Position numbers and translations under genes: made by a program. Under the pieces are notes generated by a model, which had not been told where the DNA came from, ran no database searches, and saw nothing but the letters and a program-made list of their open reading frames with translations. A stretch of 50,402 nucleotides of DNA, taken from the NCBI GenBank assembly GCA_040754625.1, contig JBFMCF010000090.1, positions 1 through 50,402 of the forward strand, given 5' to 3'. The stretch is from a bacterium. Its GTDB lineage: Bacteria; JACRDZ01; JAQUKH01. This document shows, one piece after another, positions 1-50,402 of the stretch (positions within the stretch are counted from its first letter, which is position 1; every line of letters starts with the position of its first letter).

Positions 1-143
1 ATAATGAAAAACATAAAACTTTCAGGCAAAAAGTTTTTCATTTTAGAGATTCTTTTTCTCATGATTCACTTATGGTTTTGCCAAATATTTTAAAATTGGC
101 AGCTTAAATTTGCCAAACTCAAGTTATGTGTTTGAAATTAAAT

Positions 144-171
144 TTGCTAAAAATAAGTTGTATGGTAAAAT
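144..171 (+). promoter_or_regulatory. Putative sigma-70 promoter of ruvAB operon
   Basis: TTGCTA (144-149) and TAAAAT (166-171) are separated by 16 bases, and a TGG just before the -10 makes it an extended -10. It is the best promoter match upstream of ruvA. A transcript from here would carry the whole 178-354 inverted repeat in its leader. The rest of 1-143 is AT-rich and shows no gene I can support. Confidence 0.45.
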
Positions 172-177
172 ATATTT

Positions 178-354
178 AGAAGCGGTTTCATAAGTCTCTT
201 CTACTACAGTTAACTGCAGGACTTATGTACTGCGTTATCGGCACAAAATGTCCTCGACATAGCCCTGCTATGCCTGCGGGCATTTTGCACCTGCTGCCTT
301 GTTCATAAGTCCTTCGCTTAACTTCGTGACGAACCGACTTATGAAACCGCTTCT
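178..354. repeat. MITE-like nested inverted repeat, 177 bp
   Basis: The ends are perfect 19-base inverted repeats (178-196 and 336-354). Inside, GGACTTATG (219-227) pairs with CATAAGTCC (304-312), and GCACAAAATG (241-250) roughly pairs with CATTTTGCAC (281-290) around a TAGCCCTGCTA core, so the element can fold into one long hairpin. It has no coding capacity. Terminal inverted repeats, size and lack of an ORF fit a MITE or a large palindromic repeat. No clear target-site duplication is visible. It lies between the promoter and ruvA. Confidence 0.7.
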
Positions 355-377
355 ATTAAAAATAGAAATGAGGGAAA

Positions 378-968
378 ATGATAGCTTTTTTATCAGGCAT
401 ATTGGATGAAAAATTTTTAGACAAGGTTTTTATTGATGTCCAGGGAGTCGGGTATCTTGTTTACATTCCCGCGACGGTTTACAGCCGCCTGCCGGAGAAA
501 GGGTCGGAAATAAAAATTTATACGTATTTTTATGTGAGGGAAGATACGCACATTCTTTATGGTTTTTTGACGAATGAAGAGGTGGAATTTTTCAGGCTTT
601 TACTGCAGGCGTCGGGAATAGGCCCGAAGCTGGCGCTTAAAATTCTTTCCTCTGTTTCAGTATATGAATGCCAAAAGGCGATATTGCAGAATGATATATT
701 GTCGCTTACAAATATTCCGGGTATCGGCAAAAAAACCGCGGAAAAGCTGGTCGTGGAATTAAAGGATAGGGTATCAAAAATTTCTTCAATTGAACAAACA
801 AAAGAAATTTTTGCGGATGACACTGCTTTAAACGAGGCCTTATTGGCCCTTCAGGCGTTGGGTTATAAACCGGCCCACGCGAAACAGGCTGTCCTTAAGG
901 CGAGAGGTTTGGTGTCCGATAAAAATAGAACGGAAGAACTGGTTAAGGCGGCGTTAAAAAACCTTTAA
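378..968 (+). CDS. ruvA: Holliday junction branch migration protein RuvA
   Basis: RuvA binds four-way DNA junctions as a tetramer and loads the RuvB motor onto them during recombination repair. The 196 residues are the normal family length. The N-terminal OB-fold (about 1-63) begins MIAFLSGIL. Two helix-hairpin-helix motifs follow: ASGIGPKLALKILS (about 78-91) and IPGIGKKTAEKLV (about 113-125). The C-terminal RuvB-contacting domain (about 150-196) contains ALLALQALGYK. The ATG has a GAGGG ribosome site just upstream. ruvB follows after 22 bases, so the two are one operon. The long hairpin element in the leader could affect expression. Identification is secure. Confidence 0.97.
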   Translation: MIAFLSGILDEKFLDKVFIDVQGVGYLVYIPATVYSRLPEKGSEIKIYTYFYVREDTHILYGFLTNEEVEFFRLLLQASGIGPKLALKILSSVSVYECQKAILQNDILSLTNIPGIGKKTAEKLVVELKDRVSKISSIEQTKEIFADDTALNEALLALQALGYKPAHAKQAVLKARGLVSDKNRTEELVKAALKNL

Positions 969-990
969 AGTTTCGAGGTGAATCAAAAAA

Positions 991-2013
991 ATGGACGAGA
1001 GAATAGTCACCCCTGAGATAATCCTTGAAGATAAAGGGCCTGAATTTAGCATCAGGCCGCGTAAAATCAACGAATATATCGGGCAGGAAAAGATAAAAGA
1101 GAATCTGAAAATTTTTATTTCCGCGGCACAGTCGAGAAAAGAGGTTTTAGACCATGTCCTTTTTTACGGCCCGCCGGGTCTTGGGAAGACAACATTGGCC
1201 CATATAATCGCCTGCGAGATGGGTGTTAACATTAAAACGACATCAGGCCCTGTGATTGAACGTCCCGGGGATTTGGCATCCATATTGACGAATCTCCAGG
1301 AGGGGGATGTCTTTTTTATTGATGAAATCCACCGTTTAAACCACACGGTGGAGGAAATATTATATCCAGCGATGGAAGATTACCAGCTTGATATAATTAT
1401 AGGCAAGGGGCCGAGTGCCCGTTCGATAAAACTGGACCTGCCCAAATTTACGTTAATCGGCGCGACAACAAGGGCAGGCCTGATTACATCTCCTTTGCGT
1501 GAAAGGTTTGGAATTGTGGGCAGGCTTGATTTTTACAACCCCGGGGAATTGATGGAGATTGTTAACAGGGCGGCAGATGTGCTTGAAGTGCGTCTTGATA
1601 AAAGCGGGGCGATGGAGCTGGCTAAAAGGGCGCGCGGTACTCCCAGGATTGTTTTACGGCTTTTACGCCGGGTCCGGGATTTTGCGCAGGTTGAAGGCGT
1701 AAAATGCATAGACCGGGAATCAGCGGATAAAGCCTTAAAAATGCTTGAAATTGATGAACTGGGCATGGATACGATGGACCGTAAAATACTTTTGACGATA
1801 ATTGACAAATTTGGCGGCGGGCCTGTAGGCATTGAAAGTCTTGCCGTAGCGGTGGGAGAAGAAAATGACACGATTGAAGACGTGTATGAACCTTATTTGA
1901 TTCAGATAGGTTATATTGACCGCACCCCGGCCGGCCGCCGGGCGACGGAGCTTGCATACCGCCATTTTAACCGCAAATTGCCGAAAAAAGAACAGATGAA
2001 ACTGGATTTGTGA
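991..2013 (+). CDS. ruvB: Holliday junction branch migration ATPase RuvB
   Basis: RuvB is the AAA+ hexameric motor that drives branch migration with RuvA. At 340 residues it is full length. Walker A is GPPGLGKT (60-67), Walker B ends in DEIH (111-114), sensor 1 is GATTRAG (157-163), and the arginine finger is probably R170 in SPLRERFG. The C-terminal winged helix contains [17 protein letters not shown] and the conserved end TPAGR-ATELAY. The start has an upstream GAGGTGA. Its stop codon overlaps the start of queH by one base, which suggests translational coupling. No ruvC is present in the window. Confidence 0.97.
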
Positions 2014-2573
2014 TGAAACAAGATGTTTTTCTTCATATCTGCTGCGCGCCTTGTTTAATCTATTTCTGTAAATATTTTAAAGAAGAAAATATTTTGTGGA
2101 AGGGATATTTTTTTAATCCGAATATTCACCCTGAAGAGGAATATGGCAAAAGGGCGGACTGTTTAAAAAAATTTGTTTCAGAAAATAATTTTCCCGTTGA
2201 TTTCATCACCCGTTATTCCGGACAGGAATTTTTAAACAGAATCGGCAGGAATAAAGAACATTGGACAAAATCTAAAAGTAACAGGTGCCTGGTTTGTTAT
2301 GAATGGAGGCTGAAAGAGACCGCGTGTAAAGCGAAAAAAGAGGGATATAAATATTTTTCGACCACGCTTTTAATAAGCCCGTATCAGGACCACGGCCTCT
2401 TGAAAAAAATAGGCGAGGAAACAGCAAAAGAATTTGACCTGAAATTTTATTATAAAGATTTCAGGCCTTTTTTCCGCGAAGGAAGAAAATTGGCAAAAGA
2501 GAATAATTTTTATTTGCAGAAATACTGCGGATGTTTATTTAGTAGGGGCGAGGCGATGCCTCGCCCAAAATAG
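2013..2573 (+). CDS. queH: Epoxyqueuosine reductase QueH (DUF208)
   Basis: QueH reduces epoxyqueuosine to queuosine in tRNA, the last step of the queuosine pathway; it is the cobalamin-independent alternative to QueG. The family cysteines are visible: HICCAPC near the N terminus (Cys10, Cys11, Cys14) and YCGCLFS near the C terminus, which with CLVCYEWR form the iron-sulfur and catalytic set. I chose ATG 2013, overlapping the ruvB stop by one base; GTG 2010 is an in-frame alternative one codon upstream. The last residues (RGEAMPRPK) are encoded by a dispersed palindrome, so the natural C terminus was probably close to CGCLFS. The partner enzyme Tgt is encoded 3 kb away on the opposite strand. 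Confidence 0.92.
   Translation: MKQDVFLHICCAPCLIYFCKYFKEENILWKGYFFNPNIHPEEEYGKRADCLKKFVSENNFPVDFITRYSGQEFLNRIGRNKEHWTKSKSNRCLVCYEWRLKETACKAKKEGYKYFSTTLLISPYQDHGLLKKIGEETAKEFDLKFYYKDFRPFFREGRKLAKENNFYLQKYCGCLFSRGEAMPRPK
2542..2566. repeat. Dispersed GTAGGGGC-type palindrome
   Basis: GGGCGAGGC (2546-2554) and GCCTCGCCC (2558-2566) are perfect inverted arms with a 3-base loop, preceded by GTAG. It belongs to the same style as the elements at 16930-16987 and 27543-27571. It lies inside the 3' end of queH and encodes part of its tail. Confidence 0.7.
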
Positions 2574-2586
2574 AAGAGGAATAATT

Positions 2587-2811
2587 ATGGATGATTTTAG
2601 TTCAACAGGCCGCGTTTTAATTATTATAGGGTTTTTTATAATCATTATAGGAGTCTTTATTCTATTTTCAGATAAAATACCATATTTGGGCATGCTCCCG
2701 GGTGATATTTACATTGAAAAGAAAAATTTCAGATTTTATTTCCCGTTGGCAACTTCAGTCATTATAAGTATTATTTTAAGCATAATTATCCGTCTGTTTT
2801 CTAAAAAATAA
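2587..2811 (+). CDS. DUF2905 family small membrane protein
   Basis: This 74-residue protein has two hydrophobic helices (about 8-27 and 50-70) separated by the motif LPGDIYIEKKNFRFYFPL, which is typical of DUF2905. The function is unknown. It follows queH by 13 bases with an AGAGGAAT ribosome site and precedes the SpoIID-like gene by 6 bases. In many bacteria this small protein lies near ruvAB, queuosine genes and spoIID-like genes, so the arrangement here supports the call. It is likely an inner-membrane protein. Confidence 0.85.
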   Translation: MDDFSSTGRVLIIIGFFIIIIGVFILFSDKIPYLGMLPGDIYIEKKNFRFYFPLATSVIISIILSIIIRLFSKK

Positions 2812-2817
2812 AATTCC

Positions 2818-3951
2818 ATGAAAAAAATAAATTTATTCTTAATTTTTATTGCATCGTTTATATTTTTGCGGATGGCGTCCGGGAATAAAAAAGAGTCAAA
2901 TATAAAATTACGCGTAGCCGTTTTTCGCGGTACCGGCCTTGTTTTAACGAATACAGATGGTTTTAATGTCTTATACCCGAAAGAAAACAACAGGAATGCC
3001 GGTTTTCCCAACAGGGTAAATATTTTTTTTAAAGAAGGCAGGCTGTTTTTAGAAGATAAGGAAATTACAAACCCTGTTATTTTTAAATCACGGGAAGATG
3101 ACAGGATAAAGGTCGGGGATAATATATACCGGGGAGATGTTGAAATCAGGCTTGAAGAGGATAATCTTGTTGCTGTGAATGAAATTCCCCTTGAAGAATA
3201 TCTTTTCAGCGTGGTTGGAGGTGAGATTTATCCCTCGTGGCCCATGGAAGTTTTAAAGGCCCAGGCTGTTGCCGCGAGGACATACGCGTTATACCAATAT
3301 GAAAAAAATAAGGATAAAACATACCAGATGGAATCTTCCGTAGATTCACAGAGGTATATAGGTATAGCGGGGGAAAATAAAAATGTAAACAAGGCTGTCC
3401 TTGAAACAAAAGGGATTGTAATGACCTATCACAATAATCTGATACAGGCTTTTTTCCACAGCACATGCGGGGGCAGGACGGAGGATGTTAATTCATTATG
3501 GCCCGGTAACAACCTGCCATATCTTGAAAGCAAAATATGCAGTTTTTGCAGGGACGCGGTAAATTACAATTGGAAGTTCACCATCACAAAATCAGATTTA
3601 GAAAAAATTTTGTCAACAGATGAAAATTTTGGAGGGAAACTCCGTTCCCTGAAAATTGCAAAACTCACGCGTACCGGGAGGGTAAGCGAACTTGTGTTTC
3701 AGACATCTTACGGGGACAAAAAAATAAATGTGTCTGATTTCAGGAAATGGATTGGGCAGGATAAAATTAAAAGCACGCTTTTTAAAACCGATTTTAAAAA
3801 AGATAAATATATTTTTACAGGCCGCGGTTCAGGGCATGGGGTAGGTTTGTGCCAGGAGGGCGCAAAAACACTGGCTGTAAAAAAATACCGGTATGATAAA
3901 ATTTTGAAATTTTATTATCCTGGTATCAAGATAGAAAAATATTCTTTATAA
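2818..3951 (+). CDS. SpoIID/LytB-domain protein (putative peptidoglycan-acting)
   Basis: SpoIID-family proteins are lytic transglycosylases acting on peptidoglycan stripped of stem peptides; LytB proteins are amidase enhancers. This 377-residue protein begins with a signal sequence (about 1-21). A region with short beta repeats leads into the SpoIID core: LEEYLFSVVGGEIYPSW followed by KAQAVAARTYAL (about 128-160). It ends with the conserved GRGSGHGVGLCQEGA (about 339-353). Active-site residues in the core, including the E of GGEIYP and the FHSTCGG segment, are present. The organism is a diderm, so a sporulation role is unlikely; cell-wall remodelling in the periplasm is the better inference. 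Confidence 0.9.
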   Translation: MKKINLFLIFIASFIFLRMASGNKKESNIKLRVAVFRGTGLVLTNTDGFNVLYPKENNRNAGFPNRVNIFFKEGRLFLEDKEITNPVIFKSREDDRIKVGDNIYRGDVEIRLEEDNLVAVNEIPLEEYLFSVVGGEIYPSWPMEVLKAQAVAARTYALYQYEKNKDKTYQMESSVDSQRYIGIAGENKNVNKAVLETKGIVMTYHNNLIQAFFHSTCGGRTEDVNSLWPGNNLPYLESKICSFCRDAVNYNWKFTITKSDLEKILSTDENFGGKLRSLKIAKLTRTGRVSELVFQTSYGDKKINVSDFRKWIGQDKIKSTLFKTDFKKDKYIFTGRGSGHGVGLCQEGAKTLAVKKYRYDKILKFYYPGIKIEKYSL

Positions 3952-3954
3952 AAT

Positions 3955-4386
3955 ATGTCAACAAGTATTGAAAAAACAAGTATAGTCGCGCTTGCGGGAA
4001 TTTTTATCGCTGTGATTTCGCTTTTTTGGGGCGGTGGAAATAAAAAGAATAATTCAGCCCCTGTCCATATAGAGAAAGTTGTTTCTCCTTCAACCGGTGA
4101 ATTGAATTCCAAGGCTTTGATGAATCTTGATTCGGGCCGCTCATTTTTCGCGAAAAGCGATTTTGTGCGCGCGATTTCAGAATACCGCAGGGCGGTTGAA
4201 ATCGAGCCGGATTACATAGATGAAAGAACCGGGTTATTTTTGGGAGACGAGATAAAAGACGTTATTAAAAAAACTATTTTTGAACTTACCGGAGAAGAGA
4301 AAAAAACCCCCGCTGATAAAATTATCAGGCAGGGGTTGAAAGACGCTTATTATTTAAGAAGAAGATTTGGGAGAGGCTGCGAGTGA
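3955..4386 (+). CDS. Hypothetical membrane-anchored protein with a TPR-like segment
   Basis: No family is recognised. The 143 residues show one N-terminal transmembrane helix (about 8-25, ending WGGG) and one TPR-like unit (about 55-80) with the pattern LDSGRSFFAKSDFVRAISEY followed by RRAVEIEPDY. The remainder is charged and helical. It starts 3 bases after the spoIID-like stop, so it is cotranscribed and probably faces the periplasm. The short TPR could bind another envelope protein; this is inference only. Confidence 0.65.
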   Translation: MSTSIEKTSIVALAGIFIAVISLFWGGGNKKNNSAPVHIEKVVSPSTGELNSKALMNLDSGRSFFAKSDFVRAISEYRRAVEIEPDYIDERTGLFLGDEIKDVIKKTIFELTGEEKKTPADKIIRQGLKDAYYLRRRFGRGCE

Positions 4387-4431
4387 GCCGTTTCGCGGCA
4401 GCAAAAAATTTAAAGTGTAAAGTTGAAAGTC

Positions 4432-5496
4432 ATGGAAAAAAAACAAAAATATGATTTAACAATTGCAGGTGTAATACTTTCCGGAATTTTACTGGGTGTT
4501 GGAGGGGTGATACTTGAGAAATTCGGAAATCCTTTCCGCACGGGGATTTGTGTGTCCTGTTTCATGGAAAATATCGCGGGGAGCCTGGGATTTCACGCTA
4601 ACAGCCGGATGCAATATATCCGTCCTGAGGTTGCCGGGTTTATTATAGGTGCGTTTTTGCTGAGTTTAATAAGAAATGAATTTAACGTTCGCGGGGGACA
4701 GTCGCCTTTAATCAGGTTTATGCTGGGTGTCTTAATGATGATAGGTGCAGGTGTGTATATAGGATGCCCTATAAAATTATTTTACAGGATATCCGGCGGA
4801 GAAATTATGGGTGTTGTCGGCCTGGCAGGATTGATTGCAGGTGTTTGGGTTGGCGGAGAATATATAAAATCAGGTTTTTCATTAGGGGAATCACGGCCGT
4901 TGAAAAGCGTGGAAGGAATTTTTATTCCTATGACAGCGTTTATTTTATTAATATTTGTTTTTATTAAACCCAGTTTTATTCTTCAAAGCAGTTCCGGGCC
5001 AGGGACGAGGTTTTCACCGGTATATTTATCGTTATTTATTGGATTAATTATAGGAGGGGTTTGTTATTACTCAAGGTATTGTGTTTTGGGAAGCATCAGT
5101 AATTTTATACTTGGAAGAGAGACGACTTTGCTTTACGGGAGTTTCGCCTTTTTAATCAGCGCATTTTTGAGTTATTTTTTTGTAAAGGATTTCCAGCCGG
5201 GGATTATCGCTTATCAGGGGTCATCACCCGATTACCTATGGGATTTTTTAAGCATGGGATTAGTCGGGTTCAGCGGGGCCCTTGCGGGCGGGTGTCCTTT
5301 CAGGCAGATGATTCTTGCCGGGAGCGGCGATAGCGACGCGGGTATTACTGTTTTAGGCCTTTTTGCCGGCGGTGCGATACTCCAGAATTTTAATTTGAAC
5401 AGCACGGCGGGCGGGGTTACTTTTAACGGACAGGCCGCGGTCCTTTTTGGTTTTGCTTTATGTATTATAATCGGGCTTGCGAACAGGGAAATATAG
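4432..5496 (+). CDS. yedE: YeeE/YedE family transporter, YedE-like putative selenium transporter
   Basis: This polytopic membrane protein has about nine to ten hydrophobic helices and two related halves, as in the YeeE/YedE (thiosulfate/sulfur transport) fold. It resembles the subgroup annotated as putative selenium transporters: GNPFRTGICVSCF, LGFHANSRMQYIRPEVAG and IGCPIKLFYRISGGE in the first half, and GGCPFRQMILAGSGDSDAG in the second. The conserved cysteines (GICVSC, GCP, GCP) fit the persulfide-relay mechanism proposed for the family. I chose ATG 4432; a TTG three codons upstream (4423) is possible. No selD or yedF lies in the window, so selenium rather than sulfur as substrate rests on family resemblance. 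Confidence 0.85.
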   Translation: MEKKQKYDLTIAGVILSGILLGVGGVILEKFGNPFRTGICVSCFMENIAGSLGFHANSRMQYIRPEVAGFIIGAFLLSLIRNEFNVRGGQSPLIRFMLGVLMMIGAGVYIGCPIKLFYRISGGEIMGVVGLAGLIAGVWVGGEYIKSGFSLGESRPLKSVEGIFIPMTAFILLIFVFIKPSFILQSSSGPGTRFSPVYLSLFIGLIIGGVCYYSRYCVLGSISNFILGRETTLLYGSFAFLISAFLSYFFVKDFQPGIIAYQGSSPDYLWDFLSMGLVGFSGALAGGCPFRQMILAGSGDSDAGITVLGLFAGGAILQNFNLNSTAGGVTFNGQAAVLFGFALCIIIGLANREI

Positions 5497-5518
5497 TGTG
5501 CCCTGTTACATAATCATA

Positions 5519-5717
5519 AGAGTTACAGCGGTACAGATTTGACGACATTAAACGGACAAGATTTAGTATCTGTGCGAAATGAGCAGATGATATGCGAAGA
5601 AACGTCCCGTTTCGATTACTATCGGAATGGGGGATGGGGGGCGCATATCACTGCGAAATTGAGCTACAGATACTTAAGCTTGGTAGTTAGTCGGCAAATT
5701 TGTACTGCTGTAACTCT
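5519..5717. repeat. MITE-like inverted repeat, 199 bp
   Basis: Terminal arms 5519-5546 and 5690-5717 are 28-base inverted repeats with three mismatches. The inner arms also pair: the GTATCTGT and GATATGCG segments on the left have complements ACAGATAC and CGCATATC on the right, around a GGGGGATGGGGGG-rich centre. The whole element can fold on itself. It fills the gap between the convergent yedE and tgt genes and could serve as a bidirectional terminator. The 70-codon open frame across it is not supported as a gene. Confidence 0.7.
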
Positions 5718-5757
5718 GCCAAATAAAGTAACAATGAAGTCGTTTGTTTGATTGGTA

Positions 5758-6921
<1,164 letters not shown>

Positions 6922-6934
6922 ATATATTATTAAT

Positions 6935-7432
6935 ATGGAAACAGAAAAATTAGAAGCGGTAATAAATATTGACGGGGCGTGTTCCGGGAACCCCGGGCCT
7001 GCAGGACTTGGTGTTTTGATAAGCCATCCCAGCGGCGAGGTCTATGAAGAGATTAGTGAATATATCGGCGAGGCGACCAATAATGTAGCCGAATACAGGG
7101 CTTTTATCAAGGCGCTGGAGCGTTCGAGGGTCCTGGGTTTAAAAAGAATCGCAATCTATTCTGATTCGGAACTTCTAGTAAAACAGGTTTTGGGAGAGTA
7201 TAAAATAAAAAATAAAGATATTTTAAGGCTTGCAACTGAGGCCGGCGAGATATGCAAGTCATTTCAAAAACTATATGTCAGATACCTGCCGCGTGAACAA
7301 AACAGCCAGGCTGATAAATTGGCCCGCCTGGCTATAAAAAAACATACTACTAAACTGTCTCCAAAGGCAAAAAAAATCAGCAGTAAATCGCAAGCCGGAC
7401 AGGCAATCGCTCCAAATATCTTTGGTGGTTAA
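6935..7432 (+). CDS. rnhA: Ribonuclease HI family protein
   Basis: RNase HI cleaves the RNA strand of RNA-DNA hybrids. The 165-residue protein has the full DEDD catalytic set: D13 in NIDGACSGNPG, E53 in NNVAEYRA, D77 in YSDSEL and D127 in SQADKLA. The core ends near residue 136, and a Lys/Ser-rich tail follows. The final 13 codons lie inside the RNase P RNA sequence (from 7392), so the tail is dictated by the 5' end of rnpB. Transcription from the TTGACA/TATACT promoter gives a nearly leaderless mRNA that must read straight into rnpB. It belongs to the RNase HI-like group (bacterial/archaeal short type) and lacks the basic protrusion of E. coli RNase HI. Confidence 0.92.
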   Translation: METEKLEAVINIDGACSGNPGPAGLGVLISHPSGEVYEEISEYIGEATNNVAEYRAFIKALERSRVLGLKRIAIYSDSELLVKQVLGEYKIKNKDILRLATEAGEICKSFQKLYVRYLPREQNSQADKLARLAIKKHTTKLSPKAKKISSKSQAGQAIAPNIFGG

Positions 7433-7907
7433 CGGGATAATTTGGAGAGGAAAGTCCGAACACCGCAGGACAAGATGGCTGCTAACAGCGGCGCTCCGCA
7501 AAATAATTGCGGGGACGGAAAGTGCCACAGAAAATACACAGCCAACCCGTTATTTAACGGCGGCAATGGTGAAAAGGCGTCCGCCTAAGGCGGATTTATT
7601 TTAAGGTAGAAATATCTTGAAGTAAAAGGTAAGAGCTCACCGTCCCGATAGTAATATCGGGAGCGTGGTATGCACTGTATGGTGCATACCGGGGAAAACC
7701 CCATCTGGTGCAAGGCCAAATAGGTTTCGGTTCCCGGTGTTACACAGGGACAGGAATTGTCCGTTCCTGAGCCCGCCTTAGGGCGGATATCGAAACGGGT
7801 TAGGCCGCTTGAGGCTGGTGGCAACATCAGTCCCAGAGGAATGATTGCCGCTTCGTCCCGATGTTAAATCGGGGAGGAGAACAGAATTCGGCTTACAGTC
7901 CGGCTTA
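7392..7907 (+). ncRNA. rnpB: RNase P RNA, bacterial type A
   Basis: RNase P RNA is the catalytic subunit that matures tRNA 5' ends. The ends pair perfectly as P1: AAGCCGGAC (7392-7400) with GTCCGGCTT (7898-7906). Conserved segments are in order: AGGCAATCGCT at the 5' end, GAGGAAAGTCC (7447-7457), GGTAAGAGCTCACCG (7628-7642), GGTGCAAGGCCAAATAGG (around 7707-7724) and ACAGAATTCGGCTTAC (7881-7896). The length of about 516 bases exceeds the usual 350-400; much of the excess is four short palindromes that match dispersed repeats of this genome. The 5' 41 bases overlap the RNase HI gene. A strong terminator follows directly. Confidence 0.96.
7580..7875. repeat. Four dispersed-type palindromes embedded in rnpB
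   Basis: TCCGCCTAAGGCGGA (7580-7594) and CCCGCCTTAGGGCGG (about 7772-7786) share the TCCGCC-N3-GGCGGA form found again at 7921-7934 and 15491-15520. TCCCGATA/TATCGGGA (7643-7662) and TCCCGAT/ATCGGGGA (7856-7875) form a second type. Each would cap or extend a helix of the RNase P RNA without disturbing the conserved core. Confidence 0.7.
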
Positions 7908-7912
7908 TTTTT

Positions 7913-7945
7913 AAGGGTAGTCCGCCAGGGCGGACTACCCTTTTT
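7913..7945 (+). terminator. Rho-independent terminator of rnpB
   Basis: AAGGGTAGTCCGCC (7913-7926) pairs with GGCGGACTACCCTT (7929-7942) and is followed by a T run. It closes the rnhA-rnpB transcript; its stem includes a TCCGCC/GGCGGA dispersed palindrome. Confidence 0.9.
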
Positions 7946-7972
7946 ATATTCACTGAACGAAGTATAAAAATC

Positions 7973-7981
7973 TGGTATAAT
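7973..7981 (+). promoter_or_regulatory. Extended -10 promoter upstream of the HD-GYP gene
   Basis: TGGTATAAT (7973-7981) is an extended -10 with no good -35 hexamer at the usual distance. It lies between the rnpB terminator and the ribosome site AAAGGAGG (7995-8002) of the next gene. Confidence 0.5.
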
Positions 7982-8008
7982 ATATTTGTGCTTTTAAAGG
8001 AGGAAAAT

Positions 8009-8998
8009 ATGTTGCCTTGTAAATCCCAGGAATATCTTGTAACTCTGCTGGATACGATGAGCGATTGCATTTTTACTGTAAAGATGCCTGAAAAGACCAT
8101 TGAATATATTAATAAGGCAGGCCTTCAAATGTTTGGATACCAGCCGGAAGAAGTAATTGGCCAATCAATGCGTATATTCTACCCGGATGAACCAAGCTAT
8201 ATTTCTATGGGCCTGGCACTCCAGTCTAAAATAGCCAAAAATGAAACACAGGTTTGTTTTGAACAGGAACTGGTGGGGAAAAACGGCAAACCTGGACGGT
8301 ATGATATCATTTTTAATTTCATGTTTGACGCCGGCCAGATTACCCATATGGTCAGTGTAAACCGCGATATCACAAAGCGTTTAAAAAATGAGGAAAAACT
8401 TGTAAAGAGTCTTGAAGCTTTGCAGAAAACAATGAAAGAAATCGTACAGGCCGTATCTTTATCCGCGGAGTTAAAAGACCCTTTTGCATCAGGTCACCAG
8501 TTAAGAGTGTCCAAACTCGCAGTTGCCATAGGTAAAGAAATGGGGCTCACGGATTATCAATTGGAATCAATTGACAGGGCAAGTATGGTCCACGATATCG
8601 GAAAAATTTCCGTCCCGTCCGGGATATTAAGTAAACCCGGTAAATTAACCAAAGGTGAATTTGATTTAATGAAAGCCCATTCCGTTTACGGTTATGAATT
8701 GTTAAGTAAAATTGAATTTCCCTGGCCGATTGCGAAAATAGTCCTTCAGCACACGGAAAGAATAAACGGTTCCGGATACCCTTACGGTTTAATCGGGAAA
8801 GATATTTTACTGGAAGCCAGGATCATTTCTATCGCGGAAGTTGTTGAAGCAATGTCTTCTGAAAGGCCGTACAGGCACGCGCTTGGGATAGAAAAAGCGC
8901 TTTCTGAGATTGAAACAAACAAGGGAATACTCTACGATAAAGACGCTGCGGCCGCCTGCATAAAATTGTTCAGGGAAAAGGGTTTCAAATTCAGTTGA
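8009..8998 (+). CDS. PAS domain-containing HD-GYP-type phosphohydrolase
   Basis: HD-GYP proteins hydrolyse cyclic di-GMP or related signals. The 329 residues carry an N-terminal PAS sensor domain (about 5-122; YINKAGLQMFGYQPEEVIG, then VNRDITKR), a short linker helix and an HD-GYP domain (about 145-329). HDIGK (195-199), KPGKLTKGE and RPYRHA are present. The signature normally written HHExxDGxGYP is here HTERINGSGYP, and the later DVxDAM is AEVVEAM, so a metal-ligand His and an Asp differ from the canonical form; activity may be altered. ATG 8009 was chosen for its AAAGGAGG site; an upstream in-frame GTG at 7988 would put that site inside the gene. No transmembrane segment, so a cytoplasmic sensor. 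Confidence 0.88.
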   Translation: MLPCKSQEYLVTLLDTMSDCIFTVKMPEKTIEYINKAGLQMFGYQPEEVIGQSMRIFYPDEPSYISMGLALQSKIAKNETQVCFEQELVGKNGKPGRYDIIFNFMFDAGQITHMVSVNRDITKRLKNEEKLVKSLEALQKTMKEIVQAVSLSAELKDPFASGHQLRVSKLAVAIGKEMGLTDYQLESIDRASMVHDIGKISVPSGILSKPGKLTKGEFDLMKAHSVYGYELLSKIEFPWPIAKIVLQHTERINGSGYPYGLIGKDILLEARIISIAEVVEAMSSERPYRHALGIEKALSEIETNKGILYDKDAAAACIKLFREKGFKFS

Positions 8999-9004
8999 TT
9001 CCCG

Positions 9005-9205
9005 CTATGCCCCGGCTTCTTTTTTAAGCTTTTCTATCTCTTCCTCTAAATCCTCTATTTTCCGCCAGAGGGAAGCCGGCGCGTGATGATAATCGATGTA
9101 GCCGTTTTTCCCGTAGCAATGTTCAGGCAGGCTTTTTTTGGCTTCTTCCAGCTCCTTTTCAAGCCTCACAAGTTTGTCCTTTTTTGTTTCATTGTTTTTT
9201 CCCAT
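9005..9205 (-). CDS. Small charged coiled-coil protein, unknown function
   Basis: This 66-residue protein has two heptad-like helices (about 10-26 and 45-64, rich in E, K and L) flanking a compact segment with HCYGKNGYIDYHH. Small proteins of this form, with a Cys/His-containing turn between helices, occur as uncharacterised conserved proteins. It has a strong AGGAGG ribosome site 5-7 bases before the ATG and its own promoter (minus strand, 9254-9226), so it is a real gene. It is convergent with the HD-GYP gene, ending 6 bases from its stop. The Cys and His residues hint at metal binding, but nothing proves it. Confidence 0.75.
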   Translation of the reverse strand: MGKNNETKKDKLVRLEKELEEAKKSLPEHCYGKNGYIDYHHAPASLWRKIEDLEEEIEKLKKEAGA

Positions 9206-9225
9206 TTTGCACCTCCTGTTTTTTT

Positions 9226-9254
9226 ATTCTATCTCTTTTTATTTTATTTGTCGA
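9226..9254 (-). promoter_or_regulatory. Promoter of the small coiled-coil gene
   Basis: On the minus strand TCGACA (9254-9249), a 17-base spacer and TAGAAT (9231-9226) lie just upstream of the AGGAGG ribosome site. The predicted leader is about 14 bases. Confidence 0.5.
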
Positions 9255-9272
9255 GGCAGATTGACCTTTTTC

Positions 9273-9301
9273 TTGACAATTTATTAAAATAACTATAATA
9301 T
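9273..9301 (+). promoter_or_regulatory. Promoter of the restriction-modification genes
   Basis: TTGACA (9273-9278) is followed by TATAAT (9294-9299, 15-base spacer) or, at a better 17-base spacing, TAATAT (9296-9301). It is the only promoter-like site upstream of the methyltransferase, whose ATG lies about 70 bases further on. Confidence 0.55.
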
Positions 9302-9373
9302 AGCTTTATAAAACCTCTTCAAAAATTTAAAAAAATGTAGTATTTGAGATATTATTGATGATAAAATGTTTCC

Positions 9374-10294
9374 ATGAAAACTTTAGAATATATTATAAAA
9401 CATGGTGATTGTCTGGACGTTTTGCAGGAGTACCCGGATAATTATTTTGATCTTATTATTACGTCACCGCCATATGCGGATTGCCGGGTCAAGTCATACG
9501 GAGGGATTTCACCTGATAATTATATTGAATGGTTTCTTCCCCGTAGTAAACAGTTTTTGAGAGTTGTTAAACCAACAGGAACATTTATTTTAAATATTAA
9601 AGAAAAGGTTGTTGATGGAGAACGCCATACTTATGTTATCGAATTAATTCTCGAACTTCGGCGTCAGGGATGGCTGTGGACAGAAGAATTTATCTGGCAT
9701 AAAAAAAATTGTCATCCAGGTAAATGGCCTAATCGTTTCCGTGATGCATGGGAAAGATGTCTTCAATTCAATAAAACACGACATTTCAATATGTATCAAG
9801 AAGAAGTTATGGTTCCTATGGGAGATTGGGCACAAACAAGATTAAAGCATCTTGGCCAAAATGATGTTATTAGATTCAATTCCCAGGTTGGCAGTGGTTT
9901 TGGTAAAAATATTGCTAACTGGTTAAGCCGGGACAAAGCATACCCGTCTAATGTATTACACATGGCGACTGAGACCGGGAATCGAAATCACAGTGCTACT
10001 TTTCCACGGGATCTTCCTGAATGGTTTATTAAACTGTTCACTAAAGAGGACGATTGGATACTTGATCCATTTGTTGGATGCGGAACTGTATGTGAGGTTT
10101 CGCAGCGGCTTGGACGTAATTCCGTTGGGATAGATATTTTAAAAGAATATGTCGCATTAGCTCGTGATAAAGCAAAAGAAAAAGAATTATTACTTTGTGA
10201 AAAAACAGGGAAATATGGCGCAAATAACAAGAAACGAAATAATAAGGTTTATCGAACCAAACATTCAACAGTTTCACAAGCGAAGGCTCGATAA
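9374..10294 (+). CDS. Type II DNA methyltransferase, beta class (probably N4-cytosine)
   Basis: The enzyme transfers a methyl group from SAM to a base in a specific DNA site, protecting host DNA from the linked endonuclease. In 306 residues the catalytic motif IV, TSPPY (30-34), comes before the SAM-binding motif I, DPFVGCGT (231-238), with the target recognition region between; that order defines the beta class. SPPY rather than DPPY suggests N4-cytosine, though some N6-adenine enzymes also carry SPPY. The recognition site cannot be read from sequence. Its 3' end overlaps the endonuclease start by 80 bases, and the last about 30 residues (Lys/Asn rich) are in the overlap. Codon choice looks different from the flanking housekeeping genes, in line with transfer. 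Confidence 0.92.
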   Translation: MKTLEYIIKHGDCLDVLQEYPDNYFDLIITSPPYADCRVKSYGGISPDNYIEWFLPRSKQFLRVVKPTGTFILNIKEKVVDGERHTYVIELILELRRQGWLWTEEFIWHKKNCHPGKWPNRFRDAWERCLQFNKTRHFNMYQEEVMVPMGDWAQTRLKHLGQNDVIRFNSQVGSGFGKNIANWLSRDKAYPSNVLHMATETGNRNHSATFPRDLPEWFIKLFTKEDDWILDPFVGCGTVCEVSQRLGRNSVGIDILKEYVALARDKAKEKELLLCEKTGKYGANNKKRNNKVYRTKHSTVSQAKAR

Positions 10295-10961
10295 TCTTAC
10301 TGATCTTCAGTTAAAGAAAATTCTTTGCAGAAAGAATCCGTATTTGTTTAAAGCAATGAATCAAGACACCGCTCAGGATTTAGTGAAAACTATTCTTGAT
10401 GCACATCTTTCCTCGCAGGAAGAGGGTATTTTTGGAGGATTTCTTGAAGAGTTGGCGATTTTTATTTGCAGTAAAGTATATGGAGGCCGAAAGTCTTCTT
10501 CTGAAGGAATTGATCTTGAATTTTCGAGGGATGGAGTAGCATACATCGTTTCAATCAAGTCCGGGCCAAACTGGGGAAATAGCCGCCAGATTGCACGAAT
10601 GAAAGATGATTTTAAACGTGCCAAACGTATTTTAAGTACAAATACATTATCTCAAAATGTTGTTGCTGTAAATGGTTGTTGTTATGGGAAAGATAATAGA
10701 GCAGACAAGGGTGACTATTTAAAACTATGCGGCCAAAGATTCTGGGAATTTATATCGGGAAATGAAAATCTTTATACAGATATTATAGAACCTTTAGGAC
10801 ACAAGGCTAAGGAAAAGAATGAGAAATTTTCTGAAGAATATGCAAAGGTGATTAATAAATTTACTCGTGAATTTGCAACAGAATACTGTGATAAAGACGG
10901 ATTAATACTATGGAAAAAGCTTGTTAAATTCAATTCAGGAAAAAGTAGTACTACCTGTTAA
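10215..10961 (+). CDS. Type II restriction endonuclease, PmeII/EcoO109I-like
   Basis: This is the probable cleavage partner of the upstream methyltransferase. It has 248 residues from ATG 10215, which I prefer because family members begin close to this point (ITRNEIIRFIEPNIQQFHKRRL); an open frame continues upstream to 10164. The PD-(D/E)XK core is visible: GFLEELAIFICSKVYGG, then GIDLEF with D100, then IVSIKSGPNWGNSRQ with K115 of the SIK triad. The SGPN segment after the catalytic lysine resembles PmeII and EcoO109I-type enzymes, which cut GC-rich sites, but the actual site is unknown. The gene has a weak AGGGA ribosome site and is probably coupled to methyltransferase translation. The 248 bases after it hold only the mraZ promoter region. 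Confidence 0.85.
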   Translation: MAQITRNEIIRFIEPNIQQFHKRRLDNLTDLQLKKILCRKNPYLFKAMNQDTAQDLVKTILDAHLSSQEEGIFGGFLEELAIFICSKVYGGRKSSSEGIDLEFSRDGVAYIVSIKSGPNWGNSRQIARMKDDFKRAKRILSTNTLSQNVVAVNGCCYGKDNRADKGDYLKLCGQRFWEFISGNENLYTDIIEPLGHKAKEKNEKFSEEYAKVINKFTREFATEYCDKDGLILWKKLVKFNSGKSSTTC

Positions 10962-11081
10962 CTTACCCCATTTGTTATGCCGCTAATAACTCAATAGACT
11001 CTTTTAATACACTTCATTACTCAAACTATTTTTTAAGTCAACATCTTCCATTTTTATTTTAAAAATTTTTTAATTTTTCTC

Positions 11082-11109
11082 TTGACATCCCGGAAATAAG
11101 GTGTAAAAT
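11082..11109 (+). promoter_or_regulatory. Promoter of the dcw cluster
   Basis: TTGACA (11082-11087), a 16-base spacer and TAAAAT (11104-11109) form a good sigma-70 promoter. It is closely similar to the promoter at 48994-49022 (both read CTTGACATC and end in TGTAAAAT). It is overlapped by the MraZ-type boxes. Confidence 0.75.
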
Positions 11110-11140
11110 TTTGTATAGAAGTGTAGTAAAGTGTAATGAA
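11101..11140 (+). promoter_or_regulatory. MraZ operator: four boxes at 10-bp spacing
   Basis: GTGTA occurs at 11101, 11121 and 11131, with TTGTA at 11111, giving four units in exact 10-base phase; the last two read AAGTGTAGTA and AAGTGTAATG. MraZ is known to bind tandem short repeats of this kind (TGGG- or AAAGTG-type, 10-11 bp apart) upstream of its own gene. The boxes cover the -10 and start site, which fits autorepression of the dcw operon. Confidence 0.75.
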
Positions 11141-11209
11141 ATAAAATTTATTGTCTGAAATCCTTGTTTGGGTAGTCTCTATTTTCGGATATTTCCGGGG
11201 GAAACTGAA

Positions 11210-11641
11210 ATGTTCACAGGCGAATACCATTTCACATTAGACGAAAAGGGAAGGCTATCGATTCCTGCTAAAATGAGGCAGAAGAGAAAAGGCATTTTCA
11301 CCGTTACCCGCGGCCTGGAAAAATGCCTTTTTGTTTTTACTCCCGATGAATGGAAAAAATGGGAGAAAAAAATATCCGCAACGCCCACGACCCAGAAAGA
11401 CGCACGTTCATTTGTCCGTTTTCTTCTTTCAGGGGCCACGGAGTGCGAGGTCAATGAACAGGGGAGAATAAATCTGCCTGTGACCCTGCGTCAGTATGCG
11501 GGTATCAACAGAGACGTTGTTGTTATCGGTGTGGGCAACCGTATTGAAATCTGGAGTAAAGAGAACTGGGAGAAATATCTATCGGAATCAGAAAAGATTT
11601 TTGAGGACGCGGCTGAAAAACTGGTTGATCTGGGTATATAA
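11210..11641 (+). CDS. mraZ: Transcriptional regulator MraZ
   Basis: MraZ is a ring-forming DNA-binding protein of the AbrB/SpoVT fold that regulates the division and cell-wall operon. The 143 residues hold two SpoVT-AbrB repeats: MFTGEYHFTLDEKGRLSIPAK at the N terminus and CEVNEQGRINLPVTLR (about 84-99). Each has the conserved DEKGR or NEQGR loop that contacts DNA. ATG 11210 was chosen because the family starts MF-GEY and a GGGGGAA ribosome site precedes it; an in-frame start 14 codons upstream is less likely. It is the first gene of the dcw cluster, but a 272-bp inverted repeat separates it from rsmH. Confidence 0.96.
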   Translation: MFTGEYHFTLDEKGRLSIPAKMRQKRKGIFTVTRGLEKCLFVFTPDEWKKWEKKISATPTTQKDARSFVRFLLSGATECEVNEQGRINLPVTLRQYAGINRDVVVIGVGNRIEIWSKENWEKYLSESEKIFEDAAEKLVDLGI

Positions 11642-11644
11642 CTA

Positions 11645-11916
11645 GTGCTCTGGCAAACAAATTTCTGATAGATAGAATGCCCGGATTTGAGACAATTTCA
11701 ACGAACGACGACGAAAGGCATATCCGCAGTGATACGTCGAGGAGGAGTGAGGCAGAAATTGGCCAAAGGTGGGCATTCCCGAAGGGCAGGGCTCTTTTGC
11801 CCTGCTTCTGCGTTGCTCGTCGCATGCATACCGCAGAGGGTATGCACTGCTTCTCGCGCCTTGAATCAGGCCAAAATAGCCTCTGCTATCTATCAGAAAT
11901 TTATTTGCCAGAGCAC
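11645..11916. repeat. MITE-like inverted repeat, 272 bp, inside the dcw operon
   Basis: Terminal arms 11645-11675 and 11886-11916 are 31-base inverted repeats with one mismatch. Inside are smaller palindromes: GGGCAGGGCTCTTTTGCCCT and GCATACC-GCAGAGG-GTATGC. The inner order TGCGTT ... GCACTGCT ... GCCTTG resembles that of the 178-354 element, so the two may share ancestry. It starts 4 bases after the mraZ stop and ends just before the ribosome site of the next small ORF. No transposase is present. A frame is open through it but has no coding features. Confidence 0.75.
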
Positions 11917-11928
11917 AAGGAGTTTTCA

Positions 11929-12108
11929 GTGATTATCAAAAACAGTATAAAGGAAAGTGCTGTTCAGAAGCCGTTTATTATCTCCTGCGGCCGGCAGAGT
12001 GTTGAAAAAAAGAGCCTGCAAATATCGGGAATGAATTTCCCAAGAGATTCAAATATTGTTATAATAAAAGTTTCAGGACATTTAAAAGGAAAGATATGCG
12101 GTGAATAA
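11929..12108 (+). CDS. Small unknown protein between mraZ and rsmH
   Basis: A 59-residue ORF begins at GTG 11929 behind a good AAGGAG site (6-base spacing) and ends 8 bases inside rsmH, so the two are translationally coupled. The sequence (IIKNSIKESAVQKPFIISCG, later DSNIVIIKVSGHLKGKICGE) has a beta-strand pattern; I do not recognise it. The placement, ribosome site and overlap make it a plausible real gene. Its frame extends upstream through the inverted repeat, which I judge non-coding. Confidence 0.55.
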   Translation: MIIKNSIKESAVQKPFIISCGRQSVEKKSLQISGMNFPRDSNIVIIKVSGHLKGKICGE

Positions 12109-13003
12109 TTATTTTCATAAGCCCGTGATGCTTGATGAAGTATTAAAGTGGTTTTTGAATCTTGACGAAAATAGTTGTAACGGGGGGGTCTATGTAGACG
12201 GGACATTAGGCGGAGGCGGGCATGCTAAAGCGATTTTGGAGAAAATTCTCCCTCATGGGAGACTGGTTGGGATCGATTGCGATAAAGATGGTATTTTGGC
12301 ATCTGAGAGGCGTCTTGAAGGTTTTCGGGAAAACTTGATAATTGTAAAGGATAATTTTCGTAACATTAAGAGAATATGGGAAAAGCTTAATCTTCCCCTG
12401 GTTAACGGAATTTTATTTGATTTAGGTGTTTCTTTGCACCAGTTGAAGGAAGGGGGAAGGGGCTTTTCTTTTAGCGCGGATTATCCACTGGACATGAGGC
12501 TTGACTATGAACAGAAAGTTTCAGCGGAATATCTCGTTAATAATTTACCGTATGATGAACTTGCAAGAATAATTTTTGAATACGGCGGGGAACGTTTTTC
12601 AAGAAGAATAGCAAAGGCAATAATTTATGAACGGTCAAAACATCCGGTAAAAACAACCGGAGAGTTAGCTGAAATAGTAAAGAAAACGGTGCGCGGGAGA
12701 GGTAAAATTCACCCGGCTACAAGGACCTTCCAGGCTTTGAGGATTGCGGTAAACGATGAACTTAAGGCACTGGAGGAAGGGCTTTCATGCGCGCTGGATA
12801 TTCTCACAGTTAAAGGAAGAATTGTAGTCATAAGTTATCATTCATTAGAGGACAGGATAGTAAAAAATAAATTCAGGGACAAAGCAAAAGAAGGCGGTTT
12901 TGTGCTTTTGACAAAGAAACCTTTAATTCCCTCATTAGAGGAAATCATGGAAAATCCAGGCAGCAGGAGCGCTAAGATGCGGGTGATTGAAAGAATTGCT
13001 TAG
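12101..13003 (+). CDS. rsmH: 16S rRNA (cytosine-1402-N4)-methyltransferase RsmH
   Basis: RsmH (MraW) methylates N4 of C1402 in 16S rRNA and is a standard second gene of the dcw cluster. The 300 residues show HKPVMLDEVL at the start, the SAM-binding DGTLGGGGHAKAIL (about 34-47), LFDLGVSLHQL and MRLD, and the end YHSLEDRIVKNKFR followed by KPLIPS-EE--NPGSRSAKMRVIE. The start is GTG 12101, overlapping the preceding small ORF by 8 bases. All family motifs are intact and the length is usual. Confidence 0.96.
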   Translation: MNNYFHKPVMLDEVLKWFLNLDENSCNGGVYVDGTLGGGGHAKAILEKILPHGRLVGIDCDKDGILASERRLEGFRENLIIVKDNFRNIKRIWEKLNLPLVNGILFDLGVSLHQLKEGGRGFSFSADYPLDMRLDYEQKVSAEYLVNNLPYDELARIIFEYGGERFSRRIAKAIIYERSKHPVKTTGELAEIVKKTVRGRGKIHPATRTFQALRIAVNDELKALEEGLSCALDILTVKGRIVVISYHSLEDRIVKNKFRDKAKEGGFVLLTKKPLIPSLEEIMENPGSRSAKMRVIERIA

Positions 13004-13009
13004 CAAGCT

Positions 13010-13082
13010 AAAAGAGTTATAGAGTTTCAGAGTTTGGGAGTTTTTGACTCTTAAACTCTTGGAACGCCAAAATTTCTAAACT
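13010..13082. repeat. GAGTTT-type oligo repeat between rsmH and ftsL
   Basis: GAGTTAT, GAGTTTC, GAGTTTG and GAGTTTT recur in series and are answered by ACTCTTAAACTCTT, giving an imperfect palindrome. It begins just after the rsmH stop and ends before the TAAGGAG ribosome site of ftsL. It carries no ORF and no clear promoter. Confidence 0.5.
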
Positions 13083-13099
13083 GATTTTAAGGAGTTAAC

Positions 13100-13429
13100 A
13101 TGTTTCAGGAAGGTTATCTTTCAGGAAGCACGGTTTTTGAAATATTTGATAAAATAAAAAACCGGGAAGAACTAAAAATAATGATTCTTACGTCTGTTTT
13201 TGTCCTGGGAATAATATTTATTTTCCTTTTTTATATATACCAGAGAATGGAAGTGAGAGAAAAGGTTTATTTGATAAACCAGATGCAGGAAGAACAAAAA
13301 AAACTGGTTGAGGAAAACCGGAGCTTGCAATTGGAGGCCGCGAGCCTGCGTTCACTGGACCGTATTGAACATATCGCAAGGGAACAGCTGGGATTAAATG
13401 TTCCCGGGGATGTCCGGAATCTGAATTAA
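13100..13429 (+). CDS. ftsL: Cell division protein FtsL-like
   Basis: FtsL forms a complex with FtsB and FtsQ that activates septal peptidoglycan synthesis. The 109-residue bitopic protein has a cytoplasmic tail, one transmembrane helix (about 30-50, ILTSVFVLGIIFIFLFYIY) and a periplasmic coiled coil (about 52-90, INQMQEEQKKLVEENRSLQL). It ends IEHIAREQLGLNVP, the conserved end of FtsL/DivIC proteins. It has an AAGGAG site 5-6 bases before ATG. Identity rests on topology, ending and position between rsmH and ftsI. Confidence 0.9.
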   Translation: MFQEGYLSGSTVFEIFDKIKNREELKIMILTSVFVLGIIFIFLFYIYQRMEVREKVYLINQMQEEQKKLVEENRSLQLEAASLRSLDRIEHIAREQLGLNVPGDVRNLN

Positions 13430-13482
13430 GTGCTCTTTTACATGTAACAGAGCACTATAAAGGGGCACTTGGAGGGAAGATT

Positions 13483-15483
13483 GTGCTTGGCAAAAAAACA
13501 AAATTTCGCATAGTCACTTTTTTTATTTTTTTAGGAGTGGCTATTTTTTTTATTATTCTTCGCTTAGTTCAAGTCCAGATTATCCAGCATAAAAATTTCT
13601 CGCAAAAAGCTTCACGCCAGCACCAGAAAATTGTTAATCTTCAGCCCAAAAGAGGCGCCATATATGACCGCAAAATGAGAGAATTGGCGGTAAGTGTTTC
13701 CATGTATTCTATTTATGGTGAACCGAAAAAAATAAAAGACCCAATGGAGGCCGCGGAAGTTTTAGCGGAAATACTGGAGATTGACAATAAAAAGATTATC
13801 GGGTATTTGACAAGCGACAGGGCATTTGTCTGGATTGCACGGCGTATTGAGAGGAAAAAATCCAGGAAAATAAAGGAATTGGACATCAAAGGCATTGGTA
13901 TTATTGAGGAAAATAAAAGATTTTATCCTAAAAAAGAACTATGCGCCCAGGCAATCGGTTTTGTAGGACTGGATGATGACGGTATGGAAAATAAAGGACT
14001 TGAAGGCATAGAATTTTATTATGATAAATATGTCAAAGGAAACCCGGGTTTGCTTATCACTGAGAAGGATGCTATGGGGCGCAATATTTCAACCAATGTG
14101 GAATCTGTTATCCCTTCAACTGAAGGAAACAGTATTGTTTTGACTATTGATGAGGTGATTCAGCATATTACCGAGAGGGAACTTTGCAAAGGAGTGGAAA
14201 AATTTAATCCTAACTGGGGAATGGCCATTGTTATGGATCCTGCGACTTTTGAGATCCTTGCCATGGCAAACTGGCCGTTTTATAATCCTAATGATTTTCC
14301 CAGGTATCCGAATTCTGTCAGGCGCAACAGGGCTGTTACGGATTTATTTGAACCCGGGTCAAGTTTTAAGGTGGGGGTTATGTCGGGTTTGCTGGAAGAT
14401 GATATTGTGTCTCCTTCTGATATTATTGATTGTGAGAAGGGGGTTTATTTTGTATATAACCATGCTGTCCATGATTCTCATATCTATGATACTTTGACAT
14501 TTAAAGAAGCGATGGGGAAATCAAGCAATATCGCTGTTATTAAATCAGTGCAGAAATGGAGCCCCAGAAAACTGTATCAATATTTATGTTCGTTCGGTTT
14601 TGGTGAAAAGACAGGTATTGACCTGCCCGGAGAAGTTCCCGGCAGTATTCCTTCACCTGATAAATGGTCAAAACTTTCAATAGGAGCAATTCCTATAGGC
14701 CAGGAAGTAGCGGTCACCGGGCTTCAATTGATTCAGCCTTTGGCGGTAGTGGCAAACAAAGGAATTCTCATGAAACCCTATATTGTCAAATCTATTAATG
14801 ATAAAAATGGTGTTGTGAAAGAATTTCGTCCTAAACCGATAAGGCGTGTAATATCTGAAGAAACTGCGGAAAAGGCAAAAGATATTTTGGAGGGTGTTGT
14901 TCTAAACGGTACCGGCCGGAGGGCCCGTATGACAAACTATAGAGTCGCCGGCAAGACCGGCACTGCTAAAAAATTCGATTTTGAGTTAAAAAAATACAGC
15001 AACGAAAAATTACTTATTTCTTTCGCAGGCTTTGCGCCGGTAAAAAATCCGAAAATTTGTGTGCTTGTGGTATTGGATGAAGCCAAGTCTGATGATACAG
15101 AAATCTGGGGGGAAACTATATGTGTCCCGATTGCAAGAGAAATAATAAGAGAAACCCTGAGATACCTGAATGTCCCACAGGAGATGCAGGATATAGCGTG
15201 CCAGGATCGGAAGATTGCCGCGGATTCGAAGGATATTAACGAGAGAGATACAGATAATATTTTAATAAAGGATAAAGAAAAAATAAATGACACAACTTTT
15301 CAAAATATTGTAATGCCCAAAGTAATCGGGCTTACCATGAGAGAGGCATTGAATGTAATGTGCAATTATCAGATTAAAGTGAAGTTTGAGGGGAGCGGGG
15401 TCGTAGTCAGGCAGTCTCCCCCGCCGGGAACAGTGATTAAAAAATTTCAGGAGGGTGTTTTATATTTTGAGGATAAAACTTAA
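13483..15483 (+). CDS. ftsI: Penicillin-binding protein FtsI (septal transpeptidase) with PASTA domain
   Basis: FtsI cross-links septal peptidoglycan together with FtsW. The 666 residues comprise a membrane anchor (about 9-31), a PBP dimerisation domain (about 50-200; PKRGAIYDRKMRELAVS), and the transpeptidase domain with SxxK active site S293-SFK296, SSN (347-349) and KTG (491-493). A single PASTA domain (about 610-666; MPKVIGLTMREALNVM, then QSPPPGTVI) ends it, as in SpoVD-type or many non-proteobacterial FtsI proteins. The start is GTG 13483 behind GGAGGG. The next gene is murF; no murE lies between. Confidence 0.95.
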   Translation: MLGKKTKFRIVTFFIFLGVAIFFIILRLVQVQIIQHKNFSQKASRQHQKIVNLQPKRGAIYDRKMRELAVSVSMYSIYGEPKKIKDPMEAAEVLAEILEIDNKKIIGYLTSDRAFVWIARRIERKKSRKIKELDIKGIGIIEENKRFYPKKELCAQAIGFVGLDDDGMENKGLEGIEFYYDKYVKGNPGLLITEKDAMGRNISTNVESVIPSTEGNSIVLTIDEVIQHITERELCKGVEKFNPNWGMAIVMDPATFEILAMANWPFYNPNDFPRYPNSVRRNRAVTDLFEPGSSFKVGVMSGLLEDDIVSPSDIIDCEKGVYFVYNHAVHDSHIYDTLTFKEAMGKSSNIAVIKSVQKWSPRKLYQYLCSFGFGEKTGIDLPGEVPGSIPSPDKWSKLSIGAIPIGQEVAVTGLQLIQPLAVVANKGILMKPYIVKSINDKNGVVKEFRPKPIRRVISEETAEKAKDILEGVVLNGTGRRARMTNYRVAGKTGTAKKFDFELKKYSNEKLLISFAGFAPVKNPKICVLVVLDEAKSDDTEIWGETICVPIAREIIRETLRYLNVPQEMQDIACQDRKIAADSKDINERDTDNILIKDKEKINDTTFQNIVMPKVIGLTMREALNVMCNYQIKVKFEGSGVVVRQSPPPGTVIKKFQEGVLYFEDKT

Positions 15484-15490
15484 TAGTTAT

Positions 15491-15520
15491 TCCGCCAGAG
15501 GCGGATCCGCCTTTGGCGGA
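15491..15520. repeat. Double TCCGCC/GGCGGA palindrome
   Basis: TCCGCCAGAGGCGGA and TCCGCCTTTGGCGGA abut to make a 30-base nearly perfect palindrome. It sits 8 bases after the ftsI stop and is the same repeat type as those in rnpB and its terminator. There is no T run, so it is not a clear terminator. Confidence 0.75.
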
Positions 15521-15545
15521 AAGTTGAAAAGAGATTACAAAAAAA

Positions 15546-16946
15546 ATGATTTTATTAACATTAGGGGAAATCCGGGAGGCGGTTGGCGGGAAAATTTTTG
15601 GTGATTTTAATCCAAAAGAAAAAATTTCGGGGATCTCTACCGACTCGCGGACAATAAAAAAAGGTGAAACCTTTTTTGCCATTAAGGGGGAGAAATTTGA
15701 CGGGTCGAAGTTTTCAGGTGATGCTTTAAAAAGGGGCTCGTCCGCAATTGTTGTTTCAAATGATTCAGAAAATATTGAATATAAAAATGTAATTTATGTC
15801 CGGGACACGAAAAAAGCCCTGATGGATTTGGCATTATATTACCGTAAAAAAATCAATCCGAGGGTTTACGGCATTACCGGCAGCAATGGCAAAACCACAA
15901 CGAAAGACATCCTGGCATTATTATTAAAAAACACTTATAAAACAACAGAAAGCAAGGGCAGTTTTAACAATGAAATAGGGCTCCCTTTGACAGTTTTGCA
16001 GATGTCAAAAAATACAAAGGTTCTGGTCCTGGAAATGGGGATGTCGGGAAAAGGGGAGCTTAACAGGCTTTTCAAAATCGCCCTGCCTGATGTTGGGCTT
16101 ATTACAAACGTCGGTCCCGCGCATCTTGCCCATTTTTCTTCGCTTGAAGAAATTGCGGCCGCCAAATCGGAATTGATTGAAAACCTGGCAAAAAATAAAT
16201 TTGCTGTATTGAATAAAGATGATTGTTTTTATGATTATTTTAAGTCAAAAACCAGGGCGAAAATTATTGATTTTGGGATAAAAAATAAAAGCGGTTTCAT
16301 GGCCGGGAATATCAGTTTACTCCCTTTCAAGGGGAGCACGTTTATACTGAATGCGCATGGCAAAAAAATAAAAATAAAAACTTCTTTACCGGGCCTTCAT
16401 AATGTGTATAATATCTTAGCCGCCGTGGCGGCTGCCAGCATATTTGAAAATGATTTAAATTATCTGGCGGAAGAACTTAAAAATGCGTCCCTTCCAAAAA
16501 TGAGGCTGGAAGGGATTAAATTAAAAGGTATTAAAATAGTAAATGACGCGTATAATGCCAACCCGAATTCAGTTGCCGCGGGATTAAAAGAATTAGGGAA
16601 TTATAAAGCTTTGGGAAACAAAATTTTTGTGTTCGGCGGTATGCTGGAACTCGGGAGTGATTCAGGCAATTATCATAGGCAGATAGGTGAGGAGGCAGTC
16701 AGGCAGGGTGTTGATTATCTCGTAATAAGGGAATCTGAAGAGACTATTGCGGCATCTTGTGCCGCGATAAAATACGGTATGGATAAAAATAAAGTTTTTT
16801 CTGCAAAAACAAATGAGGATATTGTTAATATTTTGTTATCATTTATGAAAAAAGGGGATGTTGTTCTTTTTAAAGGGTCGCGTGCGGTGTACCTGGAAGA
16901 GGCAGTAGAATTGTTGAAATTTAGGATTCGTAGGGGCAGGTTCTAA
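15546..16946 (+). CDS. murF: UDP-MurNAc-tripeptide--D-Ala-D-Ala ligase MurF
   Basis: MurF adds D-Ala-D-Ala to the UDP-MurNAc tripeptide in the cytoplasm, giving the pentapeptide. The 466 residues include the N-terminal Mur domain with GISTDSRTIKKGETFFAIKG (about 29-48), the ATP-binding GITGSNGKTTTK (about 109-120) and the C-terminal domain with NDAYNANPNS, FGGMLELG and FKGSRAVYLE. Those features identify MurF rather than MurE. The last five codons (RRGRF) and the stop lie inside a dispersed palindrome, so the C terminus has been rewritten by the repeat. The ribosome site is weak. Confidence 0.95.
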   Translation: MILLTLGEIREAVGGKIFGDFNPKEKISGISTDSRTIKKGETFFAIKGEKFDGSKFSGDALKRGSSAIVVSNDSENIEYKNVIYVRDTKKALMDLALYYRKKINPRVYGITGSNGKTTTKDILALLLKNTYKTTESKGSFNNEIGLPLTVLQMSKNTKVLVLEMGMSGKGELNRLFKIALPDVGLITNVGPAHLAHFSSLEEIAAAKSELIENLAKNKFAVLNKDDCFYDYFKSKTRAKIIDFGIKNKSGFMAGNISLLPFKGSTFILNAHGKKIKIKTSLPGLHNVYNILAAVAAASIFENDLNYLAEELKNASLPKMRLEGIKLKGIKIVNDAYNANPNSVAAGLKELGNYKALGNKIFVFGGMLELGSDSGNYHRQIGEEAVRQGVDYLVIRESEETIAASCAAIKYGMDKNKVFSAKTNEDIVNILLSFMKKGDVVLFKGSRAVYLEEAVELLKFRIRRGRF

Positions 16947-16987
16947 ACCTGCCCGAATTTATGGACGGGTTTAGAACCCGCCCCTAC
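16930..16987. repeat. Composite GTAGGGGC palindrome joining murF and mraY
   Basis: GTAGGGGC (16930-16937) and GCCCCTAC (16980-16987) are outer inverted ends. Between them GGGCAGGTT/AACCTGCCC and CGGGTTTAGAACCCG are each self-complementary. The element supplies the murF stop codon and contains a spurious ATG (16961) in frame with mraY. It matches the style of 2542-2566. Confidence 0.8.
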
Positions 16988-16996
16988 AAGGAAACA

Positions 16997-18148
16997 ATGT
17001 TTTACTATTTATACCTTTTATTATATAAACAAGGCACTATTTTTTCCGGCCTTCGGATTTTCAGGTATATCACCGTGCGGTCGGTATTTGCCGCTATAAC
17101 GGCGTTTCTTGTAAGTATAATTTTCGGGCCGTGGATTATACGCCGCCTTAAAGCGATGAGAGCAAACCAGCCGATCAGGCGGGATGGCCCTGAGACTCAT
17201 TTCAAAAAATCCGGCACGCCTACAATGGGAGGAATGTTAATAATCTTTTCAGTTATCCTGTCCTGCCTTTTCTGGAGCAATTTAAGCAACAGCAAGGTCT
17301 GGATAGTCCTTTTTGTTACAGTCTGGCTTGGATTGATAGGGTTTATTGATGATTATATCAAATTGACACAGAAAAATTCAAAAGGGCTTTCGGTTTCGTT
17401 TAAATTAATCAGCCAGGTCATCCTCGGCCTCCTTCTGGGATTTTATCTTTACAAATACCCGCTTGATATCGGAGCGCTATGGAACTATAAAATAGACGAC
17501 GCGAATTATATGAAATATCTGAACACAAAATATATGACTCAATTGGCCGTGCCGTTTTTTAAAAATGTATTGTGGAATTTATCGTGGTTTTATATTCCTT
17601 TTGCCGCACTCGTAATAGTGGGGAGTTCCAATGCGGTAAATTTGACTGACGGCCTGGACGGTCTTGCCATCGGGGCTATAGTTTTTTCGTCGATTTCATT
17701 TTTAGGCATGAGTTATGTTTCAGGCAACTGGACATTCAGCCAGTATTTAAATATTTTTTATGTTGAAGGGTCAGGCGAATTAACGGTGATTTGCGCGGCC
17801 ATTATCGGCGCGGGACTCGGGTTTTTATGGTATAACACTTATCCTGCCGAGGTATTTATGGGCGATACCGGGTCCCTGGCGCTGGGAGGGGCCCTTGGAA
17901 CAATAGCGATTCTTACTAAAAAAGAATTGACACTTGTAATTGTCGGGGGTGTTTTTGTTATCGAAGCAGTTTCAGTTATAATCCAGGTCCTGGTTTTCAG
18001 ACTGACCGGCAGGAGGGTTTTTCGCATGTCGCCGGTCCATCATCATTATGAAATGAAGGGGTGGCCGGAGCCAAAGGTTGTCGTTCGTTTCTGGATAATT
18101 TGTATTGTATTTACGCTTTTAAGCCTGGCAACATTAAAGATAAGATAA
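16997..18148 (+). CDS. mraY: Phospho-MurNAc-pentapeptide-transferase MraY
   Basis: MraY transfers phospho-MurNAc-pentapeptide to undecaprenyl phosphate, making lipid I at the inner membrane. The 383-residue polytopic protein has about ten helices. Conserved loops are present: RRDGPETHFKKSGTPTMGG, FIDDYIKLTQKNSKGLS, SNAVNLTDGLDGLA, the catalytic-region FMGDTGSLALGG and MSPVHHHYEMKGWPE. ATG 16997 has an AAGGA site and fits the family N terminus; the longer frame from 16961 begins inside the palindromic repeat and adds 12 residues unlike MraY. Confidence 0.97.
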   Translation: MFYYLYLLLYKQGTIFSGLRIFRYITVRSVFAAITAFLVSIIFGPWIIRRLKAMRANQPIRRDGPETHFKKSGTPTMGGMLIIFSVILSCLFWSNLSNSKVWIVLFVTVWLGLIGFIDDYIKLTQKNSKGLSVSFKLISQVILGLLLGFYLYKYPLDIGALWNYKIDDANYMKYLNTKYMTQLAVPFFKNVLWNLSWFYIPFAALVIVGSSNAVNLTDGLDGLAIGAIVFSSISFLGMSYVSGNWTFSQYLNIFYVEGSGELTVICAAIIGAGLGFLWYNTYPAEVFMGDTGSLALGGALGTIAILTKKELTLVIVGGVFVIEAVSVIIQVLVFRLTGRRVFRMSPVHHHYEMKGWPEPKVVVRFWIICIVFTLLSLATLKIR

Positions 18149-18187
18149 AAATAGGTCAAATAAGTCTTATAAGACCTATATTAAAAC

Positions 18188-19534
18188 ATGAATTTAAAAA
18201 ATAAGAAAGTTTCTGTTTTAGGTTCGGCAAGAACAGGCCTGGATTCTGCGCTGTTTTTGAAAAAAAAAGGTGCATCGGTTTTCCTTAGCGAGAAAAAACC
18301 CGGGAGACTTTGGGTTAAAACAAGGAATATTTTGGAAAGTGAAGGAATTGAAACGGAAGCCGGCTGGCACACGGATAAAGTTTTAAAAGGGACAGATTTT
18401 ATTGTGGTAAGCCCGGGCATCCCCTTAAATATTCCTGTCCTTGTAAAGGCAGGGGAATTAAACATCCCGGTAATAAGTGAGATTGAGCTGGCATATGTTT
18501 TTTGTCCATGCCCTATTATTGCTGTCGGAGGGACTAACGGGAAAACAACTACAACCACGCTTTTAGGAAAGGTTTTTAAAAAAGCAGGAGTGCCTGTTGT
18601 TGTTGCCGGCAATATCGGGACGACTTTTATAAGCCAGATAAAAAATTTAACGCCGGGGCATATCGCGGTTCTTGAAATAAGCAGTTTCCAGCTGGAAGGT
18701 ATTGAGAATTTTCGCCCTAAAGTAAGCATAACCTTAAATTTGACTCCAGATCATCTTGACAGGTATTTATCGATGGAAGATTATGAGGCTTCCAAACAGA
18801 GGATTTTTTTGAATCAGGGAGAGAAAGATTATACTATTTTGAATTTTGACGATAAGATTATTAAAACATGGGCGGGAAAAACAAAAGCAAAGGTTTTATA
18901 TTTCAGTACAAAAAGAGAAGTGCCGGCGGGAAGTTATCTTGAAGGAAATGATATTATATTTTCCTTTAACAGCAGCAGGGAAAAAATTTGCTTCCGCAGT
19001 GACATCAAACTGCTTGGCGAGCATAACATAAGCAATGTGCTGGCGGTTATTACTGCCTGTAAAATAAGTAATATCGCAAACAGTGTTATAAAAAATACCA
19101 TAAAGTCTTTTATGGGATTGAAACACCGGATTGAATTTGTGCGCGAGATTGAAGGTGTAAAATTTTACAATGATTCCAAGGGAACTACCGTGGATTCAGT
19201 CGTTAAAGCAATTGAAAGTTTTAATAAGCCTGTTATTCTTATAGCCGGCGGGCAGGATAAAAATTTGGATTTTACAATTCTTAAAAATTTGGCTAAAACC
19301 AAAGTGAAATTCCTTATTTTAATCGGCGAGGCAAAGGGAAAAATCAGGCGGGCATTAAATGGAGCGGTAAAAATATATGAAAGTGATACACTGGAAAACG
19401 CGGTAAAAAATGCGAAGAAATTTGCCGGTTCCGGAGATATAGTTTTACTTTCCCCGGGATGCGCGAGTTTTGATATGTTTAAAGATTATGAAGACAGGGG
19501 AAATAAATTTAAAAAAGCAGTGAGGAATTTATAA
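18188..19534 (+). CDS. murD: UDP-MurNAc-L-alanine--D-glutamate ligase MurD
   Basis: MurD adds D-glutamate to UDP-MurNAc-L-Ala. The 448 residues contain the N-terminal Rossmann-like domain (VSVLGSARTGLDSALFL), the ATP site GGTNGKTTTTTLLG (114-127), NLTPDHLDRY and the C-terminal FYNDSKGTTVDSVVKAIESF and LLSPGCASFDMFKDYEDRG; the last is diagnostic of MurD. The canonical GxGxSG loop near the N terminus reads GSARTG. ftsW starts 2 bases after the stop. Confidence 0.96.
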   Translation: MNLKNKKVSVLGSARTGLDSALFLKKKGASVFLSEKKPGRLWVKTRNILESEGIETEAGWHTDKVLKGTDFIVVSPGIPLNIPVLVKAGELNIPVISEIELAYVFCPCPIIAVGGTNGKTTTTTLLGKVFKKAGVPVVVAGNIGTTFISQIKNLTPGHIAVLEISSFQLEGIENFRPKVSITLNLTPDHLDRYLSMEDYEASKQRIFLNQGEKDYTILNFDDKIIKTWAGKTKAKVLYFSTKREVPAGSYLEGNDIIFSFNSSREKICFRSDIKLLGEHNISNVLAVITACKISNIANSVIKNTIKSFMGLKHRIEFVREIEGVKFYNDSKGTTVDSVVKAIESFNKPVILIAGGQDKNLDFTILKNLAKTKVKFLILIGEAKGKIRRALNGAVKIYESDTLENAVKNAKKFAGSGDIVLLSPGCASFDMFKDYEDRGNKFKKAVRNL

Positions 19535-19535
19535 T

Positions 19536-20627
19536 ATGGCGGCCAGGAAAGTATCGGATTATAAGCTTTTTCTTATTGTTCTTGTCCTGATAAGTATAGG
19601 TATTATTATGATTTACAGCGCAAGCGCAATGATAGCTTATGAAAATTTTGGCGATAGTTATTATTTCCTGAAAAAACAATTGGTCTGGTTTTTAATCGGG
19701 CTGTTTTTTGTTTTGATTACTGTAAACATAGATTATCATTTTTGGGAAAAAATCAGCAAGCCGCTTTTGATTTTCGGTTTAATTCTTTTAGGAGTTGTTT
19801 TAATACCGCGCGCAAGCAAAGAAATCGGAATCGCAAGACGGTGGATTGAAATCGGCGGATTCAGGTTCCAGCCTACGGAATTGATAAAACTTGTTATTGT
19901 AATTTATATGGCAGGTTCACTATCGAGGAAACAACGTGAAGTGGAAGTTTCTTTTTCCGCGTGGTTTCAGGATTTGGTAATAATAGGATTTATTTGCGGA
20001 TTAGTTGTATTACAGCCTGATTTTGGGACGGCGGTGATTTTGGCAGGCACGGTTTTAATAATGTTTTTTGCGGCGGGAGTCAAAATTGTTCATCTTTTAA
20101 GCATTGGATTGGCCTGCCTGCCTGTGCTTTATTTTCTTATATTCAACAGCGCTTACCGTATGAAAAGGTTTTTGGCGTTTTTTGATCCGTGGCAGGACCC
20201 CCAGGCTTCCGGATTCCAGATTATACAGTCTTTTTTAGCGTTTGGTTCCGGCGGGACTTTTGGTCTCGGGTTGGGTGAAAGCAGGCAAAAACTATTTTAT
20301 CTGCCTGAGGCGCATACGGATTTCATTTTTTCCATAATCGGCGAGGAGCTTGGTTTTGCCGGGTCACTGGTAGTTGTTATTATTTTTATCGGGTTCATAT
20401 TGCGCGCGGGAAGGATTGTTTTTAAAGCGAGAGACAATTTTGGATGTTTTCTTAGTTTAGGAATATTGACTGTAATAGGATTGGAATTTTTGGTCAATAT
20501 CGGAGTGGTCCTTGGATTATTGCCGACAAAGGGGACACCGCTTCCTTTTATAAGTTACGGCGGGTCTTCGCTGATATTTACCATGGCGTCAGTAGGAATT
20601 TTATTAAATATATCAAAAGAAAGCTAA
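19536..20627 (+). CDS. ftsW: Septal peptidoglycan polymerase FtsW (SEDS family)
   Basis: FtsW is the SEDS glycosyltransferase that polymerises septal glycan with FtsI. The 363-residue protein has about ten transmembrane helices, starts with the family-like IMIYSASAMIAYE and ARRWIEIGGFRFQPTELIK (about 105-123), and has the extracellular loop SYRMKRFLAFFDPWQDPQA-like segment (starting AYRMKRF) and the end LLPTKGTPLPFISYGGSS. These motifs separate it from RodA by context with murD and murG. Start ATG is 2 bases after murD, murG follows after 8 bases. Confidence 0.95.
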   Translation: MAARKVSDYKLFLIVLVLISIGIIMIYSASAMIAYENFGDSYYFLKKQLVWFLIGLFFVLITVNIDYHFWEKISKPLLIFGLILLGVVLIPRASKEIGIARRWIEIGGFRFQPTELIKLVIVIYMAGSLSRKQREVEVSFSAWFQDLVIIGFICGLVVLQPDFGTAVILAGTVLIMFFAAGVKIVHLLSIGLACLPVLYFLIFNSAYRMKRFLAFFDPWQDPQASGFQIIQSFLAFGSGGTFGLGLGESRQKLFYLPEAHTDFIFSIIGEELGFAGSLVVVIIFIGFILRAGRIVFKARDNFGCFLSLGILTVIGLEFLVNIGVVLGLLPTKGTPLPFISYGGSSLIFTMASVGILLNISKES

Positions 20628-20635
20628 TTGCAGGT

Positions 20636-21724
20636 ATGTCAAAAAGAATACTTATTGCAGCAGGCGGGACGGGCGGGCATATTTATCCGGCAATTGTTCT
20701 GGGACATGAATTGCAAAACGAATTCAATCTGAATGTTTTTTTTGCCGGCACAAAAAAAGGTATCGGGAAAGATATTTTTACAAGAGAAAAATTTAGATTT
20801 GAGTTATTTGATATTGACGGACTAAGCAGGAAATTTAATTTTTCGCTTTTTTCCGGTTTCTGGAAATTGATAAAGGTTTTTTTAAAAGCGTTATTTTTAT
20901 TCAATAAATTTAAGCCGGATGTTGTAATAGGAATGGGGGGATATGTTACTCCCCCCATAGTTTTAGCGGCGATTTTATACAATATCCCCACAGTCATACA
21001 TGAACAGAACGTTATTCCCGGGTTAGCCAACAGGTTTTTAAACAAACTGGTTGATCAAACAACAATCGCTTTCCCGGAGGCACGGCGTTTTTTTAAAAAT
21101 GCAATTATTACCGGGAACCCTGTTAGATCGACCATTGAACTTGTGAAAAAAGAAACGGGAATACGTAACCTGAATTTAGAGCATGGAAAAATTACTCTTT
21201 TTATTTTTGGAGGCAGCCAGGGGAGCCATAATCTTAATGAGATTTTTAGAGATACTTTAGTATTATTGGAAAGAAAAGGGCTGGAATTACAATTTATTAT
21301 AATGACAGGGGAAAATGACTGGGAAAAAATGGATGAGTTTTGCCGCGGCCTTCGTTTTAAATCAGTTGTCCGGCCGTTTTTTTATAATATTGAAGACGCG
21401 TATGCGGCGAGCGATTTAATAATTTCCCGCGCGGGGGCATTAAGTATTTCAGAAATTTGTGCCAGCGGGAAACCGGCAATATTTATTCCTTATCCTTACG
21501 CGGCAGGGAATCATCAGTATTTCAACGCGAAAAGGCTTGAAGAAAAAGGCGGGGGTATAATTATTGAGGAAAAGGAACTGGCCCCGGAAAAGCTCGCGAA
21601 GGCGATTTCTGATTTGCTGGATAATAAGGCAGGATTAATAAGAATGGGCGAGCGAAACAGCGGATTGTATCAAAAAGGCGCTTCCAGGATTCTTGCTTTA
21701 AATGTTTTGGCGCTGATAAAATAA
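20636..21724 (+). CDS. murG: UDP-GlcNAc transferase MurG (lipid II synthesis)
   Basis: MurG converts lipid I to lipid II on the cytoplasmic face of the inner membrane. The 362 residues are a GT-B fold: the N-terminal glycine loop GGTGGHIYPAIVLG (about 10-23), VIGMGGYVTPPIVLA, IHEQNVIPGLANRFL, then the C-terminal half with FGGSQGSHNLNE, SRAGALSISEICASGKPAIFIPYPYAAGNHQYFNAK split over the UDP-GlcNAc site. Length and motifs are standard. A palindromic AT-rich spacer follows before murC. Confidence 0.96.
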   Translation: MSKRILIAAGGTGGHIYPAIVLGHELQNEFNLNVFFAGTKKGIGKDIFTREKFRFELFDIDGLSRKFNFSLFSGFWKLIKVFLKALFLFNKFKPDVVIGMGGYVTPPIVLAAILYNIPTVIHEQNVIPGLANRFLNKLVDQTTIAFPEARRFFKNAIITGNPVRSTIELVKKETGIRNLNLEHGKITLFIFGGSQGSHNLNEIFRDTLVLLERKGLELQFIIMTGENDWEKMDEFCRGLRFKSVVRPFFYNIEDAYAASDLIISRAGALSISEICASGKPAIFIPYPYAAGNHQYFNAKRLEEKGGGIIIEEKELAPEKLAKAISDLLDNKAGLIRMGERNSGLYQKGASRILALNVLALIK

Positions 21725-21726
21725 AA

Positions 21727-21816
21727 AACGTGAAGTCTAAAACGTTAAACGTAAAATGAAAATCTAAATATTTTTTAATATTTTACTTTTTACGATTCAC
21801 GTTTTACGTTTAACGA
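21727..21816. repeat. AACGTGAA/TTCACGTT-type palindrome between murG and murC
   Basis: AACGTTAAACGTAAAAT on the left is matched by TTTTACGTTTAACG on the right, and AACGTGAA by TTCACGTT, around an AT-rich centre. The same vocabulary recurs at 24992-25081. It fills nearly the whole murG-murC gap; the AAAGGAG site of murC follows. Confidence 0.65.
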
Positions 21817-21829
21817 TAAAGGAGTTTAC

Positions 21830-23224
21830 ATGCTTCCAAGAGACCGTAAAATACATTTTGTCGGAATCGGCGGTTCAGGTATGAGCGGGATTGCCGAAGT
21901 TTTGCTTAACCTGGGGTTTCAGGTTACGGGTTCGGATTTAAAAAGCAGCCAGGTTACAAAAAGGCTGGAAGATTTAGGCGGGGGGATATTTTATTCACAT
22001 GAGAGAGGAAATATTAATAATGCGGATGTTGTTGTCATGTCTTCAGCGGTTGCATATGATAATCCGGAGATAATTGCCGCGTTGGAAAAAAAAGTACCGG
22101 TTATACCGCGCGCCGAAATGCTGGCTGAAATAATGCGGATGAAGTCAGGGATTGCTATCGCAGGGTCCCATGGGAAAACGACTACAACCTCTTTTATTGG
22201 TTCTATTCTGGTAAAAGCTGAAATGGACCCGACTATTGTTAACGGGGGTATTTTTAATAGTTTGGGTACAAATGCAAAATTAGGGCAGGGAGATTATTTT
22301 GTCGCGGAAGCAGATGAAAGTGACGGTTCTTTTCTTCTGCTTTCTCCTGTTTTCGCGATTGTCACGAATATCGATTTGGAACATCTTGATTATTACAGGG
22401 ATTTAGATCATATAAAAGATACTTATCTTCGGTTTATTAATAAAGTGCCTTTTTACGGTAGCAGTATAATCTGCCTGGATGAACCAAATATTCAAAGCAT
22501 TATTCCCCGCATAAAAAAGAAATTTATTACATATGGATTAAAAACACAGGCTGATATGGTGGCCAAGAATATACAGATAGAGCCGATGAATATACAGTTT
22601 GATGTATTTTATCACGATAAAAATCTTGGCAAATTTAGTTTGCATGCCGCAGGAATTCATAATGTTGATAATGCGTTGGCCGCAATTACCTGCGCATTGG
22701 AATTGGGTATAGATATTGAAAAAATCAGGGAGACGCTTTTAGAATTCAAAGGCGTTAAACGGCGTTTTCAGATTAAGGCGGAAATCGGCGGCATTATGAT
22801 AATCGATGATTACGGACATCATCCGACGGAAATAGAAGCAACCCTGAATGCCGCGAGGACAGGATGGGGAAGAAGAATTGTTCTTGCTTTTCAGCCCCAT
22901 CGTTTTACAAGGACCAAGGCCTTGCTTGAACAGTTCGGGCGGTGCTTTTACCAGGCGGATGAATTGATTATAGGGCCTATTTATCCGGCGGGTGAAAAAC
23001 CTATTCCCGGCATAACAGGTGAATCAATAGTAGAATCAGCTAAAAAGTACGGTCAGAAAAATGTCCGGTATATCCCGGAAAAGAATAAGATTCTTGAATA
23101 TATTTTATCAATTGTCAGGCAGGGGGACATGGTTTTTACCATGGGCGCGGGGGATATATGGGAGGTGGGCGAGAATCTGATTGAAAAATTAAAATACAGA
23201 AATTTTATTTTTATGCCGAAATAA
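21830..23224 (+). CDS. murC: UDP-MurNAc--L-alanine ligase MurC
   Basis: MurC adds the first amino acid, L-alanine, to UDP-MurNAc. The 464 residues show the N-terminal HFVGIGGSGMSGIAEVL (about 9-25), ATP-binding AGSHGKTTTTSFIG (111-124), EADESDGSFL, and IIDDYGHHPTEIEATL plus FQPHRFTRTKAL in the C-terminal half. The length is normal. A good AAGGAG site precedes ATG. The next gene is ddl; the usual murB between murC and ddl is missing. Confidence 0.97.
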   Translation: MLPRDRKIHFVGIGGSGMSGIAEVLLNLGFQVTGSDLKSSQVTKRLEDLGGGIFYSHERGNINNADVVVMSSAVAYDNPEIIAALEKKVPVIPRAEMLAEIMRMKSGIAIAGSHGKTTTTSFIGSILVKAEMDPTIVNGGIFNSLGTNAKLGQGDYFVAEADESDGSFLLLSPVFAIVTNIDLEHLDYYRDLDHIKDTYLRFINKVPFYGSSIICLDEPNIQSIIPRIKKKFITYGLKTQADMVAKNIQIEPMNIQFDVFYHDKNLGKFSLHAAGIHNVDNALAAITCALELGIDIEKIRETLLEFKGVKRRFQIKAEIGGIMIIDDYGHHPTEIEATLNAARTGWGRRIVLAFQPHRFTRTKALLEQFGRCFYQADELIIGPIYPAGEKPIPGITGESIVESAKKYGQKNVRYIPEKNKILEYILSIVRQGDMVFTMGAGDIWEVGENLIEKLKYRNFIFMPK

Positions 23225-23227
23225 AAA

Positions 23228-24166
23228 ATGAATAAAAAAAATATTAAAGAGATAAAAATCGGAGTGCTCGCCGGCGGAAATTCTTCTGAAAGAGAAATCT
23301 CTCTTTTAAGCGGTAAGGCCGTAAAAAAAGCGCTTGATGAATTGGGTTTAAAAAATAAATTCATCGATGTCGATAAGAATATTGTTTTTAAGTTAAAACG
23401 AACAGGAATTGATATTGCCTTTTTGGTTTTGCACGGGCCGGGCGGCGAGGATGGAACTATCCAGGGACTGTTGGAAATAATAGGTATTCCCTATACAGGT
23501 TCGGGTGTATTGGCTTCCGCCGCCGGGATGGATAAAATTTTTACCAAGCAGATACTGGTTGCAAATAATATAGAAACACCAAAATTCAGGATTTTGGAAT
23601 CCGGCACGGCCGCGGCGGTTGGCGGAGCGCCACGGCTGAAATTACCGTTTGTCGTTAAACCGTCCCTGCAGGGATCGGCAGTCGGAGTCAGTATTGTTTC
23701 TAAAAAGTCCGAAGTTAAAAAGGCGGTAGACATTGCTTTTTCTTATGATAAAAAAATTTTAATAGAAGAATATATCCCGGGTAAAGAAATAACAGTCGGT
23801 ATTCTCGGAGACGATGCTTTGCCGGTCGTGGAGATAGTCCCGAAAAATAAATTTTATGATTTTGAGTCAAAATACAAAAAAGGGATGTCGGAACATATTG
23901 TTCCCGCGAGGCTCCCGGGCGCTGTGTATAAAGAGGCACAGGGGATTGCGTTGAAAGTCCACAGGACACTGGGATGCCGTGATGTCTCGAGGATAGATAT
24001 GATTTATAATCCCGGGAAAGGTTTATATGTCCTTGAAATAAATACTATCCCGGGAATGACAAATGTGAGCCTGCTTCCTGATGCGGCGAAAGCGGCAGGT
24101 GTTGATTTTAATGAAATGGTAAACCGTATAGTTATTCTGGCGGCTAAACGGGCGGGGTTAATATGA
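23228..24166 (+). CDS. ddl: D-alanine--D-alanine ligase
   Basis: Ddl makes the D-Ala-D-Ala dipeptide used by MurF. The 312-residue ATP-grasp enzyme has GVLAGGNSSEREISLLSG (about 12-29), LHGPGGEDGTIQGLLE, YTGSGVLASAAGMDK, PSLQGSAVGVS and the metal-binding end LEINTIPGMTNVSLLP. Its stop overlaps the ftsQ start by 4 bases (ATGA). Start ATG has no clear Shine-Dalgarno but lies 3 bases from murC. Confidence 0.96.
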   Translation: MNKKNIKEIKIGVLAGGNSSEREISLLSGKAVKKALDELGLKNKFIDVDKNIVFKLKRTGIDIAFLVLHGPGGEDGTIQGLLEIIGIPYTGSGVLASAAGMDKIFTKQILVANNIETPKFRILESGTAAAVGGAPRLKLPFVVKPSLQGSAVGVSIVSKKSEVKKAVDIAFSYDKKILIEEYIPGKEITVGILGDDALPVVEIVPKNKFYDFESKYKKGMSEHIVPARLPGAVYKEAQGIALKVHRTLGCRDVSRIDMIYNPGKGLYVLEINTIPGMTNVSLLPDAAKAAGVDFNEMVNRIVILAAKRAGLI

Positions 24167-25008
24167 AATATGACAAAAATGTATATTTAACAAAACGGCG
24201 GCATTCAGACACCGAGCGGCTGGAGTCAAGAATAAAGTTTTTTAAGTCGCTGGGGAAGACACTGATGTTTTTGGTTGGGACAGCAATGGTTGTTTCTTTA
24301 TTTTGGATAACACGCAATTTTGTTCTGGTCGCCCCGTATTTTAATGTTAAAAACATTGTTGTTACAGGCAATAACGCTGTTTCAAAAGACGATATAATAA
24401 AATCAGCCGGTATATCACAGGGGCAGAATATTTTTAAATTAAATTTAGTCAAAATTCAATACAAGATTAAGGAAAATCCTTTATTTGATAAGGTATATGT
24501 TAAAAGGTCACCCCCCGGCAGAATAGAAATTCAGGTAGAAGAAAGGAAACCGGTGGCATTTTTTAATTTGAAAGGGGATTTTTATTTGGTTTCTGAAAAT
24601 GGCATAATTTTTAAAAAATTATCATCAGTTATTTATGAGAACCTTCCGATAATAACTAATATAAATTTGAAGAATATTATTTTAGGCAGTGAAACTAATT
24701 CTGTTAATCTCAATACGGGGCTGAAAATAATAAAAGATATAAAGGACATCCAGCCTGATTTTCTGGATTACGTCTCGGAAATAAATGCGGGGGACGTAAA
24801 CGAAATTATTATTTATACTGACAGGGGGATAAAAATAAAGGCCGATAAAGATACAGATAAAAATAAGTGGCTTTATGTGAACAGGGTGATTGGTATCGCA
24901 GACACAGATAAAATTCCGGTTGGTTATTTAGACGTCCGTTATAACAAACAAATTGTATTAAAACCGGCAGAAAAATTAAATATAAATAATATAAAACGTA
25001 AAACGTGA
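24163..25008 (+). CDS. ftsQ: Cell division protein FtsQ
   Basis: FtsQ links the early and late division proteins in the periplasm. The 281 residues have a basic cytoplasmic N terminus, one transmembrane helix (about 31-50, TLMFLVGTAMVVSLFWI), a POTRA domain (about 58-127; FNVKNIVVTGNNAVSKDDI, then VKRSPPGRIEIQVEERKP) and the beta domain with FYLVSENGIIFKKL. The ATGA overlap with ddl implies coupling. The last residues (KRKT) and the stop codon fall in an AAACGTAAAACGTGA palindromic repeat. Confidence 0.92.
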   Translation: MKYDKNVYLTKRRHSDTERLESRIKFFKSLGKTLMFLVGTAMVVSLFWITRNFVLVAPYFNVKNIVVTGNNAVSKDDIIKSAGISQGQNIFKLNLVKIQYKIKENPLFDKVYVKRSPPGRIEIQVEERKPVAFFNLKGDFYLVSENGIIFKKLSSVIYENLPIITNINLKNIILGSETNSVNLNTGLKIIKDIKDIQPDFLDYVSEINAGDVNEIIIYTDRGIKIKADKDTDKNKWLYVNRVIGIADTDKIPVGYLDVRYNKQIVLKPAEKLNINNIKRKT

Positions 25009-25081
25009 AATGTAAAATGTGAAACGTAAGAAGTTAAAAATTTTATTTGCTTTTAACGTTTAACGTTTTACATTTTACGAA
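24992..25081. repeat. AAACGTAAAACGTG-type palindrome at the ftsQ/ftsA junction
   Basis: TAAAACGTAAAACGTG, TGTAAAATGTG and GAAACGTAAG on the left are answered by TTTAACGTTTAACG and TTTTACATTTTACG on the right. It begins inside the last codons of ftsQ and ends just before the AAGGAG site of ftsA. It resembles the murG-murC spacer. Confidence 0.65.
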
Positions 25082-25095
25082 TACAAGGAGAGTTT

Positions 25096-26331
25096 ATGGC
25101 AAAAGAAAAAATAATTGCGGGATTGGATATAGGAACATCAAAGATTGCCACTGTTGTGGCAAAGGCCGATGATAATAAAAAAGACATAGAGATAATCGGT
25201 GTGGGTTTATCGGAATCTTCAGGAATAAAAAAAGGCATGGTGATAAATCTAGAAGCAGTAACTTCCGCTGTGGAGAAGTCAGTAAGCAGCGCTGAGGAAA
25301 TGGCAGGGTTAAGAATAAACAAAGTATACGCCGGAATTTCAGGTTCTCATATAAAAGGTATAAACAGCAGGGGGGCGATAAATGTCCAGCGTCCGGACAA
25401 AGAAATAACAAAGTTTGACGTGAACCGTGTTTTAGAGGCCGCCCAGACAGTATCAATTCCTGTTGACAGGGAGATTATTCATATTCTGCCGCAGGATTTT
25501 ATTGTAGATGAGCAATGCGGGATATCCGAGCCTGTAGGTATGGCTGGGAATAAACTTGAAGCGGAAGTGCATATAGTTATCGGGGCCGTAACATCTCTCC
25601 AGAATTTAATCAGGTGTATTAATGAGGCTGGAATTGAGGTTGAGGAAATAGCTCTTGAACCGCTGGTTTCAAGTTACGCGGTTTTGACCGAGGATGAAAA
25701 AAGATTGGGTGTGGTCCTCGCGGATTTAGGGGGCGGGACAACGGATATTGCCGTTTTTGCTAATGGCATATTAAGACATACCGCTGTTATTCCTGTAGGA
25801 GGTGACCACCTTACGAATGATCTGTCAGTAGGCCTGCGTATTCCAATCAGCGAGGCCGAACGGATAAAAAAAGAATACTGCAGGGCTATGTGCTGTGATG
25901 AAGACAAAAATGAAACTGTTGGCATTTCCGGGGCAGGCGAGCAGGGGGAACGCGTGTTCTCGGAAAAAGAAATTTCTTATATTATTAAACCAAGGCTCGA
26001 AGAAATTTTTTGGCTTATTCATAATGAAGTGAGAAATTCAGGGTTTGAGGAATTAATTGCCTCAGGATTAGTCATTACCGGCGGGACATCACAAATGAAA
26101 AATATTGACAAATTGGGGGAAAGGATTTTCTCTTTACCCGTAAGAAAAGGTGTGCCGAATAAAAGTATAAAAGGATTGTATGAACTTATCAATAGTCCAA
26201 TTTATTCCACAAGTGTAGGGCTTATTCATTATGCATGGAAAAAGCATTGTGAAGATGAAAGTAAAAATGAATTAAATATATTTGAAAAAACATTTAATAA
26301 ACTTGGGGCTTTAATCAGGGCGCTGCCATAG
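25096..26331 (+). CDS. ftsA: Cell division protein FtsA
   Basis: FtsA is the actin-like ATPase that tethers FtsZ to the membrane. The 411 residues contain the phosphate-1 loop GLDIGTSKIATVVAKA (about 9-24), the SHS2 insertion (1C domain) around VQRPDKEITKFDVNRVLEAA, phosphate-2 LADLGGGTTDIAVF, adenosine loop VITGGTSQMKNI, and a C-terminal amphipathic helix NIFEKTFNKLGALIRAL for membrane binding. An AAGGAGAG site precedes the ATG. Confidence 0.96.
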   Translation: MAKEKIIAGLDIGTSKIATVVAKADDNKKDIEIIGVGLSESSGIKKGMVINLEAVTSAVEKSVSSAEEMAGLRINKVYAGISGSHIKGINSRGAINVQRPDKEITKFDVNRVLEAAQTVSIPVDREIIHILPQDFIVDEQCGISEPVGMAGNKLEAEVHIVIGAVTSLQNLIRCINEAGIEVEEIALEPLVSSYAVLTEDEKRLGVVLADLGGGTTDIAVFANGILRHTAVIPVGGDHLTNDLSVGLRIPISEAERIKKEYCRAMCCDEDKNETVGISGAGEQGERVFSEKEISYIIKPRLEEIFWLIHNEVRNSGFEELIASGLVITGGTSQMKNIDKLGERIFSLPVRKGVPNKSIKGLYELINSPIYSTSVGLIHYAWKKHCEDESKNELNIFEKTFNKLGALIRALP

Positions 26332-26411
26332 CGCGAAAGGCTGAAGAGCTGAAGGCTGAAGTATTAAAATAAGGGTACTCCAGAATTCAGAACTATTTAT
26401 AGGAGGATAAA

Positions 26412-27533
26412 ATGTTAGAATTCAGTAATGAATTTGAAAAATCGGCTTCGATTAAAGTTATTGGAGTTGGCGGCGGCGGCGGTAACGCGGTTAACAGGAT
26501 GATTGACGCAAAAATGCAGGGTGTTGAATTCATTGCGGTCAATACTGATTTACAGGACTTGCGCGCTTCCCAGGCTAATGTCAAGATACATGTTGGCGAA
26601 AAGGTCACCCGCGGGTTGGGGGCAGGGTCAAGCCCCGAGCTCGGTGAAAAAGCTGCGATAGAAGACAAGACAAAAATATCCGAGGCAATTGAAGGTGCGG
26701 ATATGCTTTTTATTACTGCAGGGATGGGCGGCGGAACAGGAACAGGCGCGGCCCCTGTTATAGCACAGCTTGCTAAAGAAAAAGGAATTTTAACAGTAGC
26801 AGTTGTCACAAAACCGTTTTATTTTGAAGGCAAAAAAAGAATTGTCCACGCAGACGAGGGATTGAAAAAATTGACCCAGTACGTTGATACTCTTATTACT
26901 ATTCCTAACCAGAGGCTTCTCTCGGTCGTTGGAAAAAATATACCGATTATTGATGCCTTTAAAGTTGCCGATGATGTTTTGAGGAGCGCGGTACAGGGTA
27001 TTTCAGATTTGATTACTGTTCCCGGATTGATAAATTTGGATTTTGCCGATGTCAGGACGATTATGTCGGGTATGGGTGATGCCCTGATGGGGACTGGCTC
27101 GGCGGCGGGTGAAGGACGGGCCTTGAAAGCGGCCCAGCAGGCCATTACCAACCCGCTTTTGGAAGACGCGACTATAAACGGCGCGAAGGGAATCCTTATT
27201 AATATAACAGGCGGCCCGGAAATGACTTTACACGAGGTCAGTGAAGCCGCTAATTTGATAAATGATTCGGCTGACGCGTCCGCGCATATAATTTTTGGGG
27301 CGGTAATTAATGAAGACTGCAGGGACGAAGTAAGAGTAACGGTCATTGCAACAGGTTTTGAAAGGCCTTCCCGGAAAAAAGGATTTGGAAAAGAACAGTA
27401 TAATATTGACTATTTAAAAAACGCGGGGCACCAGGTTTTTGAAAAACGGGAAGGTTTAAAAGTTGAACCGGGTTTAGCAAACTTTTTGGAAGACAGCCTG
27501 GATATACCCACTTTTTTAAGAGACAAACGGTGA
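26412..27533 (+). CDS. ftsZ: Cell division protein FtsZ
   Basis: FtsZ is the tubulin-like GTPase that forms the division ring. The 373 residues include [17 protein letters not shown] (14-30), the tubulin signature GGGTGTG (106-112), the T7 loop [11 protein letters not shown] and a short linker. The C-terminal peptide [11 protein letters not shown] binds FtsA and other partners. The start has a strong AGGAGG site. It is the last gene of the dcw cluster; a palindrome and a strong terminator follow. Confidence 0.98.
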
Positions 27534-27542
27534 TGGATAAAC

Positions 27543-27571
27543 GTAGAGACAAGGCATTGCCTTGTCTCTAC
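27543..27571. repeat. GTAGAGAC palindrome after ftsZ
   Basis: GTAGAGACAAGGC (27543-27555) and GCCTTGTCTCTAC (27559-27571) are perfect 13-base inverted arms with a 3-base loop. It is a relative in form of the GTAGGGGC elements at 2542 and 16930. No T run follows directly. Confidence 0.8.
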
Positions 27572-27579
27572 TAAATTTT

Positions 27580-27614
27580 ACCCTGGTTTCTATATTTAGA
27601 GGCCGGGGTTTTTT
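27580..27614 (+). terminator. Terminator of the dcw cluster
   Basis: ACCCTGGTTTCTA and TAGAGGCCGGGGT pair over 13 positions (three or four G-U) with a 4-base loop, followed by TTTTTT. It lies 47 bases after the ftsZ stop. Confidence 0.85.
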
Positions 27615-27632
27615 GTTTGAAAAACAAAAAAT

Positions 27633-28091
<459 letters not shown>

Positions 28092-28190
28092 AATTTTAAA
28101 AGTTTACCCAAAAGCGCTTGCCAATCAGGAGTTACATCGCCTTGCCCAGAGGGTGTTGGAATAAGCTGTTTTTTAAAATCATTAATCATG

Positions 28191-28196
28191 TATAAT
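28191..28196 (+). promoter_or_regulatory. -10 element of the cpYpsA-like gene
   Basis: A consensus TATAAT ends only 8 bases before the ATG at 28205, predicting an almost leaderless mRNA. No good -35 is visible. Confidence 0.35.
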
Positions 28197-28204
28197 ATTA
28201 TAAT

Positions 28205-28663
28205 ATGCTTAAAATAATCTCCGGCGGACAAACAGGGGCTGACAGGGCAGGACTGGATGTTGCCATAGCCCTGGGGCTGGAATATGGCGGGTCATTGCCG
28301 AAGGGCAGGATGACGGAAGACGGCCCGCTGGACTTGAAATATAAGTCCATGACTGAACTGGATATTGACAGCTATTCAATGCGGACAGAAAAAAACGTTA
28401 AAGACAGCGATGTGACATTGATATTTGTGGACGGACCCGCCGGTGAAGGCACTGTATTTACCATTGAACTGTGCAAAAAACTCAACAAACCATATCTTTT
28501 AATAAATTTTACTCATGATAAGGACTATATTAATATGATAACCGGGTGGATAAAGACAATTAAACCAGGAGTATTGAATATTGCCGGTTCGAGAGAAAGC
28601 GGTGCGCCCGGAATTTACGATAAAACATACAGGGTTCTTTATAAAGCGTTAAAAATGTTATAA
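28205..28663 (+). CDS. Putative molybdenum carrier / cpYpsA-like SLOG-family protein
   Basis: The 152 residues match the family annotated as putative molybdenum carrier (cpYpsA), a SLOG-superfamily Rossmann fold thought to bind nucleotide-like ligands. Seen directly: the N-terminal ISGGQTGADRAGLDVAIALG (4-23), then GGSLPKGR-TEDGPL, the acidic VTLIFVDGPAGEGTVFTIEL and the end NIAGSRESGAPGIYDKTY, each typical of the family. The molybdenum role is only a historical annotation. The -10 lies just upstream. About 112 bases between the protease gene and this one show no feature. Confidence 0.85.
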   Translation: MLKIISGGQTGADRAGLDVAIALGLEYGGSLPKGRMTEDGPLDLKYKSMTELDIDSYSMRTEKNVKDSDVTLIFVDGPAGEGTVFTIELCKKLNKPYLLINFTHDKDYINMITGWIKTIKPGVLNIAGSRESGAPGIYDKTYRVLYKALKML

Positions 28664-28860
28664 TAATGACGACATATTTGATGTTAAACGAAATAATCTC
28701 GACAAATCATCTTCTCCTATGAAATTGATTGAAATAGGCAAGGGCGGCTTTGACTTTGACCCTGAATTTTGAAGAAAAATAATGAGACGGCACGGCTTCT
28801 CAGGCCGGATGACGCGTTCAAATAAAGATATTTTAAAATTTCCCGTGTAATCCAAATCTC

Positions 28861-28869
28861 TGATATAAT
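28861..28869 (+). promoter_or_regulatory. Extended -10 promoter of the radical SAM gene
   Basis: TGATATAAT (28861-28869) is an extended -10 located 13 bases before the ATG, so the leader would be only about 6 bases. The 219-base gap 28664-28882 otherwise contains only a degenerate frame (starting MKLIEIGKGGFDFDPEF at 28717) broken by a stop. Confidence 0.5.
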
Positions 28870-28882
28870 TTTCACAAATCAT

Positions 28883-30481
28883 ATGATCAGCAACAGAGAA
28901 TTATTAAAGAGCGAAAAAGGACCTGAATACAGCCCGTATGGCAAAAATATCAAGGCCGCTCTGGCGTACCCGAATTTTTATCCGGTTGGAATGTCCAGCC
29001 TCGGTTTCCAGACAATTTATCACCTCCTGAATTCCTTCAATAACGTTTACTGTGAAAGAATATTTTTAAGCGAGGATGAAAAACAGTCTTCATTCGAAAC
29101 AAAACAGTCTTTAAACAGTTTTAATTTTCTTTTCTTCTCATTATCATTTGAGGGTGATTATCCAAATACCGTGAAAATACTGGAAAAAGGGAATATCCCT
29201 GTTTTTGCCAGCGGGCGCGACGAAACACACCCTCTGGTTGCCGGCGGCGGGGTATGCGTTTTTTTAAACCCTGAGCCTGTCGCCGGATTTTTTGATTATT
29301 TTGTAATCGGCGAGGCGGAGGAAGTATTAAATAAGCTGATTGATATTTATGCAAAAAATTACCCTGACGGTTTTAAAACAAAAATGGACCGTGAATCATA
29401 TTTGAAAGATATCTCAAAAATTGAAGGTGTTTATGTGCCCGAATTTTACGACTTTATTTATAACGATAAAAATGAGATAGCTTCCGTTGAAATACAAAAC
29501 GGCGCGCCGTCTAAGATAAAAAGGCTTTTTATCAAAGACCTGGACAGCCTTCCGGTTTTGCCTCAAATAACCAGCCCTTTTTCCGAATTCAGGAATATGT
29601 TTCTTATCGAGATTGGAAGGGGATGTCCTTACCAGTGTAATTTCTGCGGGGCAACATCTGTCTATAAGCCCTATCGTTATAGAAGCTTGGAATCTATAAA
29701 AAAAATTGTCCTTGAACAGGGGAATATAGAATCGTTCGGATTAATAAGCCCCGCTGTGTCATGTTATCCTGAGATGGATGAACTATTTGATTTCTTTTCT
29801 TTAAAAAATTCCAGGATATCGTTTTCGTCATTGAGGATAGATAAAATTGATGATAAATTGGCCCATCTTCTGTCCCAGAACAATCAAAAGACAATAACAT
29901 TGGCCCCTGAATGCGGTTCACAGAGGATGAGAAATATGGTCAATAAAAAAATAAAAGAGGGGGATATACTCCAGGCCGTAGAAAACCTGGCCGAAAATAA
30001 AATAAAAAATATTAAGTTGTATTTTATGATCGGACTTCCCGGGGAAACACAGGAGGACATATTTGCCATTTATGCCTTGACACAAAAAATCAGAGATGTT
30101 ACAATAAAAATTTATAAAAATACGAAAAATCTGGTTAAAATAACAATTCATATTACTCCTTACGTGCCGAAACCTCATACTCCATGGCAAGATGTTTGTA
30201 TGAGCAGTGAGGAGGATTTAAAATCGAAATTGCATTTTTTACAAAAGGCTATTTCCGGCTTAGGATCAATCAAACTGGAAACAGAAGATGTAAAAAGTGC
30301 GATTTTGCAGTCAATTTTTTCCCGCGGGGACAGAAGATTAGCCGGTTTTATAAAAGCGTTGTCCCGGACAGAAAATAAAAATTGGAAAATAACAGGTAAA
30401 AATATGAAATTTATATGGCAAAAATATTTATCGACAGAACATTACGGTAAAATTTTGCCATGGAAACTTATTAGTGAATAG
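28883..30481 (+). CDS. B12-binding-type radical SAM protein
   Basis: Radical SAM enzymes cleave SAM with a [4Fe-4S] cluster to start radical chemistry. The 532 residues have an N-terminal cobalamin-binding-like domain (about 20-160; ALAYPNFYPVGMSSLGFQ, GGGVCVFLNPEPVAGFFDYF, then VIGEAEE) and the radical SAM core with CPYQCNFC (Cys248, Cys252, Cys255) and the later LAPECGSQRMRNMVNK and MIGLPGETQEDI. This layout is that of the TIGR03960-like group, often of unknown substrate. A conserved DxHxxG cobalamin His is not seen, so cobalamin binding is doubtful. The stop codon lies in a GTGAATAGT repeat. Confidence 0.88.
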   Translation: MISNRELLKSEKGPEYSPYGKNIKAALAYPNFYPVGMSSLGFQTIYHLLNSFNNVYCERIFLSEDEKQSSFETKQSLNSFNFLFFSLSFEGDYPNTVKILEKGNIPVFASGRDETHPLVAGGGVCVFLNPEPVAGFFDYFVIGEAEEVLNKLIDIYAKNYPDGFKTKMDRESYLKDISKIEGVYVPEFYDFIYNDKNEIASVEIQNGAPSKIKRLFIKDLDSLPVLPQITSPFSEFRNMFLIEIGRGCPYQCNFCGATSVYKPYRYRSLESIKKIVLEQGNIESFGLISPAVSCYPEMDELFDFFSLKNSRISFSSLRIDKIDDKLAHLLSQNNQKTITLAPECGSQRMRNMVNKKIKEGDILQAVENLAENKIKNIKLYFMIGLPGETQEDIFAIYALTQKIRDVTIKIYKNTKNLVKITIHITPYVPKPHTPWQDVCMSSEEDLKSKLHFLQKAISGLGSIKLETEDVKSAILQSIFSRGDRRLAGFIKALSRTENKNWKITGKNMKFIWQKYLSTEHYGKILPWKLISE

Positions 30482-30548
30482 TTGCCGGTGAATAGTCGAT
30501 AGTAATATATTATTATGGCTAATAACTGTTCACTATTTACTAAATACT
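30472..30548. repeat. GTGAATAGT-type oligo repeat after the radical SAM gene
   Basis: GTGAATAGTTG (from 30473) and GTGAATAGTCG (from 30488) are direct repeats, answered on the right by ACTGTTCACTATTTAC. The radical SAM stop codon is the TAG of the first copy. The block fills the gap to the next gene and matches 31931-32010. Confidence 0.6.
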
Positions 30549-30553
30549 AAATT

Positions 30554-31945
30554 ATGCCTCAGATATTCAAGAGAAGAATCGAAAATAGAAACCAGCACAT
30601 GATATTTTTTACCAGTATGGTAATTCTTTTCCTTACTGGTTATTTTAAAAGTATTCCAAAATCATGGATAAATTATCTCGGGGACAGCAGGCTTTTCTGG
30701 TCGCAGATTAGCGGGATTCTCCATAGAATAGCGGCGTTTGCGTTTATCGCGTCTTCTCTTTACCATCTGAAATTTTTGTTTGTCAGTTCTGACGGCCGGT
30801 CCAATTTCAAAAACCTGATATTTACCAAACAGGATCTGGTTGATTTCTGGATACATCTTTTATCTTCACTGCATTTGACAAAGAAAAAACTTGTAAGAAA
30901 GCGTTTTTATTATAATGAAAAATGCGATTACTGGATTGTTTTCCAGGGTACTATAGCTTTTATTATTACAGGAACAATCCTCTGGCTGGAAGAATATTTC
31001 GGGAAATTTATTATCGATATTTCCTACATTATTCATAATAAGGAGGCGTTGTGGGGAGTTTATACCATTATCGTCTGGCATTTTTTCAACCTTCATCCCG
31101 AATTTTATCTTTACGCGCGTGAAGATGCGCAGCCATGCGGCCGCGACGAATGCGTGTTCTGCGGGATTTGTGATTTGTTAACACAGGACAAAGACAGCCT
31201 TAACGCATTCTTGAGCGGGGATAAACAGGTGGACAGCCTGACAAAAACATATACTCTGAATTTATGTATTGGTGATGTATTGACAAGAGCGAATAAATTA
31301 AAAGAAAAAGGCATTACTACCTGCAAAGAGGGTGCGGCCGCTTTAGCTTCTGATGCAACGGTTTGCCAGTATGGTTGTATAGGTTTAGGCGATTGTGTGG
31401 CGGTCTGCAGGACGCACGCCAGGTATTTTGACTCCAGCGGAAGGGGGATGATAAACAATTCGTTATGCACCGGGTGCGAGGAGTGTATAAGGGTATGCCC
31501 GCGAAACCTTATTATCATGTATCCCAAAGAAAAACGCGTACATATTCCGTGCCGTTCGCTGGACAAAGGTACAAAGGTCAGGGAGGTATGCGCTGTCGGA
31601 TGTCTGGGGTGCGGGATTTGTGTTAAATTCTGTCCTGTCCAGGCAATTACCCTGGAAAATAACCTGGCAAGACTTGATTATGAGAAATGCATTGAGTGCG
31701 GTATTTGCGCCGCCAAGTGTCCTCACAAGACTATTGTAGATTTGGCAGGCCCGAGGGCGAAAGTTAAAATTGAAACAAGCGGATGCACCGGATGTTCGGA
31801 ATGTGTGAAGGTATGCCCCGTGAAAGCCATCCAGCCCGACGCTGAAAACGCCGGTAAATTCAAAGTATTGGAAGATAAATGTATCGGGTGTAAGATTTGC
31901 ATTGATAAATGCCCTCCAAAATGTATTAAAATAGTGAATAGTTGA
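30554..31945 (+). CDS. Fusion of a cytochrome b561-like membrane domain and an RnfB-like polyferredoxin
   Basis: The 463-residue protein joins two modules. Residues about 1-190 resemble the di-heme cytochrome b subunits of formate dehydrogenase or hydrogenase, with four hydrophobic segments and candidate heme ligands H15, H57, H71, H176 and H181 (HRIAAFAF, SSLYH, WHFFNLH). Residues about 195-463 resemble RnfB, with CQYGCIGLGDCVAVC, LCTGCEECIRVCPRNLI, VPCRSLDKG-like spacing and VCAVGCLGCGICVKFCP. Three more CxxCxxCxxxCP motifs bring the ferredoxin-type set to five. RnfB normally has only one short N-terminal membrane helix and works with RnfACDEG; none of those is here. It probably moves electrons between quinone or heme and ferredoxin at the inner membrane; this is inference. 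Confidence 0.85.
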   Translation: MPQIFKRRIENRNQHMIFFTSMVILFLTGYFKSIPKSWINYLGDSRLFWSQISGILHRIAAFAFIASSLYHLKFLFVSSDGRSNFKNLIFTKQDLVDFWIHLLSSLHLTKKKLVRKRFYYNEKCDYWIVFQGTIAFIITGTILWLEEYFGKFIIDISYIIHNKEALWGVYTIIVWHFFNLHPEFYLYAREDAQPCGRDECVFCGICDLLTQDKDSLNAFLSGDKQVDSLTKTYTLNLCIGDVLTRANKLKEKGITTCKEGAAALASDATVCQYGCIGLGDCVAVCRTHARYFDSSGRGMINNSLCTGCEECIRVCPRNLIIMYPKEKRVHIPCRSLDKGTKVREVCAVGCLGCGICVKFCPVQAITLENNLARLDYEKCIECGICAAKCPHKTIVDLAGPRAKVKIETSGCTGCSECVKVCPVKAIQPDAENAGKFKVLEDKCIGCKICIDKCPPKCIKIVNS

Positions 31946-32010
31946 TAGTGAATAAAAAAAATAAAATATTTTATACACTATAAACTAACTACTATTCACT
32001 GTTAACTATT
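31931..32010. repeat. ATAGTGAATAGTTG palindrome between the fusion gene and murJ
   Basis: AATAGTTGATAGTGAATA (31937-31954) pairs with TATTCACTGTTAACTATT (31993-32010) with two mismatches. The fusion gene's last codons (IVNS) and stop are inside it, and it ends 2 bases before the murJ ATG. Confidence 0.7.
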
Positions 32011-32012
32011 TT

Positions 32013-33575
32013 ATGTCCACAAAAAAGCACCTGATTAAATCGACGACAATTATAAGCTTGAGTACAATCCTGAGCAGGATTTTTGGCTTTATACGCGATA
32101 TGATTATCGCTAAATTCCTCGGGACAGGGCTGGTTGCGGATGCCTTTCTTGCAAGTTTCAGCATCCCGAATATGCTGAGGCACCTGATGGGGGAAGGAGT
32201 TTTGAGCGCGGGGCTTGTCCCTGTTTTTACCGAATCAATTGAAAAAAAGGGAAAACAAGATACAAATGCGTTAATGAACAGCGTTTTTTGGATGATTTTG
32301 CTTGTTTCAATTTTTATTACCCTCGCGGTGGTTTTTTTTACGCCCTTTCTCGTAAAATTGGTTGTCCCAGGTTTTATCTCTTCCCCCGAAAAATTAAATT
32401 TAACTATTAAGACAACAAGGTTTTTGATGCCTTATTTAATTTTTATCGGGCTTTCGTCTTGGATAATAGGGATTTTACATTCATACAAGCATTTTTTTAT
32501 CCCTGCCATTTCGTCCGCCGTTTTTAATTTCGGGATTATTATTTCATCTTTGTTTTTAGGGATTTTTTTCCACAGGCCCCTGGAGGGGATAGTGGCAGGC
32601 GTGGTTTTAGGCGGTATTATGCAGGTTTTGGTTCAATGGCCTCTCCTTTTCCGGAGCGGATTCGAGATCCAGTTTATATTCTGGCACCCGTCAATAAAAA
32701 GAATTATAAAGATGGTCGGGCCGGCTGTTTTCGCGCTGGCAGTTACTGAAATCAATATTGCCGTCACAAGGATTTTTGCCTCGTCGGCGTCTTTAGCGGG
32801 AGAGGGGGCGATTTCCATTTTATATTACGCAAGCAGGCTGATCCAGCTCCCGATGGGAATTTTTACAGCGGCTATTTCAACAGCCATTTTGCCGACACTT
32901 TCAAGCCAGTTTATTGAAGGGGATATTGAAAAAGTAAAACTTACTGTTTTTTACGCGTTCCGGTTCGCGTTATTTATTGTAATCCCGGCCGCAACAGGGC
33001 TTATTGTTTTACGTGTTCCTATTATCCGGCTTTTATTTGAAAGAGGGGCCTTTGGCCCGGCTGCCACACAGCAGACTGCTTCGGCGCTTTTGTTTTACAG
33101 TGCTGGAATATTAGGTTATGCAGGAGTGAAAATAATCACTCCTGTTTTTTATTCACTGGGGGATACTTTCACGCCTGCAAAAATAGCGTTAACAATGCTT
33201 GGGACAAGCGTTTTGTTGGATTTTATTTTAGTCCGGATGATGAAATTCCCGGGCCTGGCACTCAGCGTGTCGATTTCAAATTTTATTCAGCTTGCGCTTT
33301 TAATTATCTTTTTAAAAAAGAAAATCGGGGCCATGGGGTTTAAAAATATTTTATTGCCATTAAGCAAAGTAATAATAATTTCTTCAATAATGGGAATAAG
33401 TTGCTTTTGGTTATTTAATTTTATAGAGAAATTTATTGTTTTGGATTTAGCAAGCCAGATTTTTGAAGTGGGGATATGTATATCTTCCGGAGCAATAATA
33501 TTCTTATTTTTAAGCTATATTTTTAAACTGAAAGAAATGGAGATTCTTAAAGAAATAATTGGCAAAAGAGGTTAA
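32013..33575 (+). CDS. murJ: Lipid II flippase MurJ
   Basis: MurJ flips lipid II across the inner membrane for peptidoglycan synthesis. The 520-residue protein has about fourteen transmembrane helices of the MOP superfamily. Conserved features include STILSRIFGFIRDMIIAKFLGTG (about 16-38), ADAFLASFSIPNMLRHLMGEGVLSAGLVPVF, the central cavity Arg residues, and FERGAFG and GVKIITPVFYSLGDTFTP. It lies outside the dcw cluster. It has no strong Shine-Dalgarno because a palindromic repeat abuts the ATG. Confidence 0.95.
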   Translation: MSTKKHLIKSTTIISLSTILSRIFGFIRDMIIAKFLGTGLVADAFLASFSIPNMLRHLMGEGVLSAGLVPVFTESIEKKGKQDTNALMNSVFWMILLVSIFITLAVVFFTPFLVKLVVPGFISSPEKLNLTIKTTRFLMPYLIFIGLSSWIIGILHSYKHFFIPAISSAVFNFGIIISSLFLGIFFHRPLEGIVAGVVLGGIMQVLVQWPLLFRSGFEIQFIFWHPSIKRIIKMVGPAVFALAVTEINIAVTRIFASSASLAGEGAISILYYASRLIQLPMGIFTAAISTAILPTLSSQFIEGDIEKVKLTVFYAFRFALFIVIPAATGLIVLRVPIIRLLFERGAFGPAATQQTASALLFYSAGILGYAGVKIITPVFYSLGDTFTPAKIALTMLGTSVLLDFILVRMMKFPGLALSVSISNFIQLALLIIFLKKKIGAMGFKNILLPLSKVIIISSIMGISCFWLFNFIEKFIVLDLASQIFEVGICISSGAIIFLFLSYIFKLKEMEILKEIIGKRG

Positions 33576-33588
33576 AAAATGTTATAAT
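33559..33588 (+). promoter_or_regulatory. Promoter of the cohesin-peptidase genes
   Basis: TTGGCA (33559-33564), an 18-base spacer and a consensus TATAAT (33583-33588) lie at the end of murJ. The predicted start site (about 33595) is next to the ATG at 33596, so the mRNA would be leaderless. Confidence 0.6.
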
Positions 33589-33595
33589 ATTATGA

Positions 33596-34165
33596 ATGAT
33601 AATAGATAAGCAAAAAGCAGCTACGTTTTTATTATGGATAGAAGTATTAATGCTTCCAGGCTGCAAATGCGGCTCTTCTTCCGATTCAGATATTTCCAAT
33701 TTCCAGGCTAATTTTTTCCCGGCTAATAATCCAGGCAGTGGTTCCATTTATTTAAGTGAATTAAAAAGTGAAAGGGGAAGTCTTACTTTAGGGGTTAATG
33801 CTAAAGATGTCGGGGAGATAAATACCGTTTATTTTGATTTAGTGTATAATCCTTCTGTAATAAATTACTCAGGCAGTGAAGAGGGGGATTTTTTTAAATC
33901 AGGCGGGCAGTCTACCTCTGGTTTCCAGGTTTCGTTACAAAATAAAACAGAGGGACGGATTTATGTCGCCATAAATGTGTTAAATAACTCCCCCGTAAAA
34001 GGAAGCGGATTAATTGGAAAAATAACATTTATTCCAATTGCGGAAGAAAACTTCGCTGTAATTTTTGAGAATAATAAATTATTGAGATATAACTCGTCTT
34101 CCCTGGAATCTTTTGAGATAACAGGTGACTGGTTTGGGGGGGGGATTATAAGTAAAAGGATATAG
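33596..34165 (+). CDS. Cohesin-domain lipoprotein
   Basis: Cohesins bind dockerins and so tether enzymes to scaffolds. The 189 residues begin with a short signal peptide and a lipobox LPGC (Cys23), so the protein should be lipid-anchored. A Ser-rich linker leads to a cohesin-like domain (about 52-165) with SLTLGVNAKDVGEINTVYF, then DLVYNPSVINYSG, then GRIYVAINVLNNSPVKGSG and LIGKITFIPI, the typical strand order of the fold. It stands 8 bases before a gene whose product ends in a dockerin, which makes an interaction likely. No cellulosome genes are near. The leader is essentially absent (TATAAT ends 8 bases before ATG). Confidence 0.75.
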   Translation: MIIDKQKAATFLLWIEVLMLPGCKCGSSSDSDISNFQANFFPANNPGSGSIYLSELKSERGSLTLGVNAKDVGEINTVYFDLVYNPSVINYSGSEEGDFFKSGGQSTSGFQVSLQNKTEGRIYVAINVLNNSPVKGSGLIGKITFIPIAEENFAVIFENNKLLRYNSSSLESFEITGDWFGGGIISKRI

Positions 34166-34173
34166 CCGATATT

Positions 34174-37100
34174 ATGTCTATGAAAAAGATATTGATATTA
34201 TTTTTTTATGTTATTTCTGCAGGATTATTTTTTATTTCTTTTGCCGGCGCGGATAATTCGGCTGTTTCTGATTCTTTTCCATGGCAGGAATTTAAAAAAA
34301 ATTATGGAGAAAACTGGAATGTCAAGTGGAATAAGAAAACAGGAACACCCCATCGTGTTTTTGGCAATAAAAAGCCGGTCACCGGGAAAGACGGTGTTTT
34401 AAAAAGAACAGAAGGACAAAAAAATTTTTCTGAAAGCGAGTTTGAAAGTGTTTCAAGGGCATTTATTGAGCAAAATCAAGGGCTTTTTAAAATAGACAAT
34501 TCAGATTTAAAATTGCAGCGAAGCAGAAAACACGGTCCAATTTTTTATGTAACATTTAAACAGTTATTTCAAAATGTTCCTGTCTACAACAGCCGGGTTG
34601 ATTTCCAGTTTGATAAAGACGGTAACCTTTTATTATTTGGTGCAGACGTTTTTCCGGATATAAATATTCCGGTTTTGCAAAAAATTGATGAAAATAATGC
34701 CGTTAAGATTATAAAGGACGATATTAATTTTAACCCGGAAAAAGATAAAATTTCCGTTCCCGAGCTTTTGATATACCCCGAAGAGATAAAGGAAGGTTTC
34801 AAGTATTATCTTGTGTGGAAATTGGAAGTAACCGTAAAAAGACCGGCGGGCAACTGGGTATATTTTATTGACGCCGAAAATGCTGGTATTAAGATGAAAT
34901 ATAATGATATTAACAATGATATTAGCGGCAAAATAACAGGATATATTTTGCCTTTTTATTCCGGCGATTCGCCTCAGGAGGTTTCTTTCCCTTACGAAAG
35001 TGTATTCGCCGGATCTTATAGTGCCATTTCAAATAAAGACGGAAATTATTCAGTCCCGACTCCCTTTGGGATTTACCTTCTAACATCGGGTTTGTCAGGG
35101 AAATATTTGAACGTGACCAATGAAGATGGAAATAACTCGCTGTTTTATAAAACACTGAATGATAGTGAATCCCAGAATATAATATGGAACACCGGCCTTA
35201 CGTCAGGCTACTATGAGGAAATGAATGTTTATTATCATTCTATGAAAATGCATGATTATATAAAAAGTATCGACCCTGAATTTACCGGTATGGATTATTG
35301 CGTGCCGGCTGTGGTCCGAATTACAGACTATTATAGAGATAATGCGTATTGGAGTAATACGGAAGGCATGGGGTTTGGCGCGGGCACATCAGGTTATTCC
35401 AAAAGCTGGGCATTGTTTGCAGATGTTATTTATCATGAGTATACACATGGAGTTACAGATAGGCTTTATATGCAGGAAGGAGGGTCTCTTGATTATATAG
35501 ACGGCACGGAATCAGGGGCTATGGATGAGGGTTTTTCAGATTACTGGGCCTGCACTCTCACAGATGAGTCTTTGATTGGAGAAGGTCTCTTACATTCGAG
35601 ACCCTATATAAGGAATATTGATAATAATTTTGTCTCTCCTGAGGATTTTTCTGATGAAGTCCATGCAGACGGCCGTATTATCGCGGGGGCCATGTGGAGA
35701 ATGAGAAAATATCTCGGCAGGGACACGGCGGACCGTTTATTCCATTTTGCCCGCTACGGTCTCCCGACTACATTTGCGGACTTTTTTTTGGAGGTTTTAA
35801 TGAAAGATGATGACAATAACAATTTAAGGGACGGGACCCCGAATTCCTCAAATATTTACACGGCTTTTGGAAATTCCGGTATTTCCGGATTGCAGATAGA
35901 GGCAGTTTCTATAGATGATAATGACGGGGGAAACGGCAACGGCAGGGTGAATCCCGGGGAAAAGATAAGTATCATAGTAACGTTAGAAAATAAAATGTTT
36001 GAAGACGCTGAAGATATCCGGGCCGTTTTATCCACGGGGGATATTTTCACGGATATTATATCGGATCAAGCCTTTTTCGGAAATATAAACGAAGGATTGA
36101 AGGCTGACGGATTGTTTACGGTTTTAGTAAATAAATCCACGCCCATTGATTATTTAATTTCTTTTAATCTGAAAATCACCGATAAAAAAGGATATACTTT
36201 TGAACTGCCTTTTGACATAAATATTACTGATGTTATTGAAAAAAAGTGGAAGGTTGAAACTATTACAGGTATTTCTAATCTGCCGGATTATGCGGGCAGC
36301 CGCGTGTTAGAGAGGGATAAAGACGGGAATTTTCATCTATTGTATGGATACAGCTCTTTGAATTATGCCTTTTATGATAATAATAAATGGGTAACGTATC
36401 TTTTAGACAGCAGTAAGCTGTATTCTTACAATTATTCATTATGTTTAGCCGGTAATATCCCGCACATAGTCCATAATTTTGCGGATTACACCGGGAGTTA
36501 TTTAAAATATAAAAAATTGGCCAACGGACAATGGGAAACAGAAATCATAGATTCAAACTATTATTCACGATACAGCTATCCATCTTTGATTCTTGACAGC
36601 AGTTATAATCCCCACATAAGCTATTCCATTAACAGCAATATTTTTTACAATTATCGCGACAGTGATGGAAATTGGAAAACAGAGGAAGTTGATACTGTCC
36701 ATTGCGGTTCTAATAACTCGCTTGGGATCGGGAAAAATAATCTAATTCAAATCGGTTATTATGATTTCTGCTGCGGGGGATTGAGATATGCCAAACGGGC
36801 ATCCGGCTGGGAAAATGGTTTTTTAGACATTTCAGTTGATATTGGCAAATATACCTGTTTAAGAATCGGGACAGATGGATACCCTCACATTACTTACTAT
36901 GACAATGATAAAGGAAATTTAAAATACATGTATTGGGATGGTTATTCATGGGAAACAAAAATAGTTGATTTTGACGGTGATGCCGGGTTATATCCTTCAA
37001 TGGCCGTAGATTGGAAAAACAGGCCGCATATCGCATATTATGATAAAACAAATGGCGCCTTAAAATATGCTTATTACAACGGAGAATTTTGGGAGATAAC

Positions 37101-37695
37101 TGTAATAGATGATTCTGATGACGCGGGATATTATCCTGCTATGGTTATTGACGAAAATAGGTTGCCGCATGTTGCTTATTATTCAAAAAGTACAGATGGG
37201 AATATTTATTTAAAATTTGCATCCAGCCGTTTAATGGCCTCTCCTGTTTATTTAAATCCGGAAAATAATACTTTTACCGGCTTGGATGTTACGCTCCAGT
37301 GGGAGGTAAACAATATAAATGAGGGGGATACGATAAGTTATGATGTTTATTTTGATACGTCCGGGGCCGGTACAAAAATAGCGGAAAATATTTCTGATTC
37401 TTCTTACACTTTAAATAATTTGGAATACCGCAAAACTTACTATTGGAGGATTATTTACCGGGACAAAAATAAATTTGAATCCAGGGGGCCTGTTTATAGA
37501 TTTAAAACAACAATGGCGGGAGATATAGATAAAAACGGGATTGTCGATGGTGATGATTTGGTTCCATTTGCAAATTCTTTTGGTTCGACTAAAGATTTTA
37601 GTATGTATAAGTCGATAAGTGATATTGATCTGAATGGCCGCATAGATGGCGCAGATTTGATGTTTATAGGAATGAATTTCGGGAAAAGTTATTAA
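34174..37695 (+). CDS. Secreted M36/M4-type metallopeptidase with C-terminal dockerin
   Basis: This 1173-residue exported protease starts with a signal peptide (about 1-26). Then come a fungalysin/thermolysin propeptide (FTP, about 88-150), a PepSY-like region, and the zinc peptidase domain with HEYTH (421-425) and TESGAMDEGFSD, where E446 is the likely third ligand. The M36-like DEVHADGRIIAGAMW follows. After it is a CARDB-like segment (NGNGRVNPGEKI, about 590-660), about six propeller-like repeats (PHITYYDNDKG and PHIAYYDKTNG types, about 700-1020), an FN3-like domain (about 1030-1115), and a dockerin with two Ca-binding loops, DIDKNGIVDGDDL and DIDLNGRIDGADL, to the end. The adjacent cohesin lipoprotein could hold it at the cell surface. 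Confidence 0.9.
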   Translation: MSMKKILILFFYVISAGLFFISFAGADNSAVSDSFPWQEFKKNYGENWNVKWNKKTGTPHRVFGNKKPVTGKDGVLKRTEGQKNFSESEFESVSRAFIEQNQGLFKIDNSDLKLQRSRKHGPIFYVTFKQLFQNVPVYNSRVDFQFDKDGNLLLFGADVFPDINIPVLQKIDENNAVKIIKDDINFNPEKDKISVPELLIYPEEIKEGFKYYLVWKLEVTVKRPAGNWVYFIDAENAGIKMKYNDINNDISGKITGYILPFYSGDSPQEVSFPYESVFAGSYSAISNKDGNYSVPTPFGIYLLTSGLSGKYLNVTNEDGNNSLFYKTLNDSESQNIIWNTGLTSGYYEEMNVYYHSMKMHDYIKSIDPEFTGMDYCVPAVVRITDYYRDNAYWSNTEGMGFGAGTSGYSKSWALFADVIYHEYTHGVTDRLYMQEGGSLDYIDGTESGAMDEGFSDYWACTLTDESLIGEGLLHSRPYIRNIDNNFVSPEDFSDEVHADGRIIAGAMWRMRKYLGRDTADRLFHFARYGLPTTFADFFLEVLMKDDDNNNLRDGTPNSSNIYTAFGNSGISGLQIEAVSIDDNDGGNGNGRVNPGEKISIIVTLENKMFEDAEDIRAVLSTGDIFTDIISDQAFFGNINEGLKADGLFTVLVNKSTPIDYLISFNLKITDKKGYTFELPFDINITDVIEKKWKVETITGISNLPDYAGSRVLERDKDGNFHLLYGYSSLNYAFYDNNKWVTYLLDSSKLYSYNYSLCLAGNIPHIVHNFADYTGSYLKYKKLANGQWETEIIDSNYYSRYSYPSLILDSSYNPHISYSINSNIFYNYRDSDGNWKTEEVDTVHCGSNNSLGIGKNNLIQIGYYDFCCGGLRYAKRASGWENGFLDISVDIGKYTCLRIGTDGYPHITYYDNDKGNLKYMYWDGYSWETKIVDFDGDAGLYPSMAVDWKNRPHIAYYDKTNGALKYAYYNGEFWEITVIDDSDDAGYYPAMVIDENRLPHVAYYSKSTDGNIYLKFASSRLMASPVYLNPENNTFTGLDVTLQWEVNNINEGDTISYDVYFDTSGAGTKIAENISDSSYTLNNLEYRKTYYWRIIYRDKNKFESRGPVYRFKTTMAGDIDKNGIVDGDDLVPFANSFGSTKDFSMYKSISDIDLNGRIDGADLMFIGMNFGKSY

Positions 37696-37703
37696 ATTTA
37701 TTT

Positions 37704-38540
37704 ATGAAAACAAGAGAGATTACTATAAATAAGGTAAAAATTGGCGGATTAAATCCATTGGTCCTTGTTGCGGGGCCCTGTGTGATTGAATCGGAAAGGA
37801 TTTTTTTCCTTTGTGCGGAAAAATTAGTTGGGATAGTTGAGAGACTGAAAATCCCTTTTATTTTCAAGGCATCTTACGACAAGGCAAACCGGTCATCCAT
37901 TGATTCATACCGGGGGCCGGGATTTAAAAAGGGCCTTGAGTTCCTGGACAGGTTGAAAAAAAAATTTAAAATTCCTGTTACGTCTGATATTCACTGCAGA
38001 AATGAAATTAAAGAGGCATCGGAAGTATTGGATTTACTTCAGATACCGGCATTACTTTCCCGCCAGACAGATTTTATTGTGGAATCCGCAAAGACAATGA
38101 GGCCTGTAAATATAAAAAAGGGGCAGTTCTTATCTCCCTGGGAGATGAAAAATATTGTTTCAAAAGTTGAAAGCACGGGGAACAGAAATATAATATTAAC
38201 TGAGAGGGGCTCATCTTTCGGCTATAATAATCTTGTGGCGGATATGCGTTCATTGCCTTACTTAAGGCAATTGGGATATCCTGTAATTTTCGATGCTACA
38301 CACAGTGTCCAGCTCCCGGGAGGTTTAGGTAAATCTTCCTCCGGGCAGAGGGAATTTGTGCCGTATCTTGCTAAATCTTCAGTGGGCTGCGGATGTGACG
38401 GAATTTTTATGGAAGTCCACATAAGTCCTGATAAAGCTTTGTGTGACGGGCCGAATATGCTTGCAATAAAGGATTTGCCTGTTTTGCTTGAAGAGTTAAT
38501 GGCAATTGATGAATTAAAGAGAAAAAGATTTTCAAGATAG
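37704..38540 (+). CDS. kdsA: 3-deoxy-D-manno-octulosonate 8-phosphate synthase (KdsA)
   Basis: KdsA condenses PEP and arabinose 5-phosphate into KDO 8-phosphate for LPS inner core. The 278 residues form the TIM-barrel family with VAGPCVIES (22-30), FKASYDKANRSSIDSYRGPG, LTERGSSFGYNN, FDATHSVQLPGG and MEVHISPDKALCDGPN. The Cys at position 26 (Asn in E. coli) marks the metal-dependent class. It opens a run leading to lptC-lptA-lptB and so shows a diderm with LPS. Confidence 0.96.
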   Translation: MKTREITINKVKIGGLNPLVLVAGPCVIESERIFFLCAEKLVGIVERLKIPFIFKASYDKANRSSIDSYRGPGFKKGLEFLDRLKKKFKIPVTSDIHCRNEIKEASEVLDLLQIPALLSRQTDFIVESAKTMRPVNIKKGQFLSPWEMKNIVSKVESTGNRNIILTERGSSFGYNNLVADMRSLPYLRQLGYPVIFDATHSVQLPGGLGKSSSGQREFVPYLAKSSVGCGCDGIFMEVHISPDKALCDGPNMLAIKDLPVLLEELMAIDELKRKRFSR

Positions 38541-38587
38541 GAAAGCGCTGGAGGCTTAAATTCACAGGTTTTTAGAGGTTAATATCA

Positions 38588-39130
38588 ATGAGCAGGCAAA
38601 GTTTAATGTTTTTTATCATTATTATGACTTTTACCCTTTTAATTTCTTCGTGCGGAAAAGATGAAAAAATTTCTTCCCCCGAAAATAATCAAAAAGGGCC
38701 TCAATTGGTAATTGATAAGTTCTCTATTACCGCGACAAACGCGGGTAAAATGGAATGGATTTTTTATGCGAAGAAAGCGGTAGTGTTTGAAGACAAAAAT
38801 TTAATTACAGCTTCTGAAATAAATATAGATTTTTTCTTTGATAAAAAAGGGAAAGAGATAATATCTCATTTAGTTTCTGAAAACGGAAATGTTGATACAA
38901 AAACCAATGATATGGAGGCAGAGGGAAATGTCGTTTTGACAACTGAAAGCGGGAATAAATTAAATACCTCGAAATTGAAATGGATTTCCAATGACCGGAA
39001 GTTTTTTACTGATAAGGAAGTCAGGGTCGAAAAAAAAGACAGTATTGTTACAGGCCTGGGCATGGAGGCGGACCCCAATCTGGAAAATGTCAGAATCCTG
39101 AAAGACGTTAAAGTCGAGGCGAAGGAATAG
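38588..39130 (+). CDS. lptC: LPS export protein LptC-like lipoprotein
   Basis: LptC passes LPS from the inner-membrane LptBFG complex to LptA. The 180 residues have a signal region and lipobox ISSC (Cys22), then an LptC-type beta-jellyroll: WIFYAKKAVVFEDKNLITASEINIDFF and NGNVDTKTNDMEAEGNVVLTT. It precedes lptA by 4 bases. Family identification rests on these patterns and on context; LptC is poorly conserved. Confidence 0.85.
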   Translation: MSRQSLMFFIIIMTFTLLISSCGKDEKISSPENNQKGPQLVIDKFSITATNAGKMEWIFYAKKAVVFEDKNLITASEINIDFFFDKKGKEIISHLVSENGNVDTKTNDMEAEGNVVLTTESGNKLNTSKLKWISNDRKFFTDKEVRVEKKDSIVTGLGMEADPNLENVRILKDVKVEAKE

Positions 39131-39134
39131 GAAA

Positions 39135-39162
39135 ATGCAAAATGCAAAATGCAAAATGCAAA
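39135..39162 (+). repeat. Tandem ATGCAAA x4 at the lptA start
   Basis: Four perfect copies of the 7-base unit ATGCAAA run from 39135 to 39162. Each carries an ATG, in successive frames, directly behind the GAAGGAATAGGA ribosome region. Confidence 0.85.
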
Positions 39163-39890
39163 TATTAAATTTTCTGCTTATTTTTTTTCTTTTATCTTTT
39201 TCAATTAAGGCAGAAAGTGTTGACAATAATGGCAGTAAAGGTACGATAAATATAAAATCGGACAGGGTTGAATATACCAGCAAAGATGAGGAGGAAGTTG
39301 CTGTATTTACCGGTTCGGTTGAATTTAAAAAAGGGGAATTAACTGTTTATTCTGATAAAATGCAGATGTATTCGCAGGGCAAAAAAGCCATAGGCGAGGA
39401 TAATGTTAAGATAGTTATTGACACAGAAAAAGAGAATAGAGTTATGACGGGCGGTTATTTTGAATATCATCGTGATAATGAATATGCTGTCCTTAAAAAA
39501 AATTCGAAAATGATAATAATTAATAAAAAACAGGAATCCGGTAAAGATAACGGGAGTAAAGATGTTAAAAAGTCAAAAGACTTTAAAGAATTGGTTGTTA
39601 CAAGCGAAATTATGGAGATGTTTTCGAAGGATGGTTATTCCAGGGCAAAAGGTGCTGTTATTATAGAAGAAGGCGATCGTAAGGCATATTGTGAAGAAGC
39701 TGTATATTATGAAAAAGAGGATAAAGTTGTAATGACAGGGTCTCCGAGGATTGAACAAAAAGAAAATAAATTCCAGGGTGAAAAAATGACATTATTTTTG
39801 AAGGAAGACAGGCTGATAATTGAAGGAAAGGTTGAAGGAACGGTTTTGGAAGAAGGAGATAAAGTTGATAAAGAACCTGAAAGCCCGTAA
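39135..39890 (+). CDS. lptA: LPS transport periplasmic protein LptA (OstA-like)
   Basis: LptA bridges the periplasm for LPS transport. The 251 residues begin with a signal peptide (about 1-25, core [17 protein letters not shown]), then the OstA/LptA beta-taco repeats: [35 protein letters not shown] and [20 protein letters not shown]. The first codons are four copies of a 7-base unit (ATGCAAA), so ATGs occur in all three frames; ATG 39135 and ATG 39156 are both in frame. The end overlaps the lptB start by 26 bases. Confidence 0.88.
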
Positions 39891-40590
39891 TCTGGCGAAA
39901 TCATACGGGAAAAGAAAAGTAGTTAAAAATGTGAATGTAGAAATTAATGACGGTGAAATAGTAGGCCTTCTCGGCCCGAATGGGGCAGGCAAGACTACTA
40001 CATTTTACATGACGCTTGGTTTGATAAAACCGGAAGCGGGAAATATATTCCTGAACGATGAAGATATTACTCATTTGCCGACTTATAAAAGAGCGAGGAG
40101 AGGCATTAATTATTTACCTCAGGAACCTTCTATTTTCAGAAATTTAACAGTGGAAGAAAATATCAGGGCTATTTTGGAATTTAATGAACCAGGGGAGAAA
40201 AGAATTAAAGAGAGGCTTGAATTACTGCTTTGTGAATTTAGTTTAGGGCATTTAAAAAATAATTACGGTTATGCCCTTTCCGGAGGGGAGAGAAGAAGAG
40301 TGGAAATAGCAAGGTCATTAGCCTGTAATCCTTCTTTTGTCCTTTTAGATGAACCTTTCTCCGGTATTGACCCCATCGCTGTTTTGGATATCCAGAAATT
40401 AATTGCCAAATTAAGGGAAAGGGGGATTGGAATTTTGATCACCGATCATAATGTCAGGGAAACATTGGCTATTACGGACCGGGCATATATTATTGCCGAG
40501 GGTGAAATTTTGGTATCAGGGACCGCGCAGGATTTACTTAATAATGAGCAGGCCAGGAAAATTTATTTAGGCGAGAGTTTCAAGATGTAA
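39865..40590 (+). CDS. lptB: LPS export ABC transporter ATP-binding protein LptB
   Basis: LptB powers LPS extraction by LptFG. From TTG 39865 the protein has 241 residues, the usual length; this start is chosen for the GAAGGAG site six bases upstream, and the open frame upstream of it overlaps lptA. Walker A is GPNGAGKTT (37-45), Q-loop [10 protein letters not shown], signature [16 protein letters not shown], Walker [14 protein letters not shown] and the H-loop ITDHNVRE. The membrane partners lptF and lptG are not in the window. Confidence 0.95.
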
Positions 40591-40606
40591 TTTTAACTTA
40601 TAACTT

Positions 40607-42049
40607 ATGAAAACGGGACTTTATCAGACTATCTCACAAAAATTAGTATTAACGCCAAGGTTACAGCAGGCGATAAGTTTACTGCAAATGTCGAACATGG
40701 AACTGCTTCTTTATATCAGGCAGGAAATGGTATTGAATCCCTTTTTGGAAGAAATAACATCTGAAGAAAACGGTGAGGAAGAAAAGAATTCGCAGAATAG
40801 TGAAATTTTGGAACAAGACGAAGACGAAAATGAAGATGAAAAACATGATGAAAATCTTAAAATAGAAGACTGGCAGGAATTATTTGAAGAAAATAATACA
40901 TCACATGAAGAAAAAGATAAAAATAATTTTCCGGAAAAACCTATAGAAGCCAAGACCACTTTGTTCCAACATCTTATGTGGCAATTATATATGAGTAAAT
41001 TGACATTGGATGAACGTTCGCTTGGCGAGATTATTATCGGTGAAATTGATGAAAAAGGATATTTAAGAATTTCCCTGGAAGAATTGGCGGAAACATCAGG
41101 TGTGACCGTTAATGAAGCAGAAAGAATTTTAAAAGTTATCCAGACTTTTGAACCCGCGGGTGTGGGAGCCAGGAATTTAAAGGAATGTTTATTATTGCAG
41201 TTAGGAGATAAATCAGAAAAAGAAAAGCTTGCAAGAATAATATTGGAAAATTACCTGGAAGAAATTGAGAATAAAAATTATGATAAAATAGTCCATCATC
41301 TGAATAGAGGCATGGAAGAAATTAAAGCATCTGCTGATTTAATTTCCACCTTAAATCCATACCCGGGCAGTATGCTGGAAGAGATAAATAATTTTTATAT
41401 TGTTCCCGATGTTATTGTGGACAAAGTTGAAGATGAGTATGTAGTTATTATAAATGATGACCGGCTGCCGAATTTAGGTTTAAATAAATATTATTTGAAC
41501 CTGATGAAAAATAAAGAAAAAACATCTTATGATGTTTCAGAATTTTTGTCCAAAAAATTTCAATCGGCTAATTGGCTGCTGCATTGCATAGAGCAGAGGC
41601 GGCTGACTCTATACCGGATTACAAAAGCAATAGTTAAAAAACAGCACGATTTCTTTGAAAATGGATTTGAGTATCTTTGTCCTTTAAATTTAAAGCAGAT
41701 TGCAGACATAGTTAGCCTGCATGAATCTACCGTAAGCCGGACAGTCAACAATAAATATGTCCAGACACCCAGGGGAATATTTGAACTGAAATTTTTCTTT
41801 TTAAAAGGTTATAATACGGCAAACAATGAATTGGTTTCAACTTTAATGGTTAAAGAGTCGGTCAGGGACATTATAAAAAATGAAATTACACCTTTAAGCG
41901 ATGAAGAAATAGCGTTTATGTTAAAACAAAAGGGGATTAATATCGCGAGGAGAACCGTAAGTAAATACAGAGATGAATTGAAAATTCCCACTTTAAATAA
42001 AAGAAAAATCAAGTCACGAAGTGACCACTTTATGGAAAGGAGACACTAA
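40607..42049 (+). CDS. rpoN: RNA polymerase sigma-54 factor RpoN
   Basis: RpoN directs RNA polymerase to -24/-12 promoters that need enhancer-binding ATPases. The 480 residues have region I (LYQTISQKLVLTPRLQQAIS, about 4-23; ISLLQMSNMELLLYIRQEM), a very acidic region II (about 50-110), the core-binding domain, the HTH (LKQIADIVSLHESTVSRTV) and the RpoN box ARRTVSKYRDELKIP (about 452-466). The tail RSDHF is encoded by a small palindrome GTCAC-GAA-GTGAC (42013-42025). The stop overlaps the hpf start by one base. Confidence 0.97.
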   Translation: MKTGLYQTISQKLVLTPRLQQAISLLQMSNMELLLYIRQEMVLNPFLEEITSEENGEEEKNSQNSEILEQDEDENEDEKHDENLKIEDWQELFEENNTSHEEKDKNNFPEKPIEAKTTLFQHLMWQLYMSKLTLDERSLGEIIIGEIDEKGYLRISLEELAETSGVTVNEAERILKVIQTFEPAGVGARNLKECLLLQLGDKSEKEKLARIILENYLEEIENKNYDKIVHHLNRGMEEIKASADLISTLNPYPGSMLEEINNFYIVPDVIVDKVEDEYVVIINDDRLPNLGLNKYYLNLMKNKEKTSYDVSEFLSKKFQSANWLLHCIEQRRLTLYRITKAIVKKQHDFFENGFEYLCPLNLKQIADIVSLHESTVSRTVNNKYVQTPRGIFELKFFFLKGYNTANNELVSTLMVKESVRDIIKNEITPLSDEEIAFMLKQKGINIARRTVSKYRDELKIPTLNKRKIKSRSDHFMERRH

Positions 42050-42372
42050 TGGAAATACGAATTACAGGCAGGCATGTCCAGGTGACAAACGCAATGAAAG
42101 ATTATGTTGAAAAAAAATTGTCTCATCTCGAAAAATATTTTAATCATATTATTGAAGCCCATGTGATTATGGATATCGAAAAGAAGAACAGACATAGAAT
42201 AGAGGTTGTCCTGCACACAAATATAGGGAAGATTTTCGGTGAAGAAGAGACAGAAGATATGTATGCATCTATTGATAAAGTGCTTGAAAAAATGGAAGTC
42301 CAGCTGAAACGTCAGAAGGAAAAGATACAGAAACATAAACTAAAAAAAGATATAAAACAGGCAGAATTGTAA
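42049..42372 (+). CDS. hpf: Ribosome hibernation promoting factor (short HPF/RaiA)
   Basis: HPF binds the 30S subunit and keeps idle ribosomes inactive. The 107-residue protein starts MEIRITGRHVQVTNAMKDYV, then KKLSHLEKYF and the HRIEVVLHTN strand, with the DMYASIDKVLEKMEVQLKRQ helix. It is the short form, lacking the C-terminal dimerisation domain of long HPF. An AAAGGAG site lies at the end of rpoN. Its place after rpoN is the classic arrangement. Confidence 0.94.
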   Translation: MEIRITGRHVQVTNAMKDYVEKKLSHLEKYFNHIIEAHVIMDIEKKNRHRIEVVLHTNIGKIFGEEETEDMYASIDKVLEKMEVQLKRQKEKIQKHKLKKDIKQAEL

Positions 42373-42403
42373 ATGTGTTAAAAAAACATTGGAGGGTAAT
42401 TTA

Positions 42404-42868
42404 ATGAAATTGATGGATTTTCTTGACAAGAGGGCAATTATTCCGGTTTTGGAGAAAAGGAATAAAGAAGAAGTTGTAAGGGAAATGGTGGATAAATTAG
42501 TAGCGTTGGGCGAGATTAAAGACAGCGAGGAAACAGTAAGAATTTTACTAGAGAGAGAAAAACTCGGCAGTACGGGAATCGGCGAGGGAGTGGCAATACC
42601 CCATGGCAAATCAAAGGATGTTAAGAAAATCGCGGCTGTTTTTGCCAAGGCCAAAGAAGGGGTTGACTTTGAAGCCTTAGACGGCGAGCCTGTGTATTTA
42701 TTTTTTCTTTTGGTTGCCCCTGAGAGTTCTACCAGTGAACATATTAAGGCTTTAGCGAGGATTTCCAGGCTGTTAAAGGATTCTAATTTCAGGAAAAAAT
42801 TGAAGATGAAACAAAGTGCTGAAGAAATTCTGTCTGCCATATCAGAAGAAGATAAAAGACAGCCATAG
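42404..42868 (+). CDS. ptsN: PTS EIIA domain protein, PtsN-like (EIIA-Ntr)
   Basis: The 154-residue EIIA (type 2 fold) accepts phosphate from HPr. The active-site His67 is in GEGVAIPHGKS. The N-terminal LLEREKLGSTGIGEGVAIPH and the ALDGEPVYLFFLLVAPESS segment are typical. ATG 42404 follows a GGAGGG site; a TTG at 42389 would place that site inside the gene. Context after rpoN-hpf suggests EIIA-Ntr, a regulator rather than a sugar transporter. No HPr kinase gene lies beside it. Confidence 0.92.
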   Translation: MKLMDFLDKRAIIPVLEKRNKEEVVREMVDKLVALGEIKDSEETVRILLEREKLGSTGIGEGVAIPHGKSKDVKKIAAVFAKAKEGVDFEALDGEPVYLFFLLVAPESSTSEHIKALARISRLLKDSNFRKKLKMKQSAEEILSAISEEDKRQP

Positions 42869-42914
42869 CACCAGTGGCAAACAAAAGAAGAATTTGATTT
42901 TTAAAAGGAATTTA

Positions 42915-43781
42915 ATGCAAAAATTCAAATTTGTTATTATTACAGGATTATCCGGTGCAGGTAAGACCCAGGTGGTCCATATTTTTGAAGATTTGGGTTT
43001 TTTCTGCATAGATAATTTGCTCCCGGCACTTATCCCTGAATTTATACAGATATGCGAAAAATCGAAGGACAAATTGCGAAGAGTAGCTATTGTGGTTGAT
43101 ATCCGGGGAAGAAAATTTTTTGGCGGATTACAGGATATCCTTTACAGATTAGATGATATAGGTTTCAAATATGAAATACTTTTTCTTGAGGCGTCCGACA
43201 GGGTTATTTTAAAAAGATTCAAGGAGACAAGGAGAGAACATCCGTTAGGGGGAAACCGGCCTATTGAAGAAAATATAAGGCTTGAGAGGTCTTACCTGGA
43301 ACGAATCAGGGGAAAAGCAAAGAAGGTTATTGATACTTCAAATTTGAGTCTTAAAGAGTTTAAAGAAGAAATCATAAATGTATTTCTAAAAGAAGAAAAA
43401 CCAAATAAAATTAATTTTAATATAACGGCTTTTGGTTATAAATATGGTTTACCGCAGGACGCGGATTTGATTTTTGATGTCCGTTTTTTGCCTAATCCGT
43501 TTTATATCGCAAACCTAAGGGCCTATTCGGGTGAGAGCCGGAGGGTCCGGAATTTCATTCTGAAATCAAAAAAAACAAGAAAATTTTTGAAAAGTTTATT
43601 TTCGTTTATTAATCAAATGACTTCATTTTATTTGACAGAAGACAGGATACATGTAGATATAGGTATCGGATGCACGGGAGGAAAACACAGGTCAGTTGTT
43701 GTAAGCAGCGAATTAAAAAAATATCTGGTCAGGCAAAAACATAAGGTAAATACCGTGTATCGTGACATAAATAAGGAATAA
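42915..43781 (+). CDS. rapZ: RNase adapter / nucleotide-binding protein RapZ (YvcJ)
   Basis: RapZ-type proteins bind nucleotides and in enteric bacteria guide RNase E to small RNAs controlling GlmS; in other phyla (YvcJ) the role is less clear. The 288 residues have the P-loop GLSGAGKT (11-18), FEDLGFFCIDNLLP, REHPLGG, FGYKYGLPQDADLIFDVRFLPNP split over two strands, and the C-terminal GIGCTGGKHRSVV. ATG 42915 has an AAAAGGAA site; the open frame upstream overlaps ptsN and is not needed. The pairing with yvcK is widely conserved. Confidence 0.94.
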   Translation: MQKFKFVIITGLSGAGKTQVVHIFEDLGFFCIDNLLPALIPEFIQICEKSKDKLRRVAIVVDIRGRKFFGGLQDILYRLDDIGFKYEILFLEASDRVILKRFKETRREHPLGGNRPIEENIRLERSYLERIRGKAKKVIDTSNLSLKEFKEEIINVFLKEEKPNKINFNITAFGYKYGLPQDADLIFDVRFLPNPFYIANLRAYSGESRRVRNFILKSKKTRKFLKSLFSFINQMTSFYLTEDRIHVDIGIGCTGGKHRSVVVSSELKKYLVRQKHKVNTVYRDINKE

Positions 43782-43861
43782 CACTGTATGCGGCTAATCA
43801 GGCAAGACCTATCAAGTCGGTCATGACATTAAAGAATAGGTCGTAGAAAGGGCGGACGGGG

Positions 43862-45145
43862 GTGAAAAGGTTAAAATGGCTATACCCGGGGATGGGCATA
43901 AAACGGTGGTTTTCTCTTTTAGCTGTGGGTATTTTTTTTATTGGAGTAAGTCTGTCCAATCCGTTTCGCAGGATGACTGTTTTTCTGTTTCCTGAAGACT
44001 CATATTTTTTTACAAAAAGGAATTTATTATTCCTGGGACTTGGAATTTTATTGGTTATTCTTGGCATCCGGAAGCTTATTAAATCCTTAACAAGTATATT
44101 GCTTCCGCAGAGAGAAGATACCCTGGTGGATATTGTTTTTGAAAATAGACAGCTTAAAAAAGGGCCAAGAATTGTGGCAATTGGCGGCGGGACGGGGCTA
44201 CCTGTTTTACTCAGGGGAATAAAGGAATATACAAGCAATATCAGCGCGATAGTTACTGTGGCGGATGACGGCGGGAGTTCGGGAGAGCTTAGAAAAGGAA
44301 TGAAAATTCTGCCTCCGGGCGATATCCGGAATTGCCTGGTTTCTCTCGCCGATTCGGCCCCCCTGATGGGAAATTTATTCCAGTATAGATTCGGCAGAGA
44401 AACAGGTCTTGACGGGCACAGCTTCGGGAATATTTTTATTGCAGCCATGTCCGAGGTCGTGGGTGATTTTGGCGAGGCGGTTAAAGAGTCAAGCAAGGTC
44501 CTGGCCATCAGGGGGAATGTGATTCCGGTCACCCTGAATGATGTCCAGATAGGCGCTTTTATGAAAGACGGAAGGGAAGTCATCGGAGAAAGCAAAATAA
44601 CAAAAAGCGAAGGAGGCATTAAAAGTATTTTTACAAAACCTGAAAAAATTTATCCCACGGAAGATGCCTTAAAAGCCATTGAAGAAGCCGAAGCAATTAT
44701 TATGGGGCCCGGAAGTTTATACACAAGTATTATCCCGAATCTTCTTGTTAAAGATATTCCGGAGGTGATTGAGAAATCAGACGCGGTAAAGATTTATATT
44801 TGCAATATAATGACGCAGCCTAATGAAACAGACGGGTATACGGTTTCCGATCATTTGCAGGCAATCATGGATCATGTCCCAGGCCGTTTAATTGATTATG
44901 TTATTGTAAATAACGGGGAAATAGGAGAGGAATTTTTGCAAAGTTACAAGGCGGAAAAATCTTACCCTGTAAAATTGGACAGAAAGAAGACAGAAAAAAT
45001 GGGAATAAAAATAATAGAAGACGATTTATTGGCCATAGAAAAGGGGGCATCAATTGCAGGAGATTTAATAAGGCATGATCCAAATAAAATAGCATATTTG
45101 ATTCTTCGCCTTATAATGGGCACAAAATATATTCATAAAACATAA
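43862..45145 (+). CDS. yvcK: YvcK/CofD-like gluconeogenesis factor with N-terminal membrane helices
   Basis: YvcK affects cell shape and carbon metabolism and binds UDP-sugars. The 427 residues start with two hydrophobic helices (about 15-33 and 53-70), then the CofD-like domain: RIVAIGGGTGLPVLLRGIKE (103-122), VTVADDGGSSGELR, LPPGDIRNCLVSLA, and MGPGSLYTSIIPNLL, with IYICNIMTQPNETDGY. The start is GTG 43862 after a G-rich site. The 80-base gap to rapZ holds a small GACCTAT/ATAGGTC hairpin. The membrane form of YvcK, as opposed to the soluble B. subtilis form, is common in several phyla. Confidence 0.9.
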   Translation: MKRLKWLYPGMGIKRWFSLLAVGIFFIGVSLSNPFRRMTVFLFPEDSYFFTKRNLLFLGLGILLVILGIRKLIKSLTSILLPQREDTLVDIVFENRQLKKGPRIVAIGGGTGLPVLLRGIKEYTSNISAIVTVADDGGSSGELRKGMKILPPGDIRNCLVSLADSAPLMGNLFQYRFGRETGLDGHSFGNIFIAAMSEVVGDFGEAVKESSKVLAIRGNVIPVTLNDVQIGAFMKDGREVIGESKITKSEGGIKSIFTKPEKIYPTEDALKAIEEAEAIIMGPGSLYTSIIPNLLVKDIPEVIEKSDAVKIYICNIMTQPNETDGYTVSDHLQAIMDHVPGRLIDYVIVNNGEIGEEFLQSYKAEKSYPVKLDRKKTEKMGIKIIEDDLLAIEKGASIAGDLIRHDPNKIAYLILRLIMGTKYIHKT

Positions 45146-45156
45146 TAAATACCGCC

Positions 45157-45426
45157 ATGGAACAAGAAAAGGAATTTGAAATAAAAAATAAATTAGGATT
45201 ACATGCAAGGCCTGCCTCGCTTCTGGTCAAGATGATCAAACAGCACAGGTCACAGGTTTTTATTGAAAAAAACGGCGAGGTTATTGACGGCAGGAGTATT
45301 CTCAGCCTCCTTGCCCTGGCCGGGGAACCGGGAAGCGCGTTAAAATTTAAAATAAGCGGCGAGGACGCGCCTGAATTGATGAGGAAGATAGAAGTATTTT
45401 TTAAAAATAGATTTAATGAGGAGTAA
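45157..45426 (+). CDS. ptsH: Phosphocarrier protein HPr
   Basis: HPr takes phosphate from EI and passes it to EIIA proteins. The 89 residues have active-site H16 in GLHARPAS and a Ser at 47 (GRSILSLL), the position phosphorylated by HPr kinase in many bacteria, although no hprK lies in the window. The ptsI ATG comes 4 bases after the stop. Confidence 0.95.
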   Translation: MEQEKEFEIKNKLGLHARPASLLVKMIKQHRSQVFIEKNGEVIDGRSILSLLALAGEPGSALKFKISGEDAPELMRKIEVFFKNRFNEE

Positions 45427-45430
45427 CTCG

Positions 45431-47194
45431 ATGGAGAATAATTTTAAAGGTATTCCTGCCTCTCCCGGGATAATTTCAGGGCGGGCGTTTATTATAGATA
45501 AAGATAATTTTGTTATAGAAAAGAAAAAGGTCAGCCAGGGCCAGGTTAAAAATGAACTTTTACGTTTAGAAAAGGCCATTGTCGCCACTAAAAAAGAAAT
45601 TTTTGAGTTAAAAGAACGGTTAACAAAAGAATTAAGTGAATCAGAAGCAAGGATTTTTGATGCGCACCTTTTAATTTTGGAAGACCCGGTTTTTACCAAA
45701 GATATAGTTGATAAGGTGGAAAAAGAAAAATTATCGGTTGAATATGCGCTTTCGGAAAGTTTAAAAAAGACCGCCTCGGTTTTTGAAAAGATCAATGATA
45801 TATATTTAAAAGAACGAAGTGCTGACTTAAAAGATGTGGGAAGAAGATTGATTTACAATCTCCTGGGATATAACAAAAGATCTATTTCACAACTTAAACA
45901 AAAGGTTATAATTATCGCGCATGATATTTCCCCGTCTGATACCGCTTCGATGAAAAAGGACAAGGTCATTGGTTTTGCAACGGATATCGGGGGCGAGACA
46001 TCGCATACCGCTATTATCGCGCGATCGTTAGCAATCCCCGCGGTAGTGGGTTTAAGAAATATAAGCAATAATGTTAAAACGGGAGACACTGTCCTTATTG
46101 ACGGGAACCAGGGGGTTGTTATTATTAACCCTTCGGAAAAAACATTAAAAGCCTACCAGGCCATAAAAAGAAGATTCAATGTTTTTGAAAAGGAATTAAA
46201 AAAAGTCACGAAACTCCCGGCTGAAACCCAGGACGGCCATAGCGTGGAACTCGTGGGTAATATTGAATCCCCCGAAGAAGTAGACGCGGTTCTTGAACAT
46301 GGCGGCGAGGGAATAGGGCTTTTCCGCACAGAATTTCTTTATTTAAACCGTAACAGCCTGCCGACCGAAGAAGAGCAGTTTCAGGTATATAAAAAAGCGG
46401 TGAAAAAGGTGGGTTCCAAGCCTGTAATTATACGCACACTTGATATAGGGGGGGACAAGTTTGTTTCTTATATGGATATTTCCCCCGAGGTCAACCCGTT
46501 TTTGGGACTGCGTGCCATCCGTCTTTGCCTTGAACATCCTGAAATTTTTAAAGTGCAGCTTAGGGCAATTTTAAGGGCAAGCGCCTTTGGCCAGATTAAA
46601 ATTATGTTTCCAATGATTTCAGGCTTGTCCCAGCTCAAAGAGGCAAAACGTATTTTAAACGAAGTAAAAGAAGGCTTGGATAAAGATAAAATCGCTTATG
46701 ATAAAGATATGGAAATAGGGGTAATGGTGGAAACTCCCTCTGCCGCGGTTATCGCGGACATCCTGGCAAAAGAAGTCGATTTTTTCAGTATCGGGACAAA
46801 TGATTTAATTCAATACACGTTGGCAGTGGAGAGAACCAATGAGAAAATCGCTTATCTTTACGAACCTCTCCATCCCGCGATAATCAGATTATTAAAAAAC
46901 ATTATTGACGCGGGGCATAAAGAAGGTATATGGGTGGGCTTATGCGGGGAAATGGCCAGTATCCCTTTATTTGTTATTATTCTTCTGGGTATGGGGCTGG
47001 ATGAGTTCAGCACGAACATCGTTTCACTTCCGCTTGTAAAAAAGATTATACGTTTAACCACTTATCATGACACAAAGATTTTGGCGGACAAAATAATGGG
47101 ACTATCTTCATCAGTGGAAATCCGCAAATATTTGCAGGAAAATTTGACCAGTGTAATAAGAGAGGAATTAGTCATAAGAGAGGAGAGAAAATGA
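45431..47194 (+). CDS. ptsI: Phosphoenolpyruvate--protein phosphotransferase (PTS enzyme I)
   Basis: EI autophosphorylates from PEP and starts the PTS relay. The 587 residues begin with FKGIPASPGIISG; active-site His192 is in GGETSHTAIIARS, followed by the swivel domain and the PEP-binding barrel with FRTEFLYLNR, RTLDIGGDK, GVMVETPSAAVI, DFFSIGTNDLIQYTLAVER and GLCGEMAS. ATG 45431 is used because GAGGAG lies 7-8 bases upstream; an in-frame ATG at 45416 overlaps ptsH. No sugar-specific EIIBC is present, so this relay is probably regulatory. Confidence 0.95.
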   Translation: MENNFKGIPASPGIISGRAFIIDKDNFVIEKKKVSQGQVKNELLRLEKAIVATKKEIFELKERLTKELSESEARIFDAHLLILEDPVFTKDIVDKVEKEKLSVEYALSESLKKTASVFEKINDIYLKERSADLKDVGRRLIYNLLGYNKRSISQLKQKVIIIAHDISPSDTASMKKDKVIGFATDIGGETSHTAIIARSLAIPAVVGLRNISNNVKTGDTVLIDGNQGVVIINPSEKTLKAYQAIKRRFNVFEKELKKVTKLPAETQDGHSVELVGNIESPEEVDAVLEHGGEGIGLFRTEFLYLNRNSLPTEEEQFQVYKKAVKKVGSKPVIIRTLDIGGDKFVSYMDISPEVNPFLGLRAIRLCLEHPEIFKVQLRAILRASAFGQIKIMFPMISGLSQLKEAKRILNEVKEGLDKDKIAYDKDMEIGVMVETPSAAVIADILAKEVDFFSIGTNDLIQYTLAVERTNEKIAYLYEPLHPAIIRLLKNIIDAGHKEGIWVGLCGEMASIPLFVIILLGMGLDEFSTNIVSLPLVKKIIRLTTYHDTKILADKIMGLSSSVEIRKYLQENLTSVIREELVIREERK

Positions 47195-47274
47195 TATTGA
47201 GATATGTGAAAAAATATATTGATGGGGACGAATACAAAAATATAGATTTAAGTTTTAAAAGAAGGAAAAAATGA
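47191..47274 (+). CDS. 27-residue ORF linking ptsI and the PGI-like gene
   Basis: The ORF runs from ATG 47191 to TGA 47274 and encodes a basic peptide (MILRYVKKYIDGDEY, ending FKRRKK). It shares ATGA overlaps with both neighbours: its ATG overlaps the ptsI stop and its stop overlaps the PGI-like ATG. It has an AGAGGAGAG site and the downstream gene has AGAAGGA. That arrangement suggests translational coupling; no function can be named. It could also simply be a spacer that happens to read open. Confidence 0.4.
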   Translation: MILRYVKKYIDGDEYKNIDLSFKRRKK

Positions 47275-48857
47275 AGTATAAAAGAGCCAAATCTAAACAA
47301 GATATTTCTCTTTGGCTGGACAAATTAATTGATAATATTACAAACGCTTTTCCCAGGAAAGACATTTCTAAAGAAAATTTAAAGGAAATCGTAAAGGACG
47401 CTTTAAGCACAAAACGTTTAATCAATGATTTAGCCGAGTTATATCGTTTGGAACCGGATTATGTTATTGAGGCTTTGCAAAAGTTAGGATTAAATTTTTC
47501 AATTCCAGTGTCTTCCGCAAGGTATATTGATGAACAAAAGGTAACTTGGATTGCGGCTCCCAAAGGAATATACAAAATGAAGGGTTTATCCATTACTGCG
47601 TCTTTGCCAGCATTTATTGAACCTTTCGATGTTGATAATGGTGTATTTTCCCTGCTTGAATCAGAATGGAAAAATTTGATAGATAAGATTAAAGGCGGAG
47701 ATTCATTCCTTTCTTACTATCGAACCGGGATCCTTGCATATTTGGATTATTATTTTACAAATATCTCGCCAAAGATTCATACATTTATTGAAAAATATTT
47801 CAAGAACTCAAGTCTAAAATATATTATAACAGTGGGAATAGGGGCAAATGAGCAATTTCTTCATTTCCCACAAAGCTGGTATCAATATCAAAATAAGAAA
47901 CTCCAATGGTTTATTTGTGACAATCCCAAGGATTTATCCAAATTGCCCTTAGATTGTAATGTGAAAAACACACTTTTTATTGAATATTCACGAAGCGGGA
48001 AAACACAAGAAATTGTCAAATTCGACGAATTTTTGATTTCCGAAGTCGTTCGTATTATATTTGCAAATTCAGGACCTTTATTTGCTTTATCGAAACAGCA
48101 TAAAGAGGGGTGCCTGAACCTCGATTTCCCGGAGAAGGTTCCGGGACGTTTTGGGAAAAATATGACACCCTTATTGCTTGTCCCTTTTGATCTTTTGGGT
48201 CTTCCGGTAAAAGAATATTGGAATGAAATAGCTTACTGTATAAATTCATGGGATTTGAGTGATCCCTCAAGTCCTCCCGCCGCGGTGGCAAGATATATTC
48301 GAGCAGCTCAACTAAACAATAAAGTTAATCATATTTATTTAGGCTGTAATGATGATATGTTGCTGCATTCCTGTGATGAAATGGTTCAATTTTGGAATGA
48401 AGGTGTAAATAAGGACGGGAATGATATATCTATGTCGCGGTATTTCGGTCTTCCCAGGGATTCGCATCTTAATATTGAAGGTATTTTGTCGAATCGTGAT
48501 ACCAAAATAGGGATTTTTCTCTTGAGAAAAAAAGGGGATGTTCAATTCCAGCATCCATTAAGAAATAAATCGCCCAAACCGGTAAATCCTGAACATAATG
48601 GATTAAACATTGCAGATGTGGATTATGCTCTCGCATTGGCAAATGCAGACCATTTTGGAAAACTTATGCCGACTATTAAAATTGAAGTTGAAGAAGTTAA
48701 TCTTTTAACTTCGGCTGTATTGAGTCAGTTATGGGCTGATATTACTTACTCTTATTCGTTATTGATTGGAGTCAATCCCGGTTCAAATCCCGAAGTCAGG
48801 TTAGTACGCGATCGTTCTGAAATATTGCTTGCTGAATTTGCAAAATCAAAAAAATAA
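47271..48857 (+). CDS. Glucose-6-phosphate isomerase-like SIS-domain protein
   Basis: The 528 residues look like a divergent phosphoglucose isomerase: a helical N-terminal region, a SIS domain with ITVGIGANEQF and EYSRSGKTQEIVKF (about 242-255, the SxSG sugar-phosphate loop), then KVPGRFGKNMTPLLLVPFDL, GLPRDSHLNIEGIL (the active-site loop region) and the C-terminal LWADITYSYSLLIGVNPGSN. The last resembles the second PGI signature (GxxLxxNPFDQPGV) but with changed residues. Catalytic competence and substrate are uncertain; a ketose-aldose isomerase for another sugar phosphate is possible. It follows the PTS genes in the same transcription unit. Confidence 0.75.
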   Translation: MKYKRAKSKQDISLWLDKLIDNITNAFPRKDISKENLKEIVKDALSTKRLINDLAELYRLEPDYVIEALQKLGLNFSIPVSSARYIDEQKVTWIAAPKGIYKMKGLSITASLPAFIEPFDVDNGVFSLLESEWKNLIDKIKGGDSFLSYYRTGILAYLDYYFTNISPKIHTFIEKYFKNSSLKYIITVGIGANEQFLHFPQSWYQYQNKKLQWFICDNPKDLSKLPLDCNVKNTLFIEYSRSGKTQEIVKFDEFLISEVVRIIFANSGPLFALSKQHKEGCLNLDFPEKVPGRFGKNMTPLLLVPFDLLGLPVKEYWNEIAYCINSWDLSDPSSPPAAVARYIRAAQLNNKVNHIYLGCNDDMLLHSCDEMVQFWNEGVNKDGNDISMSRYFGLPRDSHLNIEGILSNRDTKIGIFLLRKKGDVQFQHPLRNKSPKPVNPEHNGLNIADVDYALALANADHFGKLMPTIKIEVEEVNLLTSAVLSQLWADITYSYSLLIGVNPGSNPEVRLVRDRSEILLAEFAKSKK

Positions 48858-48993
48858 TTTATAGCTTATTTCTTTATTATTTTTGCGTGCATTAAATTTA
48901 ATCATTAAAGAAGCTCTCTCTCCGCTAAAAATTATCAAATTTCTGGAAATGAATTAGTAAAAGTTGCCTTTTAGTCTCACCGTTATAAAAATC

Positions 48994-49022
48994 TTGACAT
49001 CGACGGGATAAAGTTGTAAAAT
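48994..49022 (+). promoter_or_regulatory. Promoter of the XRE-ImmA genes
   Basis: TTGACA (48994-48999), a 17-base spacer and TAAAAT (49017-49022). It is similar to the mraZ promoter. The 201-base gap 48858-49058 is otherwise AT-rich; it shows no terminator that I can defend. Confidence 0.75.
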
Positions 49023-49058
49023 TAGGTCAACAAATACAAAAAAGGAGGGTATAGAACT

Positions 49059-49460
49059 ATGATGGGGCATAGAGCCATGATAGATAATGAAGGCTTTAAG
49101 AATTTTGGAGAATTTTTAAAGACATTCAGGAAAAAGAATAGAATAACGCTCAGGGAATTTTGTATCAAGGCTTCGGCTGATCCGGGGAACATGAGTAAAA
49201 TTGAGCGCGGTGCGATGGTGCCGCCTCAGGATCAGGATATTCTCAAACGCTATGCTTACGCACTGGGGCTGAAAGAAAGGTCTGATAACTGGTATACATT
49301 TTTTGACCTTGCCGCGGCAAGCAGGGGGATGATACCAAAAGATATTATGTCGGATAAAGAGGTTGTTAAAATACTTCCGGCATTTTTCAGGACTTTAAGG
49401 GGCCAGAAGCCTACGCCGAAAGAAATGAAAAAGATTGCTGAGAAAATCAGGAAAAGTTGA
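49059..49460 (+). CDS. XRE-family HTH regulator
   Basis: The 133 residues contain an HTH domain (about 15-72): FGEFLKTFRKKNRITLREFC, ADPGNMSKIERG and PPQDQDILKRYAYALGL. The end is basic (KPTPKEMKKIAEKIRKS). The AAGGAGGG site is 8-9 bases before ATG. It overlaps the ImmA-type gene by 4 bases; HTH-ImmA pairs act as repressor and inactivating protease in mobile elements (as in ICEBs1), or as antitoxin-toxin-like systems. It is probably autoregulatory at the promoter 48994-49022. Confidence 0.88.
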   Translation: MMGHRAMIDNEGFKNFGEFLKTFRKKNRITLREFCIKASADPGNMSKIERGAMVPPQDQDILKRYAYALGLKERSDNWYTFFDLAAASRGMIPKDIMSDKEVVKILPAFFRTLRGQKPTPKEMKKIAEKIRKS

Positions 49461-50092
49461 GAGGAAATGTGAAAACAAGTTCTTTTAAAGCGCCATTTAT
49501 ATCTATTGATGAGATTTGGGTGAAAGCTGATAAATTTCGAGAGGAATTTTGGGATAAAGATTGTCCTGTTGATATATTCGCTATTGTAGAATTTGATCTG
49601 GATTTAAGTATTCTCCCCATCTCCGGTTTGAAAACAGACGTTGACGCGGATGCTTTACTGCTCGGTGATTTAAAAACAATTGCGGTTGATAATGAGGAAT
49701 ACCTTAGAGAATCATATCAAAATCGGCTTAGATTTTCCTTCGCCCATGAAATCGGTCATCTTGTCCTTCATAAAAATATTTTTTCAAAAATTAAATATTC
49801 CAGCCTTGAAGAGTATATTCAATATTTTTCGGGCCTTCCGGAAGACCAATACAGCTGGATTGAATATCACGCGAATGAATTCGCAGGCAGATTACTTGTG
49901 CCAAAAGAAAAATTAATAAAAAGTTTAAACAGAACCATAAAAAAAGCGGAAATAAAAGGTTTTAACGAATGGGATTCATCAGGCGAATCCGCCCTTGAAT
50001 ATGTCTCTCACAATATAGCCAAAGATTTTGGGGTGTCGGAACAAGTTATAAAAATAAGATTAATTAAAGAAAAGCTATGGTTACCAAAATAA
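49457..50092 (+). CDS. ImmA/IrrE-family metallopeptidase
   Basis: ImmA/IrrE peptidases cleave repressors after a signal. The 211 residues have the zinc motif HEIGH (97-101) in FSFAHEIGHLVLHKNIF and the third-ligand region WIEYHANEFAGRLLVP (E136). The start is TTG 49457, overlapping the XRE stop, with an AGGA site; GTG 49469 is an alternative. The natural substrate is probably the XRE protein encoded just upstream. A P-loop gene follows. Confidence 0.9.
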   Translation: MRGNVKTSSFKAPFISIDEIWVKADKFREEFWDKDCPVDIFAIVEFDLDLSILPISGLKTDVDADALLLGDLKTIAVDNEEYLRESYQNRLRFSFAHEIGHLVLHKNIFSKIKYSSLEEYIQYFSGLPEDQYSWIEYHANEFAGRLLVPKEKLIKSLNRTIKKAEIKGFNEWDSSGESALEYVSHNIAKDFGVSEQVIKIRLIKEKLWLPK

Positions 50093-50123
50093 TAATAAAG
50101 TGGGTTTTTGAAAAGGAAAGACT

Positions 50124-50363
50124 ATGGTAAAACAAATCAAATTAGAAAGTTATAAGGGGATTAAAAGCTTAGAGTTAAAAAATCTTGAGCATGTTAATAT
50201 CATCTGCGGTAAAAATAGTAGCGGAAAATCTTCTATTTTAGAAGCCATTAATAATCCTAAAAATCGTGACTTAGGCCTAAAACAAGCGAGTTTTTTTAAG
50301 CGCGACTTAAAATTAATCGGTAGCCATGTAAAATCTTTATTTTCGCTCTATTCGTCCATATAA
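50124..50363 (+). pseudogene. Truncated AAA-type (P-loop) ATPase
   Basis: The 79 residues start like an SMC/RecF-type or OLD-like ATPase: IKLESYKGIKSLELKNLEHV and the Walker A GKNSSGKSSILEAI, then QASFFKRDLKLIGSHV and a stop at 50361. A full family member has 300 or more residues, with Walker B and signature motifs, so this is a fragment. After the stop the frame stays open to the window edge (NLFFVSLNWENIF), so a nonsense mutation or a frameshift are both possible. It lies 31 bases after the ImmA gene and probably belongs to the same unit. Confidence 0.6.
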
Positions 50364-50402
50364 AATTTATTTTTTGTTTCGTTAAACTGGGAAAATATTT
50401 TT

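Follow-up and report, generated by a model that had tools for sequence, protein, structure and literature searches.

Results and discussion

A gene for a small predicted lipoprotein lies 8 bases upstream of a gene for a large secreted peptidase, which raises the question of whether the first product holds the second at the cell envelope. The window, i.e. the whole stretch of 50,402 nucleotides analysed here (GenBank assembly GCA_040754625.1, contig JBFMCF010000090.1), carries this pair between murJ and kdsA (Table 1). A first-pass annotation had proposed a single cohesin-type anchor for a dockerin-bearing peptidase, forming a non-cellulosomal attachment system. As set out below, the pair is likely a non-cellulosomal surface-tether cassette on a diderm envelope, with one anchor for one client.

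Table 1. Features of the anchor-client gene pair and their positions in the window
Feature	Position	Strand	Basis
Sigma-70-like promoter, TTGGCA-18-TATAAT	33559..33588	+	11/12
Cohesin lipoprotein gene (anchor), 189 aa	33596..34165	+	ORF, Pfam, AF2 model
Predicted lipoprotein signal peptide, ends LPGC	33596..33664	+	Cys23 invariant in 12 paralogues/orthologues
Cohesin domain PF00963	33779..34048	+	26.4 bits, above gathering cut-off
Secreted dockerin-bearing M36/M4-like metallopeptidase gene (client), 1173 aa	34174..37695	+	ORF, Pfam
Metallopeptidase catalytic region; HEYTH 35434-35448, distal Glu in ESGAMDEGFSD from 35509	35170..35568	+	
Propeller-like repeats, ~47 aa each	36574..37203	+	
fn3-like domain	37282..37467	+	17.3 bits, below cut-off
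C-terminal dockerin; Ca-loops 37522-37560 and 37621-37659	37519..37692	+	

The anchor

The cohesin-like domain claimed for the small lipoprotein is recognized by Pfam, where residues 62-151 match PF00963 with 26.4 bits (cut-off 24.1). Comparison of the AF2 model (pLDDT 72, pTM 0.68) with the PDB, the structural check proposed beforehand, came out in favour of the claim: cohesin entries make up the 50 matches listed (best E 7.3e-6, probability 1.00). The cohesin family profile also matches solved cohesins (best E 6.5e-8); this profile is needed, as the window lipoprotein sequence alone gives no phmmer match in the PDB. As modelled, the domain adopts the cohesin jelly-roll fold. The proposed lipobox (L-P-G-C23) holds for its cysteine, which is kept in 12 of 12 aligned family members, while the Pro at -2 is atypical. 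The annotated promoter is borne out by a sigma-70-like site ending 7 nt before the ATG, and its -10 region (TTAAAAAATGnTATAAT) is also kept in the congener, directly 5' of kdsA. A cohesin domain is also present in a secretin-like 650-aa protein of the window genome.

The client

The M36/M4-type protease, which like the lipoprotein was annotated with exact coordinates, scores above the cut-offs of both PF02128 (M36; 33.4 against 23.3 bits) and PF01447 (M4; 30.5 against 22.4 bits). The HEYTH zinc site is found as claimed at residues 421-425, followed from residue 446 by the third-ligand motif ESGAMDEGFSD. The protease thus combines a score above cut-off with the HExxH motif and the distal Glu expected of M36 (fungalysin). 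Its catalytic region matches fungal Mep in the PDB (E 8.1e-4), and the FTP propeptide (PF07504) reaches 18.3 bits, with a cut-off of 21. As for the claimed propeller, blade-like repeats of ~47 aa do begin near residues 801, 892, 939 and 986, but they match no Pfam propeller model, and the region has no credible sequence match in the PDB. Related repeats are present in other proteins of the phylum.

Both Ca-loops of the claimed dockerin are in place (DIDKNGIVDGDDL at residue 1117, DIDLNGRIDGADL at residue 1150), and the dockerin family profile matches solved dockerins, with 2y3n_B as best match (E 6.2e-10). The window protease alone, however, reaches 21.0 bits against the Dockerin_1 (PF00404) cut-off of 22.9, and several paired dockerins of the congener likewise score below it. 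The AF2 model of the dockerin, which is of low confidence (pLDDT 60), has three helices at the expected places and no significant PDB match. Judged from sequence, the C-terminus is a dockerin in the broad sense, with two tandem F-hand Ca-loops and homology to solved dockerins.

Recurrence of the pair and its cargo

Gene pairs of this type are present in the window genome (G000), a congener (G001), a genome of the same phylum (G002) and one of another phylum (G222). The two congeners contain eight tight pairs of a cohesin lipoprotein and a dockerin protein gene, in either order and separated by -11 to +18 bp, and G002 and G222 have one further pair each; the arrangement thus recurs as a kind of gene pair. 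A search for related loci using a seven-member alignment gave a match only in the congener, isolate STD1_102. This congener has at least six further pairs with differing cargo, which makes the arrangement look like a reusable kit for envelope attachment. Pfam detects seven dockerin genes in it, of which four lie immediately beside a small cohesin gene, ~10 such cohesin genes being present (chance P ~1.4e-7). Chance or mis-annotation of the pair was rejected on the profile, fold and adjacency evidence. The proposal of an anchor holding the peptidase is supported, but the word 'single' needs amending, as the genome uses several anchor-client cassettes and this is one among them.

The cargo of the clients varies (metalloprotease, subtilase, RCC1 propeller, VWA, PKD), and the dockerin proteins scanned carry PKD, fn3, RCC1, NHL, peptidase or VWA domains. 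Since the cargo is largely unrelated, the dockerin is the sole part common to all clients. At its smallest, the client is a secreted 108-aa protein consisting of a dockerin only, still paired with a cohesin lipoprotein. Both this protein and an adjacency of P ~1e-7 despite such cargo argue against an improbable alternative, in which the dockerin is a Ca-stabilised end cap and the cohesin lipoprotein is, for instance, an adhesin-like sandwich, the two being functionally linked and not binding each other. For that alternative speak the occurrence of each domain type alone in many genomes, the cohesin domain of the secretin-like protein, and the warning that domain presence alone does not define function (PMC9012536). 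In other phyla, a dockerin gene is lacking next to most of the small cohesin lipoproteins that were examined.

Anchor and client genes are present or absent together at one site. In the congener, murJ and kdsA are 22 bp apart and the pair is absent; in the reverse case, the C31 pair of the congener is missing between the porin gene and pyrR in the window genome. Inspection of the murJ-kdsA junction by eye revealed no apparent insertion-sequence hallmark or repeat. Cargo, in turn, has been exchanged between dockerin genes: the RCC1 part of C84 in the window genome and the cargo of a paired gene in the congener share 60% identity over 713 aa, while the C84 orthologue there is without the RCC1 part.

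Specific pairs or a shared pool

Both congeners also contain unpaired genes, kept in each: one cohesin lipoprotein that has no dockerin gene beside it (C66/C44), and dockerin proteins that have no cohesin gene beside them (C65/C32 and C84/C1). These solo genes suit a variant of the tether without pair specificity, in which generic sockets and generic plugs form a shared pool, adjacency serves co-expression only and the solo members pair in trans. Across nine pairs, one of which spans two contig ends so that its pairing is assumed, cohesin and dockerin distances are correlated (r = 0.91, permutation p ~5e-4). Roughly three divergence classes carry this correlation, and covariation is not significant among the five certain pairs that are closest to each other (p = 0.23), which fits a shared pool. 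Against such a pool, the pairs form distinct sequence classes (with ~20-25% identity between the cohesin classes), the divergence of the cohesin going along with that of the dockerin, and one copy would suffice for a generic socket. We regard the pool as a serious reading, though one that falls short of even chances. The opposite extreme is slightly more tentative still: a mutually orthogonal set in which each anchor is specific for its neighbour, both genes move into and out of housekeeping gene clusters jointly and cargo domains are swapped from one dockerin tail to another, making up a natural plug-and-play surface display.

Envelope location and proposed mechanism

The genes directly downstream of the pair, kdsA and lptC/A/B (encoding KdsA, LptC, LptA and LptB), show that the host is diderm. 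Therefore, the 'cell envelope' of the first-pass annotation can be narrowed down, most likely to the outer membrane. The default orientation of a diderm lipoprotein is towards the periplasm. A lipoprotein of that orientation, for which no surface-export signal is established, could tether the client within the envelope, where it would act on e.g. peptidoglycan or envelope proteins. This is rather unlikely, since the cargo (M36 protease, subtilase, VWA, PKD, propellers) is of a sort typically found on extracellular proteins, suggesting a surface-exposed lipoprotein.

In the favoured surface-tether cassette, the lipoprotein would be lipidated at Cys23 and seated in the outer membrane, leaving its one cohesin domain available for binding. 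The protease would be exported across the outer membrane, and its C-terminal dockerin would fold with Ca2+ and bind the neighbouring cohesin, presumably in preference to others. An active peptidase with propeller-like and fn3 parts would thus be tethered to the envelope one-to-one, with no scaffoldin. The genus employs this design several times over, with exchangeable cargo and at sites inside housekeeping gene clusters.

Comparison with known systems

To our knowledge, nearly all that is known of cohesin-dockerin attachment comes from cellulosomes, in which many enzymes sit on one scaffold. Here, the design would be pared down to a lipid anchor with one client and multiplied with varied cargo in a little-studied diderm. 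The claimed non-cellulosomal nature agrees with the data: no multi-cohesin scaffoldin was seen by Pfam in the whole window genome, and none of the scanned dockerin proteins carries the catalytic domain of a glycoside hydrolase. A cellulosome was rejected on these grounds. Both domains, and non-cellulosomal attachment as an idea, are already known; what is new is that anchor-client cassettes form a set across the genome and differ in an exchangeable cargo. No description of such a set was found in the open-access literature searched, and a prior description of similar pairs is possible. Natural, sequence-divergent pairs in one organism offer a direct test bed for the evolution of cohesin-dockerin specificity.

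Clostridial anchors of the OlpA/OlpC type also tether a dockerin protein to the cell by a single cohesin, and the cohesins of OlpA (3ul4) and OlpC (4dh2) are among the structural matches listed for the lipoprotein model. Those anchors are attached to the S-layer of monoderms, whereas the present one is encoded beside a client in a diderm and probably has a lipid anchor. The AfuCoh76/AfuDoc75 pair of Archaeoglobus fulgidus (2xdh), among the best structural matches listed, likewise consists of a single cohesin and a dockerin with no scaffoldin. Its strong binding has been put to use in engineering E. coli for attachment at the cell surface (PMC9705933). It differs in being archaeal, and neither a lipoprotein nature with a peptidase as client nor a repeated cassette family is described for it (PMC9705933). 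Display on Gram-negative cells has so far been engineered with this archaeal pair (PMC9705933), and the present pairs could serve as ready-made parts for it.

Peptidase complexes held by cohesin and dockerin have been proposed in Planctomycetes (PMC6461901) and Cloacimonadota (PMC8542988), in line with a minimal cellulosome-type complex in which the lipoprotein anchors a larger multi-enzyme scaffold. With four PF00963 matches genome-wide, each a single domain in its own ORF, this is very improbable here. The 'Planctosome' of freshwater Planctomycetes shares peptidase attachment with no link to cellulose, but it is a multi-protein system with a large anchor and an adaptor carrying both modules (PMC6461901), compared to a 189-aa lipoprotein and one adjacent client. 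Ca. Stygibacter (Cloacimonadota), also of a candidate phylum, has dockerin-tagged secreted peptidases and other enzymes. Its cellulosome-like complex includes a scaffoldin of 3,755 aa, in which tandem cohesins are combined with a CTD anchor (PMC8542988); no scaffoldin was seen in the window genome. Finally, ANME archaea and syntrophic SRB share the non-cellulosomal use and the gain and loss between close relatives, and adjacent cohesin/dockerin domains are reported; for their proteins, consortium adhesion or protein attachment is proposed, rather than lipoprotein/client cassettes (PMC9012536, PMC10553843).

Identity of the two proteins

The lipoprotein and peptidase genes run in the same direction with 8 bases between them. 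The lipoprotein opens with a short signal ending in LPGC, and its cysteine (Cys23) is kept in all 12 aligned sequences of the cohesin lipoprotein family, the residues ahead of it being variable. Its cohesin domain scores 26.4 bits against a Pfam cut-off of 24.1, and when the 12 family sequences are combined into a profile, its top PDB matches are solved cohesins and scaffoldins (3l8q, E 6.5e-8). An AlphaFold2 model built from nine sequences (pLDDT 72, pTM 0.68; signal peptide and one loop poor) has cohesin entries throughout its listed PDB matches, among them the non-cellulosomal Archaeoglobus fulgidus cohesin. The cohesin-like domain noted in the first-pass annotation is thus borne out by both profiles, and the predicted fold agrees with it.

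The peptidase has an N-terminus resembling a signal peptide, matches the FTP propeptide weakly and passes the Pfam cut-offs for the M36 and M4 catalytic domains; it also has the motifs HEYTH (residues 421-425) and ESGAMDEGFSD (from 446), repeats of ~47 aa and a weak fn3 match. It ends in two canonical Ca-loops. This tail by itself reaches 21.0 bits, under the Pfam cut-off of 22.9; a profile combining it with its congeneric counterparts has solved dockerins as top matches (2y3n_B, E 6.2e-10). Since modelling the tail in isolation gave a low-confidence model, its identity rests on sequence, by which it is a dockerin with two Ca-loop repeats, as first proposed.

Most likely, the lipoprotein would act as an anchor in the outer membrane: its cohesin would bind the dockerin, loaded with Ca, of the neighbouring gene's product and so hold the peptidase at the envelope as a one-to-one complex. 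The pair lies downstream of murJ and is followed by kdsA, lptC, lptA and lptB; with these neighbours, the cell has an LPS-type outer membrane. Upstream of murJ, a 463-aa polyferredoxin-like protein with many CxxCxxC-type clusters keeps its position in the congener G001 (MAG isolate STD1_102).

Locations of the features discussed
Feature	Location	Strand	Remark
Polyferredoxin-like protein	window 30554-31945; G001 L154:79-1467		
Promoter region	window 33559-33588; G001 L154 around 3050-3086		
Cohesin lipoprotein ORF	window 33596-34165	+	189 aa
Dockerin peptidase ORF	window 34174-37695	+	1173 aa
Solo cohesin lipoprotein	G000 C66		PF00963
Secretin-like protein with cohesin	G000 C128		PF00963
1162-aa protein with cohesin	G000 C138		PF00963
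Subtilase with LVIVD and PKD	G001 C24		paired client
RCC1 propeller	G001 C8		paired client
PKD	G001 C1		paired client
Propeller-like	G001 C31		paired client
VWA	G001 C30		paired client
Dockerin-only, counterpart of G000 C107	G001 C3		paired client

Recurrence of the pair

The genome of the window (G000; 2.75 Mb, 98% complete) has four PF00963 matches, in the window and on three further contigs. A fifth cohesin, below Pfam detection, is that of a 185-aa lipoprotein on C107, whose gene follows, after 14 bases, that of a secreted 108-aa protein with a dockerin as its only domain. Such dockerin-only proteins (108-139 aa) adjoin a cohesin lipoprotein in both congeners (L016:181-507; L084 about 4430-4867), beside a gene resembling chain-length determinants and a large protein (1.1-1.3 thousand residues). 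The secretin-like protein carries its cohesin C-terminally, in a type II secretion/type IV pilus-like operon (L011:5328-7280, L081:4691-7235); G001 has an additional free 185-aa cohesin copy beside it.

About ten small cohesin lipoproteins were found in G001, the single congener analysed, six of which directly adjoin a gene with a terminal dockerin, in either gene order. No dockerin gene adjoins the counterpart of the solo lipoprotein (C44) or a 372-aa PKD-cohesin lipoprotein, and two more sit at contig ends (C46, end of C8) with neighbours out of reach. One pair each occurs in G002, of the same phylum, and G222, of another. Gene pairs of this kind recur, and that of the window is one instance of a repeated design. 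Most small cohesin lipoproteins examined in other genomes have no adjoining dockerin, which marks the cassette as mainly a trait of this lineage.

In G001, 4 of 7 Pfam-detected dockerins adjoin a small cohesin gene (binomial P about 1.4e-7, for about ten such genes among an estimated 2500 or so), and adjacency exceeds chance. The two genes also come and go together: in G001 the murJ-kdsA gap is 22 bp with no pair in it, lptC and lptA following kdsA as in the window, and the C31 pair of G001 is flanked by a porin-like gene and pyrR, which are only 210 bp apart in G000. A G001 cohesin lipoprotein also precedes ruvB, at a contig end; the window has ruvA there.

The -10 region ahead of the lipoprotein gene, TTAAAAAATG(T/A)TATAAT, equals that ahead of kdsA in G001, so that the pair sits between kdsA and a promoter whose -10 directly precedes kdsA in the congener. 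The predicted leaderless lipoprotein mRNA is plausible, because this -10 ends 7 nt ahead of the ATG and TATAAT is concentrated near starts in both genomes. Of 35 TATAAT sites located up to 100 nt before an ATG in the window and the G000 and G001 loci analysed, 16 lie 0-14 nt from it, although bases so near starts are more often intergenic. This distribution suggests that leaderless mRNAs are common in the genus.

Covariation and cargo

Over nine pairs, cohesin distances track dockerin distances (matrix correlation r = 0.91, p about 5e-4 by permutation), a signal stemming from about three classes and including one pair assumed from the ends of C46 and C10; the five closest certain pairs by themselves give no significant correlation (r = 0.29, p = 0.23). 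Such correlated divergence supports shared descent or co-adaptation, but is not yet evidence of orthogonality. The C46 pair is cohesin-first and cut within DUF5122 repeats (L082 end), and C10 begins within such repeats and has a C-terminal dockerin (L142 start); the two contigs may each carry half of a single client gene.

Clients have little in common beyond the dockerin. By BLAST, most of their cargo regions are not similar to one another, the exceptions being PKD-type stretches and an RCC1 region common to G000 C84 and G001 C8. Residues 38-743 of the solo dockerin protein on C84 share 60% identity over 713 aa with the paired C8 cargo, and the G001 counterpart of C84 (C1, 159 kb) has only a later part of the protein in common with it. 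An RCC1 propeller of ~700 aa is thus borne by a solo dockerin protein in one species and by a paired one in the other (L017:3823-8256, L077:4949-7792, L143:6252-9266). Cargo moves between dockerin tails, by domain exchange among dockerin genes.

Comparison with known systems

Peptidase complexes based on cohesins and dockerins and unconnected with cellulose have been proposed in Planctomycetes (PMC6461901) and likewise in Cloacimonadota (PMC8542988), and ANME and their bacterial partners have variable cohesin/dockerin sets (PMC9012536, PMC10553843). Attachment without cellulose is thus already proposed; the new part is the set of repeated lipoprotein/client pairs in one genome, of which no account was found in the literature searched (the central 2009 review lay outside the search). 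The A. fulgidus cohesin-dockerin pair has been used for engineered attachment on E. coli (PMC9705933). Whereas the Planctomycetes, Cloacimonadota and ANME/partner systems rely on scaffoldins, S-layer proteins or large anchoring proteins, the pair described here has a lipoprotein of 189 aa.
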